Positions 1-64,000 of a stretch of 64,000 nucleotides of DNA are shown piece by piece. The position numbers and the translations under genes are program-made. The DNA is from Methylocaldum marinum (GTDB taxonomy: Bacteria > Pseudomonadota > Gammaproteobacteria > Methylococcales > Methylococcaceae). Every line of letters begins with the position of its first letter. The first letter of the stretch is position 1. The DNA is taken from the NCBI RefSeq assembly GCF_003584645.1, contig NZ_AP017928.1, positions 4,068,395 to 4,132,394 on the forward strand, given 5' to 3'. The notes beneath the pieces were generated by a model. It saw nothing but the letters and a program-made list of their open reading frames with translations. It made no database searches and was not told where the DNA came from.

Positions 1-1
1 A

Positions 2-673
2 TTTCTCGATTGGGGGGTGTTTCATTTCGAGGCCTCATATCTCGATTGCTGGCGACGATACGTCCGTGCGTTGAGTCAGCGGAATACCCTGCTTCGGGAA
101 AAACGGTTTGCGGAATTAGAGCTTTGGAACCGGGAACTGGCGCGGTACGGTACAATAATGGATGGTGCACGCGAGCGTTATGTGGAGAGGCTCAAGCCAT
201 TTTTCGTCCAAAGTGCTGCTCGATTTTTCGACGGTTTCGAGTTTGAAATTCAGCTGCAATCGGGGTGGAGCAAGAGTCGAACTTTGGAAGCCGTGTTTCA
301 GGAGGACGCGGCATCGGACGCTCGCCTGGGTTATACGCAATCTGGTCCTCATAAGTGCGACTTCTCGATCACGCTGGACGGTCGTCCGGCAAAAGCTTAT
401 CTCTCCCGCGGCCAAATGAAGCTTTTGGTATATGCGCTTTTGCTGGCTCAGTCCCTTCTCATGGAGGAGAGTGCCGGAGTGAGTGCGTGCGTGCTGATAG
501 ACGACGTGGCGTCTGAGTTGGATGAAAACAATAAAAACAGGCTTCTCGCTTTTTTGCGGGAACGGCGCAGCCAGTTTTTCGTCACAACGGTTGCCGAGGG
601 GACCATCAAAGAGGCCATTGACGGTGATGCCGCTGTGTTCCACGTGGAACATGGGCAAGTAATGCAAGCGTAA
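2..673 (+). CDS. recF: RecF recombination protein, C-terminal part (cut by window edge)
   Basis: RecF is an SMC-like ATPase that binds gapped DNA and helps load RecA. The reading frame is open from the first bases (FLDWGVFHFE..., the family's usual 'FLDWGVFHVE' block), so the gene starts before the window and the internal GTG at 17 is not a true start. The C-terminal half is intact: 'YLSRGQMKLLVYALLLAQ' is the ABC signature region and 'VCVLIDDVASELDE' type sequence (here ACVLIDDVASELD) is the Walker B/D-loop. It ends 8 bases before gyrB, the classic dnaA-dnaN-recF-gyrB order near oriC. The last codons (VFHVEHG) overlap a parS palindrome. Confidence 0.95.
   Translation, partial: FLDWGVFHFEASYLDCWRRYVRALSQRNTLLREKRFAELELWNRELARYGTIMDGARERYVERLKPFFVQSAARFFDGFEFEIQLQSGWSKSRTLEAVFQEDAASDARLGYTQSGPHKCDFSITLDGRPAKAYLSRGQMKLLVYALLLAQSLLMEESAGVSACVLIDDVASELDENNKNRLLAFLRERRSQFFVTTVAEGTIKEAIDGDAAVFHVEHGQVMQA
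636..651. promoter_or_regulatory. parS centromere-like site 1 (ParB binding)
   Basis: TGTTCCACGTGGAACA is a perfect 16-base palindrome and matches the Pseudomonas-type parS core GTTCCACGTGGAAC. It lies inside the 3' end of recF and encodes part of its VFHVEH tail. ParB is known to spread from such origin-proximal sites to organise chromosome segregation. ParB binding here is inferred from sequence identity only. Confidence 0.8.
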
Positions 674-678
674 AGTAA

Positions 679-3105
<2,427 letters not shown>

Positions 3106-3437
3106 TGGGGTCTCGAGGTGCGGTCGGAACGGCATGGAACTCGTTTGTGTATCCGAGTCTACTGCTAAGGCGAGAGCTCTTCTCGTTTTTTTGGCTGCGG
3201 TCCTTTTCGGCGTCTTGTTGCGCTTGTTCTTGACATGATCGGTTCTGAACCCGATCCGATCGAGGCCAGTTGTTCCACGTGGAACAACTGGCGCGGGGTT
3301 TTATTGCCGCCATCGCCCCGCTTACCCTTGACCGTAGTATGGTTTTCTTATTCTGGTCTTCCGATCACACCCCATCGCGGGTCCCTGCGTTTCTGAACAA
3401 GGCCCTATCCGAACCTTAGTAACTGAGAGACAGCTCA
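3106..3437. other. gyrB-lgt intergenic region
   Basis: This 332-base gap has no convincing gene. Its only clear structure is the long parS palindrome at 3265-3292. The remaining sequence before lgt presumably carries the lgt promoter, but no consensus promoter stands out. Confidence 0.6.
3265..3292. promoter_or_regulatory. parS site 2 inside a 28-base perfect palindrome
   Basis: The core TGTTCCACGTGGAACA (3271-3286) is identical to site 1 in recF. Here the symmetry extends 6 more bases on each side (GCCAGT...ACTGGC), giving a perfect 28-base palindrome downstream of gyrB. The RNA would fold into a strong hairpin followed by a short T-rich stretch (GGTTTTATT), so it may also end gyrB transcription. 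ParB binding is inferred from the match to Pseudomonas-type parS. Confidence 0.82.
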
Positions 3438-4247
3438 ATGTTGCCATATCCCTCAATCGACCCAGTCGCCATCAGCATCGGCCCATTAAAGATACATTGG
3501 TACGGTTTGATGTATGTCATCGGTATCGGCGGCGTATGGTTGCTGGCTCGCCGTCGAGCGAAGGAGCCGGGTTTTATTTGGACTGCATCCAACGTAGAGG
3601 ATCTTGTCTTTTACACTGCACTAGGATTGGTCATCGGCGGCCGCCTGGGATATATGTTGTTCTACAGCTTTCCTGCTTTCATTCAAGACCCATTGATGCT
3701 GTTTCGAGTATGGGAAGGCGGTATGGCCTTTCATGGGGGGTTGTTGGGAGCGCTAGGCGCGATGTGGTTGTTCGCTCGAAAACAGAAATGTGCGTTTTTT
3801 GCGGTAACCGACTTTATCGCACGCTATGTTCCCATAGGCTTGTTCACCGGACGCATCGGAAATTTCATAAACGGCGAGCTTTGGGGAAAACCAACGGATG
3901 TACCTTGGGCGATGGTATTTCCGGACGCCGGTCCGGAGCCACGCCATCCTTCCCAACTTTATGAAGCATTTTTGGAGGGTATAGTTCTTTTCGTGGCATT
4001 ACAATGGCTCAGCCGCCGCTCCCCTCCGACCATGGCCGTTAGCGGGCTTTTTTTGCTGCTTTACGGCGTGTTCCGTTTTTTGGTCGAATTCGTGCGGCTA
4101 CCCGATGCACACATTGGATATCTTGCGTTCGGTTGGCTGACCATGGGACAGGTCTTGAGCTTTCCGATGATCGTCCTCGGAGTGCTGCTCCTCTTCTTGG
4201 CTTATCGCCGGCCAGTGCCATCGCGCCTAAGAACCGATGAGTCATGA
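3438..4247 (+). CDS. lgt: Prolipoprotein diacylglyceryl transferase
   Basis: Lgt moves a diacylglyceryl group from phosphatidylglycerol to the lipobox cysteine of prolipoproteins in the inner membrane, the first step of lipoprotein maturation. At 269 residues it is near the family length. Diagnostic blocks are the HG-GG loop ([15 protein letters not shown], about residues 95-109), the Lgt signature [17 protein letters not shown] and the late 'RFLVEFVR' segment. There are about seven hydrophobic membrane spans. Together with thyA it forms the common lgt-thyA pair. Confidence 0.97.
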
Positions 4248-4304
4248 GCGTCCGTGGACGCGGTCCAACGGAAATATCAGTTTCTGAAAATGTAAACACA
4301 CAGC

Positions 4305-5204
4305 ATGATGTCGCATCCCGAAGAGCAATATCTCAATTTGCTTCGAAAGCTGATCAGCGAGGGGGATGAGCGTATCGATAGAACCGGGGTTGGGACACGG
4401 GCAATTTTTGGCTATACCATGCGGTTCGAATTGGCAGCAGGATTCCCGCTGTTTACGACGAAGCGGATATACTGGAAAACAGCATTCAAAGAGCTCCTAT
4501 GGATGTTGTCGGGAGGTCGGAACATTCGGGATCTTCTGGAACAGAATGTGCGTATCTGGACCGACTGGCCTTTGCAGAAATACCGAAACACAACCGGCGA
4601 ATCCATCAGCCAAGAAGAGTTTGAAAGACGCATTCTGGGCGACGAAGATTTTGCCGCGCGCTGGGGCGACCTGGGGCCGGTTTATGGGCATCAGTGGCGC
4701 CGCTGGCGCACTTACGAGGGAAAAGAGATCGACCAGGTTCAGCAGCTAGTCGATGGGCTGAAGAACAATCCCACCTCACGCAGGCTGCTATTCGAAGGCT
4801 GGAACGTGGCGCAATTGGACGAGATGGCGCTCCCACCTTGCCATAAGACCTATCAATTCTTTGTTTGCCGGTCTACCAATACTCTTTCCGGCGCTTTAAT
4901 GCAGCGTTCGGCGGACGCCTATCTCGGACTGGGTTGGAATATCGCCAATCTCGCGCTATTGACCCATCTTCTCGCTGTACACTGCGGCTACGAGCCGGGA
5001 GAAATTGTTTGGTTCGGTTGCGACGTACACCTTTATCTGAATCACATCCCGCAGGCTCAGCTTCAGATCGAGCGAAAACCGCGTCCTTTTCCCAGTTTGC
5101 AAATCAAGCGCAAGGCCTCCGATTTGTTCGACTACCGCATAGAAGACTTCGAAATGCAGGGTTACGATCCCCACCCTCACATACCCGCCGAGGTCGCGGT
5201 TTGA
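4305..5204 (+). CDS. thyA: Thymidylate synthase (ThyA type, long form)
   Basis: Converts dUMP and methylene-tetrahydrofolate to dTMP and dihydrofolate. The catalytic cysteine is in LPPCHKTYQFFV, the phosphate-binding QRSADAYLGLGWNIA block follows, and the C-terminus (YDPHPHIPAEVAV) is typical. At 299 residues it is longer than E. coli ThyA (264) because of an insertion after the IWTDW motif (roughly residues 87-125, before GDLGPVYGHQW), as in Bacillus and phage-type enzymes. A second ATG directly follows the first. The dihydrofolate product is recycled by FolA, encoded 3.5 kb away. Confidence 0.97.
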   Translation: MMSHPEEQYLNLLRKLISEGDERIDRTGVGTRAIFGYTMRFELAAGFPLFTTKRIYWKTAFKELLWMLSGGRNIRDLLEQNVRIWTDWPLQKYRNTTGESISQEEFERRILGDEDFAARWGDLGPVYGHQWRRWRTYEGKEIDQVQQLVDGLKNNPTSRRLLFEGWNVAQLDEMALPPCHKTYQFFVCRSTNTLSGALMQRSADAYLGLGWNIANLALLTHLLAVHCGYEPGEIVWFGCDVHLYLNHIPQAQLQIERKPRPFPSLQIKRKASDLFDYRIEDFEMQGYDPHPHIPAEVAV

Positions 5205-5297
5205 CTAAGAACGGCAGTTGGACGTGCTCGATTGCGCGGCGGACGGGGACGTAGCGGCTTCATCCAAGCGGTGATACCGGTAGAAGGAACTACCGAA

Positions 5298-5350
5298 GGA
5301 ATCCATGCGGCGTTTTTACGCCATCTAAGCGGTCAACCGCCGTTTTTAGG
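5298..5350. repeat. Intergenic palindromic repeat, copy A
   Basis: This lies between the convergent ends of thyA and the histidine kinase gene. It has hairpins built on GGCG-TTTTTA-CGCC and GCGGT-CA-ACCGC, ending in CGTTTTTAGG. Related copies occur at 23950-24002 and 45570-45621, sharing GGAATCCAT, a GGC-TTTT stretch, AGCGG-CA-NGCCG and TCTAGG/TTTAGG. The position at converging gene ends and the T-run suggest a bidirectional terminator. Confidence 0.55.
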
Positions 5351-5430
5351 TTAGAAGCTTGAGACCGAATCAGTCGAGGCCGGCAAGGCTGCAAACGGAT
5401 TTAGCAGGCAATTCGATCCCCGTGTACGGC

Positions 5431-7545
5431 TCAGCTTTTCGGCATTTCCGGACTAGCTTGCTTCAGCCTGTTCGTCGCCGAGACGTTTGCTCGCGGAAGC
5501 CTGACTACAAATTCGCTCCCCTGGCCGGGACCGGCACTCCGAGCCTCAATGTGTCCACCGTGCATTTCGACCATTTTACGAACTAGAGTCAGGCCGATAC
5601 CCAGCCCTCCCTGTGAGCGGTCTAACGAGCGGTCGGCCTGAGTGAAAAGGTCGAAGACATGAGGCAGCAGTTCAGGAGGGATGCCGATACCACTGTCCTT
5701 CACCGAAAATATGACCTCCTGCTCTTCCGCAATCGCCTGAAAAGATATGCGGCCGCCATGCGGGGTGTATTTCGCGGCGTTATTCAAGAGATTTGTGAAG
5801 ATCTGAACCAGTCTCACGGCATCTCCCCTCAGTAGCACAACCTCATCCGGACAGGAAATCGAGAGTTCGTGCTGTTGGGCCACGAACATCGCTTCAGTAG
5901 CCTCGGTCGCCCGCGTGATCAGTTGAGGCAGAGCGATAATTTCGCTCTTCAGGGTAATTTTTCCGCGAGTGATGCGGGACACATCCAAAAGATCGTCGAC
6001 CAGATGAACCAAATGCTTAAGCTGTCGATCGATCATGCTCTTTACCCAAAGCAATCGCGAATCGGTCAGATTCAGTAAACCCATCACCTGAACCGCGTTT
6101 CGAATAGGCGCCAAGGGATTGCGCAACTCGTGCGCGAGCATGGCCAGAAACTCGTTCTTGCGCCGATCCGCCTCCTCGAGTGCATCCTGTACCCGAACCA
6201 GTTCGTCGATATCGGAACAGGCGCCGAACCACTTTCTAACCCTTTTATCGTCATCACGAATCGGACGCGCGCGAACCTGGAACCATCGGTAAGACCCTTC
6301 CGCCGACAAAAGTCGATAATTGGACTGAAACGTTTCCCCGGATCTCACGGCTTTCTGCCACCGCGAAATCGTCCGTTCCAAATCATGCGGGTGAATGGCC
6401 GCCACCCAGTCGGAACGCTTCGAGTCCGGTGACAGGCCCGTGTACTCATAGAACCTGGGACTGATATAGTCGACCAGGCCGTTCGCGTCGCTGGTGAACA
6501 GAAAATCCGGCACCGTTTCAGCCATGGCCCGGAACCGCGCCTCACTTTCCCGGAGTGCCGTTTCGGCCCATTTCCGTTCGGTGATGTCGCGTACGATCGC
6601 GGTGAGCTTTTTTTGTCCACTGATCCTCATTTCACTGATGGTCAGCTCCGCCGGAAAAACCGAACCGTTCTTGTGTTGAACCTCGAACTCCAGGCGGGTG
6701 CAGACCGCGCTCTTATCGCCGCTAAGATGTTGCAGGATATTCGCCTGCTTGGCGCCGCCCGCAGGCGGTAATAATATGTGAATGTTCTTGCCGATGATTT
6801 CTCCGGCGGTATAACCGAACAGCCGCTCCGCAGCGGAATTAAAAAGCTCGATGTGGCCCCCGGCGTCGGTGTTGATGATGCCGTCCACGGCCGTCGTGAT
6901 GATACTGTGAAGCCGCTCTTCGCTGAATTTCAGGGCGGCGGTGCGCTCCTCAATCCGGCGTTCCAGCAGCTCATATGCCTCATGCAATGCCCTCTCGGCC
7001 GCTTCACGCCGTACGATCTCGGACTCCAGGCGGGCATTTTTCTCAAGCAAGTCGGCCGTACGGGCGGCGACTTGATCCTCCAGCTCGTTGAGTACCTGCT
7101 CCAGCTTTTCCTTGGTTTCGCGCTTCTCCAGCAAAGTCGCCACGAAATTTGCCGTGTTGACGATATAGGGAGCATAAGGTGCGAATGCCGCCGAACGGCC
7201 GATTTCCAGGATCAGAAAACCGTAAAGTTTGCTGGACGTGCGCAAAGGAATGGATCTGGCGCCTGTGTCGGAAACGGCGCCGCAGCCAACTAGTCCGACT
7301 GAAGGTGTGGTGGTTTTGCAATGAACGCATTCATCGATGGGAACATAATCCACCCGTTTGGGTATGAATGATCCAAAAAAGCAGAACCGGACCTCGTTCA
7401 CGCCAGGAATGTCACGCAATGCTCGGCAAAGAAAAGCCGCCTGCTCGTCTCTGGAAGCCAAAACCCCGAGCGTTTGCTGAACGATCAGCAGCTTCCCCAA
7501 CACTTCGGGCTGAGGTTGAAGAGTTAACGTTCCTGGAATAGTCAT
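5431..7545 (-). CDS. Cytoplasmic PAS sensor histidine kinase
   Basis: A 704-residue two-component kinase with no membrane span. In order it has an N-terminal GAF-like sensor (about 15-135) with Cys73, Cys76 and Cys88; a coiled coil (about 140-210); two PAS domains (about 211-325 and 335-450, each ending in a PAC-like segment); a HisKA dimerisation domain with the phospho-acceptor His472 (FLAMLAHELRNPLAP); and a HATPase domain with GIGIP and GGLGIGLTLVRKMVE. There is no receiver domain and no response-regulator gene beside it, so its partner is unknown. It lies 107 bases downstream of the MEDS gene on the same strand, which suggests the MEDS protein is its sensory partner. Confidence 0.9.
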   Translation of the reverse strand: MTIPGTLTLQPQPEVLGKLLIVQQTLGVLASRDEQAAFLCRALRDIPGVNEVRFCFFGSFIPKRVDYVPIDECVHCKTTTPSVGLVGCGAVSDTGARSIPLRTSSKLYGFLILEIGRSAAFAPYAPYIVNTANFVATLLEKRETKEKLEQVLNELEDQVAARTADLLEKNARLESEIVRREAAERALHEAYELLERRIEERTAALKFSEERLHSIITTAVDGIINTDAGGHIELFNSAAERLFGYTAGEIIGKNIHILLPPAGGAKQANILQHLSGDKSAVCTRLEFEVQHKNGSVFPAELTISEMRISGQKKLTAIVRDITERKWAETALRESEARFRAMAETVPDFLFTSDANGLVDYISPRFYEYTGLSPDSKRSDWVAAIHPHDLERTISRWQKAVRSGETFQSNYRLLSAEGSYRWFQVRARPIRDDDKRVRKWFGACSDIDELVRVQDALEEADRRKNEFLAMLAHELRNPLAPIRNAVQVMGLLNLTDSRLLWVKSMIDRQLKHLVHLVDDLLDVSRITRGKITLKSEIIALPQLITRATEATEAMFVAQQHELSISCPDEVVLLRGDAVRLVQIFTNLLNNAAKYTPHGGRISFQAIAEEQEVIFSVKDSGIGIPPELLPHVFDLFTQADRSLDRSQGGLGIGLTLVRKMVEMHGGHIEARSAGPGQGSEFVVRLPRANVSATNRLKQASPEMPKS

Positions 7546-7652
7546 GACACGGTTTCCACCTTCAGGTGGATCATAGGCGCAATGCTATGTCATGCTGAAG
7601 GGAAAAATCGGGTCAGGCGCAGGCAGCGAACGACTGTGTGCGAACCGTTTTT

Positions 7653-8288
7653 TCACACCCGGCCTCTAAGTTTCGGCAGATATTGTTCGGGTGCTTCGTA
7701 ATAAGGGTTATGGAGAATCTGCCCGCGTACGATCATCAGAGGATGTACTTTCAGAACTTCGTATAGACTGGCGCCTCCCAACCGGTTGGCATCGTACTGG
7801 CAAATGATACTGCTGAACGGAACCTCTTTGATAACCAGGTTTAGCATGGATTCGTATTCAAACCAACGCTCAAGTCCAGGATGCGGGTTGCAAGTCCAAC
7901 CGGTCTCGCCAGTAACCCGTGCTCCCGCAAAACCTTCCTCCACACTTTGCCGATAAATCGAGCTCCAATTATCGATCACACGTTCCGGCAGAAAAGTTCC
8001 GTCAGGGCAGTATGCTTTCTCCGCTTCATTCAAAATGAGCTGGCCCGGGCGGAGTTGCTCGGGTAAATTTACGCCTAGTCCGGAAATATAGGGTTCGAGT
8101 TCGTCACCGGACGAAACATCCGCTAAATAGGCGACTTTCTCTCCGGCCATCAAACCACTTTCCACGAATCGCGCCATCGTGCGGCAATGCTCTTCCTCAT
8201 CGGTGTAGATGTAGCAGAGATGCCCACCCGGCGGAAGTTGCTGTTCGGTAAAGCCGAACGCTACATGCCTTTTGGGAGCGTCACACAT
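7653..8288 (-). CDS. MEDS (DcmR-type sensory) domain protein
   Basis: The 211-residue protein is almost entirely one MEDS domain, the sensory module first described in methanogen and methylotroph regulators such as DcmR. Recognisable features are the start 'FTEQQLPPGGHLCYIYTDEEE', the 'FVESGLMAGEKVAYLADVSS' strand-helix, 'VTGETGW' and the 'SSIICQYDANRLGG' core followed by 'VLKVHPLMIVRGQI'. There is no DNA-binding or kinase domain, so it probably works with the downstream kinase. The ligand is unknown; one-carbon compounds are a guess from family history. Confidence 0.85.
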   Translation of the reverse strand: MCDAPKRHVAFGFTEQQLPPGGHLCYIYTDEEEHCRTMARFVESGLMAGEKVAYLADVSSGDELEPYISGLGVNLPEQLRPGQLILNEAEKAYCPDGTFLPERVIDNWSSIYRQSVEEGFAGARVTGETGWTCNPHPGLERWFEYESMLNLVIKEVPFSSIICQYDANRLGGASLYEVLKVHPLMIVRGQILHNPYYEAPEQYLPKLRGRV

Positions 8289-8695
8289 AAACGTTTTTCC
8301 AAGGAATCCATGTCTGAAGCCAATGCTAACGCTGGTTATCTGTCAGAAAGATAAAGCGTCATATATCCTAATACAATATGTCCGGGGCGCTAAACCATGT
8401 CGCGGGATTGAACGGCATCGAAATACAGCCCGAAAACGGCTATTTGTTGGACCATTTTCTCAATACAAGTTCAAACCGGAGTAAGGATGATTACGCTAAA
8501 CCGGTCGAAGACCGCGGGCTACGGTCCTTGGCAGGGATGGCCAGCCGTGTGTGAGGTGCCACCACCAACGCGTACCGGCATGAGCGGGCGTTGCGCAAAA
8601 ACGGTATACGGATTACCGGATGCCTTAGCCCTTAGCGCTGAGAGCCGAAAAACCCGTATCTACAATCGACGCAGGGGAAAAAGCCGGTTTAGTTT
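8289..8695. other. Divergent intergenic region, MEDS gene / folA
   Basis: This 407-base gap lies between divergent genes and must hold both promoters. The short frames in it lack ribosome binding sites and family features. I see no convincing RNA gene, operator or repeat; an AT-rich patch around 8340-8390 is the likeliest promoter area for the MEDS gene. Confidence 0.5.
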
Positions 8696-9190
8696 ATGAA
8701 AATTTCTCTTATCGTCGCTATGGGCGAAAATCGGGTGATAGGCGTGGAGAACCGCATGCCTTGGCACTTGTCCGCGGACCTCAGGCGCTTTAGACAAATC
8801 ACCATGGGGAAGCCCTTGCTCATGGGACGACGGACTCACGAATCCATCGGCAGGCCCCTGCCGGGCCGAAAGAATATCGTCCTGACTTCCGACCGGGAGT
8901 ACATCGCTCCGGGTTGCGTTGTGGTACATGCGATAGCGGATGCGCTCCGGGAGGCGGCTGCCGATGAAATCATGGTTATCGGCGGCTCGTCCCTGTACGA
9001 GAAACTCTTGCCGACGGCCGTCCGGATTTATCTCACGCTTATCCATCACGAATTTGCCGGTGATACCTTTTTTCCCGAGTTTGACTGGACCGAATGGTCC
9101 GAAATCGAGCGCCTTGACGTGACGGACGATCCGGAGAGTGGCTTGAGTTACAGTTTTCTGGTGCTTGAGAGGAAAACTCACCCGTCGTGA
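8696..9190 (+). CDS. folA: Dihydrofolate reductase
   Basis: Reduces dihydrofolate to tetrahydrofolate with NADPH. The 164 residues show all family landmarks: ISLIVAMGENRVIGVENRMPW (Trp and the active-site loop), MGRRTHESIGRPLPGR (NADPH phosphate site), VIGGSSLYEKLLP (glycine-rich pyrophosphate loop) and the C-terminal YSFLVLER strand. The acidic active-site residue is not obvious at the usual 'LPADLAWFK' position; 'MPWHLSADLRRFR' supplies Asp in ADLRRF. It is transcribed divergently from the MEDS gene. Confidence 0.96.
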   Translation: MKISLIVAMGENRVIGVENRMPWHLSADLRRFRQITMGKPLLMGRRTHESIGRPLPGRKNIVLTSDREYIAPGCVVVHAIADALREAAADEIMVIGGSSLYEKLLPTAVRIYLTLIHHEFAGDTFFPEFDWTEWSEIERLDVTDDPESGLSYSFLVLERKTHPS

Positions 9191-9252
9191 GCAGGAACGG
9201 AAACAGCTCGATTGAGCTTTCGTCCGCTCTTTCCCGAGATCGCTTTATCAAC

Positions 9253-9741
9253 TCAAGGCTGATCGCTCTGCCGCCGCCAGTGCCCGGACTTTCCGCCGGC
9301 CTTTTCGAGCAGGCGGACTGACTGAATGGTCATCCCACGATCCACCGCCTTGCACATGTCGTAAACAGTGAGCAGAGCGATGTGCACAGCGGTCAGCGCT
9401 TCCATTTCGACTCCGGTTTGCCCGACGGTTTTGACCGTCGCCTCGCAGCGCACACGGTGGCGTTCGGGTTCCGGATCGAGCATCACGTCCACACTCGTGA
9501 TCGCGATCGGATGGCAGAGCGGGATCAGCTCGGAAGCCTTCTTGCTGGCCATGATGCCGGCGATACGGGCGATCCCCAGCACATCGCCTTTCTTGTGGCC
9601 GCCTTGCAGGATCAAATCCAGGGTTTCGGAACGCATCTCGATGTAACCTTCGGCAATCGCTACCCTTTGCGTGGCTGATTTGCCGCCGACGTCGACCATA
9701 TGGGCAGCGCCTGAATCGTTGAAATGTGTAAGCTTATTCAT
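9253..9741 (-). CDS. moaC: Cyclic pyranopterin monophosphate synthase (molybdenum cofactor)
   Basis: MoaC, with MoaA, makes cyclic pyranopterin monophosphate in molybdenum-cofactor synthesis. The 162-residue protein has MVDVGGK near the start, the [15 protein letters not shown] block and the C-terminal [25 protein letters not shown] block with the active-site Lys and Asp. The open frame extends upstream to 9852, but [11 protein letters not shown] at 9741 matches the family's normal N-terminus, so I chose that start. No other mo-cofactor gene is in the window. Confidence 0.96.
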
Positions 9742-9814
9742 GCTGCGGTGGTTCAAGGCTAAGATGACGGTATTATAGAGCCGCGAAAAGCCGGTTAGGG
9801 GCAAAGAGAGAGTC

Positions 9815-10312
9815 ATGAGCCAAGTCATAGCGGATTTATTCAGACGAATCACTTGTGGTGTCTACGTGATCGGTGTCGCCGCCGACAGCCGCTACAATGC
9901 CTTTACGGCGGCCTGGGTCATGCCCGTATCCTTCAATCCCCTGCTGTTGGCCTTGAGCATCAATCCCCGTCATTCCTCCTATGAACTGCTCACGCAGGGG
10001 AAATCGTTTTCGGTAAACGTACTGAGCCGGCAGCAGCTGGATTTGGCGAGACATTTTGGCGGTCCCGCCACGATCGATAAGCTCGCTTCGGTGGCATGGC
10101 GCAAAGGGCGCAACGGTACGCCGCTATTGATCGACGCCCTGGCCTGGTTCGAGTGCGGGTTAACCGGAGAATGTCCGGCCGGAGATCATGTGCTGGCCCT
10201 TGGCCGGGTAATAGATGGGAATTTGCTGAAGCCGGATGCGGCACCCCTGACCTACCGGGAGACGGGCGATATGGACGGCGCGGCGGCAATCTTTCCGGAT
10301 CGCTTTTCCTGA
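9815..10312 (+). CDS. Flavin-reductase-like FMN-binding protein
   Basis: A 165-residue single-domain member of the flavin reductase-like split-barrel family. Typical features are '[48 protein letters not shown]' and the 'KSFSVNVLS' strand, which form the FMN pocket. A GAGAGAG ribosome binding site precedes the ATG at 9815. It is divergent from moaC with only 73 bases between the starts. The family covers NAD(P)H:flavin reductases and flavoproteins of unknown substrate, so the reaction cannot be named. Confidence 0.85.
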
Positions 10313-10334
10313 AACGGCGCCGCGCGTCCGGACC

Positions 10335-11048
10335 TCAGTAATTCAAAAAGAGGCTGACCGACAATACATGGCTGATTCGGTCGGCGGCCTTGGCTCTCCG
10401 GATATATTGATTCATGTAGCCGATTTCGGTCCTGATTTCTTTATCGAAGTTGTAGCCCAATCCTACGAAGAGCCGGTTCTGATCGAGTCCATCATCCCCG
10501 CTCCAGTCGGCCTTGTTGATCCTGACAAACACTTCTTCCCAGCCCACCAGGCTGAAATTCGGTGCAAAGTCGAGCGGGACCGAAAGCTTTACGAATTGTC
10601 GGAAGCGCCAGCCGACATCGCTGCCGGTTTCTGCGAAACGCTGCTCGATTCGGGTTCGACTGGTAAAGTTGCCGAACGCGGTAGGCTGTGTCCATAGGAA
10701 TTGCTGCCAAATGCGATTTTCGTCGAAACGCCGCCCGGTGAACGGCCGATCGGTAAAAATCCAGGCATACCCCAGCCAAACGCTGGCCTTATCGTTTAGC
10801 GCATAGCCCAGCGCGGGCCTCACCATGCTTTGCGACAAGCGGGAAGTATCCTCGCCGAAACGCCCTTGACCTTCCAGCCAATAACGCAGGCTTTTGAACT
10901 TCGGATCGACAAACCCGAAACCGCCGACGGCGGTGATATTGCCCCAAGTCTGAAAATCCTCGAGCGATTCGGCATATGCCGTGTGTGGCGCAGCCAAGAC
11001 TATTGCTGACAACAGGTAGGCGACGCGCTGGTTCGATCGGTATTTCAT
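10335..11048 (-). CDS. DUF2490 outer-membrane beta-barrel protein
   Basis: A 237-residue exported protein with a signal peptide (about residues 1-26, cleavage after AYA) and then alternating aromatic beta-strands ending in '...VLSVSLFLNY', the terminal aromatic typical of outer-membrane proteins. 'RTRIEQRF', 'GWRFRQFVKLSVPL' and 'EVFVRIN...QNRLFVGLGYNF' match the DUF2490 family. No function is established. It is convergent with the flavin-reductase-like gene and downstream of purC on the same strand. Confidence 0.8.
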   Translation of the reverse strand: MKYRSNQRVAYLLSAIVLAAPHTAYAESLEDFQTWGNITAVGGFGFVDPKFKSLRYWLEGQGRFGEDTSRLSQSMVRPALGYALNDKASVWLGYAWIFTDRPFTGRRFDENRIWQQFLWTQPTAFGNFTSRTRIEQRFAETGSDVGWRFRQFVKLSVPLDFAPNFSLVGWEEVFVRINKADWSGDDGLDQNRLFVGLGYNFDKEIRTEIGYMNQYIRRAKAADRISHVLSVSLFLNY

Positions 11049-11125
11049 CGTGTACCCTGTCTTTCGAAATCGAGCCAGGTATTATCGGGTCAAAACCGTA
11101 GAGGTCAACCCGTATTCTCGATGAG

Positions 11126-12022
11126 CTAAGGCTTGGTCAGGCGTTCCTCCGCTTCCCGATATTTTTCGGCGGTTTTGGCGATCACTTCCGGCGGCAAGTG
11201 AGGAGCGGGAGGCTGTTTATTCCAGGACAGGGTTTCCAAATAATCCCGCACGAACTGTTTGTCGAAGCTGGGCGGGCTGATGCCGACCCGGTACTGATCG
11301 ACCGGCCAGAAACGGGACGAATCCGGAGTCAGCACCTCGTCGATCAGATAAAGCTGTCCGGAGCCATCCAAACCGAATTCGAACTTCGTATCGGCAATGA
11401 TGATACCCCGCTCGAGGGCATAGGCTGCCGCATCGGTGTAGAGTTTCAGGCTGATGCGCCGGATTTGATCGGCCAGGTCTTTTCCGATCAGTTCGACGGT
11501 TTTATCGAAATTGATATTTTCATCGTGGCTGCCGAATTCCGCCTTGGTCGAGGGCGTGAAAATGGCCTCCGGCAATTTCTCCGCAAGCTGCAATTCGGGC
11601 GGTAGCGCGATGCCGCAAACCGAGCCGGTCTTTTGATAGTCCTTCCAACCCGAGCCGATGAGATAGCCGCGTACAACGGCTTCCACCGGAAGCGGCTTGA
11701 GTTTTTTGACGACGATTCCCCGCTCTTCGACCTGGGCGTGCTCGGCGGGATCGGGAATGACCCGATCCGGTGTCAGGCCGGACAAATGGTTGGGGACGAT
11801 AGATTTAAGCTTTCCAAACCAGAAATTGGAAACGGAGGTGAGTACCCGACCTTTTCCGGGAATGGGATCGGGCAGAATGCAATCGAACGCGGATAAACGA
11901 TCGGTCGTGACGATCAGCATGTGATCGTCGTCGATGTCATAAATGTCGCGGACTTTACCGCGGCCGCGGAGGCTCAAGCTTTTCAGCGAGCTTTCGAATA
12001 GGGTGTCCGGGGCGTTCATCAT
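11126..12022 (-). CDS. purC: SAICAR synthase (long form)
   Basis: Joins aspartate to CAIR in purine synthesis, using ATP. The 298-residue form resembles the yeast ADE1-type enzyme rather than the 237-residue E. coli PurC. Landmarks are [38 protein letters not shown] (start of the ATP grasp), the [15 protein letters not shown] block, '[11 protein letters not shown]' and '[15 protein letters not shown]'. The tail '[15 protein letters not shown]' is the substrate-site helix. Two adjacent ATGs (12022 and 12019) are possible starts. Confidence 0.96.
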
Positions 12023-12184
12023 TCCTCTTCGGCAACAGTGGTTGAAACGAACTTCGGCTAAGACCCGGTCGGCGTCTTGGCAGGTCGTAAAGCATGGACC
12101 GCGGCAACGTTGCGGGCTTTATGAATAACCGCCAATCATGTAACTTTGTGGCTTTCACTGCAAGAATAAAAGACCCCTTCAATC

Positions 12185-13012
12185 ATGAATTGGCTCGGCA
12201 AAGTCGTCGGCGGGACGTTCGGTTTGTTCATGGGTGGACCGTTGTTCGCTATTCTCGGCGCTGCCTTGGGGCACCAGTTCGACCGGGTGATGGGCAATGT
12301 CGGTCTGCTGCAAACGGATTTCGTTCCCGGTACACAAAATCGAGCGCAAATGGCCTTTTTCACCGCCACCTTTGCGGTGATGGGCCACATCGCGAAAGCT
12401 GACGGACGGGTGTCGGAAGCCGAAATCAAATCCGCCCGGGCGATCATGGATAGGATGGGACTTTCGGCGGACATGCGCAAAACCGCCATTCGGCTGTTTA
12501 ACGAAGGTAAGCGCCCCGGTTTCCCGCTGGATGGCACCCTGGATCAATTTCGTAGCGAATGTCGCCGCGGGTCTTCGCTGCTGCGCCTGTTCATCGAGTT
12601 GCAGCTGGAGGCGGCCTATGCCGATGGCGTCCTTCACTCGGGGGAGGAACAGCTGCTGCTCCGAATCTGTGACCGGCTTCGGTTTTCCCGGTTCGAATTT
12701 CATGCCATCAAGGCCCGCATGGAGGCGGAACTGCGCTTCGCCCGCACCGAGAACCAGTATTCGCAGTGGCGCCGAGAACGCGCCGCCGGTGCGCGCCGAA
12801 CTTCGACCTCAGACGCCTATGCCGTTCTGGGCGTCACCCCGTCCGCCAGCGACCAAGAAATCAGGCGAGCTTACCGAAGACTGATGAGCCAGCACCATCC
12901 CGACAAATTGGTTGCCAACGGCTTGTCCGAGGAAATGGTGAAATTAGCCACCGAGAAGACCCAACAAATTCGCAGCGCCTATGAAGTCATCGCCAAAGCC
13001 CGAAAGCTTTGA
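12185..13012 (+). CDS. djlA: DnaJ-like membrane co-chaperone DjlA
   Basis: A type III J-domain protein that activates DnaK at the inner membrane. The 275 residues follow the E. coli layout: an N-terminal glycine-rich membrane span (GKVVGGTFGLFMGGPLFAILG), a TerB-like helical domain (FFTATFAVMGHIAKADGRVSEAEI... and 'AYADGVLHSGEE'), and a C-terminal J domain (DAYAVLGVTPSASDQEIRRAYRRLMSQHHPDKL) with the essential HPD. yajQ follows 42 bases later on the same strand. Confidence 0.95.
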   Translation: MNWLGKVVGGTFGLFMGGPLFAILGAALGHQFDRVMGNVGLLQTDFVPGTQNRAQMAFFTATFAVMGHIAKADGRVSEAEIKSARAIMDRMGLSADMRKTAIRLFNEGKRPGFPLDGTLDQFRSECRRGSSLLRLFIELQLEAAYADGVLHSGEEQLLLRICDRLRFSRFEFHAIKARMEAELRFARTENQYSQWRRERAAGARRTSTSDAYAVLGVTPSASDQEIRRAYRRLMSQHHPDKLVANGLSEEMVKLATEKTQQIRSAYEVIAKARKL

Positions 13013-13054
13013 GCGCATGCGATATTTTCCAAATACGCTCCAAGAGGATATCTT

Positions 13055-13537
13055 ATGCCATCGTTCGACATCGTATCGGAAGTCAACCTGCACGAAGTGA
13101 GCAATGCGGTCGATCAGGCTAACCGCGAAGTCGGAACCCGTTTCGATTTCAAGGGTACCAACGCCCATTACGATCTCGCGGAAGCCGTCGTAACCCTGCA
13201 CGCGCAGACCGAATTCCAGCTTCAGCAAATGATGGACATCCTGCATACCAAGTTGGCCAAGCGCGGGGTCGACATCGCCAGTCTCAAAACCGATCTGCCT
13301 CAGGTTTCCGGCAGGGAGGCGCGTCAGACCGTAACCGTGCGCCAAGGGATCGATTCCACGCTCGCCAAGACCATCGTCAAACTGATCAAGGACAGCAAGC
13401 TGAAAGTACAAGCCGCGATTCAGGGCGAACAGGTCCGGGTGACGGGCAAGAAGAGAGACGATCTGCAAGATGTCATCGCATTGCTGCGCGAGGCCAAGCT
13501 GGAATTGCCATTGCAGTACGTCAATTTCCGGGATTGA
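13055..13537 (+). CDS. yajQ: YajQ/DUF520 nucleotide-binding protein
   Basis: A 160-residue protein of the YajQ family, two ferredoxin-like folds reported to bind nucleotides; the Xanthomonas homologue is a cyclic-di-GMP effector. It matches along its whole length: MPSFDIVSEVNLHEVSNAVDQANREV, 'TRFDFKG', 'VRQGIDSTLAKTIVKLIKDSKLKVQAAIQG' and the C-terminal 'LPLQYVNFRD'. An AGAGGA ribosome binding site lies upstream of the ATG. A direct role in this organism cannot be told from sequence. Confidence 0.95.
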   Translation: MPSFDIVSEVNLHEVSNAVDQANREVGTRFDFKGTNAHYDLAEAVVTLHAQTEFQLQQMMDILHTKLAKRGVDIASLKTDLPQVSGREARQTVTVRQGIDSTLAKTIVKLIKDSKLKVQAAIQGEQVRVTGKKRDDLQDVIALLREAKLELPLQYVNFRD

Positions 13538-13656
13538 GCGGTTTCGGCGTGGCACGGGGACCGCTCCCGCAGTATTCAGCGCTTGTATGCCAGGTGCGGT
13601 TGTGCCCAATTCTGATATGTGTGCGAGTGAATCTGCGGTTGTTACCGACCAGCAAG

Positions 13657-13692
13657 GCCGCCTGCCGACGCGTTTCGTCGGCAGGCGGCTTT
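13657..13692. terminator. Strong hairpin, likely bidirectional terminator (yajQ / norB)
   Basis: A perfect 14-base stem, GCCGCCTGCCGACG (13657-13670) with CGTCGGCAGGCGGC (13676-13689), around a 5-base loop, followed on the plus strand by TTT and preceded by AA. It sits between the convergent ends of yajQ and norB. Confidence 0.75.
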
Positions 13693-13709
13693 CGGCAATC
13701 CTTTTGGGA

Positions 13710-15998
13710 TCAGTTTCGTTCCGTTGCGAACGCGGGCTCTTCATCCTGCAGCGATAGCTGACTCGATCGCTGCAACAAGCCGCTGACGACTTGCCATGCG
13801 ATCGACAACGCGCCAACGATGAAGACGACATCGCCAAACGTGCGCACCCAGCGCAGCGTCTCGAGGACGGGTTGCTGCAGAAAGGCTTCGCTGCGCGCAT
13901 ACCACAGGCCCTGGCTGACGCTGGCATGGAATTGGAACAGTCCGATAGGTAAGAGACTGGTGGCGATCATCAGCACCAGCCCTGCATTGAGCCACCAGAA
14001 GCCTGTCTTCATCAGCCGCTCGCTGAACACCAATTCCGGACGCACATAGCGCAGCACTAGCAGGGTGAAGCCCAGCGCGAGGAAGCCGTACACGCCGAAC
14101 AGTGCGGCATGGGCGTGCACCGGCGTGGTGTTGAGCCCTTGTACATAGTAGAGCGAAATCGGCGGGTTGATCATGAAGCCGAATACGCCCGCGCCCAGCA
14201 TGTTCCAGAAGGCGACGGCGATGAAACACATCAGCGGCCATTTCAGGTTCGTCATCCACGTCGCGCGATCCTTGAGACGCCAGTTCTCCCAGGCCTCGTA
14301 ACCGAGCACCACCAGCGGAACCACTTCGAGCGCGCTGAAACTCGCGCCCACGGCCATGATCGGCGTGGTCGTGCCGGAGAAATAGAGGTGATGAAACGTG
14401 CCGGGCACGCCGCCGAGCATGAACAGCGAGGCCGAGGCCAGGCTGGCGGTCGTCGCCATGCGCACGGAAACGAGGCCCAGCGTGGAGAAGACGAAGGCCA
14501 GCGCCGTGGTGGCGAACACTTCGAAGAAACCTTCGACCCAAAGATGCACTACCCACCAGCGCCAGTACTCCATCACCGACAGGTGCGTCCGCTCGCCGTA
14601 GAAAAACCCGGCGCTGTAAAAGAGGCCGATGGCCACGACCGAGGCGGTGAACAGGGCCAGCAGGTTTTTGTCGCCCGCCCGTTTGAATGCCGGCACGATG
14701 CCGCGCAGCATCAGCACCAGCCAGAAGGCGACGCCGACAAACTTGCCGATCTGCCACAGCCGGCCGAGATCCACGTACTCGAACCCTTGATGGCCGAGCC
14801 AGAAGTTGAGCTCTTTCGGCATGATTTGCGCGATCGCCAGGTAGTTGCCGATGAAAGAACCGAGCACTACAACCACCAGCGCCCAGAACAGGATGTCCAC
14901 GCCTATCTTCTGATAGGCCGGGTCCTTTCCGCCGTTGATGAGCGGCGCGAGAAACAGGCCGGCGGCCAAGAAGCCCGTGGCGATCCAGAACAAGGCGCTC
15001 TGGATATGCCAGGTGCGCGCCAATGAATAAGGCAGCCATCTCGAAATATCGAGTCCGTAGAACTCTTGCCCTTCCACCGTGTAATGCGCGGTAAGACCGC
15101 CCAAGAGGACCTGGAAGGAGAACAGCGCGACCACCAGGAACAGATATTTCCCCAAGGCCCGTTGCGAGGGCGTGAGCGCGATCAGGGACAGGGGATCGCG
15201 CGCCGGGGCTTTCGGGTCGCTTCCATCGTGCTTCCGCAGGAACGCCCAGCCCCAGATCAGGAAGCCGACGCCGGCCATCATGAAGGCAACGCTGGCGATC
15301 GACCACACGATGTTCTCGCCGGTGGGCCGGTTGCCGATCAGCGGTTCGTGCGGCCAGTTGTTGGTATAGGTGGCGCTGGAACCGGGGCGCTCGGTCGCGG
15401 CGGCCCAGGCGGTCCAGAAGAAAAAGGCCGAGAGGTCGCCACGCCGTTCGGCGCTCGGCAGCGTGGCCTCTTTCATGGCGTAGCTTTCGCGGGTGCTCCG
15501 TAGCTCGGGCGCATCGCCGAACAGCCGGTCGTAATAAGCGGCAGTTCGTGCGATCGCTTCGGCTCGCTGCACCGAGACCGTCGCGGTGCCGGTCGCTTCA
15601 TCGAAGGTATTGTGCCGATATTCATGCTTCAGGCGCGCCGTCAGTATCGCCTGGCGTTCCCCGTCGAGAGCGTCGAAGCTCATGCCGTATTCTGCTCGTG
15701 CGGCCAGTTCCAGCCAATTCGACAGCTCCCGGTGCAGCCAGTCGGCGGTCCAGTCCGGCGCCTGATAAGCGCCATGCCCCCAGATCGAGCCCAGCTGCAT
15801 ACCGCCTACGGACTGCCAGGCGGTCTGTCCGTCGAGAATGCGCTCCTGTGTGTAAAGCGTTCGACCTTCATCCGTGATGATGCGCTGAGGAACCGGTGGC
15901 GCGCTGCGATAGATCTCGGCGCCGTAATATCCGAGCAAGGTGAAGGTCACGGCCAGTACGCCGATCAGCGTAAACCAGAGTTTGCGGTAATTACCCAT
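13710..15998 (-). CDS. norB: Quinol-dependent nitric oxide reductase (qNOR)
   Basis: Single-subunit NO reductase that takes electrons from quinol to reduce two NO to N2O in the inner membrane. The 762-residue length, with an N-terminal periplasmic cytochrome-c-like domain after the first span, is the qNOR form rather than cNorB. Metal-binding residues are visible: the heme histidine in RTWHIQSALFW, the FeB histidine and glutamate in VVHLWVEGFFEVF, the HH pair in GTFHHLYFSG, and the two heme histidines in PVHAHAALFG. It overlaps the upstream ric gene by 8 bases and has a GGAGG ribosome binding site, so the two are co-translated. The canonical VEGFFE sequence argues against an NO dismutase. Confidence 0.96.
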   Translation of the reverse strand: MGNYRKLWFTLIGVLAVTFTLLGYYGAEIYRSAPPVPQRIITDEGRTLYTQERILDGQTAWQSVGGMQLGSIWGHGAYQAPDWTADWLHRELSNWLELAARAEYGMSFDALDGERQAILTARLKHEYRHNTFDEATGTATVSVQRAEAIARTAAYYDRLFGDAPELRSTRESYAMKEATLPSAERRGDLSAFFFWTAWAAATERPGSSATYTNNWPHEPLIGNRPTGENIVWSIASVAFMMAGVGFLIWGWAFLRKHDGSDPKAPARDPLSLIALTPSQRALGKYLFLVVALFSFQVLLGGLTAHYTVEGQEFYGLDISRWLPYSLARTWHIQSALFWIATGFLAAGLFLAPLINGGKDPAYQKIGVDILFWALVVVVLGSFIGNYLAIAQIMPKELNFWLGHQGFEYVDLGRLWQIGKFVGVAFWLVLMLRGIVPAFKRAGDKNLLALFTASVVAIGLFYSAGFFYGERTHLSVMEYWRWWVVHLWVEGFFEVFATTALAFVFSTLGLVSVRMATTASLASASLFMLGGVPGTFHHLYFSGTTTPIMAVGASFSALEVVPLVVLGYEAWENWRLKDRATWMTNLKWPLMCFIAVAFWNMLGAGVFGFMINPPISLYYVQGLNTTPVHAHAALFGVYGFLALGFTLLVLRYVRPELVFSERLMKTGFWWLNAGLVLMIATSLLPIGLFQFHASVSQGLWYARSEAFLQQPVLETLRWVRTFGDVVFIVGALSIAWQVVSGLLQRSSQLSLQDEEPAFATERN

Positions 15999-16668
15999 GA
16001 GAGGCCTCCGTTTTTTGTATGGGGGTCGCGGTTTGGAAGAGGACCTTGTCCTCCAGATAGACGTGCTCCATCAGGTCCACGCATAGCGCCGCCAGCCCCA
16101 GATACAGCGCACGCCAAGTGTTGCAGGCGGCGGGAGGGAGAGTGAGGCCGCCGGTGAGTTCGTTGAGGCGCTCGAGCGCTTCGCCGTGATGGCGATCTTC
16201 CATGCGCATGACCAGAATCAGCGTGCGCGCGGAGGTTCCTTCGCCCCGAGCCATGAGCGGGAACAGCACCTGCTCCTCCGCTTGCATGTGATTTTCAAGT
16301 TCCTGCCGCAGGCTATCGAGGGAGTCCGCCAGCCCGCGCGGGCTGGCGGGATGTTCGCCGTGTACCTGTTCGACCTTGCGCGCCAGGCGGATCAGTTCCG
16401 GCAGTTGCTGGCGGTGCCGTTGGTGAAAGCGTTCCAGAATATGCGCGATGAGTTCCGACGGGGGCGCATCCTCCCATGTGCCGGCCCTCGAAGTCCGCTG
16501 GCTCGCGATCCTCTCGAGCTCGTCATCGATCTCCTGTGCCCGCCGCCCTTTGGCCCGGGCCGCTTCGCGGAGACTCTGTCCGTCGGGGCGACGGAATTTC
16601 GGTGCGTATTGTTGAAAGATCTGCGTAGCTCCGGCGAGACTGCCCGGAGGTTGGTCGAGTGTGTTCAT
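15991..16668 (-). CDS. RIC/YtfE-type iron-sulfur cluster repair protein (hemerythrin-like)
   Basis: A 225-residue di-iron protein of the YtfE/ScdA/DnrN family, which repairs iron-sulfur clusters damaged by NO. The hemerythrin-like region carries the expected His/Glu set (IAHILERFHQRH, LENHMQAEEQVLFP, MEDRHHGEALERL, LMEHVYLEDKVLF). The N-terminal ScdA-like segment (QIFQQYAPKFRRPDGQSLREAARAKG) is present but lacks the Cys-Cys pair normally in it. The open frame extends upstream to 17022, through the regulatory region, so I chose MNTLDQPPG at 16668, which has a GGAG ribosome binding site. It is the first gene of the ric-norB operon. Confidence 0.9.
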   Translation of the reverse strand: MNTLDQPPGSLAGATQIFQQYAPKFRRPDGQSLREAARAKGRRAQEIDDELERIASQRTSRAGTWEDAPPSELIAHILERFHQRHRQQLPELIRLARKVEQVHGEHPASPRGLADSLDSLRQELENHMQAEEQVLFPLMARGEGTSARTLILVMRMEDRHHGEALERLNELTGGLTLPPAACNTWRALYLGLAALCVDLMEHVYLEDKVLFQTATPIQKTEASHG

Positions 16669-16701
16669 GATCGGCTCCACTAAGAATCTCGATATTCCCT
16701 T

Positions 16702-16717
16702 AGCAAGCTGCAGGCCA
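16702..16717 (-). promoter_or_regulatory. Sigma-54 promoter of ric-norB
   Basis: On the minus strand TGGCCTGCAGCTTGCT matches the -24/-12 consensus TGGCACG-N4-TTGCW at 10 of 12 defined positions, with the required 10 bases between GG and GC. It lies 34 bases before the ric start codon and about 40 bases from the nearest NorR operator, as expected for an enhancer-dependent promoter. Confidence 0.8.
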
Positions 16718-16757
16718 CATGAAGTTTGCAATAGACTCATATACTTAGATAAGAAAC

Positions 16758-16814
16758 GGTAATTTTTACCGCGATGTGATATGGTTCTTTTTACCATATA
16801 CGGTAGAAACAACC
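16758..16814. promoter_or_regulatory. Three NorR operator sites
   Basis: Three GGT-N7-ACC elements lie in tandem: GGTAATTTTTACC (16758-16770), GGTTCTTTTTACC (16783-16795) and GGTAGAAACAACC (16802-16814). They match the known NorR enhancer pattern GT-N7-AC, and in E. coli and Ralstonia three sites are likewise found upstream of the NO-detoxification operon. The third touches the norR start codon, so NorR binding may also repress its own gene. Confidence 0.85.
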
Positions 16815-18368
16815 ATGATTGAGGGTATGCTGATCGCCGACCTGGCGGCCGACTTGCCGCAGGCCGTGCGCTTGCAAAGACTGGTAACCGCCTTGCGGGC
16901 TCAGTTTCGCTGCGGGGCGGTGGCGTTATTGCGTTTGGAGGAGGCTCATTTGCGTCCGGTCGCCGTCGACGGCCTGGTGCGCGATGCCTTGGGCAGGCGT
17001 TTTGCGATGAGCGAGCATCCACGCCTTGCCGCCATTCTTTCGCGCCGCGATCTCACATGCTTCGATCACGACAGCACGCTGCCCGACCCTTACGACGGGC
17101 TGATCGAGACGCATGTCGGCGAGCCACTGCCGGTGCATGACTGCATGGGCATCAGTCTGTTCGTGGAAGATCAGCCGTGGGGCGCGGTCACGCTGGATGC
17201 CTTGCAGGTCGGGGTGTTCGACGACATGGCGCGGGATTGCCTGCGCCAATATAAGGCATTGATCGAAGCCTCCATACGGGTGACCCGGTTGGAAGCCGAA
17301 ATCCGTAAGTTGCGGCTTGCTCAGGAAAAGGGATCGCTCGCCGCATCGCCGTTGGAGGACGACGGCGAGATCGTCGGTCAGAGCCAGGCCATCACGCAAT
17401 TGCTGCGGGAACTCGATGTGGTGGCCGACTCCGAACTCCCGGTGCTGTTGTTGGGCGAGACCGGCGTGGGCAAGGAATTGTTCGCGCGTAGGCTGCACCG
17501 CCTGTCGCGCCGCCGTGCCGGACCTCTGGTTCACGTCAACTGTGCGGCCTTGCCCGAATCGCTGGCCGAGAGCGAGCTGTTCGGCCATGCCAAGGGTGCG
17601 TTCTCGGGGGCGGCGGTCGAGCGGCCGGGCCGCTTCGAGGCCGCCGAGAACGGCACGCTGTTTCTCGACGAGGTCGGCGAATTGCCGGTCGCGGTTCAGG
17701 CCAAACTCTTGCGTACCCTGCAGAACGGCGAGGTTCAGCGCCTCGGCGAGGATCAGCCTCGGCACGTGAACGTCCGGGTGATCGCCGCGACCAATCGCAA
17801 GCTGCGCGACCAAGTGCGTGACGGGGCTTTCAGAGCGGACCTTTATCACCGTCTCTCGGTCTACCCGGTGCACATACCGCCCCTGCGCGAGCGCGACAAC
17901 GATGTGCTGTTATTGGCCGGCCGCTTTCTGGAACTCAATCGCGCACGACTGGGTTTGCGCAGCTTGCGGCTGGCGCCGGAAGCGGAAACTGCGCTCAGGC
18001 AATATCGCTGGCCGGGCAATGTGCGCGAACTGGAGCACGCGATCAGCCGCGCCGCCTTGAAGATCATGAGTCGCGGCGTCGATCGAAACGATATCGTCAC
18101 CCTGCCCGTCGATTTGCTCGATCTCGACCTCGATCAATTCGAAACCGGTCCCGATGTGCGGGTCGCGCTCCCGGTCGCCGAACCGGTGGCGGGTTCGACG
18201 CTGCGTGCCGCGGTCGAGGAAAGCCAGCTTCGCTGCATACGGGATGCTCTTCGCCTGTGCGGCGGCAATTGGGCCAAGGCCGCACGCCGCTTGGATGTGG
18301 ATCCGAGCAATCTGCACAAGCTCGCGCGACGTCTTGGTCTGAAAGCGGACGGCGCAGCACGCCGCTAA
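16815..18368 (+). CDS. norR: NorR, NO-sensing sigma-54 activator
   Basis: A 517-residue enhancer-binding protein. Its N-terminal GAF domain keeps the residues that hold the NO-sensing ferrous iron in E. coli NorR: DPYDGL, the His and Cys of PVHDCMG and the Asp of VTLDAL. The AAA+ domain has Walker A GETGVGKE, Walker [12 protein letters not shown] and the arginine-finger region; the sigma-54 loop reads GAFSGA instead of GAFTGA. A Fis-type helix-turn-helix ends the protein ([23 protein letters not shown]). An upstream ATG at 16776 is in frame but would put two operators inside the gene; the chosen start aligns with E. coli NorR. It is divergent from its target operon ric-norB. Confidence 0.94.
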
Positions 18369-18745
18369 AAGAAAAATGTGTAGGTCGCGACCAGGATGAC
18401 GCACGCGACTACCCAGCGTCTCGGGTGAACTGTAGTCGTCCACTCTCGAGCCGCGGCGGATCGTCTCCGCCACTGTTCCGCCGCGGCCGCGATAACCCGG
18501 GCCAGCATTGCCCAGAGCTTTCTGACGATGAAAGGCGATACGCCCAGAAATACCGCTAGGCCCAGCCAGGCGGTGACCATTTGCGCAGCGCGGGTGGAGA
18601 GTCCGAAATGCGCTTCCAGCAGGTGTTCGGCCGCAAACTCCACGACCTCCACCAAAAGATGAATGCCTTCCAACAGGAACGAAAAAACGGTATCGCCCTG
18701 AAACGCGATTACCAGTAGAACCAGGGTAATCAGACTTCTATTCAT
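18365..18745 (-). CDS. Small membrane protein, unknown
   Basis: About 126 residues from MNRSLITL (a frame-internal ATG at 18760 would add MEKEI). It has three hydrophobic stretches (about 4-24, 58-80 and the C-terminal [15 protein letters not shown]), with a basic stretch (KLWAMLARVIAAAAEQWRRR) between the last two. No family is recognised. It lies downstream of the outer-membrane factor and HlyD genes on the same strand after about 155 bases, so it could belong to that operon. Its end overlaps the end of norR by 4 bases. Confidence 0.6.
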   Translation of the reverse strand: MNRSLITLVLLVIAFQGDTVFSFLLEGIHLLVEVVEFAAEHLLEAHFGLSTRAAQMVTAWLGLAVFLGVSPFIVRKLWAMLARVIAAAAEQWRRRSAAAREWTTTVHPRRWVVACVILVATYTFFF

Positions 18746-18900
18746 AATCTCCTTCTCCATGTTTGCCTCGGATGGGTTGAAAGACGCTTTTGAATGGGGT
18801 TGACGATGCGCATTTCCGGGACTTCGTTGCGCGTCGAGATGGTCTGACGGTCGATACGTTCATTCGGGATAGCATCGGAGGGCTACGCGCTCGACTTACG

Positions 18901-20223
18901 TCACTCGACTGCTGCCCGATCCATCGAGCGCAGCAGTCTCGCGGAGGATTGGCGGTCCGCATGCAGCTTGCCGTTCCGATCGAGCACGGCTCGGCTAAGC
19001 CGTTCCGGACCGAGTCGCTCGGTAGCCAAGGACTCGGCAGCGGTACAGGTCGCCTCTAACGAATCACTATTCGGAACCAGATTGCCCGCGATGATTTCCT
19101 GCGCTCTGGATTCCGCCTCGACCAACTCATTGGCAAAGATGTCGGTTGCATATTCCGGGGTGACGACCCCCGCCAGCGACGTCTTTATCGGCCGGCCGGG
19201 TTCGTCGATATGGATGGATGTCACCGTGGACAGGCCGGGACGGATGGGCCGCTTCAGGATCTCGTCCTTGCGCAGGGCGATACGCACCGGCACCCGCTGG
19301 ACGATGTGGATGAAATTCCCGGTCGCATTGTCCGGCGGCAACAGCGCGAACACGCTGCCGGTGCCGGGCACCAGGCCTTCGACCGTGCCGTGATAGACAC
19401 GGCGCCGTCCGTAGAGATCGACGATCACCTCGGCGGACTGGCCCGGCCGCACCTTGCGCAGTTCGGTTTCCCGGAGGTTCGCCTCGACCCACAGATGTTC
19501 CAGCGGCACCAGCATGAGCAGCGGTTCTCCGGGATGAACCCGATCGCCGACCTGCGCCTTACGTTTCGCCACGTAACCCGAAACCGGCGCATGGATACAT
19601 TGCCGAACGAAATCCAGGTAGGCGTCGATGAAACGGTGCTTTGCGGCTTCAATCTCGGGGTGTTCCGTGCGACTGGTCCCGCCCACCTGTGCTTCGATAG
19701 CTTGGAGTTCGGCGCCGACTTCCCGGAGTTCGGCATTGAGGGCGGTCATCTGGTCCTCGGCATTTTGCAGGACCTTTTCGGAAACCGAACCGTTCGGATA
19801 CGCCTGGCGGAAGCGCGCCACGTCGTGGCGCACCCGTGCGAGCTGGGCCGAGCGTGCGTCCTGTTTTTGGCAGAGCTGCCGGCGCGTCGCGAATAGCGCG
19901 CCGATGCCGCGCACGGTCCGCCCCAGGTCGCCCTCGCTCTGCCCCAGGGCGGCATGGGCGCGGTGTTCGTCGAGCCGGACCAAGAGGTCGCCCTTGTTCA
20001 CGAACTGAGTTTCTTCGGCCAGGACTTGGGTGACGATGCCGGTCGCATCCGCTTCGACCGGGATCAGATTGCCGGCGACGAAGGCATTGTCGGTCTCGAC
20101 CCGGAAACAGCCGCGCACCCACCAGTAGATAGCCGTGGCCGGCGCGCTCGCGAGCACGGCCAGTGCCACCAGCAAAAGACGGCGGTTGCGCCGGGCGCGG
20201 ATCGCCTTCGGATGAATCTTCAT
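18901..20223 (-). CDS. HlyD/EmrA-family membrane fusion protein
   Basis: A 440-residue periplasmic adaptor. It has one N-terminal membrane anchor (about 15-36), a lipoyl/barrel-sandwich half (VEADATGIVTQVLAEETQFVNKGDLLVRLD), a long alpha-helical hairpin (about 90-190), the second half-motif (IHAPVSGYVAKRKAQVGDRVHPGEPLLMLVP) and the beta-barrel region 'WVEANLRETELRKVRPGQSAEV', as in EmrA and VceA. Such adaptors link an inner-membrane MFS or ABC pump to a TolC-type channel. The outer-membrane factor gene lies 87 bases upstream, but no pump gene is nearby. The C-terminal 80 residues are less typical. Confidence 0.9.
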   Translation of the reverse strand: MKIHPKAIRARRNRRLLLVALAVLASAPATAIYWWVRGCFRVETDNAFVAGNLIPVEADATGIVTQVLAEETQFVNKGDLLVRLDEHRAHAALGQSEGDLGRTVRGIGALFATRRQLCQKQDARSAQLARVRHDVARFRQAYPNGSVSEKVLQNAEDQMTALNAELREVGAELQAIEAQVGGTSRTEHPEIEAAKHRFIDAYLDFVRQCIHAPVSGYVAKRKAQVGDRVHPGEPLLMLVPLEHLWVEANLRETELRKVRPGQSAEVIVDLYGRRRVYHGTVEGLVPGTGSVFALLPPDNATGNFIHIVQRVPVRIALRKDEILKRPIRPGLSTVTSIHIDEPGRPIKTSLAGVVTPEYATDIFANELVEAESRAQEIIAGNLVPNSDSLEATCTAAESLATERLGPERLSRAVLDRNGKLHADRQSSARLLRSMDRAAVE

Positions 20224-20310
20224 ACGTGAACAGTCGAATGTGTGGGCGGAGTCATTTTGTTGCTCAATAGGGCAGCGTCGGCGTTTGGTTCTCGTTTCTG
20301 CCGCGCGCGC

Positions 20311-21885
20311 TCAGTCGGCAATCGATTGGGGACGCGCGATGTCGGCGTTATTCGTATATCCCCCGCCCAGGGCTTCGATCAGATCGGTCATGGCCACGAG
20401 CTGGTTGGTCTCCAGGCTCTTCAGCACATATTCCTGATTCAGAACCGCGTGCCGGCTCCGGAGTACCGTGCGGCGGTCGTCCAGCCCGGCCTGCAGGCGC
20501 GTCTGCGCGAGATCGAGATCTTCCCGCTGTGAAACCAGGAGACGCCGGTGCGCCTCCAATATGTTGCGGGTCTCGCGCCAGCTGCTCAGGCTGTCTGCGA
20601 CTTCTTGTATCGCCTGCACCAGGGTGTCGTTGTAGAGCTCGACCGCGCCGTCGTGCTCTGCCCGCTGCGCCGACAGTTCTCCGCGCAGCCGTCCGCCCTC
20701 GAACCAGGGCAGCCTGAGCCCCGGTGCGATCCCGTAAGCGAAACTGGAACCCGAGAACAGAACATTGGCCAGGGAACTCGCCCCTTTGGTGGTGAGCCTC
20801 AGGGCATTCACGCCGACGAAAGCGGTGAGATCGACTGTGGGCAGAAAGCGCGCCTTGGCTTCTTTGACCCTGTGCGCCGCCGCCTCGGTCCGATGGAGGG
20901 CGGCAGCCAGGTCCGGCCGGTGTGCGAGCAGGCCTATGGGAAGCTGGGCGGGCAGCGGAATTCTTTCCGGGATGGTCACCGGGTTGGCGAACAGATGACG
21001 GGTCTCGTCGGGGCCGGTACCCATCAGCCGGGCCAGTAGATTCCGCTGCACGTCCAATTGATCCTCGGTACCGGCTTCGCGTTTTTGGGCCGTTTCGAGG
21101 GCGATGTTCGCCCGCTTCACCGAGCGGGCAGACGTGATGCCGCTTTCGAAGCGGGTATCGGCGAGCTCGATCAGCTCGTGACGCAGCTCCACCATTTCCC
21201 GGGCGAGATCGAGTTGCCGCCTGAGCGCCGCTCCGCGGAAGCAGGCTCGGGCGATGGCGGTCGTCAACTGCAGACGGACTTCCGCCTGTTCGGCCGCGGT
21301 TGCTTCCGCCTCGCCCAGGGCCGCTTCCAATGCCGCCCGATTCTTGCCCCAGAAATCGAATTCGTAGCGGAGACTCACGGGGTTGATGCTGGCGAAGATA
21401 ATATTCGCACCTGCCGCCTCTTCGCGATTGAGCGCGGCGAATACGCCGTTCTCCGAAATCCGTTCGTTGGCGAACGCCACGTCCGCGTCCAGGAACGGCA
21501 AAAGTCTCGCGCCTTCCACCCGGGCCATGGCCTGCGTCTGGCGCAGCCTCGCCGCCGCTGCCTTGAGGCCGGGATTGTCCTTGAGCGCCACCGCCATGAG
21601 ACGATTCAGTTCGGGACTATCGAACTGCCGCCACCATCGATCTTCGGGCCACGCTCTCCTCGGCGTCAGCGGTTCCGTCTCGCGGGCCTCGGACAATCCG
21701 TGCGCCATGTCGGGGACGGGCATGAACTCCGCCTGTTTTCCGCCGGGCGGAATCCAGGCACAGCCTGCGGTCAGGAGCATGCATCCGACGGCGAGCCCGG
21801 CCCAAAGGCTTCGACCTCTAGCAAACGCGGGCGTGGACAAGTTGAAGCGCCGGCTATGCAGGCGCCCTGAGAAAATCACGAGCAT
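20311..21885 (-). CDS. NodT-family outer-membrane efflux lipoprotein
   Basis: A 524-residue TolC-like channel protein with an N-terminal hydrophobic segment ending in the lipobox LLTAGC (Cys about residue 42), then two outer-membrane-efflux repeats of long amphipathic helices; 'PGLKAAAARLRQTQAMARVEGARLLPFLDADV' and 'HRPDLAAALHRTEAAAHRVKEAKARFLPTVDLTAFVG' are the paired strand/helix starts. The ATG at 21885 has a GAGG ribosome binding site. It is the first gene of a minus-strand set with the HlyD-type adaptor and a small membrane protein, divergent from the second norR-like gene. Confidence 0.9.
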   Translation of the reverse strand: MLVIFSGRLHSRRFNLSTPAFARGRSLWAGLAVGCMLLTAGCAWIPPGGKQAEFMPVPDMAHGLSEARETEPLTPRRAWPEDRWWRQFDSPELNRLMAVALKDNPGLKAAAARLRQTQAMARVEGARLLPFLDADVAFANERISENGVFAALNREEAAGANIIFASINPVSLRYEFDFWGKNRAALEAALGEAEATAAEQAEVRLQLTTAIARACFRGAALRRQLDLAREMVELRHELIELADTRFESGITSARSVKRANIALETAQKREAGTEDQLDVQRNLLARLMGTGPDETRHLFANPVTIPERIPLPAQLPIGLLAHRPDLAAALHRTEAAAHRVKEAKARFLPTVDLTAFVGVNALRLTTKGASSLANVLFSGSSFAYGIAPGLRLPWFEGGRLRGELSAQRAEHDGAVELYNDTLVQAIQEVADSLSSWRETRNILEAHRRLLVSQREDLDLAQTRLQAGLDDRRTVLRSRHAVLNQEYVLKSLETNQLVAMTDLIEALGGGYTNNADIARPQSIAD

Positions 21886-22182
21886 CCACTGTCCTCACAG
21901 TAAACTTTTATCGGCGCCGCGGTTTGCCGAAATTGCTCGCGGCACCGGGTTTGTTCATTGGTCACCTGAAGCTGGCGTTTGCGCGGGGTCGTTCGACACG
22001 CATTCGGAAAGGTCGGCGATGACCGATTGGACGAGACCGGCCGTGAGCGCCTGACGGATTCACACGGGTTGCTGCCGATGGTGAAGCATTCCGGATGACG
22101 GGGGCTTGTCGGGAACGCCAGCCATTAGGCTGCAGGCGGCGAACCCTAGGCACCGTTTCGGCCGGTCCTGTCGGCTAGACAG

Positions 22183-22199
22183 TGGCAGGATCAGTGCCA
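22183..22199 (-). promoter_or_regulatory. Possible sigma-54 promoter for the efflux pair
   Basis: On the minus strand TGGCACTGATCCTGCC keeps GG and GC with the obligatory 10-base spacing and matches TGGCACG-N4-TTGCW at 9 of 12 positions. The sequence is nearly palindromic, so it also reads weakly on the plus strand. It would leave a leader of nearly 290 bases before the efflux gene, which is long, so I hold this loosely. Confidence 0.4.
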
Positions 22200-22264
22200 A
22201 TTTGTAACTAACTGAACTAAATGAGAAACTTTCAAACGCAATCCTGAGCAAAATCGTCAGATAC

Positions 22265-22350
22265 AGTCATTTTGACTACATGCACTCGTCAGTCATCAGA
22301 TAAGCTACTGAACTACAAACAAATCGTACGAGAAAGACTGACTGACTCAC
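22265..22350. promoter_or_regulatory. NorR-like operator cluster upstream of second norR gene
   Basis: AGTCATTTTGACT (22265-22277) is an inverted repeat that fits GT-N7-AC, the NorR pattern. Further TCAGTCA and GACTGACTGACT half-sites follow up to about 22350. The half-site differs from the GGT...ACC of the first norR operators, so the two regulators may bind different sites. Confidence 0.4.
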
Positions 22351-22390
22351 CGTTGTCATTTCGCCACACAAAATGATTTGATTAAGAACA

Positions 22391-23941
22391 ATGTCATTTT
22401 TACTCGATACGTTTGGCGATTCGCAGAACGCTCTGCTCGACACTGTCCTGGATTTGACCGCGTGCCTGCCGTCGAGAGAGAGATATACCCGGCTCCTCGC
22501 CGCGTTGAGCCGGGTGGTTGGGAACGATGCCTGTGCCTTGTTGCGCTGTCGGGGCGATGTCCTGGTGCCTACCGCCTCCCAAGGACTTAACGCCGAAGTC
22601 ATGGGCCGGCAGTTCCGGCCCGAAGACCAGCCACGCCTGGCCGCTGCTCTCGCCTCCCGGAAGCCGGTCCGCTTTCCGGCCGACGATTCGCGGCCGGACC
22701 CTTACGACGGGCTGCTGCTCAATGATTCCGGAGGGCGATTGCAGGTCCACTCCTGCGTTGGGTGCGCCCTGTATTCCGAAGATGACTTATTCGGTGTATT
22801 AACGGTCGACTCCCTGGCGCCCGGCGCCTTCGACGGGATCGAGGACCGGGTATTCGAGATTTTCGCCTCGATCGCCGCCGTGGCGATGCGCTACGAAACC
22901 TTCATCAGCGCGCTGGAGGCCTTGGCGAATCATCGCGGGCTGGTCAGCCGGGAACTGGTGCGGGAAGCCTTGCTGCGCGGCGGTCGAATGCTGGGCGAAA
23001 GTCCTCTCATGCGGGACCTGAACCGAGAGATCGATATCGTCGCGCGGTCGGATCTGGCGGTTCTTCTGACCGGCGAAACCGGTGTCGGCAAGGAGGTGGT
23101 GGCCCGCACTCTCCACGCGCGTTCGCGGCGCGCCGACCAGCCTCTGGTTCATGTCAATTGTGCGGCGCTTCCGGAGACTCTGGCGGAAAGCGAACTGTTC
23201 GGACACGTGCGCGGTGCTTTCAGCGGCGCGAACGCCGACCGGTCCGGCAAATTCGAACTCGCGGACGGCGGTACCTTGTTCCTGGATGAAATCGGTGAAC
23301 TGCCGCTCTCGATTCAGGCGAAGCTGCTACGGGTATTGCAGTTCGGCGAGATTCAGCGCCTGGGGTCGGACAAGAATCATCGGGCCGATGTCCGCATCAT
23401 CGCGGCAACCAATCGTCATTTGGCGGAGGAAGTGAAAGCCGGCCGATTCCGAGCCGATCTTTACCATCGGCTGAGCATCTATCCCTTGCATGTACCTCCG
23501 CTCCGGGAGCGGATCGAGGACATACCGTTGCTGGCGGGGCATTTTCTGGATCAGGCACGGGTGCGCCTGGGCCTTGATCGGGTGCAGTTGGCGTCTTCGG
23601 CCGTCGAGGCCCTGACACGCTATAGCTGGCCGGGAAACATACGGGAGCTCGAGCATGTGATCCTCCGGGCAGCGTTGCGCGCTTCCAGCCGCGGGAGTTC
23701 GGTGATGCTCCAGGTCGAAGATCTCGCGATTGGGGGCATGTCGGCGCCAAAGCGAGTGCCAGAGGTCGAGTCGGCCAGCGGCACGTCGCGGTCTCTGGCG
23801 GAAGCGGTGGCGGATCTTCAACGGCAGGAGATACGCGCGGCTTTGGACCGTTCCTCTCAAAACTGGTCGGAAGCTGCGCGGCGCCTGGGACTCGACCGCA
23901 GCAATCTGCACCGCCTGGCGAGGCGACTGGGAATCAAGTAG
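22391..23941 (+). CDS. Second NorR-like sigma-54 activator
   Basis: A 516-residue paralogue of the norR product 5.6 kb away, with the same order: GAF sensor, AAA+ ATPase ([19 protein letters not shown]) and a Fis-type helix-turn-helix ([23 protein letters not shown]). The iron-ligand positions of NorR are kept (RPDPYDGL, His and Cys in QVHSCVG, Asp in LTVDSL), so it probably also senses NO. The sigma-54 loop is again GAFSGA. It is divergent from the outer-membrane factor/HlyD genes, which are its most likely targets. Confidence 0.9.
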
Positions 23942-23949
23942 GACGGTCA

Positions 23950-24002
23950 GGATTCATATGGCTTTTCTATTCCTTCCTAAGCGGTCAACTGCCGTTTCTA
24001 GG
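23950..24002. repeat. Intergenic palindromic repeat, copy B
   Basis: This copy reads GGATTCATATGGCTTTTCTA then TAAGCGGTCAACTGCCGTTTCTAGG, and is related to copies at 5298-5350 and 45570-45621. Copies B and C also share AGGACGGTC just upstream. It lies between the convergent ends of the second norR-like gene and rsmE, a terminator-like position. Confidence 0.55.
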
Positions 24003-24038
24003 ACGATGTGTTCGCGCGACCGAAGGTACGCGAACGCA

Positions 24039-24767
24039 TCAGCCCAGATCGCCCCAAATCGCTTGTATCGCCGAAAGCGCGGCGAGCACGGCGGTTTCCG
24101 TCCGGAGGATACGTGGCCCCAGTCTGACCGGGATGAAGCCCGCTTCCCGGGCCAGCACCCGCTCCTTCTCGGCGAAGCCGCCTTCGGGCCCCGAAAGGAG
24201 GCTTACGAAGCCTTCCGGCCGCGGCAGGTCCTTCAGGCCGACCGCGGCTTGCGGGTCGAAAAACAGCCGCAAGCCTTCGCGTCCGACAACCCAATCCCTC
24301 AGCTCGATCGGTTCCTCGATTTCGGGCACCCGATTCCGGCCGCATTGCTCGCAGGCGCTGCGCGCCACTTTCCGCCAGTGCTGGCGCCGGCTTCCGCGCC
24401 GCGTATCGTCGAGGCGAACCACGCAATGCTCGGTAAACAAGGGCGTAATTCGGCTGACGCCGAGCTCCACCGCTTTCTGGATGGCGAGATCCATGCGTTC
24501 GCCGCGGGAGATGCCGAGGCCGAGGTGAGTGGTGAGCGGAGATTCGACTTCTCGGTTTCGCCCGTCGCCGATTTCCACGCGAACCTCGTCGCGCACGATA
24601 GTCGCGACGCGAGCCGAATATTCGCGCCCGTCACCGTTGAACACGGTCAGGTCGGTGCCTTTCTTGAGCCGAAGCACCGTGCGGAGATAATGGGCGCTCT
24701 CCTCGTCCAGTTGGAGGACCGAGCCCTCTTCAAGCGCTTGCGGCAGATAAAGCCTGGAAATCCGCAT
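24039..24767 (-). CDS. rsmE: 16S rRNA m3U1498 methyltransferase
   Basis: A 242-residue SPOUT-class methyltransferase that methylates U1498 of 16S rRNA. It has an N-terminal PUA-like domain (EESAHYLRTVLRLKKGTDLTVFNGDGREY), 'GLGISRGERMDLAIQKAVELGV', and the trefoil-knot SAM site (LLSGPEGGFAEKE and LGPRILRTETAVLAAL). The open frame runs upstream into bioA; the family start MRISRLYLPQ at 24767 is 2 bases after the bioA stop codon, so the two are an operon and probably translationally coupled. Confidence 0.95.
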   Translation of the reverse strand: MRISRLYLPQALEEGSVLQLDEESAHYLRTVLRLKKGTDLTVFNGDGREYSARVATIVRDEVRVEIGDGRNREVESPLTTHLGLGISRGERMDLAIQKAVELGVSRITPLFTEHCVVRLDDTRRGSRRQHWRKVARSACEQCGRNRVPEIEEPIELRDWVVGREGLRLFFDPQAAVGLKDLPRPEGFVSLLSGPEGGFAEKERVLAREAGFIPVRLGPRILRTETAVLAALSAIQAIWGDLG

Positions 24768-24769
24768 AG

Positions 24770-26119
24770 TTAATCTCTCGTTGCGATATCGATGGCCTCG
24801 CCCGCGACATCCGCCATGAAGCGGATTTCGTCGGGAGCAATGACGTATGGCGGCATGAAATAAATAACGTTGCCCAGAGGACGCAACAACACGCCCCTCG
24901 TCAGCCCGTGACGATACACGCGAAGCCCGCGCCGTTCCTGCCAGGGGTAAGGTTCGCGATCGGCCTTGTTCCTGACCAGTTCGATGGCCAGAATCATCCC
25001 GGTCTGGCGGACTTCGGCGACGTGCGGATGATCTTCGAACGCCGCCGCCGATTCGGCCATGACATCGGCCAACAGCCGGTTCGCTGCCAATGTGTTCTCC
25101 TTCTCGAATAAATCCAGCGTCGCCAGTGCCGCCCGGCAAGCGAGAGCGTTTCCGGTATAGCTGTGCGAATGCAGGAATGCCTTGAGCCTGGCATATTCAT
25201 CGTAAAAGGCGGCGTAGACCGCCTCGGTGGTCAGCACGCAGGACAGCGGCAGGTACCCGCCCGTCAGCCCTTTAGACAGACACATGAAATCCGGCCGGAT
25301 ATCCGCCTGCTCGCAGGCGAACAAGGTGCCGGTACGTCCGAAGCCCACCGCGATTTCGTCGGCGATCAGATGCACGCCGTGGCGGTCGCAGGCCTCCCGC
25401 AAGAGCTTCAGATAAACGGGGTCGTACATGCGCATGCCGCCCGCGCATTGGACCAGGGGCTCGACGATGACCGCGCAGGCCTCCGTCGCGTGAGCCGCGA
25501 GTGTCCGTTCCATCTCGGCGAATTTCCGTCGGGAATAATCCGCCCAGGTTTCGCCCGACTCCCGGTAATGACAGTCGGGACTCTCGACGGTGATGGGTTT
25601 CAACAAGAGCGGCTCGTAAATTTTCTTGTAAAGCGCCACGTCGCCGACGGCCAAGGCGCCCAAGGTTTCGCCGTGATAGCTGTTGCTCAAGGCGATGAAG
25701 CGGGTCTTCTCCGGTTTTCCGGCGTTTCGCCAGAAGTGGAAGCTCATTTTGAGCGCCACTTCGACGGCGGACGAGCCGTTGTCGGCATAGAAACAGCGGG
25801 ATAGTCCTTTCGGCGAAAGGCCGATCAGCCGTTCGGCCAGCCGCACCGCCGGTTCGTGCGTGAATCCGGCCAAGATTACGTGTTCCAGCGTTTCGAGCTG
25901 ATCCTTGAGCGCGGCCTTGATGTAAGGGTGGCCGTGGCCGAACAGATTCACCCACCAGGAACTGATAGCGTCGAGATAACGATTGCCCTCGAAATCCTCC
26001 AGCCATACGCCCTGCCCGCGCTTGATCGGAATCGGCGGCAGGGCTTCGTGGTCCTTCATCTGGGTGCAGGGGTGCCAGAGCACGGCGAGGTCGCGGCTGG
26101 ACCAGTTGTGGTTGTTCAT
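24770..26119 (-). CDS. bioA: Adenosylmethionine-8-amino-7-oxononanoate aminotransferase
   Basis: A PLP enzyme of biotin synthesis that turns KAPA into DAPA using SAM as amino donor. The 449 residues show the class III aminotransferase pattern: LWHPCTQMKDHE near the start, SSWWVNLFGHGHPYI, FYADNGSSAVEVALKMSFHFW (phosphate/PLP binding), SYHGETLGA, the Asp of LIADEIAVGFGRTG and the Schiff-base Lys in CLSKGLTGGYLPLS. It is the first gene of bioA-rsmE. No other bio gene is in the window. Confidence 0.96.
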   Translation of the reverse strand: MNNHNWSSRDLAVLWHPCTQMKDHEALPPIPIKRGQGVWLEDFEGNRYLDAISSWWVNLFGHGHPYIKAALKDQLETLEHVILAGFTHEPAVRLAERLIGLSPKGLSRCFYADNGSSAVEVALKMSFHFWRNAGKPEKTRFIALSNSYHGETLGALAVGDVALYKKIYEPLLLKPITVESPDCHYRESGETWADYSRRKFAEMERTLAAHATEACAVIVEPLVQCAGGMRMYDPVYLKLLREACDRHGVHLIADEIAVGFGRTGTLFACEQADIRPDFMCLSKGLTGGYLPLSCVLTTEAVYAAFYDEYARLKAFLHSHSYTGNALACRAALATLDLFEKENTLAANRLLADVMAESAAAFEDHPHVAEVRQTGMILAIELVRNKADREPYPWQERRGLRVYRHGLTRGVLLRPLGNVIYFMPPYVIAPDEIRFMADVAGEAIDIATRD

Positions 26120-26173
26120 GGTCGAATACAGGAATCAAGTGAAAATGGCGTTGATCGCATAGGAGAGATAGTC

Positions 26174-26743
26174 GTGAGCCGGCCTCATACTCTGATGACT
26201 CCGAATCCTTACGAACGCTTGCTCGCGCTGCCGGAAAACCTGGTGGGCGAAGTGCTCGACGGCGAGCTGTATACCCAGCCCCGCCCCGCCGGGCGTCACG
26301 CCGCGGCGGAGTCCGGTCTGCAGAGCAAAATCGGTGGGCCTTTCCGTTACGGCGACGGCGGCCCCGGCGGCTGGTGGATCCTGGTGGAACCGGAAGTCCA
26401 CTTCGTTCGTGATACCGAAGTCGCCGTGCCCGATCTCGCCGGCTGGCGGCGCGAACGGATGCCGGCGTTGCCCGAAGACCACCGTTTCGAAGTGGTACCG
26501 GACTGGGTGTGCGAAATTCTTTCGCCCTCGACCGAGCAGAAGGACCGCACCCGAAAGCTGCCATTGTACGCCCGTTACGGGGTTTCCCATGCCTGGCTGG
26601 TCGACCCTCTGGTACATACACTGGAAGCCTTCGCGCTGCGGGAAGAAGGCTGGCTGCTCATCGCGACGCTCAAGGACGACGATCCGGTCAAGGTTCCGCC
26701 CTTCGACGCTATCACCTTCTCGCTGGCGGATCTGTGGGCGTGA
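26174..26743 (+). CDS. Uma2-family (PD-(D/E)XK-like) protein 1
   Basis: A 189-residue protein of the DUF820/Uma2 family, a restriction-endonuclease-like fold common in cyanobacteria and some gammaproteobacteria and of unproven role. Landmarks are an acidic 'GEVLDGELY' near the start, AVPDLAGWRRER, the core VVPDWVCEILSPSTEQKDRTRKLPLYARYGVSHAWLVDP and a C-terminal strand region. The GTG start at 26174 is chosen because an AGGAGA ribosome binding site lies 7 bases upstream; an ATG occurs at 26195. It is divergent from bioA and convergent with metF. Confidence 0.85.
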   Translation: MSRPHTLMTPNPYERLLALPENLVGEVLDGELYTQPRPAGRHAAAESGLQSKIGGPFRYGDGGPGGWWILVEPEVHFVRDTEVAVPDLAGWRRERMPALPEDHRFEVVPDWVCEILSPSTEQKDRTRKLPLYARYGVSHAWLVDPLVHTLEAFALREEGWLLIATLKDDDPVKVPPFDAITFSLADLWA

Positions 26744-26746
26744 GGC

Positions 26747-27604
26747 TCAGTCCGCCGCAATCCCCAGATTCCTCCAAATTCCCAACACCGCCTCGGCACG
26801 ATTCAGCGTGTAGAAATGCAGCCCGGGCGCGCCCTGTTCCAGCAAGCGACGGCATAAATCGGTCACCACTTCCAGCCCGAAGGCGCGTATCGATTTGCGG
26901 TCGTCGCCGAATACCTCCAGCCTCTTACGTATCCAGCGCGGGATGTCGGCTCCGCAGGCGTCGGAAAACCGGGCTAATTGCGTGTAGTTGGATATGGGCA
27001 TGATGCCGGGCACGATGGGAATGTCGATGCCCATCTTTTCGCAGTCGTCGACGAAACGGAAATAGGCTTCGGGATTGTAAAAATACTGCGTAATCACGCT
27101 GTCGGCGCCGGCCTCGACCTTGCGCTTGAAGTTGCGCAAATCGGCTTCCATGTTGGCGGCCTGCGGATGCATTTCCGGATAGGCGGCCACTTCGATGTGG
27201 AAGTGATCGCCGGTTTCCCGCCGGATGAATTCCACCAGCTCGTTGGCGTAACGAAATTCTCCCGGTGACAGCATGCCCGAGGGCATGTCCCCGCGCAAAG
27301 CGACGATATGCCTTATGCCCTGATTTTTATAGGCATCGAGAACTTCCCGCACGCTGGCCTTGGTGGACGCGATGCAGGAAATATGGGGCGCCGCTTCGAT
27401 ACCGGTGTTTCGCTGAATTTCGATCACGGTCTCGAAGGTTTTCTCCCGCGTCGTCCCGCCCGCACCGAACGTCACCGAACAGAATTTCGGTTTCAGCGCA
27501 GCCAGTTTTGCGAGGTTCGTGCGGAAGGTGTCTTCCGCCTCGTGATTCTTCGGCGGGAAGAATTCCAGGCTGAAGATTTTGGGATATTTTTTTTGCGTTT
27601 CCAT
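26747..27604 (-). CDS. metF: Methylenetetrahydrofolate reductase
   Basis: A 285-residue FAD enzyme that reduces methylene-tetrahydrofolate to methyl-tetrahydrofolate for methionine synthesis. Motifs are SLEFFPPKN near the start (catalytic Glu), 'FCSVTFGAGGTTREKT', 'IVALRGDMPSG', 'EVAAYPEMHPQA', and DSVITQYFYNPEAYFRFVDDCEKMGIDIPIVPGIMPI. It lies 113 bases downstream of ahcY on the same strand, with a strong hairpin between them. It closes the methyl cycle together with ahcY and metK. Confidence 0.96.
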   Translation of the reverse strand: METQKKYPKIFSLEFFPPKNHEAEDTFRTNLAKLAALKPKFCSVTFGAGGTTREKTFETVIEIQRNTGIEAAPHISCIASTKASVREVLDAYKNQGIRHIVALRGDMPSGMLSPGEFRYANELVEFIRRETGDHFHIEVAAYPEMHPQAANMEADLRNFKRKVEAGADSVITQYFYNPEAYFRFVDDCEKMGIDIPIVPGIMPISNYTQLARFSDACGADIPRWIRKRLEVFGDDRKSIRAFGLEVVTDLCRRLLEQGAPGLHFYTLNRAEAVLGIWRNLGIAAD

Positions 27605-27626
27605 CAGAGTCGTCGTATCTCAGATA

Positions 27627-27657
27627 GAAGAAATCCTGCACGAGGCAGGATTTCTTC
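27627..27657 (-). terminator. Hairpin between ahcY and metF
   Basis: A perfect 13-base stem, GAAGAAATCCTGC with GCAGGATTTCTTC, around a 5-base loop; read on the minus strand it ends in the pyrimidine-rich TTTCTTCTATC. It may end most ahcY transcripts or lower metF relative to ahcY. Confidence 0.65.
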
Positions 27658-27717
27658 GTGGGGTCCGAACATCGAACGTAGGTTAGCCAATACTAGCCTA
27701 CTCGTAGCCTCGCGGAA

Positions 27718-29136
27718 TCAATACCGGTAATGATCCGGCTTGTACGGCCCGTCCACCGGCACGCCGATGTACGCCGCCTGCTCCGGAGTCAGCTGAGTGA
27801 GCTGCGCGCCGATCTTCTTGAGATGCAGACGCGCCACGTGTTCGTCCAGATGCTTGGGCAGTACATAGACCTTGTTCTGGTACTTGTCGCCGTGGCAGAA
27901 CAACTCGATCTGGGCCAAGGTCTGGTTGGTGAACGAGTTCGACATGACGAAACTCGGGTGGCCCGTAGCGCAACCGAGGTTCACCAGGCGCCCTTCGGCC
28001 AGCAGGATGATGCGCTTGCCGTCCGGGAAGATGACATGGTCGACCTGTGGCTTGATGTTTTCCCAGGTGTACTTCCTGAGGCTCGCGACTTCGATTTCCG
28101 AGTCGAAGTGGCCGATATTGCAGACGATGGCGTTGTTTTTCATCTTCGCCATGTGGTCATGGGTGATGACGCCGACATTACCGGTGGCGGTGACGAAGAT
28201 GTCGCCCTTGCCGCAGGCCTCGTCCATGGTGACCACGCGGTAGCCTTCCATCGCCGCCTGCAAGGCGCAGATCGGATCGATTTCGGTGACCCACACGGTG
28301 GCGCCGAGTCCGCGGAATGCTTGCGCGCAGCCCTTGCCCACGTCGCCGTAACCGAGCACGACGCAAATCTTGCCGGCGATCATCACGTCGGTGGCGCGCT
28401 TGATGCCGTCCACCAGCGATTCGCGGCAGCCGTACAGATTGTCGAACTTGGACTTGGTGACCGAATCGTTAACGTTGATCGCCGGGAACGGCAGGCGGCC
28501 TTCCTGTTCCATGAGGTACAGGCGGTGCACGCCGGTGGTGGTTTCCTCGGTGACGCCCTTGATATTGGCCTGCACTTTCGAGTACCAGCCCGGCTGGGAC
28601 GCCAGGCGCTTCTTGATGGCGGCGAACAGCACCTCTTCCTCTTCGCAGGTGGGCTTGTCCAGGAGCGAAGGGTCTTTTTCGGCGCGTGAACCGAGCGTGA
28701 TCAGCAGCGTCGCGTCGCCGCCGTCGTCGAGAATCATGTTCGGCGTGCCGCCGTCATGCCATTCGAAGATGCGGTGAGTGAAATCCCAGTACTCTTCCAG
28801 GGATTCGCCCTTGTAGGCGAACACCGGGATGCCGGCGGCCGCGATGCCCGCGGCGGCGTGGTCCTGTGTGGAGAAAATATTGCAGGACGCCCAGCGCACT
28901 TCCGCGCCCAGGGCCACCAAGGTCTCGATCAATACGGCGGTCTGAATGGTCATGTGCAGACTGCCGGCGACGCGGGCACCCTTGAGCGGTTGCTGTGCGC
29001 GATATTCCTCGCGCACCGCCATCAGGCCCGGCATTTCGGTTTCGGCGATGGCGATTTCCTTGCGGCCCCAGTCGGCCAGGGAAATGTCGGCGACGCGGTA
29101 GTCGTTGGATGGATTAGGATTTGGGACAGCGTTCAT
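27718..29136 (-). CDS. ahcY: S-adenosylhomocysteine hydrolase
   Basis: Splits S-adenosylhomocysteine to homocysteine and adenosine, removing the product inhibitor of SAM-dependent methylation. The 472 residues show the NAD-binding fold ([21 protein letters not shown]), the catalytic Asn/Lys/Asp region ([34 protein letters not shown]), '[15 protein letters not shown]'-type tail (here [18 protein letters not shown]) and the C-terminal 'KPDHYRY' that closes the NAD site of the partner subunit. An AAAGGAGC ribosome binding site precedes the ATG. An SAH riboswitch lies about 80 bases upstream. Confidence 0.98.
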
Positions 29137-29214
29137 GTTTCATGCTCCTTTCGTTGCAATTCACTTTCCGCCGCAAGCACTCGTCTCGAGACACCACGGC
29201 CGGAAGGTGGGTGA

Positions 29215-29290
29215 ATCGAGCGCCGTTGTACTTGAAAACACCTCACCGAGCCTGGCGGGGCGAAGAACCCCCGTCGCAACGCTCCTCGAT
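29215..29290 (-). promoter_or_regulatory. SAH riboswitch upstream of ahcY
   Basis: Read on the minus strand the leader contains GAGGAGCGTTGCGACGG, then CCGCCAGGCTCGG and then ACAACGGCGCTC, in the order and spacing of the S-adenosylhomocysteine riboswitch (Rfam SAH_riboswitch class). GAGCG and CGCTC close the outer stem, and GAGG...GCTCGG gives the expected long-range pairing. Known examples sit upstream of ahcY and switch the gene on when SAH is high. Confidence 0.88.
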
Positions 29291-29335
29291 GAAGCGCATT
29301 GGTTAACGCGAAGTCACGCGCAAAAGTAAATTTGT

Positions 29336-29824
29336 TTAACGCTCCTGTCTTCCGTGGCGCAATTCGGGGCGAGGGTCCACCCGGAAAATAGACTCCGACC
29401 GTTCGCCTTCCGGACCGCAAAAGCGTACGCTCCCGGTTTCGAGAACGATCCAGACTTCCTTCGCGCCCTGCTCGAAGTACAAGCCCACTTTGAAGCGTGT
29501 TTCCTCCTCGGAATGCGATGGAGAGCGGATTTCCACACAAATTTCAGGCGCCGAAGGGTAAGGCGTTTCGTAACCGTGGCGATGCAGGAACTCCGGCGAG
29601 CACCAGGCTGCATCCGCTACCTTTACCCCTTCCGGAGTATCGATAGAACACTCGGAAATAGCCTCGTTGCCTAGGCTGCGTTCCAGCAGGGAAGCGATCC
29701 GAACCTGCAAGCGACCGCGCCGGTTGCCGGCGGGACTCATAAGAATGTTGCCATAGCGGTCCAGTTCGATCTTGTACGGCAGGTTCCGCAAGCTCTTGTC
29801 GGCGATAACGTCGGCCCATTTCAT
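29336..29824 (-). CDS. Uma2-family (PD-(D/E)XK-like) protein 2
   Basis: A 162-residue, compact Uma2-type protein with MKWADVIADKSLRNLPYKIELDRYGNILMSPAGNRRG, then GVKVADAAWCSPEFL and the core APEICVEIRSPSHSEEETRFKVGLYFEQGAKEVWIVLE. It shares the family plan with the protein encoded at 26174-26743 but is clearly divergent. It lies between metK and the ahcY riboswitch on the same strand, 37 bases downstream of metK, so it may be co-transcribed with metK. Function unknown. Confidence 0.82.
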   Translation of the reverse strand: MKWADVIADKSLRNLPYKIELDRYGNILMSPAGNRRGRLQVRIASLLERSLGNEAISECSIDTPEGVKVADAAWCSPEFLHRHGYETPYPSAPEICVEIRSPSHSEEETRFKVGLYFEQGAKEVWIVLETGSVRFCGPEGERSESIFRVDPRPELRHGRQER

Positions 29825-29861
29825 AATCCGCCCTCTCGACCCGAGATCGGGTCAAAGTCAA

Positions 29862-31031
29862 TTACAGCGGAGGCAAGCCGGCCGCCTCGCGCAGCGCTTC
29901 GGCCTTGTCGGTCCTCTCCCAGGTGAAGGTATCTTCCGTGCGTCCAAAGTGTCCGTAAGCGGCCGTGGGACGATAAATCGGCTGCAGAAGATCCAGCATG
30001 CGGATCAGCCCTTTCGGCCGCAGATCGAAATACTCGCGCACCAGCTGCACCAGGCGCTCCTCGGCGATGACGCCCGTGCCGAAGGTATTGACGCTGATGG
30101 ACGTCGGCTCGGCCACCCCGATGGCATAGGACACCTGAATTTCGCAGCGTTCGGCCAAACCGGCCGCCACGATGTTTTTGGCCACGTAGCGGCCCATGTA
30201 CGCCGCCGAGCGGTCCACCTTGGAAGGGTCCTTGCCGCTGAATGCGCCGCCGCCGTGCCGCGCCATGCCGCCGTAGGAATCGACGATGATCTTGCGGCCG
30301 GTCAATCCGCAGTCGCCGACCGGACCGCCGATGACGAACTTGCCGGTGGGATTGATGAGATACTTGGTGTCCTTGTGCAGCCACTCCTTTGGGAGTACGT
30401 GCAGGATGATCTCGTCCATCACCGCCTCGCGCAGGATTTTCGGATCGATCTCCGGCGAGTGCTGGGTGGACAGAACGACTGCGTCGATACCGACCGGCTT
30501 GTTGTCTTCGTAGCGGAAAGTCACCTGACTCTTGGCGTCGGGGCGCAGCCAGGGTAGAAACTTCTTTTTTCTTACTTCCGACTGGCGCTGGACCAGCCGG
30601 TGGGCGTAAGTGATGGGGGCCGGCATCAACACATCGGTCTCGTTGGACGCGTATCCGAACATCAGGCCCTGGTCGCCCGCGCCCTGTTCGTGGTCGTCGG
30701 ATTCGTCGACGCCCATGGCGATGTCGGGCGATTGTTTGCCGATGGCCGCGAGGACCGCGCAGCTTTCCCAGTCGAATCCGATCGAGGGATCGTCGTAGCC
30801 GATCTCCCGTACGACCTGGCGCACCAGCGTTTCGGTATCCACCCAGGCTGATGTGGTTACTTCGCCCGCCAAAATCACCATTCCGGTCTTGACCAAGGTT
30901 TCCACCGCTACTCGGGCCTTGGGATCTTGTTTCAGCATTTCATCCAGAACCGCATCGGAGACTTGATCGGCGATCTTGTCCGGATGGCCTTCGGAAACGG
31001 ATTCGGAAGTAAAGATAAAGTTGTTGCTCAC
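29862..31031 (-). CDS. metK: S-adenosylmethionine synthetase
   Basis: Makes SAM from methionine and ATP. The 389 residues carry [25 protein letters not shown] (ATP and metal site), the signature [12 protein letters not shown], the P-loop-like [23 protein letters not shown], and the end '[22 protein letters not shown]'. It is the start of the methyl-cycle block metK - uma2 - ahcY - metF. A sigma-70-like promoter lies about 50 bases upstream. Confidence 0.98.
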
Positions 31032-31083
31032 AGGATGACCTTCCTTAAAAACAGTGATTACGAGCGGGCCCTAAAGGCCCGTC

Positions 31084-31112
31084 ATTATAGGGTAATGGGT
31101 TAGTCCGACCAA
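31084..31112 (-). promoter_or_regulatory. Likely metK promoter
   Basis: On the minus strand a perfect TATAAT (31084-31089) lies 17 bases after TTGGTC (31107-31112). The predicted leader has a small GGGCC-CTAAA-GGCCC hairpin before the metK start. Confidence 0.55.
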
Positions 31113-31150
31113 GCATTTGCGGCGAAAGTCAATGGGCTTTCGATGCCGAC

Positions 31151-31636
31151 TCAAACGACCCGGAAAAGGGCATTTATTCCCAGCAGTAGAAAGCTGAACG
31201 GAACCGACGCCAATAGCAGGAACAAGGAGACGACGAGGCCGGCGCGGAGGCCGATCGATCGTCGGCTCCTCTCGAAACGGACACCGAAGCCGTAAACGGC
31301 GCCGAGCATCTGTGTCGCCACCACGATCACGAAAATCAGGATATAGCGTTCTTCCAAACGAAACGCGTGCGCCAGTATGTCATTCGACACCGTCAGCATC
31401 AACGGCGCATAACACATGGCCGCGGGTACGGCCAGGCCGTACGCATGCAGCGGCGTCAGCCGGACCCCTGCCACTCGCCGCACGGCAAGCCGCAGTGCCG
31501 CCATCCATAAGAGAGCGATCGCGAGATAAATCAGGATCAGCTTCGAAAAATCGTCCACCGAGTGCGCGGACGGACGGTTCAAGAGATCAACGGTGAGATA
31601 CAGCAAGGGGTGGGCTTTGAAAAGCAAGGGGTTCAC
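31151..31636 (-). CDS. Membrane protein, unknown
   Basis: A 161-residue protein with about four membrane spans (about 31-51, 66-86, 94-115 and 134-158), separated by short basic loops (RLAVRRVAGVR, RFERSRRSIGLR). No family is recognised. It lies upstream of metK on the same strand, about 120 bases away, and is divergent from ppa. The spans and codon use look normal for the window, so I treat it as a real gene of unknown role. Confidence 0.7.
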   Translation of the reverse strand: MNPLLFKAHPLLYLTVDLLNRPSAHSVDDFSKLILIYLAIALLWMAALRLAVRRVAGVRLTPLHAYGLAVPAAMCYAPLMLTVSNDILAHAFRLEERYILIFVIVVATQMLGAVYGFGVRFERSRRSIGLRAGLVVSLFLLLASVPFSFLLLGINALFRVV

Positions 31637-31758
31637 GGTTCAGGCCGTAAGATTTCATACCGTTTAGGAAATAACTAATTTGATGGCTGATTTTGCCCGG
31701 TCTGGCGCATCATATCCGGCGCCGCTTCCGTGCCAATCGGCGCATTAGGAAACATTGC

Positions 31759-31764
31759 TATAAT
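31759..31764 (+). promoter_or_regulatory. -10 element upstream of ppa
   Basis: A perfect TATAAT preceded by TTGC (TTGCTATAAT), 40 bases before the ppa ATG. The -35 region is weak, so it would be an extended -10-like promoter. Confidence 0.5.
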
Positions 31765-31802
31765 CCCGCAGTTTTACCTCAGCTAAAGGAGCACCCGATC
31801 CC

Positions 31803-32351
31803 ATGTCGTTAATGAAAGTCAGTTCCGGCAAGAGCGTTCCGAATGATATCAACGTGATCATCGAAATACCGGCCTACAGTGACCCGGTCAAGTATGAAAT
31901 CGACAAAGAAACCGGCGCGCTCTTCGTCGACCGCTTCATGGGTACGGCGATGCAGTATCCCTGCAATTACGGTTACATCCCGCATACTTTGTCCGACGAC
32001 GGCGATCCCGTGGATGTGTTGGTCATCGCGTCCTGGAAGTTATTGAGCGGATCGGTGGTTCGCTGTCGGCCGATCGGGCTTTTGAAGATGACCGACGAAG
32101 CCGGCGGCGACTGTAAGATCATCGCGGTTCCCCATGACAAATTGACTCCACTCTACAACAAGGTCAACTCCTTTCGCGACATTCCCGACAGTCAGCTCGC
32201 CCAAATCGCGCACTTTTTCGAGCACTACAAAGACCTCGAACCCGGCAAATGGGTCAAGATCGACGGCTGGTACGACGGCGAGGAAGCGAAGCAGGAAATC
32301 ATCGACAGCATTGAACGCTATAATTCGGCGAAGAAAAAACCGAATTTTTGA
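31803..32351 (+). CDS. ppa: Inorganic pyrophosphatase
   Basis: Hydrolyses pyrophosphate, pulling biosynthetic reactions forward. The 182 residues match class I enzymes: [27 protein letters not shown], the signature [10 protein letters not shown] with metal-binding aspartates, and the [19 protein letters not shown] region. A TAAAGGAGC ribosome binding site lies upstream. In some methanotrophs a PPi-dependent phosphofructokinase uses PPi, but no such gene is visible here. Confidence 0.97.
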
Positions 32352-32392
32352 TCGGTTTCCGGCCGAAGGATCACTCTCCAACGCCATTCTCC

Positions 32393-33235
32393 ATGCTTAG
32401 CTACCGCCACGGTTTTCACGCTGGACAGCACGCCGATGTGTTCAAGCATCTGGTCTTGACCTTGCTGGTCCGTTCGCTGCTGCACAAAGAAAAGCCGTTT
32501 TTCTATCTGGACACGCATTCCGGCGCCGGGCGTTACGATCTCGGCTCGGCCATGGCGCGCAAGAATCGCGAATACGAGACCGGCATAAGCCCATTGTGGA
32601 AGATCGGGGATGCACCCGAAGCCGTGAAGGATTATCTCGAATCCGTGCGCGCCCTGAATTCCGACGGCAAGCTACGCTTTTATCCCGGATCGCCGCGTGT
32701 CGTACGGCACTATCTGCGTCCGGCCGACCGGATGGTGCTCGCCGAACTCCATCCCAACGAAGTCAAAACGCTCGGCGAGGAATTCGCCGAGGACAGGCAA
32801 GTCAAAATCCATCATCTCGATGGCTACCAAGCGCTCAAGGCGCTGCTGCCGCCTCCCGAGCGGCGCGGCTTGGTGCTGATCGACCCCGCCTTTGAACTCC
32901 GGGACGAGCGGCGCCGTCTTCTGGATGCCTTGAAGGAAGGCTACAGGCGCTGGGCCACGGGTATCTTCGCGGTGTGGCACCCGATCCAGGATCGGGCCGC
33001 GGCGTACGATTTTCTACGCCGACTACAGCGCACCGGGATCCGCAAGGTATTGCTCGCGGAATTCTCGATTCTCGACTCCGACGAAATCCTCCGCTTGAAC
33101 GGCAGCGGCATGGTCATAATCAATCCGCCCTGGAAATTGGAAGAAGAACTGCGCAGTTTGTTGCCTTGGCTGTGGCAACAACTGGCGGTGGATGGCCAAG
33201 GGACGTGGCGGGTGGAGTGGCTGGTTGAGGAATGA
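32393..33235 (+). CDS. rlmJ: 23S rRNA m6A2030 methyltransferase
   Basis: RlmJ methylates A2030 of 23S rRNA. The 280-residue protein starts MLSYRHGFHAGQHADVFKHLVLTLL, then FFYLDTHSGAGRYDL (SAM-binding motif I) and the C-terminal 'RLNGSGMVIINPPWKLEEEL', all typical. The catalytic tetrapeptide, DPPY in E. coli, reads DPAF here (LVLIDPAFELRDE). The frame opens upstream to 32348, overlapping ppa, but the conserved N-terminus fixes the start at 32393. Confidence 0.94.
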   Translation: MLSYRHGFHAGQHADVFKHLVLTLLVRSLLHKEKPFFYLDTHSGAGRYDLGSAMARKNREYETGISPLWKIGDAPEAVKDYLESVRALNSDGKLRFYPGSPRVVRHYLRPADRMVLAELHPNEVKTLGEEFAEDRQVKIHHLDGYQALKALLPPPERRGLVLIDPAFELRDERRRLLDALKEGYRRWATGIFAVWHPIQDRAAAYDFLRRLQRTGIRKVLLAEFSILDSDEILRLNGSGMVIINPPWKLEEELRSLLPWLWQQLAVDGQGTWRVEWLVEE

Positions 33236-33280
33236 GTCCTCGTAGGCTGTGCCAACGAAGGAAGGGTTGCAGCTAAAGCA

Positions 33281-33391
33281 ACCGTTTGCGATTGGAAGGG
33301 TGGCTTCGGCGCTCCCGAAGACACCGTTTGCGATTGGAGGCGCCCCGATCGTGAACTCGAACGATGCGGTTCCTGCGTCACCGCATCCTAC
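33281..33391. repeat. Small intergenic repeats downstream of rlmJ
   Basis: ACCGTTTGCGATTGGA occurs twice (33281-33296 and 33323-33338). Next to it, 33363-33391 is GATGCGGTTC...TCACCGCATCCTAC, whose ends pair into a hairpin; the same 29-base unit, differing at 3 positions, recurs at 51782-51810. Confidence 0.6.
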
Positions 33392-33464
33392 GCAAACTAC
33401 GCGGGCTCGAAGGAGGCGCTTCATGCCTCAGCGTATCCTATAGCTTTGCTCAATGCTCCGACAG

Positions 33465-33490
33465 AAAAGGCCGTCCTAAAACGGCCTTTT
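33465..33490. terminator. Bidirectional terminator, rlmJ / PEP-CTERM gene
   Basis: AAAAGGCCGT (33465-33474) pairs perfectly with ACGGCCTTTT (33481-33490) around a 6-base loop, giving T-runs on both strands, just before the end of the convergent PEP-CTERM gene. Confidence 0.85.
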
Positions 33491-33502
33491 CGCGTGACGA
33501 CC

Positions 33503-34201
33503 TTAAACGCTTACCTGAAGGCGTCTGCGCTGCAAAGCTTGCCCAAGCAGTCCAAGTGCTCCGATGCCGAGCAGCGAGAGTACAGAAGGTTGCGGAACAT
33601 TATTGGCGGGATCAGGGGGCTGTCCGGCGAACGTAAGCGTGTCGAACAGGCCGTAAATGGCCGGTCCGCCTTCGGTTTGCTCCGAAGAAAACCGGATTTT
33701 CTTGATATTCATACTCGCCGAAGTAAACGTGAGGGTTTCAAATGCAGTAACCTCGGTTGCGCTCGTTGGCAATGCGCCCGCGAACAAGATCTTGCCGAGA
33801 AGATTATCCGTCGCATCATAGACCTCTAAATAGGGTCTGCTTTCCGGGGCTCCGGAAGGGTCCGAGGACGCAACCGCAGCGACATCGATACTGACGGTCT
33901 GCTGCAATCCGTCGACGAACACCGCCTCAACGGCGCCGGAATCGGTGTTGAACGGAGAAAATTCCATCGGAGAGAGCGAAACCACGTTGAATGGAGAACT
34001 ATGCCAACCGACAGGGCGGTTGACGAATCTCGCATAGACGTCGTTACCGAATGGGTTCGAGAATGTTACCCCGGAATACAAGGTATTCACGACAGTCCCG
34101 TCCGCCAATCCATCGAAATTGATCGTAGTGGCCTGCACGCTTTGCATTGATGCGATAGATAAAGCCCCGATAAAAATGAATTGCCTAAATTGTGCTTGCA
34201 T
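33503..34201 (-). CDS. PEP-CTERM-type exported protein
   Basis: A 232-residue secreted protein. It has an N-terminal signal peptide (FIFIGALSIASMQSVQA) and a beta-rich body beginning 'TTINFDGLADGTVVNTLYSGVTFSNPFG', typical of PEP-CTERM lectin-like proteins. The C-terminal sorting signal is VPQPSVLSLLGIGALGLLGQALQRRR: a short motif, a hydrophobic span and arginines. The motif is VPQP rather than VPEP. The start at 34201 (MQAQFRQF) has an AAGGA ribosome binding site; an upstream in-frame ATG would add 34 residues before the signal peptide. No exosortase is in the window. Confidence 0.85.
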   Translation of the reverse strand: MQAQFRQFIFIGALSIASMQSVQATTINFDGLADGTVVNTLYSGVTFSNPFGNDVYARFVNRPVGWHSSPFNVVSLSPMEFSPFNTDSGAVEAVFVDGLQQTVSIDVAAVASSDPSGAPESRPYLEVYDATDNLLGKILFAGALPTSATEVTAFETLTFTSASMNIKKIRFSSEQTEGGPAIYGLFDTLTFAGQPPDPANNVPQPSVLSLLGIGALGLLGQALQRRRLQVSV

Positions 34202-34473
34202 GAGCTCGTTTTTCCTTTTTTGTAGTACATATAAATCCGCACTGTAACTTTCGCCTTCTTGAATTGCCGAAGGCGATGCTGCAAAAGCAAAAACCGAGCC
34301 CAACGAACAAACGCCATTAGGTTCAATGCTATGGATTTGGATGGCGGATTTTTGACATTGAAAAATCGGTTAGGAATGTAACGATTTGGTTACATTGTGA
34401 GTTCGGAGGTTGGTTTATAGGCCGGAGATCCATTTGCCGAGGACCCGGCAGGCGATAGCGGCGCTCACGCATA

Positions 34474-34534
34474 CAAATCGGCAGTCGTGCCGATTTGTCC
34501 CGGCGGAAGAGGGTTTATTCAGAGCTTCCTTAAG
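34474..34534. repeat. Relic of the 56.1-kb MITE-like element
   Basis: ACAAATCGGCA (34474-34484) pairs perfectly with TGCCGATTTGT (34489-34499). It is followed by TTTATTCAGAGCTTCCTTAAG (34514-34534), which matches the reverse complement of the left end of the element at 56119-56462 at 19 of 21 positions. That element also contains ACAAATCGGCA near the same end, so this is probably a fragment of one. Confidence 0.6.
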
Positions 34535-34573
34535 CTAACCTCGCCGCCAGGTGGTCGACTGCCGGCTCCGGGT

Positions 34574-35806
34574 TCAGTGGAATTCCTCGGTCGCTTCGTT
34601 TTCGTCGCCGACCGGTTCCAGGCTCAGATTCATCATGGCGAATGCCGATTCGTCGGCTTGAGCTTTCGCGGCCTTTTCTCGAAGCTGGTTCCGGGAAGTT
34701 TTGGCACTTTCCGGCGACGCCTCTCCGGGGGTACGTCGTTTGCCCTGGCTCAGGCTGATTTTCAAGCGGACGTTGTTGGCCGAGTCCGCGTTTCGGATCG
34801 CTTCTTCCGCGGTAACGCGGCCGGCTTGGTACAGCTTCACCAAATGACTGTCGAAAGTCTGCATGCCAAGACCTTCCGATTTCTCCATGACTTCTTTGAT
34901 CGCGTGGATTTCGCCCTTGCGGATGAAGTCGCAGACCAAAGGGGTTCCGAGCATGATCTCGATGGCCGCGGTTCGCTTGCCGTCCACCGTCGGCACCAGG
35001 CGCTGCGAGACGAAAGCGCGCAGGTTGAGGGACAAATCCAGCAGAAGCTGATTGCGCCGTTCTTCAGGGAAGAAATTGATGATGCGGTCCAGCGCCTGGT
35101 TCGCGTTGTTGGCGTGCAGGGTCGATAGACACAAATGGCCGGTTTCCGCGAAATTGATGGCGTATTCCATGGTGTCCTGGGAGCGGATTTCGCCGATCAG
35201 GATGACGTCGGGTGCCTGCCGAAGCGTGTTCTTGAGGGCGTCCTCGTAGGTCTGGGTATCGACACCCACCTCGCGCTGATTCACCAGGCACTTCTTGTGG
35301 GGGTGCAGGAACTCGATCGGATCTTCGATAGTGACGATGTGCCCGGCGGAATTGCTGTTGCGATGGTCGATCAGTGCCGCCAGCGAAGTCGATTTGCCGG
35401 AACCGGTGGCGCCCACGAACAGGACTAGCCCCCGCTTTTCCATGATGACTTTCTTGAGGACTTCCGGCAGACCGAGATCGTCCACTTTGGGAATGTCGAC
35501 TTTGATGTTTCGCACCACCATCGCATGGGCATTGCGCTGTTTAAAGATGTTCACCCGAAAACGTCCCACGCCTTCCTCGCTTAGGGCGAGATTCATTTCC
35601 GGCCGCCGCTCGAAATCCCGCCGCTGGCCCTCATCCATCACCGAATAGGCGATTTCCTTGATCATTTCGTCGGTCATTTCGGCGGTATCGATCGGTGTGA
35701 GCTTCCCTTGAAATTTGGCGGCGGGCGGGGCGCCGGCCGTGAGATAAAGATCAGACCCGTCCTTGTAGACCAGAAGCTTGAGGTAACTCGTAAATTTCAT
35801 GGGCAA
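34574..35806 (-). CDS. pilU: Type IV pilus retraction ATPase PilU
   Basis: A 410-residue hexameric ATPase of the PilT/PilU family that powers pilus retraction and twitching. The start (KFTSYLKLLVYKDGSDLYLTAGAPPAAKFQG) and the Walker A GATGSGKSTS, 'HIVTIEDPIEFLH', Walker B DVILIGEIRSQDTMEYA and His box GHLCLSTLHANNANQALDRI fit PilU. It has an additional C-terminal tail of about 60 polar residues. No pilT is beside it, although the two genes are usually adjacent in gammaproteobacteria. An ATG two codons later is also possible. Confidence 0.9.
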   Translation of the reverse strand: MPMKFTSYLKLLVYKDGSDLYLTAGAPPAAKFQGKLTPIDTAEMTDEMIKEIAYSVMDEGQRRDFERRPEMNLALSEEGVGRFRVNIFKQRNAHAMVVRNIKVDIPKVDDLGLPEVLKKVIMEKRGLVLFVGATGSGKSTSLAALIDHRNSNSAGHIVTIEDPIEFLHPHKKCLVNQREVGVDTQTYEDALKNTLRQAPDVILIGEIRSQDTMEYAINFAETGHLCLSTLHANNANQALDRIINFFPEERRNQLLLDLSLNLRAFVSQRLVPTVDGKRTAAIEIMLGTPLVCDFIRKGEIHAIKEVMEKSEGLGMQTFDSHLVKLYQAGRVTAEEAIRNADSANNVRLKISLSQGKRRTPGEASPESAKTSRNQLREKAAKAQADESAFAMMNLSLEPVGDENEATEEFH

Positions 35807-36315
35807 TCTTCTTCGGCTGAGAGGGTGGATTGATAACGATCCCGGAGATGCGTCCCGCTTCTCGGAAACTGTTTCGTCACGCCGGGACGGTAGTTTCGCT
35901 TCTGATGCTGCGGGGGGGCGGAATTTCCGCGACCGTTCAACCTGAAAACGGCAGATGACGGTCCAACTGCGGGTTCGACTTCAAGTATAGATGCCGAATT
36001 TGGCCAAACCGTGAGCAGGGCCTCAGGAATGCAAGGAGTGCGCTCGTTATTACGCGGTTCGCTTGGCGATTCGTAAAAAACCGGGTACCAGGGTTTGACA
36101 TTCAAATGAGAAGCAATATCATTTGAATCACGTTCAATACCCCTGGGAGCCGCGCCATGAAATTCGTCCACCGTAGGTCTTTCTCCGATCGTTCTTCTCG
36201 CAGCGTGAGACTGCCCACGCCCGTCCTCGAGCGGAACACACCGTTCTCGGTTGCTAATCCGCACGCAGAGGGTTTGCGCCGTCCGGAGCAGCCGTTAAAT
36301 GCCAAGGAGAAATTC
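35807..36315. other. Divergent region, pilU / small gene
   Basis: About 350 bases before 36157 have no gene. The clear element is the promoter/operator at 36095-36128. The frame from 36157 is open into the small gene at 36316 and has its own GGGAG before the ATG, so a longer 131-residue product cannot be ruled out. Confidence 0.5.
36095..36128 (+). promoter_or_regulatory. Promoter overlapped by a Fur-box-like operator
   Basis: TTGACA (36095-36100) is followed after 16 bases by TATCAT (36117-36122). Between and across them lies ATTCAAATGA...TCATTTGAAT, a perfect 10-base inverted repeat. The central 19 bases AATGAGAAGCAATATCATT match the Fur box AATGATAATNATTATCATT at 15 positions. Confidence 0.55.
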
Positions 36316-36552
36316 ATGAATGCAGAAAGCCGTATATACGCCGAGGCGGCGCCGTCGCCGGACTTATACGAGGAAACCCTGCGTTTTCTGCTGATGCGCT
36401 ATGCCAGAAACCCGTCGCCGTCGACAGCCGGTCAAATTGCCGCCTGCCTCGACGGGCTGCTCGCTCATCCGGAGTTTAGGCCCGCTCCCGACGATCGTTG
36501 CACCTTTCGCCGCATGCGCTCCTATTGGCGGTTGGTCGAGCGATTGGGGTGA
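36316..36552 (+). CDS. Small conserved-looking protein, unknown
   Basis: A 78-residue soluble protein (MNAESRIYAEAAPSPDLYEE...) that is mostly helical: 'YEETLRFLLMRYARNPSPSTAGQIAACLDGLLAHPEF' and 'CTFRRMRSYWRLVERLG'. AAGGAG lies 7 bases before the ATG, which decides this start over the in-frame ATG at 36157. No family is recognised. The Fur-box-like operator upstream suggests iron control. It is convergent with the CheB-CheR kinase gene. Confidence 0.65.
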   Translation: MNAESRIYAEAAPSPDLYEETLRFLLMRYARNPSPSTAGQIAACLDGLLAHPEFRPAPDDRCTFRRMRSYWRLVERLG

Positions 36553-36578
36553 AGACGCCGAAGACCCGTTCGGCGTCT
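36553..36578. terminator. Hairpin at converging gene ends
   Basis: AGACGCCGAA (36553-36562) pairs with TTCGGCGTCT (36569-36578), a 10-base stem. It lies directly after the small gene's stop codon and before the end of the chemotaxis-kinase gene. The T-run is weak. Confidence 0.6.
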
Positions 36579-36625
36579 ATTCGTTTGCGGTGTTTTTCGG
36601 TCGGTTCGGTCCGCAGCCGAGTGTT

Positions 36626-39600
36626 TCAGGCACTTTCCGCTGCGGTGGCCAACAAGCGGGATAGCGCGTCGGGATCGACCGGTTTGACCAGATGGTAGTC
36701 CAGGCCGGCCTGCTCCGACGTACGGCGATCGTCTTCCGTACCGTAGCCGCTGATCGCCACCAGGAGCGCTTTTTCCATGTCGGGCAAGCTGCGTAGGCGT
36801 TTGGCCAGTTCATAGCCGTCCATGCCGGGCAATCCGATATCCAGTAACACGACTTCGGGCTTGAACTTTGCCGCGACGTTCAAGGCCATGGGCCCATCAT
36901 ACGCGACTTCGACCGTGTGCCCGGCCGTGTTTACGATCAGGGCGGTACTCTCGGCTGCGTCGTGATTATCGTCGACCACCAGAACCTTGCGTGGAACCAG
37001 TACCATCTCGGATTGCAGGACGCCAATATCCTGCGGGTCATGGTCGGCGCCGCGCCATAGCGGCAGATAGACGACGAATTCGCTGCCGCGACCGAGTCCG
37101 GCGCTTCTGGCTTCCACCCGACCGTGGTGCAGCTCGACCAGTCGGCGAACCAGCGTGAGTCCGATTCCCAGTCCGCCTTCCATGCGGTCCAGGCTTCTGT
37201 CGGCCTGCACGAAAAGATCGAAAATGTGCGGAAGGTCCTCGGGACCGATGCCCCGGCCGTCGTCGCGGATCCGTAGCACGGCTTCGTCGTTTTCGATTTG
37301 CAGCATGACCTCGATGTGACCGCCGGGCGGGGTGTATTTAGCCGCGTTGGCGAGCAGGTTTTCCACGATCTGTTCCATGCGGGTCGGGTCCACTTTGACG
37401 AACAATGGACGGCCCGGCAGATCCAGGGCGAGTTTATGCTTGCGCGAGTCGAGCTGGAGCCGGACGATTTCGAGAACGTGAACGATCAGCGGTACGAGAT
37501 CGATTACTTCTTCGCGCAACTCGATCTGGCCGCGGGTAATGCGTGCCACATCGAGCAGATCGTCGACGATGCGGGTGAGCTTGGTGAGCTGCCTGTCCAT
37601 CATGGCGTGGATCTGCTTGACGGGAGCCTTGTCCGGGCCGGCGGTCCGAAGGATGTGAAGCCCGTTGCGAACCGGGGCGAGCGGATTGCGAAGCTCGTGC
37701 GCGAGCATGGCCAGAAATTCGTCCTTTTGCCTGTGGGCTTCGCGCAAGGACTCCTCTATCTCCTTGCGCTCGGTGATGTCGCGATTGGTCTCGAGAACGA
37801 GAGGCGGCCGGTTGCGCTGGGCGACCACGGTGTTGCGGCTGTCGACCATGATTCGCTTTCCGGTGCGGGTGGTATGTACCACTTCGCCGACCCAGTGGCG
37901 GTCTCTCGCGAGGATGCGCTCGAACTCCTCCGAACTGATGCCGCGCTCGGTTTTCAGCAAGTCGTGGCTGACTTGCCCCAGTGCTTCGGAACGCTTATAG
38001 CCGTAAAGTTCTTCCGCGCCCCGGTTCCAATACCGGACGGTGCCGCCGAGTTCCCACATGAGAACGGCTTCGTGCGCCTGGTCCAGCGTCTCGCTTCGCT
38101 GCCTCAAGGCGGCTTCTATGCCGCGGCGTTCGGTGACATCCTGAATCGTCAGCAGGATCAGATCGTTCAGATGATCCTCTCCGAGCAGCTTATAAGCGCT
38201 CAGGTTGAGGATGCGTTCGCCGATCTCGGGATGTGTCTGGACGATTTCATAGTCCTCCAGGGTTCTTCCGCCCTGAGCCACCAGCTGGAGAGACTCCTTG
38301 ATTTCCCGCCTGTCCCATAGACCGCTTCCGGTATCGCAGAGACAATTGTTGTGGATGGTTTCCGGTCCGGTCCGGAACATTTCGAAATAGGCCCGATTGG
38401 CGCGTTTTACCCGAAGGTCCCGATCGAGCACCACCAAGGCATCGCGCATGGTTCCGAGAATCGCCTCGTTGAAATCCCGCGCGGTCTTCAACGTGAGATT
38501 GACCTGGCTCAGCTCGTGATTGCGGACTCTCAGCGCTTCGTTCGCCGTGGCCAGTTCCTCGTTGGCGGATTGCAACTCCTGTTTGGCGGTTTCGAGCTCT
38601 TCGTTCGTGCTTTGGAACTCCTGGCGGGCGTACACGAGTTCTTGTTCCAGCAAGCTCATCTTTTCCTGGCAAGCGTTCCGGGCGTCGATAACCGATTGCA
38701 AATGGCGTCCCGTGGCCTCCAGCTCTCGTCTGAGCGCCTGCAACCGGAGCCGCTCTTCGGTCAGCGTGGACTTGAACCCCGGGCCGATTTGTCGCGCCAG
38801 AACCCAGGACAGTCGCCCAAACCAATCGGCCGCAATAGTGGTCGGAACCGGTGACGGCGAGTCTTCAAAAAGAATAAGGAAGAATTGTTCGGCCCCTTCG
38901 GCATCGCTGAGCGGCAGCACCTCGAACTGAATATGGCGTTCCCGGCCGTCGATACGAATGCGGATGTTTTGCCGCTTGGCGGCTTGTCCGGTCGACCGCG
39001 TTTCCTGAATGGCCTCCGATAGCTCGATAAAAAGATAGGTTTGCGTCAGACTTTTCAGATTGAGGCTTGCCGAACCCTGCTGATGCTCCAGAAAAAGCCC
39101 GGTATGACCGCGAAACTGAAGTACGTTCAGATCGCCATCGACCAGGACTCCGGCGGGCACGTAACGCGCAAGCAGGATGTTGTCGGCCTGGCGCTGCACC
39201 AATCCGGGATCTTGTAAAGACGCAGCGGTTTCCGACAGCGTTTTTGCGGGTTGCGGTATCTTCTGCTCCTGGCCGCCGAAGTCCGACAACATTCGTCCGG
39301 GAATGTTCTTCCTCACGTATATGCTCCAATTTTTACTGATCGGTTCGAAAAGACGCGAACCTTGCGGACCAATATTTTCGGAAGGGCCTAGCGCCAGAAA
39401 TTTACCCGGATTGAGTGCGTAATGAAAGGTCGACAAAACCTGTCTCTGCAAATCCGGATCCAGGTAAATCAGGAGATTGCAGCAGCTGATCAGATCGAGT
39501 TTGGAAAAGGGAGGATCGTGCGCCACGTTGTGTTCGGCGAATACGCACGCCTCTCTTATCGCCGGAATAACGTGATAATAGCCATCGATCCGGTTAAAGA

Positions 39601-40762
39601 AACGTCTGAGCCTTTGTTCGGAAATGTGAAACCGGATGCTCTCGGAGTAGCGTCCCGCGCGCGCCAGGCTGATGGCTTGCGGATTGATGTCACTGCCGAA
39701 AACCTGGATCGGAACGCTGGCCTGTTGCTCGTCCAGAAATTCGACCAGCCCCATGGCGATGGAATAGGCCTCTTCGCCGGTGGCGCAACCCGGCACCCAG
39801 ATACGGAGCGGGCCGTTTGCAGATCGGTCTTTGAGCAGCCGGGGAAAGACTTCTCTCGTCAATCCCCGGAATGTCTCCGGGTCCCTGAAAAACGTGGTGA
39901 CTCGAATCAGGAAATCCTGGCACAGCGCTTCGACCTCGGCCGGTTGCTTCTGAAGCAGAGTCAGATAATCCGAGAGGCTATGGATTTTGTTGAGGGCCAT
40001 TCGGCGCAAGAGCCGCCGTAAAATGGTTTTGCGTTTGTACTGGCTGAAATCGAGCCCGCAGGTAGCGAGGACGACGCGGAATACCTGCTTCAAGTCCTTT
40101 TCCCGGATCGCCACGCTCTCCGGACCGTCAGCGCCGTTTTCGGCCCGCTGGCTCAGGTTGGAGAGTTCCCGCGCGATTTCCCGTGGCGGCAACACGTAGT
40201 CCACGCATCCCATGCTGATGGCGTTGCGCGGCATGCCATCGAACCGGGCGGAGGATGGATCCTCGGCGAACGCGATGCCGCCTCCGGTCTTGATTGCCTT
40301 GAGCCCCTTGGCTCCGTCGGAACCGGTTCCCGACAGCACGATTCCGATCGCTTTTTTCCCAAGTTCGCGGGCCAGGGAAAGAAACAGATGATCGGCCGGC
40401 CGATGCGGCTGCAAAGGCACCCGCCGACGTTTAAGGCACAGGTGGCCGACGGAAACGCTGATGTCCGCGTCCGGCGGCATCACATAAATATGATCCGGTT
40501 TTATGGCCATTCCTTCGCGCCCCTCGATCACCGGCAGCCGTATGGAATTGGCCAGAATTTCCGGAAACTTGCTGTCGTGATCGGGGGAGAGATGCTGGGC
40601 GAGCAGGAAGGCGAATCCGATTCCGGGCTCGATAGCCTGAAAAAGGTTCTGCAGCGAGTTCAGTCCTCCCGCCGAAGCGCCTATGCCTACCATAATGGGG
40701 ATTTGTTCCGTCGATCGCGAGCTATCGAGCTCGAGTGCCAGGTTTTCGCTTCCGCTGCTCAT
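36626..40762 (-). CDS. CheB-CheR-PAS hybrid histidine kinase
   Basis: A single 1378-residue signalling protein. In order: a CheB-type methylesterase (about 20-205; GIGASAGG with catalytic Ser30, His in AQHLSPDH, Asp in SGTGSDGAKG); a CheR methyltransferase (about 230-490; RVTTFFRDPETF, WVPGCATGEEAYSIAM, 'CCNLLIYLD'); a coiled coil rich in NEELE/NEELA repeats; two PAS domains; a HisKA domain with His1022 (FLAMLAHELRNPLAP); a HATPase (GGLGIGLTLVRRLVE); and a C-terminal receiver with Asp1308 (VVLLDIGLPGMDGYE). It has no membrane span and no chemoreceptor gene beside it. Probably a cytoplasmic regulator unrelated to classic chemotaxis; stimulus unknown. Confidence 0.93.
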   Translation of the reverse strand: MSSGSENLALELDSSRSTEQIPIMVGIGASAGGLNSLQNLFQAIEPGIGFAFLLAQHLSPDHDSKFPEILANSIRLPVIEGREGMAIKPDHIYVMPPDADISVSVGHLCLKRRRVPLQPHRPADHLFLSLARELGKKAIGIVLSGTGSDGAKGLKAIKTGGGIAFAEDPSSARFDGMPRNAISMGCVDYVLPPREIARELSNLSQRAENGADGPESVAIREKDLKQVFRVVLATCGLDFSQYKRKTILRRLLRRMALNKIHSLSDYLTLLQKQPAEVEALCQDFLIRVTTFFRDPETFRGLTREVFPRLLKDRSANGPLRIWVPGCATGEEAYSIAMGLVEFLDEQQASVPIQVFGSDINPQAISLARAGRYSESIRFHISEQRLRRFFNRIDGYYHVIPAIREACVFAEHNVAHDPPFSKLDLISCCNLLIYLDPDLQRQVLSTFHYALNPGKFLALGPSENIGPQGSRLFEPISKNWSIYVRKNIPGRMLSDFGGQEQKIPQPAKTLSETAASLQDPGLVQRQADNILLARYVPAGVLVDGDLNVLQFRGHTGLFLEHQQGSASLNLKSLTQTYLFIELSEAIQETRSTGQAAKRQNIRIRIDGRERHIQFEVLPLSDAEGAEQFFLILFEDSPSPVPTTIAADWFGRLSWVLARQIGPGFKSTLTEERLRLQALRRELEATGRHLQSVIDARNACQEKMSLLEQELVYARQEFQSTNEELETAKQELQSANEELATANEALRVRNHELSQVNLTLKTARDFNEAILGTMRDALVVLDRDLRVKRANRAYFEMFRTGPETIHNNCLCDTGSGLWDRREIKESLQLVAQGGRTLEDYEIVQTHPEIGERILNLSAYKLLGEDHLNDLILLTIQDVTERRGIEAALRQRSETLDQAHEAVLMWELGGTVRYWNRGAEELYGYKRSEALGQVSHDLLKTERGISSEEFERILARDRHWVGEVVHTTRTGKRIMVDSRNTVVAQRNRPPLVLETNRDITERKEIEESLREAHRQKDEFLAMLAHELRNPLAPVRNGLHILRTAGPDKAPVKQIHAMMDRQLTKLTRIVDDLLDVARITRGQIELREEVIDLVPLIVHVLEIVRLQLDSRKHKLALDLPGRPLFVKVDPTRMEQIVENLLANAAKYTPPGGHIEVMLQIENDEAVLRIRDDGRGIGPEDLPHIFDLFVQADRSLDRMEGGLGIGLTLVRRLVELHHGRVEARSAGLGRGSEFVVYLPLWRGADHDPQDIGVLQSEMVLVPRKVLVVDDNHDAAESTALIVNTAGHTVEVAYDGPMALNVAAKFKPEVVLLDIGLPGMDGYELAKRLRSLPDMEKALLVAISGYGTEDDRRTSEQAGLDYHLVKPVDPDALSRLLATAAESA

Positions 40763-40792
40763 CCGTGTTACCGATATAGGTCAGATTTCGGC

Positions 40793-42607
40793 TCAAAGCT
40801 TGTATAAAGGCTCCAGGTCTCCGGCTACCGGCCGCTCGCCGGTCCTGGAAACGGCCGCCGGGACAGACCGGAAAGCGGCCCACAGGGCCTGCCCTTCCCA
40901 AACCGATTCCGGATCCCGGTAAAGTGTGCGGTTGAGCCGCCCGACTTCACGAGCCAATTCCCCGGAGCAGCGGCGCTCCAGGTCATCCAGGCCCATCGGG
41001 CAGGCCGAAGGCCAGCGCCGCTCTGCCCAGTCCAAGAGAGCCTGGCGCGCCGCCGCGGGGTCGTTGGTCCGGCAGGCCGTTTTCAAAGCCTCCACGGCGG
41101 CGCGTTCCGAGCGCGAATCGTCCAGCGGCCGCGCGGCCGGAGGTTGTCCGCGCTTTCGGCCGAGCCACCACGCCCCGGCGGTTGCCAGCCAGCCCAGGCC
41201 GAACAGCAGGCTCAGCCAAAACCATAATCCGCCGACTGCCGGCAGCTCGCCCAAGGGCGAAGATGGCCGTTGTACCGGCGCAGCCGGCGTTCCGGCACCG
41301 GTGGCCGGCAAGGCAGGCGCGGGGGGCGCAGCCGGTTCCGGTGCTTGAGCTCCGGGTAGTACGGTCAGGGTTCGTTCGGAAAGTCGTGCGATCTCCATGC
41401 GCTCCGTCTTGGTGTTCCACCAGGGGATTTCGATCGCCGGCATCGGATAGGTCCCGGAGCGGGCGGGAATCAATGCAATTTTCTCCTGGCGGACGCTGGC
41501 AAGGCCGGTTGTCAGTTTTTCCTCGTTCAGCAGCGGCTGATCGGGATAGCGTTTGATGTCGGCAGGCAATCCCTTCGACACCTGGGGCTCCAATTCGGGC
41601 AGCAAGCCCACGGTCGCCCCGTCGGCCCGTACGGTGATGGTGCGGGTGATCGGCTCGCCCGCCGCAGGTCGAGGGGGATTCTGTGACCAGGAGTCTTGGA
41701 TTTCCAGGCGTTCGGCCGGCAGCCAGTGCCTGCCGGCAAATACCGCCGGAATCGGCCGGACGTCCAGAGTCAGCGAATCCGAATGCGCGCGCAAGACGCG
41801 CGACGAATGGCTGAAGAACTGATTGAAGATCGAGCGTCCGCCGACCGCGCTTCGCGCCTCGATGGTCACGGGGTCCAAGAGAAGAGTTCCGCTCTTCTGC
41901 GGGAAGACGGCGTATTTCCGTTCGACCGCCGTGTATTGAATGCCGTTGCGACGGGTATTGTAGCGCCTATCGTCGCCGAGCTTCTGAATCAGAGCCTGGT
42001 CGGCCGAGGGCTCGCTGAGATTGGCGTTGCTGAAGTGGATGCGGCTCAACACGCGAATCGTGTAAATCACCTGCGCCTGCACAAAAGGATTTTTCGGCTC
42101 GGCCTCGACTTCGAGGAAAATATCTTCGCCGTTGCCACCCACGGTCGAAGGCGGCGATCCGCCGATCCGGACAGTGAAGGCTTGGGATCGATCGGCCCCG
42201 AACGCGATGGGTGGAACCGTCAGCGTGCCTACCCGTTTCGACATGACCGTCACCTGCCACTCGGTACGTTTGCTGAAACGTCCGTTGATGAGGGAAATTT
42301 GGCTGCTTTGCGATTGGCCCAGAACATGGAAGTCCTTTTCGAGGGGCGTGAAGTCCGGATCGTCGTCGGGCGCTTTTTCGCTGGAAAAGATCAGCGTGAA
42401 GGATTCGTTCAGCGGCACCGGATCGCGGTCGGCGGTCACGCTGATGTCCGCCGCCGAAACCATCCCCGCGGGGAACAGGAAGATTAGGGGCCATAGACGG
42501 AGTAACCCGAGGAAAACCGACAGCAGCCGATGGCCGTCGGGGCGGAAACTCGGGGCGGCGGGATACCGCCGGAGAGAACCGGAATGGGCAAAAGAGAGGT
42601 CGCTCAT
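40793..42607 (-). CDS. BatD-family exported membrane protein
   Basis: A 604-residue BatD protein with an N-terminal export segment (about 30-58), a large periplasmic part of immunoglobulin-like repeats ('DISVTADRDPVPLNESFTLIFSSEKAPD', 'FHVLGQSQSSQISLINGRFSKRTEWQVTVMSKRVGTLTVPPIAFG', 'FVQAQVIYTIRVLSRIHFSNANLSEP'), a proline-rich linker, one C-terminal span (GLWFWLSLLFGLGWLATAGAWWLG) and a helical tail. The open frame begins at 42709, but MSDLSF at 42607 overlaps the stop of the BatB/C gene as ATGA, which marks translational coupling. It is the last gene of the Bat operon. Confidence 0.88.
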   Translation of the reverse strand: MSDLSFAHSGSLRRYPAAPSFRPDGHRLLSVFLGLLRLWPLIFLFPAGMVSAADISVTADRDPVPLNESFTLIFSSEKAPDDDPDFTPLEKDFHVLGQSQSSQISLINGRFSKRTEWQVTVMSKRVGTLTVPPIAFGADRSQAFTVRIGGSPPSTVGGNGEDIFLEVEAEPKNPFVQAQVIYTIRVLSRIHFSNANLSEPSADQALIQKLGDDRRYNTRRNGIQYTAVERKYAVFPQKSGTLLLDPVTIEARSAVGGRSIFNQFFSHSSRVLRAHSDSLTLDVRPIPAVFAGRHWLPAERLEIQDSWSQNPPRPAAGEPITRTITVRADGATVGLLPELEPQVSKGLPADIKRYPDQPLLNEEKLTTGLASVRQEKIALIPARSGTYPMPAIEIPWWNTKTERMEIARLSERTLTVLPGAQAPEPAAPPAPALPATGAGTPAAPVQRPSSPLGELPAVGGLWFWLSLLFGLGWLATAGAWWLGRKRGQPPAARPLDDSRSERAAVEALKTACRTNDPAAARQALLDWAERRWPSACPMGLDDLERRCSGELAREVGRLNRTLYRDPESVWEGQALWAAFRSVPAAVSRTGERPVAGDLEPLYKL

Positions 42608-44451
42608 GGTCTGGGTTCCGTGCCTTGAGTCCGTTGTCGTTGCATGTGCTGATAATAGAACTTGCGTTTCAGAAGGCCGCCCGGATCGTCGGGGATACGC
42701 CGCAACCATTGCTCCTCGGCTTGCCGGGATTCGTCGGTGCTTCCGGTTTCCGCTGCTGCGGCGGCCCTGTCCTCGCCCGACTCTCCGTCCTCTGCGCGGT
42801 CCGCCGCATGGTCCGGAGCACGATCCGGTTCGGCATCGGGCTGTTGCTGTGCCTGGCTTTCCCGTCCGGATGCGCCTTCGGGGCGCTCGCTTTTGCCGTC
42901 TGACCCGTCGTCCTTGGACCGGGCGCCGTTTTCCCCGGCATCTTGCTCGTGGGAATCGCCGCCTTTGGCTTGCCGGTCCCGGTCGTCCGATTGTTCCTGA
43001 GGCGATTGCGCGGATTTGGAATCGGAGTCCGAATCCGAATCTTCGGGATGGTTTTGTTTCTCTTTCTGTTGCTGCTGTTGCTGTTGTTCCAGGGCCTTTT
43101 CGACGAGTTCCTTGTTATAGCGGGCATCCGCGTTTTCCGGATCGAGCTCCAGAGCACTCCGGTAAGCCTTGATGGCTTCCTGGTAGCGGCCCTGCCGAGC
43201 AAGGGCATTGCCGCGATTATAATGGCCGTCCGCGGAAGTCGGTTTTTCCAGGAGCTTGGCCGCCTCCTCGTACTGTCCTGCCTTGTACCGGGCTGCCGCT
43301 TTCCATTCCGGGTTCTCGAACTTGCCGGCCGCGGCTTCGTATTTCTCGGCTTGAAAAGCTTGTCGAGCTTGCTGGTCGGGGGTCCGCCACAGGCCTTTCC
43401 AGTCCAGTGCCTGGGCGTCATGCGGAACCGGGACGGTCAAGACCAAAAGCCAGACGGCGATCCATCCCCGCCGGAACGACAAGGCCGCGAGCGGCAGGAG
43501 TGCCAGCAGCAGCCAGACGCCATGTTCTTCCCACTGATCCACACGCAGGCTCTTTTCGTTTTGAGTATCGGTTGCCGCATGCTGTTCGAAAAAACCCATG
43601 AGGGCGTCGAGATCGGAAGCGTCGGTCGTGAGATTCCAATAGATGCCGCCCCCGGCCCGGGTCAGCTTCCGTAATGCCGCGCTATCGAGCCGCGGAACCA
43701 CGATGTTGCCGGTGTGATCCTTCAGGAACCCGCCTTCCGGAAGCGGCACGGGCGCGCCCTCTTCGGTTCCGGCGCCCAGCACCGAGATGCGGTAGCCGTC
43801 CGATTTCAGCCGGTGTGCAATCTCCTCCGCCGCGGCCGCCCGCTCCCCGGCAGAGATCAGCAGGATGTCGCCGGATCGCAAGCCGGCCTGGCTCAACAGC
43901 CTGGCGGCGGATTCCAGTGCCAGGTCGATGCGCTCCCCCCGGACCGGCATCAAGCGGGTGTCGAGGGCGAAAAGCTGCGCCGAGATGGTGGCCGCATCGT
44001 CGGTCAGCGGCGTCACGGTAAACGCATCGCCGGCATAGACCACCAGAGCGGTCTGGCCGTCCTTGCGCGCTCTTAGAAGGTCGGCGATCTTGTAGCGGGC
44101 GCGCTCCAGGCGGCTCGGCTTGAGGTCGGCGGCGTCCATGGACGAAGAAAGATCGAGTACGATGACGACGGCGGCGATATTGCGGAAAGCCGGCGCGGGC
44201 AGTCGTTCCCAAACCGGCCCGGCCAGGGCGAGAATGGCCGCGAGGCCGCCCAGGGCGGCGATGAGCAGCGGGTAAAATCCGGCTCGGCCTTCCCGGCCGA
44301 TAAGCACATAAGGCAGCAGTGCTTCGTCGCAGATGTGCTTCCAGCCCCCGCTTCTGCGGCGGCGCCGGTAGAGCCTCCAAAGCAGTGCCGCCAGCGGAAG
44401 GATGGCGAGAAGCCACCAGGGTCTCAAGAAATGGAAATCGGTCATGGGCAA
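42604..44451 (-). CDS. BatB-BatC fusion (VWA domain plus TPR)
   Basis: A 615-residue inner-membrane protein that joins two Bat proteins. Residues 1-80 hold two spans, about 90-280 form a von Willebrand A domain with MIDAS start D100-L-S-S-S, and two spans follow near 310-345. Then come TPR repeats (about 370-460; 'SADGHYNRGNALARQGRYQEAIKAYRSALELDPENADARYN') and a long low-complexity tail of Gln, Asp/Ser and Glu/Lys. In Bacteroides and spirochaetes BatB and BatC are often separate. Bat proteins are linked to stress tolerance, probably as a periplasmic assembly. Confidence 0.9.
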   Translation of the reverse strand: MPMTDFHFLRPWWLLAILPLAALLWRLYRRRRRSGGWKHICDEALLPYVLIGREGRAGFYPLLIAALGGLAAILALAGPVWERLPAPAFRNIAAVVIVLDLSSSMDAADLKPSRLERARYKIADLLRARKDGQTALVVYAGDAFTVTPLTDDAATISAQLFALDTRLMPVRGERIDLALESAARLLSQAGLRSGDILLISAGERAAAAEEIAHRLKSDGYRISVLGAGTEEGAPVPLPEGGFLKDHTGNIVVPRLDSAALRKLTRAGGGIYWNLTTDASDLDALMGFFEQHAATDTQNEKSLRVDQWEEHGVWLLLALLPLAALSFRRGWIAVWLLVLTVPVPHDAQALDWKGLWRTPDQQARQAFQAEKYEAAAGKFENPEWKAAARYKAGQYEEAAKLLEKPTSADGHYNRGNALARQGRYQEAIKAYRSALELDPENADARYNKELVEKALEQQQQQQQKEKQNHPEDSDSDSDSKSAQSPQEQSDDRDRQAKGGDSHEQDAGENGARSKDDGSDGKSERPEGASGRESQAQQQPDAEPDRAPDHAADRAEDGESGEDRAAAAAETGSTDESRQAEEQWLRRIPDDPGGLLKRKFYYQHMQRQRTQGTEPRP

Positions 44452-44520
44452 TCGTTGTCGCGATTCATCGCTTCAGACGGCGAAAATATCGTCGCCAGCA
44501 GCAGGTTTTGACACGGCATT

Positions 44521-45501
44521 TCATTCCCGCAGTTTGGTTACGGCCAAAAGGCCCGCCAGCAGCAGCGCGGCGGCCAGGGGCCAGGGATAGAGCTCGGTCC
44601 GCGGCCGGTAAAAATGTCTTGCCCGCTCCACCGGCTCCAGTTCGTCCAGGAGCTGGTAAATGTGTTCGAGTTCGTTGGTATCCCGCGCCCGGAAATAGCG
44701 GCCGCCGGTTTTTTCGGCGATCGCATTCATGGTTTCTTCGTCGAGATCCTGGGATGGGTTTACCCGCCGGGTGCCGAAAAGATCGTTGACCACCATCTGA
44801 TCCGCCCCGACGCCGATCGTGTAGATTTTCAGCTTTTCCCGCGCCGCGACCTCGGCCGCCTGCAGGGGCGAAACCGCGCCGGCGGTATTGGCTCCGTCGC
44901 TGAGCAGGATCAACACCCGCTGGTCCGCGGGGTTGTCCCTGAGACGCTTGGCGGCGAGTCCAATGGCGTCGCCGATGGCGGTCTTGTCGCCGGCGAGCCC
45001 GATGACGGCCTCGTCCAGCAGTATGTGCACCGTGGTGCGATCGAAGGTCAACGGCGCCTGCAGGTAGGCCCGTTCGCCGAACAGGATCAGGCCGATACGG
45101 TCGCCCACGCGCCGTTCGATGAACTGCCCGGCCACCCATTGCGTTGCGGTCAGGCGATCCACGGATCGTCCGTGCAGGAAAAAATCCTCGATTTCCATGC
45201 TGCCGGAAAGATCGACCGCCAGCATCAGGTCTCGGCCGCTCACGGCCTGTTCGATGGGATCGCCGAGCCACTGCGGACGTGCCGCGGCGCCGACCAGCAA
45301 AACCCAGCCGGCGACGGCAATCCACAAGGCATGCGGTTTGCCCTGCTTGACGCCCTGATTCGAGGGGAGTCCGTCCAGTTCCTCGAGAAACGGCGTACGC
45401 AGCGCCGCGCCGCCGGCGTCCGCTGCCGCGGGCAAGGCGCGGCGGATCAGCCAGGGCAAGGGTAAAACCAGAAAGACCCAGATCCAGACGAATTCGATCA
45501 T
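44521..45501 (-). CDS. BatA-family VWA-domain protein
   Basis: A 326-residue membrane-anchored VWA protein: N-terminal span (FVWIWVFLVLPLPWLI), second span (about 58-73), a VWA domain from about 88 with MIDAS D97-L-S-G-S, 'LILFGERAYLQAPLTFDRTTVHILLD' and 'VLILLSDGANTAGAVSPLQAA', and a final span (YPWPLAAALLLAGLLAV). It matches BatA. It lies 69 bases upstream of the BatB/C gene in the same operon. Confidence 0.92.
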   Translation of the reverse strand: MIEFVWIWVFLVLPLPWLIRRALPAAADAGGAALRTPFLEELDGLPSNQGVKQGKPHALWIAVAGWVLLVGAAARPQWLGDPIEQAVSGRDLMLAVDLSGSMEIEDFFLHGRSVDRLTATQWVAGQFIERRVGDRIGLILFGERAYLQAPLTFDRTTVHILLDEAVIGLAGDKTAIGDAIGLAAKRLRDNPADQRVLILLSDGANTAGAVSPLQAAEVAAREKLKIYTIGVGADQMVVNDLFGTRRVNPSQDLDEETMNAIAEKTGGRYFRARDTNELEHIYQLLDELEPVERARHFYRPRTELYPWPLAAALLLAGLLAVTKLRE

Positions 45502-45569
45502 TCCAAAAAACGGCGGTTAGCGGCTTCACCCGAAAGGTGAAACCGGCATCGGTGGAAGACAGGACGGTC

Positions 45570-45621
45570 GGAATCCATAAGGCTTTTATACTCCATTCAG
45601 CGGCCATTTGCCGGTTCTAGG
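45570..45621. repeat. Intergenic palindromic repeat, copy C
   Basis: This copy reads GGAATCCATAAGGCTTTTAT then TTCAGCGGCCATTTGCCGGTTCTAGG, related to copies A (5298-5350) and B (23950-24002). It lies between the DUF4381 and batA genes, within the Bat operon, and covers the last codons of the DUF4381 gene. Confidence 0.5.
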
Positions 45622-46132
45622 ATCGCGGCTCCGTGGCTGCCCGACCGGGGGCGGAGACTTTTCGAGGCGGTGCGACGTCGGTCGGCAGGGCCTTCAGCCA
45701 TTCCCGGCAAAGCGTTATCAGGCTGTCCATATCCGCATCGCCCACCGGCCGGTATGGCGCATCCAGCAGAGCTCGGCCGACACCCCGGGAAAAGCGGGGT
45801 TCGCCGAGCGGCCGGTCGAGCCATTCCAGCCAGGCTTCGCCGGTCAGTCCGGCCACCTCCTGGCGAGGGAAGGCGCTTATGCCGGCACGGCGCAGCAGGA
45901 CCGACAGTCTTCTCAACTTTTCGGTCATGCCCGTGGAAGAGTCCATTTGCAGCGCATCCAGTTCCCGCAAAGCGAGCTTCGCCACGGTGACCCGGCGCCG
46001 CCGGCGAACCAGCCCTGCCACCGCGGCGATCAGCAAGACAACCGTGGCCGACACGATCCACCACCCAATTGCGGGCGGCCACCAGCCGATCGGGTCCGGA
46101 AGATGAATATCGCGTAAGGGCAAGGGTTCCAT
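45617..46132 (-). CDS. DUF4381 protein of the Bat operon
   Basis: A 171-residue protein with one N-terminal span (WWIVSATVVLLIAAVAGLV, about residues 24-42), then a basic RRRRR stretch and a helical cytoplasmic domain (KLRRLSVLLRRAGISAFPRQEVAGLTGEAWLEWLD). This matches DUF4381, found between the DUF58 gene and batA in proteobacterial Bat operons. It is 2 bases after the DUF58 gene. No biochemical role is known. Confidence 0.88.
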   Translation of the reverse strand: MEPLPLRDIHLPDPIGWWPPAIGWWIVSATVVLLIAAVAGLVRRRRRVTVAKLALRELDALQMDSSTGMTEKLRRLSVLLRRAGISAFPRQEVAGLTGEAWLEWLDRPLGEPRFSRGVGRALLDAPYRPVGDADMDSLITLCREWLKALPTDVAPPRKVSAPGRAATEPRS

Positions 46133-46134
46133 GG

Positions 46135-47085
46135 CTAAAAATGGTAAAGCGAGCGACGGCTGCCTTGCTGCAGGACCAGAAAGGGCTCGTCGGTGGTGCG
46201 GCAGTAAACGAGGCGTATGCCGTGGCGCCGGGCCAGGTCGGCCAAGCGTTCCTCGCGCTCCCGGAAGGCGCGCTCGTAGATGTCGACGGTTCGCCCATCG
46301 GCGTTCAGCAAAACGTCACGGCGCCCGTCGCTGAACCGGTGTGGCCCCAGGGGCAGGCGTTCCTCCAAGGGGTCGGAAATGAACACCAGCACCAGGTCGC
46401 AGTGTCGGGACAGGCGGCCCAAGCCGGCTTCGCCGGCGGGCGTCAAATGACGGAAGTCGCTGAATAGGAACACCAGGCTGCCGGGACGGGCATGGCGCGG
46501 CAGGCGAACCAGGGCGTCCTGCAAGGCGGCTTCCGGCGCGATCGGGTTCCGGGGGGACGCCTGGTCGACCAGCAATTTGAGGAGCCTCAATACCGCGCGG
46601 TGGCCGTGCTCCGGTTTGAGCTCGACGCTTTCGGTTTCGGAAAAAATCTGCCCGCCGATGCGGTCGCCGTGGCGGCGGGCGCTCCAGGCGATGAGGGCGG
46701 CGAGCCGGGCGGCCATGGCCGATTTGAACATGCCCCGGGTTGCGAAGAACATCGCCGAGCGGTAGTCCACGGTCAGGAATACCGGCCTTTCCCGTTCTTC
46801 CCGGAAAAGCTTGGTATGCGGCTTGCCGGTGCGGGCCGTGACGCGCCAGTCGAGGTTGCGCACGTCGTCGCCATGGGTGTAGGGCCGGGTTTCGTCGAAC
46901 TCCATGCCGCGCCCCTTGAACGTCGAGAGATATTGTCCGCTCTGCAGGGCGCGGGCAGTCGGCCGGGCGAGCGTCAGTCCCGCCGCCGGCTGGCTGAGTC
47001 GGATCAGATCCTCGAGCGTCGGACGGACCAGGGAGTGGCCGGTCGACGTCGTAGCCGGAAAGCTCGGAGGCGATGGAGTGGCCAT
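46135..47085 (-). CDS. DUF58-domain protein of the Bat operon
   Basis: A 316-residue DUF58 protein, a VWA-like fold. It has the hallmark block GRGMEFDETRPYTHGDDVRNLDWRVTARTGKPHTKLFREERERPVFLTVDYRSAMFF, then 'LVFLFSDFRHLTP' and a C-terminal 'RLVYCRTTDEPFLVLQQG'. It normally works with a MoxR AAA+ ATPase encoded just upstream. Here the upstream gene is hemW, so moxR is missing from this cluster. It is the first gene of the five-gene minus-strand Bat operon. Confidence 0.92.
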   Translation of the reverse strand: MATPSPPSFPATTSTGHSLVRPTLEDLIRLSQPAAGLTLARPTARALQSGQYLSTFKGRGMEFDETRPYTHGDDVRNLDWRVTARTGKPHTKLFREERERPVFLTVDYRSAMFFATRGMFKSAMAARLAALIAWSARRHGDRIGGQIFSETESVELKPEHGHRAVLRLLKLLVDQASPRNPIAPEAALQDALVRLPRHARPGSLVFLFSDFRHLTPAGEAGLGRLSRHCDLVLVFISDPLEERLPLGPHRFSDGRRDVLLNADGRTVDIYERAFREREERLADLARRHGIRLVYCRTTDEPFLVLQQGSRRSLYHF

Positions 47086-47099
47086 ATTGAGGTGAAGGT

Positions 47100-48248
47100 T
47101 CAGTTCAAAAAACGCTGCAACACATTATCCAAAAAATTCCAGCCGGTGTCGGTACAGCGAATGATGCCGTCGCGCCGTTCCAGCCAGTCCGCGGCAACGC
47201 ACTCGGACAGTGCCGGCTCGAGCGCGGCCAAGGGCAGGCCGGTGTTTTCGCCGAAAGCGGCTTCGGCGAAGCCCTCGCGGAGACGAAGATGATTCATCAG
47301 GAACTCGAAGGGCAAGTCTTCCCGCGGGACCACGGCACGTCCGCCCTGCCGGTCCGGCCGGCCGGCGAATTCCAGGTAGTGCTGCGGGTGTTTGATCTTC
47401 CAGGTACGCGTTACGGCGGGTTCGGCCGCGTTCGTAATCTTGCCGTGAGCGCCCGCGCCTATGCCCAGATAATCGCCGAACCGCCAATAATTGAGATTGT
47501 GCCGGCAGCGGTAGCCTTCACGGGCATAGGCGGACACTTCGTACTGGCGGTAGCCGTGATCCGCCAGCAGCGCCTGGCAGCTTTGCTGCATGGCCCAGAT
47601 GCGATCGTCCTCGGGAAGCCGCGGAGGGAATTTATGGAACACGGTATTGGGTTCCAGGGTGAGCTGATAGAACGAGATATGGGTGGGGTTGAGGCCGATC
47701 GCGGTTCGAATGTCCGCCAGCGCTTCGTCGACCGTTTGGTCCGGCAGGCCGAACATCAGATCCAGGTTGAAGTTCTCGAACCCCGCTTCGCGGGCTATCC
47801 CGGCGGCGAGCCCCGCTTCGCGGCGATCATGAATGCGGCCGAGTTTTTTAAGATGAGCGTCATGAAAGCTCTGAATGCCGATCGACAGCCGGTTGATGCC
47901 GGCCTCGCGAAAACCCTCGAATTTTCCGATCTCCGCGGTGCCCGGATTGGCCTCCATGGTGATTTCTGCCGCCGCCGCCACGGTCAGCCTCGACCGGATG
48001 CCTTCCAAGAGATCGCGAATCGCGTCCGGGCTGAAAAGGCTGGGCGTGCCGCCGCCGATGAAGATCGTTTCCACCGTGCGTCCCGCGACCAAGGGTGTCT
48101 GTTGTTCGAGGTCGAGGAGCAGCGCGTTCACGTATTCACGCTCCGGCAGGGCGCCGTCTGCAGCGTGCGAGTTGAAGTCGCAATAAGGGCATTTCCGCAC
48201 GCACCAGGGCATGTGGATGTAAAGGCCGAGCGGGAGTGTCGAAACCAT
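47100..48248 (-). CDS. hemW: HemW, radical SAM heme chaperone-like protein
   Basis: A 382-residue radical SAM protein, formerly annotated as oxygen-independent coproporphyrinogen oxidase. The cluster motif is CVRKCPYCDF (CxxxCxxC), preceded by LGLYIHMPW, with 'FIGGGTPSLFSPDAI', 'ITMEANPGT', 'GINRLSIGIQSF', 'NLDLMFGLPDQT' and the C-terminal HemW domain ('FEFLMNHLRLREGF'). The frame is open to 48377. I chose MVSTLPLGLYIH at 48248 because it aligns with E. coli HemW; an ATG at 48260 is the alternative. Confidence 0.92.
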   Translation of the reverse strand: MVSTLPLGLYIHMPWCVRKCPYCDFNSHAADGALPEREYVNALLLDLEQQTPLVAGRTVETIFIGGGTPSLFSPDAIRDLLEGIRSRLTVAAAAEITMEANPGTAEIGKFEGFREAGINRLSIGIQSFHDAHLKKLGRIHDRREAGLAAGIAREAGFENFNLDLMFGLPDQTVDEALADIRTAIGLNPTHISFYQLTLEPNTVFHKFPPRLPEDDRIWAMQQSCQALLADHGYRQYEVSAYAREGYRCRHNLNYWRFGDYLGIGAGAHGKITNAAEPAVTRTWKIKHPQHYLEFAGRPDRQGGRAVVPREDLPFEFLMNHLRLREGFAEAAFGENTGLPLAALEPALSECVAADWLERRDGIIRCTDTGWNFLDNVLQRFLN

Positions 48249-48337
48249 GATCCGGGACATTGTACCCGAGATGGCAGGGTTTGATGGGCGAGAAGCCGTG
48301 TCGGCACCCCGAAAGCCGCGGTGCCGACCACCCGAAA

Positions 48338-48673
48338 TCAGGCTGCGAGTGCGTAATAGGCCAGCAGCCCGTAGCAAGCGAGGGCGGTTCCGCCGTGAAC
48401 GAGAATCAAGGCTCTGGGCTGAATGCCCTTGGCCCTTTGGAACGAGATGTACAGTCCGGCGGCGATGATGATGAGTGCCAGGCCGATTATGACGTAGAGA
48501 CGTGTGTCACCCTCCAGGGCGGCCATGATCACCAGAGCCGATCCCAGCAGCGCCAGGCCGCCATGGATGAGGGCGTACAAGCGGGAGCTGCCTCGTCCCT
48601 TGAAGGCATCGATTCCCATGCCCGCCCCCATGAGTGCCACCAATGTAAAAACCGCAACGGACAACATCAACAT
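48338..48673 (-). CDS. Small four-span membrane protein, unknown
   Basis: A 111-residue, very hydrophobic protein with about four spans (about 2-20, 32-52, 58-77 and 89-109) separated by short basic or acidic turns ('DAFKGRGSSRLY', 'SFQRAKGIQPRA'). The ATG is preceded by an AAGGAGA ribosome binding site. Not recognised as a named family. It lies between gntK and hemW on the same strand. Confidence 0.75.
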   Translation of the reverse strand: MLMLSVAVFTLVALMGAGMGIDAFKGRGSSRLYALIHGGLALLGSALVIMAALEGDTRLYVIIGLALIIIAAGLYISFQRAKGIQPRALILVHGGTALACYGLLAYYALAA

Positions 48674-48760
48674 GATCTTCTCCTTAATAATCAGATGATG
48701 GACAAGGTGTCGATTGTAGGGAGGCCTGGATTTAACGGCAAGTCGTGAATCAAGTTGAAA

Positions 48761-49288
48761 TTACTTATTTCCCGGATGGTTTGGCAGCCGCTCCCGGAGA
48801 CGGCTGAGGATTCCCCGGACGACGGATTCGGGCGGTTCGCCGATATCGATCGTGATGGCATCGCAGGGTTCCTCGAGCGTCGCGAACTGACTGGGAAGAA
48901 GATCCGGAGGCATGAAATGTCCATTCCGCTGCGCGAGGCGGTCGCGAATGAGCTCGAAGGAGCCTTTCAGGTATACGAAAAACACTTCGCGATGTCCGCG
49001 CGCAAGGCGCTCTCGATAGATGTGCCGCAGCGCCGAACAGGCGACGACGGCGCAGCGCTTTTCTTCTATGGACCTTTCGATCAGCTCGGCGACTCGTTCG
49101 ATCCACGGCTCCCGGTCGGCATCGGTCAAAGGCTGATGCCGCGCCATTTTCGCGATATTCCGTTCGGGATGGAAATCGTCCCCGTCGAAGAACGGCCAGC
49201 CGAGAGATTCGGCGAGCCGCCGGCCGATGGTGGATTTGCCGGAGCCCGAGACGCCGATGAGCACAATGACGATGACCGGGGGATTCAC
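48761..49288 (-). CDS. gntK: Gluconokinase
   Basis: Phosphorylates gluconate to 6-phosphogluconate. The 175-residue P-loop kinase has GVSGSGKSTIGRRLAESLGWPFFDGDDFHP, then 'MARHQPLTDADREPWI', 'CSALRHIYRERLA', 'FVYLKGSFELIRDRLAQRNGHFMPPDLLPSQFATLEEP', which is diagnostic for GntK. It stands alone, without gluconate transporter or Entner-Doudoroff genes nearby. Confidence 0.95.
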   Translation of the reverse strand: MNPPVIVIVLIGVSGSGKSTIGRRLAESLGWPFFDGDDFHPERNIAKMARHQPLTDADREPWIERVAELIERSIEEKRCAVVACSALRHIYRERLARGHREVFFVYLKGSFELIRDRLAQRNGHFMPPDLLPSQFATLEEPCDAITIDIGEPPESVVRGILSRLRERLPNHPGNK

Positions 49289-49342
49289 GATGCGGCCTGA
49301 CGAAGCGCAACGAAACCGGCGCTGAATGATTTCGTCCCGGCC

Positions 49343-50701
49343 TCAGTCCTTGCGTGAGTCGGTTTCCGGAAGCGTGTGCAGTACTTTTCCGTAGCGTTCC
49401 TCCAGATCGGCGCGGTCGCTGGCGTCCGGTAGATTGCCCAGCGTGTTTCTGTAAATCAAGCGGGCGTGTCGGATCAGAGCGTCACGATAAGGTTCCGGTA
49501 GTTCGGCCTCCGTCAGGACGGCGATCATGTCCAGGAGGCGAATGGCCACGGCCTCGTTATTCCTGGCGTTCTGGCGCAGTTGATTGAACGCCGCATCGAG
49601 AATGCCCTCGTAGGTGTAAGGCGCGGTAACGACGCAGATTCGCCCGTCGGTACCGCGGCACAGCGGCGACGTCAGCGTCCTCGTGGCGAGAAAAGACAGC
49701 GCGGCGCCCAGCCAGTCGATGCAATTGACTGCGGTGAAGGGGTCGTTGATGCCGGGCGAAAGTGCGCGGACCGCCACTTCAACCAACTGATCCACGGCGA
49801 ACTCGGCGTCTTGGATCAGGGTGCGCTGTGGTCCCAGCAGAAAGCATTTCCCGATCTCCGCGGCGATTTTTTCGGTAACCGCTTCGCGCGGCGAAGCCAG
49901 GGCCAGCACGTGGCCCTCGATGATGAACTGGCCCGGCCGCTTGAGCAGATGCACGAGCAGCTGGTTTCGCTCGGCAATATTCCTGACCCGCTCCAGCTCG
50001 ATCGCGTCCAGATAACCGTTGCCGGGCGCCGGAATGCCGAGAGCGCGTTCCGCGAAATCGGCCGGCAGTTGAAGCTCCCCTTCCTTGGGTCTATCCCGCC
50101 CGCTCGGGTCGGCCGCTTCCGGGAAAAGGCTGCCGAAAGTCTCGATCAGGCGTGTGCCTACGTTTTCGACGATATTCGGCGCCTGTATGAAAGTGGCGAC
50201 CCGATGGATGAAATAAATCAGCAGACCGAAACTGAGCACCCCGAGAATCAGCGCGACGCTGACCGAAAGATGGGGAATGTCCGCCCCGTCATCGGTCGAA
50301 CGGACACGAGTCAACACCAGGATGGCGTAGATGAAAGTCGCGATGAAGCCGCCGAAAACGATCTGGGTACCCCCTTGCCGCATGAAGTTCGGCAGAAGGC
50401 GCGGGCCGAATTGGGACGATGCGTTGGAAAGCACCAGCATGGCGATGGAAAACACCACCCCTGCCACCGTGATTGCGGAGGACGCCAGCGTGGACAAAAT
50501 CGCCTGCGCCCCCGGTGCGTCCATGACGTAGAGGTCGGAGAGAAAGGGCAGGTATCGTTCGCGCGCTTCCTGATCGACCAGAAACAGCAAGATCGCCAGG
50601 ACCGCGGCCGTCACCGACATCAGAGCAGGGACGAACCAGTAGCTTGAACGGAGGGTTTCCCAGAGTTGGACCAGGTGGAGTTTCATATGGAGTTGGACCA
50701 C
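49343..50701 (-). CDS. DUF2254 membrane protein
   Basis: A 452-residue protein of the DUF2254 family. It has four or five N-terminal membrane spans (about 20-40, 65-95, 108-128 and 145-168) including the conserved 'AQAILSTLASSAITVAGVVFSIAMLVLSNASSQFGPRLLPNFM' and 'LIYFIHRVATFIQ', and a large soluble C-terminal half with 'FLLGPQRTLIQDAEFAVDQLVEVAVRALSPGINDPFTAVNCIDWLGAAL'. Function unknown. The start may be at 50701 or at the ATG at 50686. Confidence 0.88.
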   Translation of the reverse strand: MVQLHMKLHLVQLWETLRSSYWFVPALMSVTAAVLAILLFLVDQEARERYLPFLSDLYVMDAPGAQAILSTLASSAITVAGVVFSIAMLVLSNASSQFGPRLLPNFMRQGGTQIVFGGFIATFIYAILVLTRVRSTDDGADIPHLSVSVALILGVLSFGLLIYFIHRVATFIQAPNIVENVGTRLIETFGSLFPEAADPSGRDRPKEGELQLPADFAERALGIPAPGNGYLDAIELERVRNIAERNQLLVHLLKRPGQFIIEGHVLALASPREAVTEKIAAEIGKCFLLGPQRTLIQDAEFAVDQLVEVAVRALSPGINDPFTAVNCIDWLGAALSFLATRTLTSPLCRGTDGRICVVTAPYTYEGILDAAFNQLRQNARNNEAVAIRLLDMIAVLTEAELPEPYRDALIRHARLIYRNTLGNLPDASDRADLEERYGKVLHTLPETDSRKD

Positions 50702-50887
50702 GCGTGAGCGACAACCATTCCTGAATGGATCGGCGATTTTACCGGGCTCATGGATACACCGCGTACATGGTAGGATCGGACCATTGGGTTCTTGTCGCCG
50801 AAAATGGATCAGGTCTGAATCGATGATCGACGAACAAAGCCATTTGCGGTTGCGCGAACCAAGCGTTCTATTTCCTGTCCATCGAGT

Positions 50888-50916
50888 GGGGCTCGATAGC
50901 CGAGCCCCGCTTTTTT
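50888..50916 (+). terminator. Strong intrinsic terminator with no obvious gene upstream
   Basis: GGGGCTCG (50888-50895) pairs with CGAGCCCC (50901-50908) around 5 bases, followed by GC and TTTTTT (50911-50916). It reads plus-strand, 28 bases before the next gene, while the upstream neighbour is on the minus strand. It could end a small RNA or attenuate the next gene's leader. Confidence 0.75.
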
Positions 50917-50943
50917 GCTGAAAAACAATAAACGAGATATCTG

Positions 50944-51681
50944 ATGGAATTTGCTGGAATCCTCATGTTGCTGATCCAGATCGGATTCGCCGTTCACGCC
51001 ATTCGTCACGGCCAATCGCTGCTCTGGGTATTTTTGATCATTTTTCTGCCGCTGCTCGGCTGCATACTCTATTCGGTGATGGTGCTGCTGCCCGAAATCA
51101 TCCAGAGCCGGACCGCCCGGCGCGGTTCCAAGGCTCTGTTGAGAACGCTCGATCCCCAGAAAGAGCTGAGAAAACGGCGTGAAGCACTGGAGCTATCGGA
51201 CACCGTAGGCAACCGCAGCGCACTGGCGCAGGAATATCTTAAGCAAGGCATGCTCGACGATGCCATCGCACTGTACGAGAGCTCGCTCACCGGGATGTAC
51301 CGCACCGATCCCGATCTTCTGTTCGGTCTCGCCAAGGCGCTGGTTGAAGCGAAACAGTTCGGGCGCGCCCGGGACACTCTCGAAACGCTGACGACGGCCA
51401 ATCCCGAATTCGAACACCAGGACGCGCACCTGCTCTACGCGCGCGCGCTCGAAGCGCTGGGCGAACTCGATCGGGCCTTGGAGGAATATCGGGCGCTGGC
51501 CAAATATTCCGCGGGCGCCGAGGCCAAATGCCGCCATGCACTGCTCTTGAAACGCATGGGGAAAACGGCGGAAGCACGGGCACTGTTCGAAGACATCGTC
51601 AAGGACGCTAGAGCCGCGTCCAGCCATAGTTACCGCTTGAACAGGGAATGGGTGGAGATTGCGAAGAGAGAAGTGGCCTAA
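50944..51681 (+). CDS. TPR-repeat membrane-anchored protein
   Basis: A 245-residue protein with two N-terminal spans (about 4-20 and 26-50, 'LLWVFLIIFLPLLGCILYSVMVLLPEI') and a cytoplasmic tail of TPR-like helix pairs ('RSALAQEYLKQGMLDDAIALYESSLTG', 'PDLLFGLAKALVEAKQFGRARDTLETL', 'AHLLYARALEALGELDRALEEYRALAK', 'CRHALLLKRMGKTAEARALFEDIVK'). Its start resembles PLD nuclease N-domain-type membrane proteins. A scaffold role is inferred from the repeats only. Confidence 0.85.
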   Translation: MEFAGILMLLIQIGFAVHAIRHGQSLLWVFLIIFLPLLGCILYSVMVLLPEIIQSRTARRGSKALLRTLDPQKELRKRREALELSDTVGNRSALAQEYLKQGMLDDAIALYESSLTGMYRTDPDLLFGLAKALVEAKQFGRARDTLETLTTANPEFEHQDAHLLYARALEALGELDRALEEYRALAKYSAGAEAKCRHALLLKRMGKTAEARALFEDIVKDARAASSHSYRLNREWVEIAKREVA

Positions 51682-52089
51682 ATGAACCGGCGGTAAACAG
51701 CCTGAAGGGTAGGCTTGTTTGATCCATGCGGTTTCGCGTCAGCGGTTTCCCGGCTGTTTGCCGCCGGGAGGTTGTCGGTGGGATGCGGTTCGTACCTCAC
51801 CGCATCCTACATTGTCTTTGCCGCCTCTTTTTCGACTTGGACCGTATGGCGAACCCCTCCGCTTCGATAGTCGCCCGTTTGCGTTTCTCGATGATGACAG
51901 GGACCGAAACCGGCACCCCGCCACGGCCCGCCGGCACACTGGACAAGCGTTGCGCTCGATCGTGCTTGATGGTTTATTGTTAGGCTGGGCTTAAGCGGGT
52001 TGGCCGCTACAATAACAAATAATCAACGAATCGGCGCAAATCCCTCCTGCCGGGTACAATAGCCGATTTCGGCTTGCGAAAGACGCGAC
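51682..52089. other. Intergenic region with a hairpin repeat
   Basis: A 408-base gap without a supported gene. The only feature is the GGATGCGGT...ACCGCATCC hairpin unit described separately. The promoter of the SNF2-type gene is presumably in its last 100 bases. Confidence 0.55.
51782..51810. repeat. Hairpin repeat, second copy of the 33363 unit
   Basis: GATGCGGTTCGTACCTCACC followed by GCATCCTAC agrees with 33363-33391 at 26 of 29 positions. With the preceding G, GGATGCGGT pairs with ACCGCATCC, a 9-base stem. Confidence 0.65.
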
Positions 52090-55000
52090 ATGAAAGTCCT
52101 GCACTGCACATGGATTCCCGAGTGTACCGACGAGTTCGTCCAGGCGGGCGACTTTTGGCTGTGGATCGAGCATGGCGGCGAACCTGCCGACTTCTCGGAC
52201 ACCGCGAACCGTCATCCTCGGCATCTCACCAAAGCGGAGCTGGTGGCTTTTCTCGAAGGCGAACTGGGGCTGGAAATTTCCCCCTACGAACGCCGGTTTC
52301 ATTTTGCGCCGCAAACGGTTCTTTTGCCGGCCGTCGACGGCCGGCCTCTGCCCGGCCCGGAATTGGAGAGCGGGGCGGACGACGAGCCGGTGCAGGCGAC
52401 TTTGAGGGCGTGGGAAGTGGACGGCTATCGCCTCGCCCACCCTTTCAAGCAACTCGGCGAACTGCGTTTCCTGTCGGCGTACCGCACTTCGCAGACCAGG
52501 GCGGGCGTCGATCTGCTGTTTTGGCATTATTTCGCGCAGTCGCTGAAGTCGGTCATCGTCAAGGACCGCTACATACCGGCGTTGTTCTATCGAGCGATGC
52601 CGCAGGAAGGCTATGAAATCTACGCGGGCTGGGAAATCGTTTCCGACGGTTACGAACGCCTGATTCGGGAGGCGGTCGAGCGGATGCCGCCGGTTTGCGC
52701 ATCGGCCGGCGGCCGCGTCTACGAAAGCACCAGCCTGCTCAAGCATTGCGCCGATGTCCTGGTACACCGCACCGTGGTCCAGGCGGCGTCCGCCACCAAA
52801 CTGGGCCGTAAAATCGAGGGGACGCTGCTGAACGCCTGCCGCAACGGCGCGCCGGCCGGACATCCCTGGAAGACCGACGAGGGCGTCGAGCTTTACCGGC
52901 AATGGCTCGGGTGGCGTCGCAATCTGCTGGGGCGCCGTGAGGAAACGGATCTCGAGCTGGTGTTTCGCCTGCAGGAAGCTTCCGCCGAAGACGAAGCCTG
53001 GCGCCTGGAAATTCTGCTTTCGCCGCGCCGCAGCCCCGACTTGCGCTTGCCCCTGGCCGAATATTGGGGATTGAGCGCCGAAGGGAAACAGTCTTTCGCC
53101 GAGCCGGTCGGTGCGGACTTTGAGAAGAATCTGCTGCTCGGGCTGGGCCAGGCGGCTCGCATCTATCCGAAACTGTGGGAAGGCTTGGACGAAGAGCGTC
53201 CCACCGGGGTCGATCTGAGCCTGGAGGAGGCTTTCCTGTTTCTCCAGGAGGATGCTTGGGTGTTGGAAGATGCCGGGTTTACCGTCATGGTGCCCACCTG
53301 GTGGACCCCGCAAGGCCGCCGCCGTGCCAGAATCCGCCTTTACGCCAGCCGTCGCACGCCGTCGGACGCCGGTACCCGGCGCGATATGGGCCTGCATAAC
53401 CTGATCTCATACCGTTACGAGCTGGCGCTGGGAGCCGAGACTATCGACGAGGCGGAGTGGGAACGCCTCGTCGAAAGCAAGACGCCGTTGGTTCGCTATC
53501 GCGGCCAGTGGCTCACGTTGGACCGAGAAAAGATGCGCGCCATGCTGGAATTCTGGCGCAAGCACCGGAGCGAGGACGCCGGCATGAGCCTGCCGGAACT
53601 GATGCGGAAGACGGCGGAGGATTCGGATCTTTTCGAAATCGATCCCCGGGGGACGCTGCTGGAGATGCTGGAGAAGCTCCGCGACCACAGCCGGCTGCAG
53701 CCGGTGGACGATCCGCCGGGCCTGATGGCGCGGCTTCGGGATTATCAGCGGCGCGGGCTCGCCTGGCTGCGCTACCTGGAAAGTCTGGGGCTGAACGGAT
53801 GCCTGGCGGACGACATGGGTCTCGGAAAAACCGTGCAGGTCATCGCGCGTCTGGTCCAGGAGCGGGTCGAGACGAATCCGCGTGCCCCAACCTTGCTGGT
53901 CGTGCCGACATCGGTGATCGGCAACTGGAAGAAAGAGATCGAACGGTTCGCACCCAGCCTGCGGGCCATCGTTCACCACGGCGGGGGACGCTTTCGCGAG
54001 ATTCCGGGGTTTCGGGACATTTGCCTGGAGCACGATGCGGTTATCACGTCCTATGCGCTGGTGCGCAGGGACGAGAAACTGTTTTCCCAGATTCGATGGG
54101 CGCGCGTGGTGCTCGACGAGGCCCAGAATATCAAGAACCCTCTGTCCGCCCAGACCAAGGCGGTTTTGCGGCTCAATGCCGACCATCGCCTGGCCCTGAC
54201 CGGAACCCCGGTGGAGAATCGGCTGCTCGACCTCTGGTCCATCTTCAATTTTCTGAATCCGGGCTACCTGGGCAAGCAGACGCAGTTTCGCCAGCGCTAC
54301 GAGCTTCCCATTCAGCGCGACAACGATCCGGCGCAGACCGAGACCCTCAAACAGTTGATCGAGCCGTTTGTCCTGCGCCGGGTCAAGACCGATCCCAACA
54401 TCATCAAGGACTTGCCCGACAAGGTCGAAAACAAGCAATTCTGCCATCTTTGCAAAGAGCAGGCCTCGCTGTACGAAGCGGTGGTGCGGGACGTGGAGCA
54501 GCACCTGGCGATGGCTGAGGGCATCGGACGGCAGGGCTTGATGCTGTCCGCATTGATGCGGCTCAAGCAGGTGTGCAACCACCCTGCCCAATTCCTGCGC
54601 GACGGCAGCGACTTCACGCCCGAGCGTTCGCCGAAGCTCGACCGGTTGCACGACATGCTGACCGATGTGATCGCCGAAACCGAAAGCGCCCTGGTGTTTA
54701 CCCAGTTCGCCGAAGTCGGAGAGAGTCTCTACAAATATTTGCGCGAAGTCCTGGGCTGCCCGGTGTTTTACCTGCACGGCGGAACGCCGCCGGCGAAGCG
54801 CGAACGCATGATTCTCGAGTTTCAGGACCCGGATACCGAGCCCGGCGTGTTCATACTGTCTCTGAAGGCGGGTGGGGTGGGCATCACGCTCACCAAGGCG
54901 AACCACGTGTTCCACTTCGACCGCTGGTGGAACCCCGCGGTCGAGGATCAGGCCACCGACCGCGCCTTTCGTATCGGGCAGCGCAAGAACGTATTCGTCC

Positions 55001-55170
55001 ACAAGTTCATCACCATCGGGACCCTGGAGGAACGCATCGACCGCATGATCGAAGACAAGAAGCAGGTCGCTTCGCTGATCGTCGGGAACGACGAATCCTG
55101 GCTGACGCGCCTGGATAACGAGGCGTTCAAGGAGCTCATCGCTCTCAATCGGCAGGCGGTGATGGAGTAG
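52090..55170 (+). CDS. SNF2-family ATPase/helicase
   Basis: A 1026-residue SNF2-type DNA translocase. The N-terminal half holds the bacterial SNF2-associated region ('FQARLRDYQRRGLAWLRYLESLG'-type entry, here LMARLRDYQRRGLAWLRYL at about 545). Helicase motifs follow: I ADDMGLGKTVQ, II VVLDEAQNIKN (DEAQ box), III LTGTPVENRLLDLWSIFNFLNPG, IV/V 'ALVFTQFAEVGESL' and 'SLKAGGVGITLTKANHVFHFDRWWNPAVEDQATDRAFRIGQ'. These enzymes remodel protein-DNA complexes, for example to restart RNA polymerase; the exact role here is unknown. It is 3 bases upstream of a SWIM-domain gene, its usual partner. Confidence 0.94.
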   Translation: MKVLHCTWIPECTDEFVQAGDFWLWIEHGGEPADFSDTANRHPRHLTKAELVAFLEGELGLEISPYERRFHFAPQTVLLPAVDGRPLPGPELESGADDEPVQATLRAWEVDGYRLAHPFKQLGELRFLSAYRTSQTRAGVDLLFWHYFAQSLKSVIVKDRYIPALFYRAMPQEGYEIYAGWEIVSDGYERLIREAVERMPPVCASAGGRVYESTSLLKHCADVLVHRTVVQAASATKLGRKIEGTLLNACRNGAPAGHPWKTDEGVELYRQWLGWRRNLLGRREETDLELVFRLQEASAEDEAWRLEILLSPRRSPDLRLPLAEYWGLSAEGKQSFAEPVGADFEKNLLLGLGQAARIYPKLWEGLDEERPTGVDLSLEEAFLFLQEDAWVLEDAGFTVMVPTWWTPQGRRRARIRLYASRRTPSDAGTRRDMGLHNLISYRYELALGAETIDEAEWERLVESKTPLVRYRGQWLTLDREKMRAMLEFWRKHRSEDAGMSLPELMRKTAEDSDLFEIDPRGTLLEMLEKLRDHSRLQPVDDPPGLMARLRDYQRRGLAWLRYLESLGLNGCLADDMGLGKTVQVIARLVQERVETNPRAPTLLVVPTSVIGNWKKEIERFAPSLRAIVHHGGGRFREIPGFRDICLEHDAVITSYALVRRDEKLFSQIRWARVVLDEAQNIKNPLSAQTKAVLRLNADHRLALTGTPVENRLLDLWSIFNFLNPGYLGKQTQFRQRYELPIQRDNDPAQTETLKQLIEPFVLRRVKTDPNIIKDLPDKVENKQFCHLCKEQASLYEAVVRDVEQHLAMAEGIGRQGLMLSALMRLKQVCNHPAQFLRDGSDFTPERSPKLDRLHDMLTDVIAETESALVFTQFAEVGESLYKYLREVLGCPVFYLHGGTPPAKRERMILEFQDPDTEPGVFILSLKAGGVGITLTKANHVFHFDRWWNPAVEDQATDRAFRIGQRKNVFVHKFITIGTLEERIDRMIEDKKQVASLIVGNDESWLTRLDNEAFKELIALNRQAVME

Positions 55171-55173
55171 CCC

Positions 55174-56013
55174 ATGAGCAAAATCGGCAAAACCTGGTGG
55201 GGCCAGCGCTTCATCGAAGCGATGGAGACCTTTACCGACCCGAAGCGGCTGCTGCGCGGACGCCAGTATCTCAGCACCCACCGCATTCTGGGATGGCGGG
55301 TCGAGCGGAACCGAGTCCTGGCACGGGTACGGGGACGGATGAGTCCTTATCTCGGGTTTTACGAGGAGCCGATCTACGAACTCCACATCGAGTTTTTGCC
55401 CCTGCCCGAGTCCGCTTGGGATAACGCGATCGGGCTAATCGGGAGTCGCGCGGGATTTCTGGCCCGGCTGCTGCTCAACGAAATGCCGGACGAGATCGAA
55501 AAGCCGTTCGAGGCCTTAGAGATCGATCTCCTGCCGCGGAAGCGCAAGGACATCGGAACCCATTGTTCGTGTCCCGATTCCGAAAACCCCTGCAAGCACA
55601 TTGCCGCGCTGTATTACCTGCTCGCCTCGCGGCTGGATCACGATCCGTTCCTGCTGTTCGAACTGAGAGGCCTTCCCCGCGACGAACTGGCCCGTCGGCT
55701 CCAGAAAACGCCCTTGGGGGCGGCCCTGGCCTCGGCCTTGACCGAGAACGGGGGCGAATTGTTTTCGGCCGAATCCTATTTCAGCCGCCCCCTGCCCGTT
55801 ACCGTGCCGGATACCGTCGTTCCCAGGGATTACTGGCGCGGCGCGAAAAAGCTGCCGTCCGGCGTAGAACCGCCGGAGCCCGCCCCGGTCTCGGGCATTC
55901 TGGTCAAAAAGGGCGGAGATTTCCCGCCGTTCTGGCCGAAGGACGTGTCTTTCGTCGAGGTGATGGACGCCTTTTACGAGCAGGTCCGGAAGAAAGCCAA
56001 AGATTGGATGTGA
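55174..56013 (+). CDS. SWIM zinc-finger protein
   Basis: A 279-residue protein whose centre carries the SWIM motif CxCx(n)CxH as HCSCPDSENPCKHIAALYYLL. The N-terminus 'KTWWGQRFIEAMETFTDPKRLLRGRQYLSTHRILGWRVERNRVLARVRG' and the middle 'YELHIEFLPL' match the proteins encoded next to bacterial SNF2 enzymes. The 3-base gap to the SNF2 gene shows an operon. The SWIM domain probably binds DNA or protein for the ATPase. Confidence 0.92.
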   Translation: MSKIGKTWWGQRFIEAMETFTDPKRLLRGRQYLSTHRILGWRVERNRVLARVRGRMSPYLGFYEEPIYELHIEFLPLPESAWDNAIGLIGSRAGFLARLLLNEMPDEIEKPFEALEIDLLPRKRKDIGTHCSCPDSENPCKHIAALYYLLASRLDHDPFLLFELRGLPRDELARRLQKTPLGAALASALTENGGELFSAESYFSRPLPVTVPDTVVPRDYWRGAKKLPSGVEPPEPAPVSGILVKKGGDFPPFWPKDVSFVEVMDAFYEQVRKKAKDWM

Positions 56014-56118
56014 ACGCGGTGCTGGCGAGTGGCTCGGGGATGAAGATGTTCCAGCGCTAAGGATATCCGTGAGCAGTTCTTGTCCCGAACCGAAACGGCC
56101 GCACGCGGGTCCCTCAGG

Positions 56119-56462
56119 CTTAAGGAAGCGCTGAATAAGCCCTCTCCCTCTGGAACAAATCGGCAGGGCGAGACGCAACGCGACGAGTGGGCAGGCCAAA
56201 GATGGGCTGCCCCGGACGCGCGAGCGAAGCGGGACAGCGTCGCGTGGCGAGGCCGATTGACTCGCCTCATCCCTGAGGCTCGCCCTTCGGGCCGTGCTTC
56301 GCACGTTCCCGTTCGCTCCCGGCGAACGGGTGCACGCGTGAGCGCCGCTTGCGGCTCCGCACAGGGAATGTGCGGAGTGACTGGGTTGGGTGAGGGCCTG
56401 TTAGATCAATCCGTTGCACAGGTTGCTTCTCCGAAGTGGAGACTTAATCAGAGCTTCCTTAA
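56119..56462. mobile_element. MITE-like element with terminal inverted repeats
   Basis: The left end CTTAAGGAAGCGCTGAATAAG (56119-56139) and the right end CTTAATCAGAGCTTCCTTAA (56443-56462) are inverted copies matching at 18 of 20 positions, enclosing about 300 bases without a transposase. The inside is GC-rich with several hairpins. A fragment of the same type is at 34474-34534. The right end overlaps the stop codon of the neighbouring minus-strand gene. I see no clear target-site duplication. Confidence 0.6.
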
Positions 56463-57901
56463 CGGGGTCCCGCTTTGCCCTCAACCGGTTGCGGCCGAGC
56501 CCGCGGCGTTCTCCGGCGCAGGATTTCGGTCAGGCTTTCGGCGGTCCGGAAGCCCGACAGGGGGATGCCCTGAGCCACAAAGGACGGCGCCTCCTCGAAG
56601 CCGAGTTCGAGCGCCTCGGCCGTGTCCCTTGCGATTGCCTCGCCGATCTCCCTCGAGGAAAGACACTGGAAGAAATCGGCCCGATCGATCCCCAGCCTGG
56701 CGGCGAGCGAGGACAAGGCATGGCCTTCGTACCAGACCTCGCCGAAGGCCGGGGGATTCCGTGTCAGAAGCTCGCTGCGCATACGCTGAAAGGCGCCCAG
56801 CCGGTCGGCGCAGCGGGACACGCGGGCCGCTTCGCCGGCTACCGGATCGTACACCGGGATGAAGTCGCGGAAGATCACGCGCACGTTTCCATCGGTGGCC
56901 AGCAGCCGGTCGATTTCGCGGTGGGTCTGCCGGCAAGGCGCGCAGCGGTAATTGGTGTAGACGACGATACGCAATTCGCCCGCTCCACCCAATGCGGGAG
57001 CATTCGCCTCGGTCATGGGCAGACGGGGCGGAGGGGGTTCCTCGAACAGGATTTCGATGCGGGCAGAGGCGCGCAGGCTTTCGACAAATGTCGTGCGGCG
57101 GGCGTGAGCTTTGCGGAAAGACAGGTATTGGCGGGCGCGTTCGGGGTCCGATACCGGCCGGCCGGCCGCGCGTTCCGCCTCGATGAAGGCATGCAATTCC
57201 TCATCGCCGACCGTCGTGTCCCCCGTAATTTGTTTCAGTAGAACTTCAGCAGCGACGCCGCGTCGCCGCGCCTCCCGGCCGAGCAGACGATGCTCGATGA
57301 GCGTCTCCGCATTGCGCCGGCGTTCGAGATGAATTTCCTTTCGCAGCCGATAAAAGTGAAGCGCCGCGGCTTGCTCGAGCGCGTCGGCCGGGATCGGGAC
57401 ATCGTCCACCCAAGCCACGGTTCGTTGCGGAGGTAGCGGCTGTTCGAGCTCCCCGCTTTCCGGAAGCAGGATTTTGACGGCATGGCCTTTCCCGAGATCG
57501 CGGCGGGCTTCGGCTTCCGCAGTCGCCCGCGCTTTCTGCTCCAGATAGTGGCGAATCGCGGGGTCCTCCGCGGACGGGTTCCGCCGGGTCTCGACAGGTG
57601 CGAAGGGGCCCTCGAAATCTTCCGCCCGTGAGGATCGAAAGGCGCGTACTGCTTCGTTGGTGGCCGGCTCGGGCGAAGACGGCTTCGTTTCGGGCGAGGA
57701 GGCCCGAAGGCGGCGATCGATCAGGCGGTCCAGCGTTCGGCCTGCCTGATCGGCCAGAGCCTTGTGCAATCGGTCGATCTTCGGGCGCGAAAGCGCATCG
57801 ATCTCGGATAAGGAAACGCTCTCGCCGCTGATTCTTAGCGCCGCCTGGTCGGCGAAAGCGGCCGGACTCATCGCCAAGAACATCAGAAGAACGATCCACA
57901 T
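56459..57901 (-). CDS. SurA-like chaperone / DsbA-like thioredoxin fusion, exported
   Basis: A 480-residue secreted protein. A signal peptide (MWIVLLMFLAMSPAAFA) is followed by two stretches that look like SurA/PpiC N-terminal modules: 'LRISGESVSLSEIDAL...RTLDRLIDRRLRAS' and 'AWVDDVPIPADALEQAAALHFYRLRKEIHLERRRNAETLIEHRLLGREARRRG'. From about residue 315 comes a DsbA-type thioredoxin domain with the active site YRCAPCRQTH (CAPC) and a likely cis-proline in EEAPSFVAQG. It probably helps folding and disulfide formation of periplasmic proteins. It is last of a three-gene operon, and its stop codon lies inside the MITE-like element, so the original C-terminus may be altered. Confidence 0.8.
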   Translation of the reverse strand: MWIVLLMFLAMSPAAFADQAALRISGESVSLSEIDALSRPKIDRLHKALADQAGRTLDRLIDRRLRASSPETKPSSPEPATNEAVRAFRSSRAEDFEGPFAPVETRRNPSAEDPAIRHYLEQKARATAEAEARRDLGKGHAVKILLPESGELEQPLPPQRTVAWVDDVPIPADALEQAAALHFYRLRKEIHLERRRNAETLIEHRLLGREARRRGVAAEVLLKQITGDTTVGDEELHAFIEAERAAGRPVSDPERARQYLSFRKAHARRTTFVESLRASARIEILFEEPPPPRLPMTEANAPALGGAGELRIVVYTNYRCAPCRQTHREIDRLLATDGNVRVIFRDFIPVYDPVAGEAARVSRCADRLGAFQRMRSELLTRNPPAFGEVWYEGHALSSLAARLGIDRADFFQCLSSREIGEAIARDTAEALELGFEEAPSFVAQGIPLSGFRTAESLTEILRRRTPRARPQPVEGKAGPR

Positions 57902-57910
57902 TGCACGGTA

Positions 57911-58525
57911 TTATCGAACCGGTTCGCCGGGCTTCGCCGGATGCACTTCCTCGATGGGATCGCCGTCGAGTCCCCTCAGAAAATCCGAGAAACCGATGCC
58001 GAGTTCTTCGCGCAAAAGACGATCCGATTCCACCAGGACCAGTGTGCGCGCCAGGTGGTCACGCAGTGAATCCGGATCGCCGGGATCGAGAAATTCCGGC
58101 CGCAGCCCCACGGATGCCTCGCGCAGCCGCCGCAGGCCATCGAGCAAGCGTGTCATTCGCTCGGGGCTGAGCCTTTGGCCCAAACGCTGTTCCACCTCGC
58201 GTTCGAGCGCGCTGCTGACCAGGGTATCCCATTGCGCTTGGCGCATGGGATCGAACTCTGTATCGGGAGGGGGCGGCGGCATAGGAGTTCTTGGCGAGGA
58301 GGCCGGACCGGATGGCTCTTGGCCCGGAGCGGCCGGGGTTTTATCCTGACGGGGCGAGGCCGGCGCCGGCCTCGCCCGCAACATCGCAAGCTCCCGTTCC
58401 GCCTTCTGCGCGCGTGCCCGCCAAAGTTCGGTCTCGTCGTCGACCGATACCTGCGGCGAACGGCCGAACAGAAGCGCCGCCGCCGCGATCCCTGCACCCG
58501 ATAAGAAGGCGGCGATCCGGCTCAT
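57911..58525 (-). CDS. Exported or membrane-anchored protein, unknown
   Basis: A 204-residue protein with an N-terminal hydrophobic segment (AAFLSGAGIAAAALLF), a short coiled coil (ELWRARAQKAERELAMLRAR), a proline-rich linker (about 53-92) and a helical C-terminal domain ('MRQAQWDTLVSSALEREVEQRLGQRLSPERMTRLLDGLRRLREASVGLRPEFLD'). No family is recognised. It sits between the SGNH hydrolase (6-base gap) and the SurA/DsbA fusion (9-base gap), so the three act as one unit in the periplasm. Confidence 0.75.
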   Translation of the reverse strand: MSRIAAFLSGAGIAAAALLFGRSPQVSVDDETELWRARAQKAERELAMLRARPAPASPRQDKTPAAPGQEPSGPASSPRTPMPPPPPDTEFDPMRQAQWDTLVSSALEREVEQRLGQRLSPERMTRLLDGLRRLREASVGLRPEFLDPGDPDSLRDHLARTLVLVESDRLLREELGIGFSDFLRGLDGDPIEEVHPAKPGEPVR

Positions 58526-58531
58526 GAGGAT

Positions 58532-59416
58532 TTAGTCGAGCTCCTGGTGTTGCTTGAACGGACCGCTATTCCAAGTCTCTCTCGAAAGGGCCTTCTGCCC
58601 TTCCCAGGAACTATGAAAGCAGTCGAGGTTGGAGAGCTCGCTCTGCGTAAAACGATAGGTGAAGCTCGCGTCGGTAAAGGTGATGAACTTGTCCTGGTTC
58701 TGCGCGGCCTTATTCTCGGTAACCTCGCGGAGGATCCGGTTATACGCAACGATGCGGGATAACACGAAGGCCCGATCCGCGTCGGTTGCCTGCGGCGAGA
58801 GCACCGAGCCGCAGTTGCCGGATCTCGCCCAAACGTCCGGGCAATCGACCAAGCCCAGCGCCTGCTTGACCCGACCCTGGTTATACACCTCGATGATGTT
58901 GGGGATGGCCACCACCTGCACGGTAGCGCCCGCAGCCAGGTTCGTCAGCAAGGTATCCAGGCCGCCCTCGAAGCGCTCCCTGAACTGCCCATCGGTCGGC
59001 AAATCGGCGACGGAGTCCCGACAGGCATCGTTCGAACCCAGCAGCACGGTGGCGTAAGTCACGTTCTTGCCGGCCGCACCAGAAGCCTGGGACGTTAAAT
59101 CGCCCATCTCGGCACCGTTTTCGGCCGCCGTTTGATTACTGCGATGGCTATCGCCGAAGTTGGCGTCGATACGCTGGTTGTGCGATTCGACGTCGGGCAA
59201 GCCGAAAAGGTCCTCCCAAAAGCCGTGATAGCCGTTCACCCAGCTCAGGTGCGGATTGTCCAGTGGCGTATTCGCATTAAATCCCCGCGTCATGGAATCG
59301 CCCGTCGAAAAGAGCCGTTTCGGTTCGCTTTGGCCCGGCTCCAGGGCGAGTGCGGAGCGTACTACGAGGAACGCCGTCAATAGGGTTCCTGTTGCGGACA
59401 GACGATGCGTTCTCAT
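58532..59416 (-). CDS. Secreted SGNH/GDSL-type hydrolase
   Basis: A 294-residue exported esterase- or lipase-like protein. A signal peptide (LLTAFLVVRSALA) precedes block I FSTGDSMTRGF with the catalytic Ser; block III is VLLGSNDACRD with the Asn; the C-terminal NLDCFHSSWEGQ gives the Asp-x-x-His pair. The start at 59416 (MRTHRLSATG) is chosen for its AAGGGA ribosome binding site; the open frame begins 16 codons earlier. First gene of a three-gene operon. Substrate unknown. Confidence 0.85.
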   Translation of the reverse strand: MRTHRLSATGTLLTAFLVVRSALALEPGQSEPKRLFSTGDSMTRGFNANTPLDNPHLSWVNGYHGFWEDLFGLPDVESHNQRIDANFGDSHRSNQTAAENGAEMGDLTSQASGAAGKNVTYATVLLGSNDACRDSVADLPTDGQFRERFEGGLDTLLTNLAAGATVQVVAIPNIIEVYNQGRVKQALGLVDCPDVWARSGNCGSVLSPQATDADRAFVLSRIVAYNRILREVTENKAAQNQDKFITFTDASFTYRFTQSELSNLDCFHSSWEGQKALSRETWNSGPFKQHQELD

Positions 59417-59747
59417 TGCGATTCCCTTTGCGCAGCGATTCCTAAGTGACTCATGAACCGCCAAGAAAGTTCATGAGTGCTGGCCCGGTCCGAGCTTATT
59501 GCTTCCATTCTTTTCTGCTGTTTCGATAAGGCTCAAATACCCATCCTCCACCCTACAAAAAAGGAATGCCTTATCGAAAGCGATTTGGAAGAAGGCCGAT
59601 GAACAATTTTGCGCAGTAACCCGAATGGAAGCAAAAGGCGCATAGTTCGACCTCCGCGCGATTCGGTTTCTTGTCCGATTACGGCGACGAGCTTGCCAAC
59701 GAGACGCTGGGCCTTGCGTAGACCACCCTGATCGCTGAACCAGGAGT

Positions 59748-59981
59748 CTACTGCCGGCGAGAGTCCTCGAGGAATCTCGTCCAGGTTTCATTTGGCTCCC
59801 ACACGCGCCCGATATGTGCCCGGCCCTGCTCGGGCGACCAGTCGAGCCGAGCCTGGCCGTACAGCGCCATGAAGCAGGAGACCCGGTAATTGGCGGAGCA
59901 GTGGGCAAACGCCTTTTTGCCTTTCGACCGGTCCATCAGTTCGAGGAACTGCTGGAAATCGCTCCACTGGGGCGCGCGGTG
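59748..59981 (-). pseudogene. Remnant of a tyrosine-phosphatase-like gene (C-terminal part)
   Basis: The frame reads APQWSDFQQFLELMDRSKGKKAFAHCSANYRVSCF, then MALYGQARLDWSPEQGRAHIGRVWEPNETW. This is the C-terminal third of the bacterial protein-tyrosine-phosphatase-like family, with the HCxxNxRxS active-site loop. The N-terminal two thirds are missing: upstream the frame runs into the end of the paiB-like gene. It is therefore a truncated, probably dead, gene. Confidence 0.65.
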
Positions 59982-59983
59982 AG

Positions 59984-60661
59984 TTAGCCTTGTTCGCCTT
60001 TTTGCGGATTCGTGGATTGGCTATCCCCGTCTGAATATTCCTCGATGAGACCCGCCATTTCCAGGGCGCCATGAGTCCCTTGTTGCTTGAGTCCAAGGAC
60101 CACGCCCGCACAATTATGCGCGGGCTGATTCTGGCATAGCTTCCATTTGCCCACGAGTCTGGTGATTATGATCTCGATGCCGACAATGGCTTCCATCAGA
60201 CGCGCGGTGAAGTCGCCGGGAGCGTCCGAGACCGACCACGGCGCGCTGAACGAGCTTTCCTGCCGCTCGGTAAGTGCTTCGAGCTGGTTTCGCAGCCAAA
60301 CCGGGTCATCAACGACGCGAAGCGAACCATAGGCGTGTACGACCGCATAATTCCAGGTCGGAACCACCTTGCCGTGCTCGCGTTTCGTGGCGTACCAGGA
60401 CGGTGTGACGTAACTGTCGGGACCCTGGAATATCGCCAATGCCTCCACATCCGCAACCAGGTTCCGCCACATCGGATTCGAGCGTGCAACATGACCGCGC
60501 AGCGCGCCGAATCGGCCCGGCTCTTCGGAGAGATGCGGAGGGATGTGATTGGCATCGATCCCGCCGGACGACAAGGTAGCCAGCGTGGCCAGCGGATGAG
60601 CGCGGATCAGCCGGTGCAGGACTTCAAGTCGGGTTTCTTCGAAATGCGGCGGAACGTACAT
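59984..60661 (-). CDS. PaiB-like FMN-binding protein
   Basis: A 225-residue protein of the PaiB family (FMN-binding split-barrel; Bacillus PaiB is a negative regulator of sporulation and degradative enzymes). Matches run the whole length: MYVPPHFEETRLEVLHRLIRAHPLATL, 'ANHIPPHL', 'HVARSNPMWR', 'IFQGPDSYVTPSWYATKREHGKVVPTWNYAVVHAYG', and 'GIEIIITRLVGKWKLCQNQ'. The start at 60661 is fixed by a GAGGAAGG ribosome binding site; the earlier ATG at 60676 overlaps that site. It is flanked by two truncated genes. Confidence 0.9.
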   Translation of the reverse strand: MYVPPHFEETRLEVLHRLIRAHPLATLATLSSGGIDANHIPPHLSEEPGRFGALRGHVARSNPMWRNLVADVEALAIFQGPDSYVTPSWYATKREHGKVVPTWNYAVVHAYGSLRVVDDPVWLRNQLEALTERQESSFSAPWSVSDAPGDFTARLMEAIVGIEIIITRLVGKWKLCQNQPAHNCAGVVLGLKQQGTHGALEMAGLIEEYSDGDSQSTNPQKGEQG

Positions 60662-60706
60662 AGCCTTCCTCGTCAATTTGCGGCCGGAAACGGGCGTTGC
60701 GGGATT

Positions 60707-61069
60707 TTACACCGTCCGCGGCGATGAACCGTTCGAAGCGGGAAGCACATAGGAAACCCGGGTGTCATTGACCGTGACCACACCCTGCTTCTGCAGCTCT
60801 TGTAGCAGGGACGTCAACTCTTGTTCGGACAATTGCTTCTGAAATAGGGAGTTGATCGTGCTCGCGAGTGTTTTCGCAGTGCGCGGCTTTGAAGCGCCGC
60901 GGCGCTGGAGATCACTGATGATTAGGTCGAGTTTCTCGGGTGCGGCCATCGGATGTGCCGCTTTCACGATCGGTATGTCGGTAACGTCCCGCGATCGGCA
61001 AGCCAGAATCTTCCTGCTTTTGAGACGTTGAATCAGAGGATCGAAACCGGTGTCCTCAAAAAAGTGGCG
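60707..61069 (-). pseudogene. Remnant of a PIN-like-domain protein (C-terminal part)
   Basis: The open frame begins after an in-frame stop at 61070-61072 and reads HFFEDTGFDPLIQRLKSRKI, then LACRSRDVTDIPIVKAAHP and a helical tail with 'RTAKTLASTINSLFQKQLSEQELTSLLQELQKQGVVTVNDTRVSYVLP'. I recognise this as the second half of PIN7/NYN-like proteins, whose usual core 'SKDTGFDPLI' is preceded by about 100 residues missing here. The junction lies next to a run of six Ts, so a frameshift is possible. An internal start (ATG at 60949) could still make an 80-residue winged-helix-like piece. Confidence 0.55.
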
Positions 61070-61418
61070 TCATACCCCAAGTTCCCCTGCATCGAGATAC
61101 AGGGCATCGGCAAACAGTCCAGCCGTCGCTAAAGCGTAGATGAAAACGCCGAAATCTTGGAACTGCCGCGCTACCGGGGGAACTTTTCAGGCGTAAAGCG
61201 GCCTTGAGCAGTAAGCGCTGATGAATTGTCGCCAACGAGCGCTGTGGACGCGGGAGCAACTTCGAATGTATCCGTTTTTGGGGTTGGATTGAAAAATGCC
61301 CGTCACCGGGCCGGCAGACTTATTCCCTGCGGGTGACTCGAAACCGCCTGATGTCGGCAAAGACGCGCTGAGCGGGGACCTGCCGGATCGGAAAATTCTG
61401 AAGACCTGTTTGAGTCCC
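61070..61418. other. Region between PIN-like remnant and radical SAM gene
   Basis: About 350 bases with only short frames and no recognisable protein family. It may contain decayed 5' sequence of the PIN-like gene and the radical-SAM promoter. Confidence 0.4.
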
Positions 61419-62384
61419 ATGCCTATGAAGCCGATGAAGAACGTTTCGGAACGCTTTCGAGCCGCCTATCTCGGCCTGCTTGAGAACGGGGAATTGGAAC
61501 AGCGGGTCCGTATCGCCCGGCAGCACCTGCAATCCTGCGATCTCTGCGCGCGCTATTGCCGGGTCGATCGGCTGCGGACCACTCAAGGCGTGGTTTGCAG
61601 GACCGGGGACCGTGCCGTTGTGTATAGCTATGGTCCGCATCGCGGCGAAGAGGATGTGCTGCGCGGCTGTAACGGCTCGGGGACGATTTTCTTCAGTTGG
61701 TGCAACATGCGCTGTGAATTCTGCCAAAACTGGGAAATCAGCCAAAAAGGCGAGGGTCGCGAGGTTGAACCGGAACAATTGGCGGCGATGATGCTGGACT
61801 TGCAGGCCCGAGGCTGCCACAACATCAATTTCGTCACTCCTAGCCATGTGGTGGCGCAAATTCTGGCAGCGACGTTGATCGCTGCCCGGCAGGGGCTGAA
61901 GCTACCGCTGGTCTACAACAGCGGTGGCTATGACAGTCCCGAAGCTCTCGCTCTGCTGGACGGGGTCATCGACGTCTACATGCCGGACATGAAATACGGC
62001 GATTCCGTTACCGCCCATCGGTATTCGCATGTGCGGAATTATTGGGAGTTCAGTCGGGCGGCGGTCAAGGAAATGTACCGCCAGGTCGGCGACTTGCGGC
62101 TGGATGACAATGGTTTGGCCTATCACGGCTTGCTGGTTCGCCATCTCGTCCTTCCGGCCGGCCTGGCCGGCACGGAAAATGTTCTGGAATTCATCACCCG
62201 GGAGATTTCCACCGAAACCTATCTCAATCTGATGGGCCAGTATTATCCGTGCTACCGGGCCGAAGAGCGTCCGGAATTGGCGCGTCCGATTACTGCGGCG
62301 GAGTACAGGGAAGCGCTGGACATCGCCAGGCGTTTCGGTTTGGCCCGGCAGGATCGAATTTCGCGGAGAGGCCGTCTACTTTGA
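61419..62384 (+). CDS. Radical SAM protein (PflX/COG1313 type)
   Basis: A 321-residue radical SAM protein of the PFL-activase-like group. The iron-sulfur motif is CNMRCEFCQN (CxxxCxxC), preceded by FSWxN-type 'GTIFFSW' and followed by the GGY-x-S region 'YNSGGYDSPEAL', 'IDVYMPDMKYGD' and 'MGQYYPCYRA'. N-terminally, CDLCARYCRVDR supplies further cysteines, as in the COG1313 family. The start is uncertain: the frame opens at 61296, and ATGs at 61419, 61425 and 61434 precede the conserved part. Substrate unknown. Confidence 0.88.
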   Translation: MPMKPMKNVSERFRAAYLGLLENGELEQRVRIARQHLQSCDLCARYCRVDRLRTTQGVVCRTGDRAVVYSYGPHRGEEDVLRGCNGSGTIFFSWCNMRCEFCQNWEISQKGEGREVEPEQLAAMMLDLQARGCHNINFVTPSHVVAQILAATLIAARQGLKLPLVYNSGGYDSPEALALLDGVIDVYMPDMKYGDSVTAHRYSHVRNYWEFSRAAVKEMYRQVGDLRLDDNGLAYHGLLVRHLVLPAGLAGTENVLEFITREISTETYLNLMGQYYPCYRAEERPELARPITAAEYREALDIARRFGLARQDRISRRGRLL

Positions 62385-62556
62385 GCCAAAAGACTGACGC
62401 CCATTCAAAATAAGCAGTGGGGCTTGCTACTCAAAGTCCGCACGGCGTTCCCCGAGCGCAGTAGCGGGCCGGCGTACGCCGAATTCTGCACCTAGTCCGG
62501 CCATGCATTCGGGGCAACAGCCGGAAGCCATCGCCCCCGAATGCCGGCTACTCGCC

Positions 62557-63009
62557 TTATTCAGCCTTACATATGCCCGGACAATCGGCGCCGCCTTTGG
62601 CGGGGTCGCAGTCGTCGTTGGGATCGTCGACACAGACCTGGCCATCGGGGCACTGGAGGCCTGCTATCCCGCCGCAGGCTACGGGTTCGGTTTTCACGCA
62701 CTCGCCCTCGTGGTCGATGGATACGCCTGCGGCAGCCGCTTCGCAGGCATTGCCATAGGTTTTTCCGTCGCAACCGCAGACCGGTTTGAATTCTCTGGTA
62801 CAGGCGTCGGGTTTGGCTTTGCATATGCCCTGTGCATCCGCGACCTTGCATTGGCCGACGCCAAGGTCACAGTATTGCCCTTCCGGGCAGGTTAACCCGC
62901 GGATAGTACCGCAGATGGTTTCCGGAGATTCGGGCTGAGTCTCGCGATCACAGCCGGACAGGAGAACAACCAGGGAAAGATAAACCATCAATATGATGTG
63001 CCTTTTCAT
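62557..63009 (-). CDS. Kazal-type protease-inhibitor lipoprotein
   Basis: A 150-residue lipoprotein with signal peptide and lipobox VLLSGC (Cys about residue 20). The mature part has a Kazal domain, CTREFKPVCGCDGKTYGNAC followed by 15 residues and GEC, the classical serine-protease-inhibitor pattern. It is flanked by two similar cysteine-rich units: ICGTIRGLTCPEGQYC before, and ACGGIAGLQCPDGQVC after. A GGAG ribosome binding site precedes the ATG. It may protect the cell surface from proteases of predators or hosts; that is inference. Confidence 0.88.
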   Translation of the reverse strand: MKRHIILMVYLSLVVLLSGCDRETQPESPETICGTIRGLTCPEGQYCDLGVGQCKVADAQGICKAKPDACTREFKPVCGCDGKTYGNACEAAAAGVSIDHEGECVKTEPVACGGIAGLQCPDGQVCVDDPNDDCDPAKGGADCPGICKAE

Positions 63010-63536
63010 ACACTATTCTCCATGTTGTCCAACATCCTGCGATGTTGTCGTAAGGCCATTAGATGCCGTAATTTTGCTCGAGCCCGGTCTCCCTTTATCT
63101 TCCATATCATCCTCCGTGCACTCCTTTAGCGGGCGCCGGCCCAGTATAAGTACGCATTGAGAATGGCGTAAAGCTTTGTTTGCAGAAGGCGCATGAGCGC
63201 TTACCGGTCTGTCACCACGGTTCGAGACAAGTCTGCACCTGCGACGAAAACCGGAAGACTGCGGGTAAGTGACGAGCCGCGTGAGTCAAGGTCGCGCGTC
63301 TGCGCGCCCTGACAGCGGGCCGAAATGCCGGGCGGGTATCTATGGGGCTGATAACTGGACTGGCGAATGCCAAGCGATCGGCACCACATTTTTCCGCCGC
63401 ATGGGCGTTCAGGCTGATTCGGCTAATCCGGCAAGAGGTGCAAAAAAAATCAAAACGCATCGTCAGATTTTTCTGACGTCGCATACGGACTATACTGTAC
63501 GCGTTTTAACCGGCCGTTCGATCATCGAATCAGTTC
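63010..63536. other. Divergent region upstream of Kazal gene and exported protein gene
   Basis: A 527-base gap with no convincing gene. It contains a small inverted repeat, CGTCAG-ATTTTT-CTGACG (63461-63478), just upstream of a TATACT -10-like element (63491-63496), a likely promoter and operator for the gene at 63537. Confidence 0.5.
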
Positions 63537-63935
63537 GTGACCATCCGTCTTCCGCGTACGTTCCTCCTGGTCCTCCTGACGCTGATGCAAGTCATTGCGC
63601 CGTGGACACATGCGCACACCGGGGACGAAACCGGCGGCTTCCTCCATGTTCCGGGACTGGAATTTTTCTCGAAAACCGGAAAAGCGACGATCCAGGCCGA
63701 TGCACCGCCGCTCGAACGGGACGTCATTATCGGCGTTCAAGCCGGATTTTGGGGAGAGGCCGGCAAAGCCAAGCTTTCCCCGAGCGCGGACAATGAGCCA
63801 TGTCTCCACACCGCCGCCATGACGGTCCGGCACCCGCAACTTGCCGCACACCTAGCTTCGATCGAAACCCCACGCTTGCCGCCTTCGCGCTTTTACCGCG
63901 TTGCCGTTCCGCGCGCTCCACCGCCAAACATTTGA
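63537..63935 (+). CDS. Small exported protein, unknown
   Basis: A 132-residue protein with a GTG start and a signal peptide (FLLVLLTLMQVIAPWTHAHT). The mature part has no domain I recognise: 'FLHVPGLEF', 'VIIGVQAGFWG' and a proline-rich basic C-terminus. The remaining 65 bases of the window have no supported gene; an ATG at 63986 could open the next one. Confidence 0.6.
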   Translation: MTIRLPRTFLLVLLTLMQVIAPWTHAHTGDETGGFLHVPGLEFFSKTGKATIQADAPPLERDVIIGVQAGFWGEAGKAKLSPSADNEPCLHTAAMTVRHPQLAAHLASIETPRLPPSRFYRVAVPRAPPPNI

Positions 63936-64000
63936 TCGAATCCCTGTTTTGAAGGACATTCGCGCTTCGTCCCAGGTTTGACGAGATGTCCGCCCACGCG

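What the first reader, a model, noticed from the sequence alone, without database searches (positions are those of the whole stretch)
56459..59416. Periplasmic operon with a chaperone-oxidoreductase fusion
One gene joins SurA-like N-terminal modules to a DsbA-type CAPC domain. It is co-transcribed with a coiled-coil exported protein of unknown family and a secreted SGNH hydrolase. This looks like a dedicated folding unit for the hydrolase (which has cysteines in DACRD and LDCF), a possible private secretion-folding system.
Basis: inference. Interest (0 to 1): 0.55.

Follow-up and report, generated by a model that had tools for sequence, protein, structure and literature searches.

The report
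Private folding kit for secreted hydrolase
A methane-eating bacterium carries, in one tight gene row, an exported enzyme of a lipid-splitting family, a probably membrane-anchored partner and a chaperone fused to a disulfide-handling domain; distant relatives of the enzyme lie near a similar fusion that also carries a piece of a protein-export machine, so these look like dedicated fold-and-export kits.

Summary
Observation confirmed: three tightly spaced genes encode an SGNH hydrolase (nearest solved structure: acyloxyacyl hydrolase), a probably membrane-anchored protein of no known family, and a fusion of SurA-like modules with a DsbA-type CAPC thioredoxin domain. All three lie together in the same 4 of 38 family genomes; the other 34 have none of them, apart from stand-alone thioredoxin matches in two. 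Related hydrolases turned up in five more gammaproteobacterial genomes of four families. All five carry a related thioredoxin fusion nearby (15-118 bp in three, 0.9 kb, 6.1 kb). Those fusions end in the periplasmic half of the type II secretion protein GspC (homology region, PDZ), and in one genome the fusion follows gspA-gspB. Best reading: dedicated folding and export units for a disulfide-bonded exoenzyme, working like lipase/foldase and CpaA/CpaB pairs, with type II secretion the likely exit. Untested: secretion, disulfides, client. Against a simple oxidase role: the GspC-type fusions have lost the first CXXC cysteine, and the window fusion has no GspC part. SurA-thioredoxin fusions as such are common in the phylum; unusual are the second module, the partnership with the hydrolase and the thioredoxin-GspC fusion.

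The parts
58532..59416 (-). Gene 1: exported SGNH/GDSL hydrolase, 294 aa; catalytic residues inferred S41 (GDS), N129, D265, H268; four conserved cysteines C132, C192, C202, C266
   Evidence: Lipase_GDSL 6.4e-11; profile A6 match to acyloxyacyl hydrolase 5w78, 2.3e-9; cysteine columns. The catalytic assignment follows SGNH family knowledge (recalled).
59342..59416 (-). Signal peptide of the hydrolase (residues 1-25, inferred)
   Evidence: Sequence and hydropathy, peak 1.52 at residue 7; no signal-peptide program was run
57911..58525 (-). Gene 2: exported or membrane-anchored protein, 204 aa, no known family: hydrophobic start, short helix, Pro/Ala-rich linker, helical C-terminal domain
   Evidence: No Pfam or NCBIfam family at E<=1, no PHROGs family at E<=0.01; orthologues in three other genomes; helical model of low confidence, mean pLDDT 57.3
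58460..58516 (-). Hydrophobic segment of gene 2 (residues about 4-22), signal anchor or signal peptide
   Evidence: Highest 19-residue hydropathy, 1.69 at residue 4; anchor versus cleaved peptide not decided
57968..58249 (-). Conserved helical C-terminal domain of gene 2 (residues 93-186)
   Evidence: Conservation, model helices between 93 and 186
56459..57901 (-). Gene 3: exported chaperone-thioredoxin fusion, 480 aa
57428..57850 (-). First SurA-like module of gene 3 (residues 18-158), a divergent copy
   Evidence: hhalign to 13 single-module relatives: 120 columns, probability 72.4%, E 3.3e-5; against the second module directly only 7.7%
57008..57430 (-). Second SurA-like module of gene 3 (residues 158-298)
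   Evidence: hhalign to the same relatives: 136 columns, probability 98.9%, E 2.1e-17; SurA structure rows
56507..57004 (-). DsbA/ScsC-type thioredoxin domain of gene 3 (residues 300-465), with the inferred cis-Pro loop EEAPSF
   Evidence: Thioredoxin_4 3.5e-14, DSBA 1.2e-7; 3gyk 6.6e-13
56933..56944 (-). CAPC active-site motif (C320-C323)
   Evidence: Translation; CAPC or CTPC in all four orthologues

Best explanation
The operon is a dedicated folding and export unit for its own hydrolase. Inferred steps: (1) the hydrolase crosses the inner membrane with its signal peptide; (2) the middle protein, probably membrane-anchored, and the SurA-like modules of the fusion hold it as it emerges; (3) the attached CAPC thioredoxin domain makes or corrects two disulfides, probably C132-C202 and C192-C266, the second pinning the loop that carries the presumed catalytic D265 and H268; [quoted passage not shown] Other gammaproteobacteria seem to have a one-piece version, in which the chaperone/thioredoxin protein itself carries a GspC-like homology region and PDZ domain, the parts of T2SS that touch secretin and substrate. 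Shown: gene contents, domains, co-occurrence, linkage, purifying selection. Inferred: client, order of events, exit route.
For: Trio contiguous in the same 4 of 38 family genomes; hydrolase, middle protein and two-module fusion not found in the other 34; hydrolase and middle protein in the same 4 of 201 order genomes. Gaps 2-9 bp in all four. Gammaproteobacterial hydrolase relatives above 190 bits with profile A6: G322 (itself a row of A6), G625, G504, G561, G704; 5 of 5 have the fusion 15 bp to 6.1 kb away, three at 15-118 bp. All 5 fusions match a GspC model (NF041515, 9.2e-8 to 6.4e-21, below its curated cut-off); T2SSC is found in four, in two of them over its cut-off. In G704 the fusion follows a GspA-type ATPase and GspB (T2SSB 4.7e-13). 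End-to-end matches to the five-fusion profile A9: 1 of 326 class genomes, G704 (itself a row of A9); the other 36 matching genomes match only around the thioredoxin domain. A T2SSC match elsewhere in the genome: G000, G007, G005 (below cut-off) and all five others. Four cysteines are kept in all 10 proteobacterial rows; in the actinobacterial row C192 and C266 are both lost, which suggests the pairing. Adjacent, membrane-anchored chaperones are a recognised class for T2SS substrates (PMC4713064, PMC7542363; passages). The PDZ domain of OutC is reported to determine T2SS specificity (reference title seen in PMC7949064).
Against: No experiment. In all five GspC-type fusions the first CXXC cysteine is gone, so redox catalysis may not be the shared function. 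The window fusion has no GspC part, and the middle protein has no relative at the five distant loci. Profile A9 finds nothing in G000 at 1e-15. The thioredoxin tree does not join the two kinds; holding them together is not rejected (p-AU 0.569), nor is joining the window kind with the single-module fusions (p-AU 0.314). SurA-thioredoxin fusions without this hydrolase are common in the phylum sample. The Nonomuraea relative and the two weak hydrolase matches have no fusion beside them. Housekeeping DsbA and SurA might suffice. T2SS secretion of this hydrolase is untested, and no T2SSC match was found in G023 (72% complete).
Confidence: 0.55

Rival explanations
1. The fusion is an ordinary, broad-client periplasmic SurA/ScsC-type isomerase that happens to be linked to the hydrolase; linkage reflects shared regulation, not client dedication.
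For: Single-module SurA-thioredoxin fusions, mostly of about 340 aa, occur without this hydrolase in the phylum sample: at least 29 of 299 genomes by the 29 loci returned (match list cut), while the hydrolase is in 2 of 299. Trimeric ScsC isomerases with N-terminal helical domains are known (PMC8900818, passages).
Against: In the family the two-module fusion is found only with the hydrolase (4 genomes with both, 34 with neither), and a fusion/hydrolase linkage recurs in four other families.
Confidence: 0.25
2. The unit is a chaperone and export adaptor in which the thioredoxin fold binds the client but does no redox work; the SurA-like modules and the GspC-like part (or the middle protein) are what matters.
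For: SPHC/SRHC/SRPC sites in all 5 GspC-type fusions; GspC homology.
Against: CAPC/CTPC intact in all four window-type fusions; in the GspC type two cysteines, C125 and C132 of the first row, are invariant and might form a shifted redox pair.
Confidence: 0.15
3. The three genes are neighbours by descent in one small clade and have no joint function; the distant pairings are chance.
For: Hydrolase and middle protein are restricted to 4 of 201 order genomes; the three Methylocaldum-type loci are syntenic, so they are not independent.
Against: 5 of 5 strong gammaproteobacterial relatives of the hydrolase lie within 6.1 kb of the fusion, in four families; both genes are rare in the samples.
Confidence: 0.04

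Closest known systems
T2SS chaperone/effector pairs (LipB/Lif with LipA; CpaB with CpaA in Acinetobacter)
   Same: Adjacent gene for a protein with a hydrophobic N-terminal segment and a predicted periplasmic domain, beside an exported hydrolase; Lif serves a disulfide-bonded lipase that leaves by T2SS (PMC4713064, PMC7542363, PMC3352829; passages seen)
   Different: Gene 2 shows no match to the Pfam lipase chaperone family at E<=1; a second partner with SurA-like and thioredoxin parts is added; anchoring and requirement for secretion untested
ScsC / Com1-like / alpha-DsbA2 disulfide isomerases
   Same: Thioredoxin_4-type domain with CXXC and an N-terminal helical extension (3gyk; 7rgv and 4xvw; PMC8900818 passages)
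   Different: N-terminal part is two SurA-like modules of about 135-140 residues each, not a short trimerisation helix; operon partners differ
SurA / PpiD chaperones
   Same: N-terminal chaperone fold (Z 8.0 to 1m5y on a weak model; SurA_N_3 in relatives)
   Different: No PPIase family among the Pfam matches at E<=1; a thioredoxin domain follows instead
GspC of the type II secretion system
   Same: The fusions at the five distant loci carry a GspC-like C-terminal half
   Different: Joined behind a thioredoxin domain; a separate T2SSC match exists in the same genomes; absent from the window fusion
Acyloxyacyl hydrolase and phospholipase B-like SGNH enzymes (the latter recalled)
   Same: Profile E 2.3e-9 over profile positions 31-180, with the NDxC block shared
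   Different: No second domain in the 294-aa protein; bacterial; substrate unknown

Membership tests
SGNH/GDSL hydrolase | Pfam Lipase_GDSL above cut-off with GDS, GxND and DxxH blocks | tested here: met
   43.2 bits against cut-off 23.6; G39-D40-S41, N129-D130, D265 and H268 invariant in 9 proteobacterial rows
Acyloxyacyl hydrolase | Saposin-like small subunit (recalled) beside the SGNH domain | tested here: not met
   Only the SGNH domain matches in the 294-aa protein. Filed as a relative, not a member
Acyloxyacyl hydrolase | Deacylation of lipopolysaccharide (recalled) | not testable with these tools
   Needs an assay
DsbA/ScsC-type thioredoxin protein | Thioredoxin_4 or DSBA domain above cut-off with CXXC | tested here: met
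   53.8 and 32.2 bits over cut-offs 23.2 and 25.6; CAPC
DsbA/ScsC-type thioredoxin protein | Oxidase or isomerase activity | not testable with these tools
   Needs an assay
SurA-like chaperone | SurA N-terminal domain by sequence profile | tested here: inconclusive
   None at E<=1 in the window protein; 10 of 18 family members match SurA_N_3 at E<=1, best 1.9e-5
SurA-like chaperone | SurA N-terminal fold | tested here: inconclusive
   Top four rows are SurA or PpiD, Z 6.4-8.0, but the model is weak outside residues 191-280
T2SS chaperone (definition in PMC4713064) | Encoded next to the effector | tested here: met
   Gene 2 starts 6 bp after gene 1; that gene 1 is an effector is inferred
T2SS chaperone (definition in PMC4713064) | N-terminal transmembrane segment and periplasmic C-terminal region | tested here: inconclusive
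   Hydrophobic residues 4-22, peak 1.69, but the exported neighbours' signal peptides score 1.52 and 1.63
T2SS chaperone (definition in PMC4713064) | Partner is a T2SS effector and needs it for secretion | not testable with these tools
   Needs deletion and secretion tests
Lipase-specific foldase (Lif) | Pfam lipase chaperone family | tested here: not met
   No Pfam match for gene 2 at E<=1
GspC (window fusion) | T2SSC homology region | tested here: not met
   No T2SSC match in the window fusion at E<=1; found only in the distant fusions

The most novel reading that the evidence does not exclude
A fold-and-export line for a single class of exoenzyme: a SurA-like holder, a thioredoxin-fold site and a GspC-like homology-region/PDZ adaptor joined in one polypeptide (distant gammaproteobacteria), or split into a two-module SurA-DsbA fusion plus a probably membrane-anchored partner (Methylocaldum), so that oxidative folding is coupled directly to hand-over to the type II secretin. 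The loss of the first active-site cysteine in the one-piece form would make it a former redox site turned client reader that passes on only properly bonded enzyme.
Probability: 0.3. Interest if true: 0.8.

Novelty: new variant of a known kind. Interest (0 to 1): 0.6.

Why it matters
How type II secretion recruits its folded substrates is called elusive in PMC7949064 (abstract). A thioredoxin-fold protein that carries a GspC-like half and is encoded near one cysteine-rich exoenzyme offers a compact system for asking whether folding and export are physically coupled. For Methylocaldum it names a testable client for an otherwise anonymous chaperone-oxidoreductase fusion.

Tried and rejected
BLASTP between the two halves of the N-terminal region shows no duplication (E 1.8), and direct profile comparison of the two halves is weak (probability 7.7%); the duplication claim rests on each half matching the same outside family.

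The middle protein found no relative outside the four genomes by profile in 201 order genomes, no solved structure (best E 4.4), no match to the GspC-type fusions (probability 0.7%), and only assorted helical proteins by fold (Z up to 7.0). BiP and DnaK rows there were not taken as meaningful.

Mobile origin: no PHROGs match at E<=0.01; the plasmid search gave one distant hydrolase on an 11.8 Mb replicon labelled plasmid, with no fusion found in the 12.8 kb around it. Promoter and terminator scans gave no more than shuffles (0 against 0.5, and 2 against 4.1).

Common origin of the two kinds of fusion: undecided. The free tree does not join them; holding them together gives a likelihood 1.62 higher, p-AU 0.569. 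Rows dropped: one search leaves out L111; one search also L012 and L074 (long branches). Alignment A5 has 18 rows: four orthologues, the G322 fusion, and 13 of the 25 single-module ORFs that extracted from 29 loci (4 loci failed the script's motif filter).

Weak hydrolase matches in G650 (92 bits) and G845 (24 bits; contig of 5.6 kb) have no fusion beside them: 0 of 2. The Nonomuraea relative, a row of A6 itself, has none either. G845 has a thioredoxin match on another contig. Locus L088 was fetched and not analysed.

Literature: nine searches listed no paper whose title or shown abstract concerns a thioredoxin-GspC fusion or this operon; five papers were looked at by passages, none in full. 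Only open PMC papers are held.
Full report
WHAT IS THERE. The window lies in a one-contig 6.09 Mb genome. Its relative G005 has a contig of the same length (230,313) and range as one of Methylocaldum sp. 14B, which the same query found, so the genus is taken to be Methylocaldum. On the minus strand three ORFs follow one another with gaps of 6 and 9 bp: hydrolase 58532-59416, middle protein 57911-58525, fusion 56459-57901. Gaps in the three relatives are 2-9 bp. Upstream lies an FMN-binding protein, downstream a convergent SWIM-domain protein and a helicase-like gene (name recalled). All three genes are under purifying selection against three relatives: dN/dS 0.10-0.18 for the hydrolase, 0.21-0.33 for the middle protein, 0.24-0.29 for the fusion.

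THE FUSION. The C-terminal domain is a Thioredoxin_4/DSBA domain with CAPC, nearest by sequence to 3gyk, with ScsC structures among the profile matches. The N-terminal 300 residues match no family (RIB43A at 0.17 is taken as chance). A phylum search with the four-sequence profile gives matches in 145 of 299 genomes, many to the thioredoxin domain alone; 29 loci of 29 genomes match from residue 152-195 to the end, i.e. one N-terminal module plus thioredoxin, mostly in proteins of about 340 aa (list cut). In an 18-row alignment SurA_N_3 matches 10 of 18 members at E<=1, best 1.9e-5. Residues 158-298 match the N-terminal module of 13 such relatives (hhalign 98.9%, E 2.1e-17); residues 18-158 match the same module more weakly (72.4%, E 3.3e-5). 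Direct comparison of the two halves is not significant (7.7%; BLASTP E 1.8). I read this as two tandem SurA-like modules, the first diverged. The AlphaFold model from two sequences is poor (mean pLDDT 44.1; 67-86 in residues 191-280), yet its four best structure rows are SurA, a SurA fragment, PpiD and SurA (Z 8.0, 7.8, 6.8, 6.4; next 4.9). The tool warns that Z of this size is common, more so for helical proteins.

THE HYDROLASE. Lipase_GDSL 6.4e-11. A six-sequence profile finds acyloxyacyl hydrolase first among solved structures (2.3e-9). Four cysteines (C132, C192, C202, C266) are present in all 10 proteobacterial rows aligned (the weak G845 match was not in it); the five distant gammaproteobacterial ones share four more. 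In the actinobacterial relative (Nonomuraea) C132 and C202 remain while C192 and C266 are both lost, which suggests the pairs C132-C202 and C192-C266 (inference from one sequence). C266 lies between the presumed catalytic D265 and H268.

THE MIDDLE PROTEIN. 204 aa, hydrophobic start (residues 4-22), a helix at 28-50, a Pro/Ala-rich linker, a conserved helical C-terminal domain. No known family, and orthologues only in the four genomes. Its layout recalls what Harding et al. use to define T2SS chaperones: adjacent gene, N-terminal transmembrane segment, periplasmic C-terminal region, and need for it in secretion of the partner (PMC4713064, passages). Adjacency is met; whether the hydrophobic start is an anchor or a cleaved signal peptide is not decided; the need is untested.

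CO-OCCURRENCE. In 38 family genomes (own included) the hydrolase, the middle protein and the two-module fusion are each found in the same four (G000, G005, G007, G023) and in none of the other 34; two of these (G006, G027) have a thioredoxin-domain match alone. In 201 order genomes hydrolase and middle protein are again found in those four alone (the fusion was not searched there). The three Methylocaldum-type loci are syntenic, so the four genomes are not independent.

THE DISTANT PAIRS. The hydrolase profile found G322 in the phylum sample (2 of 299 with own). With the wider profile A6, which contains G322 and Nonomuraea, it found G322, G504, G561 and G625 in 145 genomes of G322's order and G704, G650 and G845 in 369 class genomes (4 with own). 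I read the surroundings of all seven. The five with scores above 190 bits carry a fusion of the same family: G322, G625 and G704 at 118, 53 and 15 bp, convergent; G504 0.9 kb away with one ORF between; G561 6.1 kb away with several genes between. The two weak ones (92 and 24 bits) do not, and the Nonomuraea locus does not. G322 and G625 share a genus; the five span four families. By rough hand estimate (no call), with 20 thioredoxin genes per 3.5 Mb genome a window of about 14 kb would catch one in fewer than 1 in 10 genomes, so 5 of 5 is not chance. In the opposite direction, the five-fusion profile A9 matches end to end in 1 of 326 class genomes, G704, which is itself a row of the profile; the other 36 matching genomes match only around the thioredoxin domain.

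THE LINK TO TYPE II SECRETION. The distant fusions are 511-563 aa (starts as chosen). Four have a lipoprotein-like start (read by eye). Then come a shortened counterpart of the second SurA-like module, the thioredoxin domain, and a C-terminal half that matches GspC in all five (NF041515 9.2e-8 to 6.4e-21, below the curated cut-off of 150 bits; TIGR01713 3.2e-7 to 4.6e-4 or, in one, 1.6e-8, also below cut-off). T2SSC itself matches four of five (5.4e-8 and 3.4e-13 over cut-off; 0.0014 and 0.00078 under it). In G704 the fusion follows, on the same strand, a GspA-type ATPase and a GspB (T2SSB 4.7e-13). A T2SSC match elsewhere was found in these five genomes and in G000, G007 and G005 (below cut-off), but not in G023 or G650. 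Structures of the GspC homology region in complex with secretin domains are reported (PMC3169554, start of abstract in the listing), and the PDZ domain of OutC is said to determine specificity (reference title). Folding before T2SS export and dedicated chaperones are described for lipases and CpaA (PMC3352829, PMC7542363, PMC4713064, passages).

AGAINST. The GspC-type thioredoxin sites read SPHC, SRHC or SRPC, so the canonical dithiol site is lost there; C125 and C132 of the first row are invariant and might form another pair. The window fusion has no GspC part and the distant loci have no middle protein. The thioredoxin tree neither joins nor separates the two kinds with confidence. SurA-thioredoxin fusions without such a hydrolase are common in the phylum sample. 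So the fusion type is not new as such; what is unusual is the second module, the strict partnership in this family, and the recurrent linkage, including the GspC-fused form. Nothing here measures folding, redox state or export.

VERDICT. Observation confirmed; interpretation partly supported and widened. Most likely a dedicated folding and export unit for a disulfide-bonded exoenzyme, a new variant of the known chaperone/effector pairs of type II secretion.

CHANGE ON RE-CHECK. The upper end of the NF041515 range, the pLDDT range, the count of cysteine-bearing rows, the status of the membrane anchor (now undecided), and the notes that G322 and G704 are rows of the profiles that found them were mended. 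The odds of the chaperone-only rival were lowered from 0.3 to 0.15 only so that the alternatives add up to less than 1; no other odds were changed.

Noticed in passing
L071:9038-13525 (G704): GspA-type ATPase, GspB and a thioredoxin-GspC fusion follow one another on one strand, with the hydrolase convergent: a T2SS accessory row with a thioredoxin-fold member.
   Followed up: partly
L059:6328-7878, L068:2776-4353, L070:5228-6919, L071:9038-10573, L074:10946-12487: Five thioredoxin-GspC fusions share an invariant cysteine seven positions before the remaining active-site cysteine, while the usual first CXXC cysteine is Ser: possibly a shifted redox pair.
   Followed up: no
L090, L093, L098: Three class relatives with CPHC and open frames of 338-375 aa form their own starred thioredoxin clade; one is in G845, which also has a weak hydrolase match.
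   Followed up: no
window 62557-63009 (-): Cysteine-rich lipoprotein-like ORF with a Kazal-like stretch (family name recalled), conserved in synteny in two relatives; a possible further disulfide client near the operon.
   Followed up: no
L060:5977-6822 (Nonomuraea gerenzanensis): Actinobacterial hydrolase of the same family, 27.7% identical, which lacks two of the four cysteines and has no thioredoxin fusion in the 12.8 kb read around it.
   Followed up: partly
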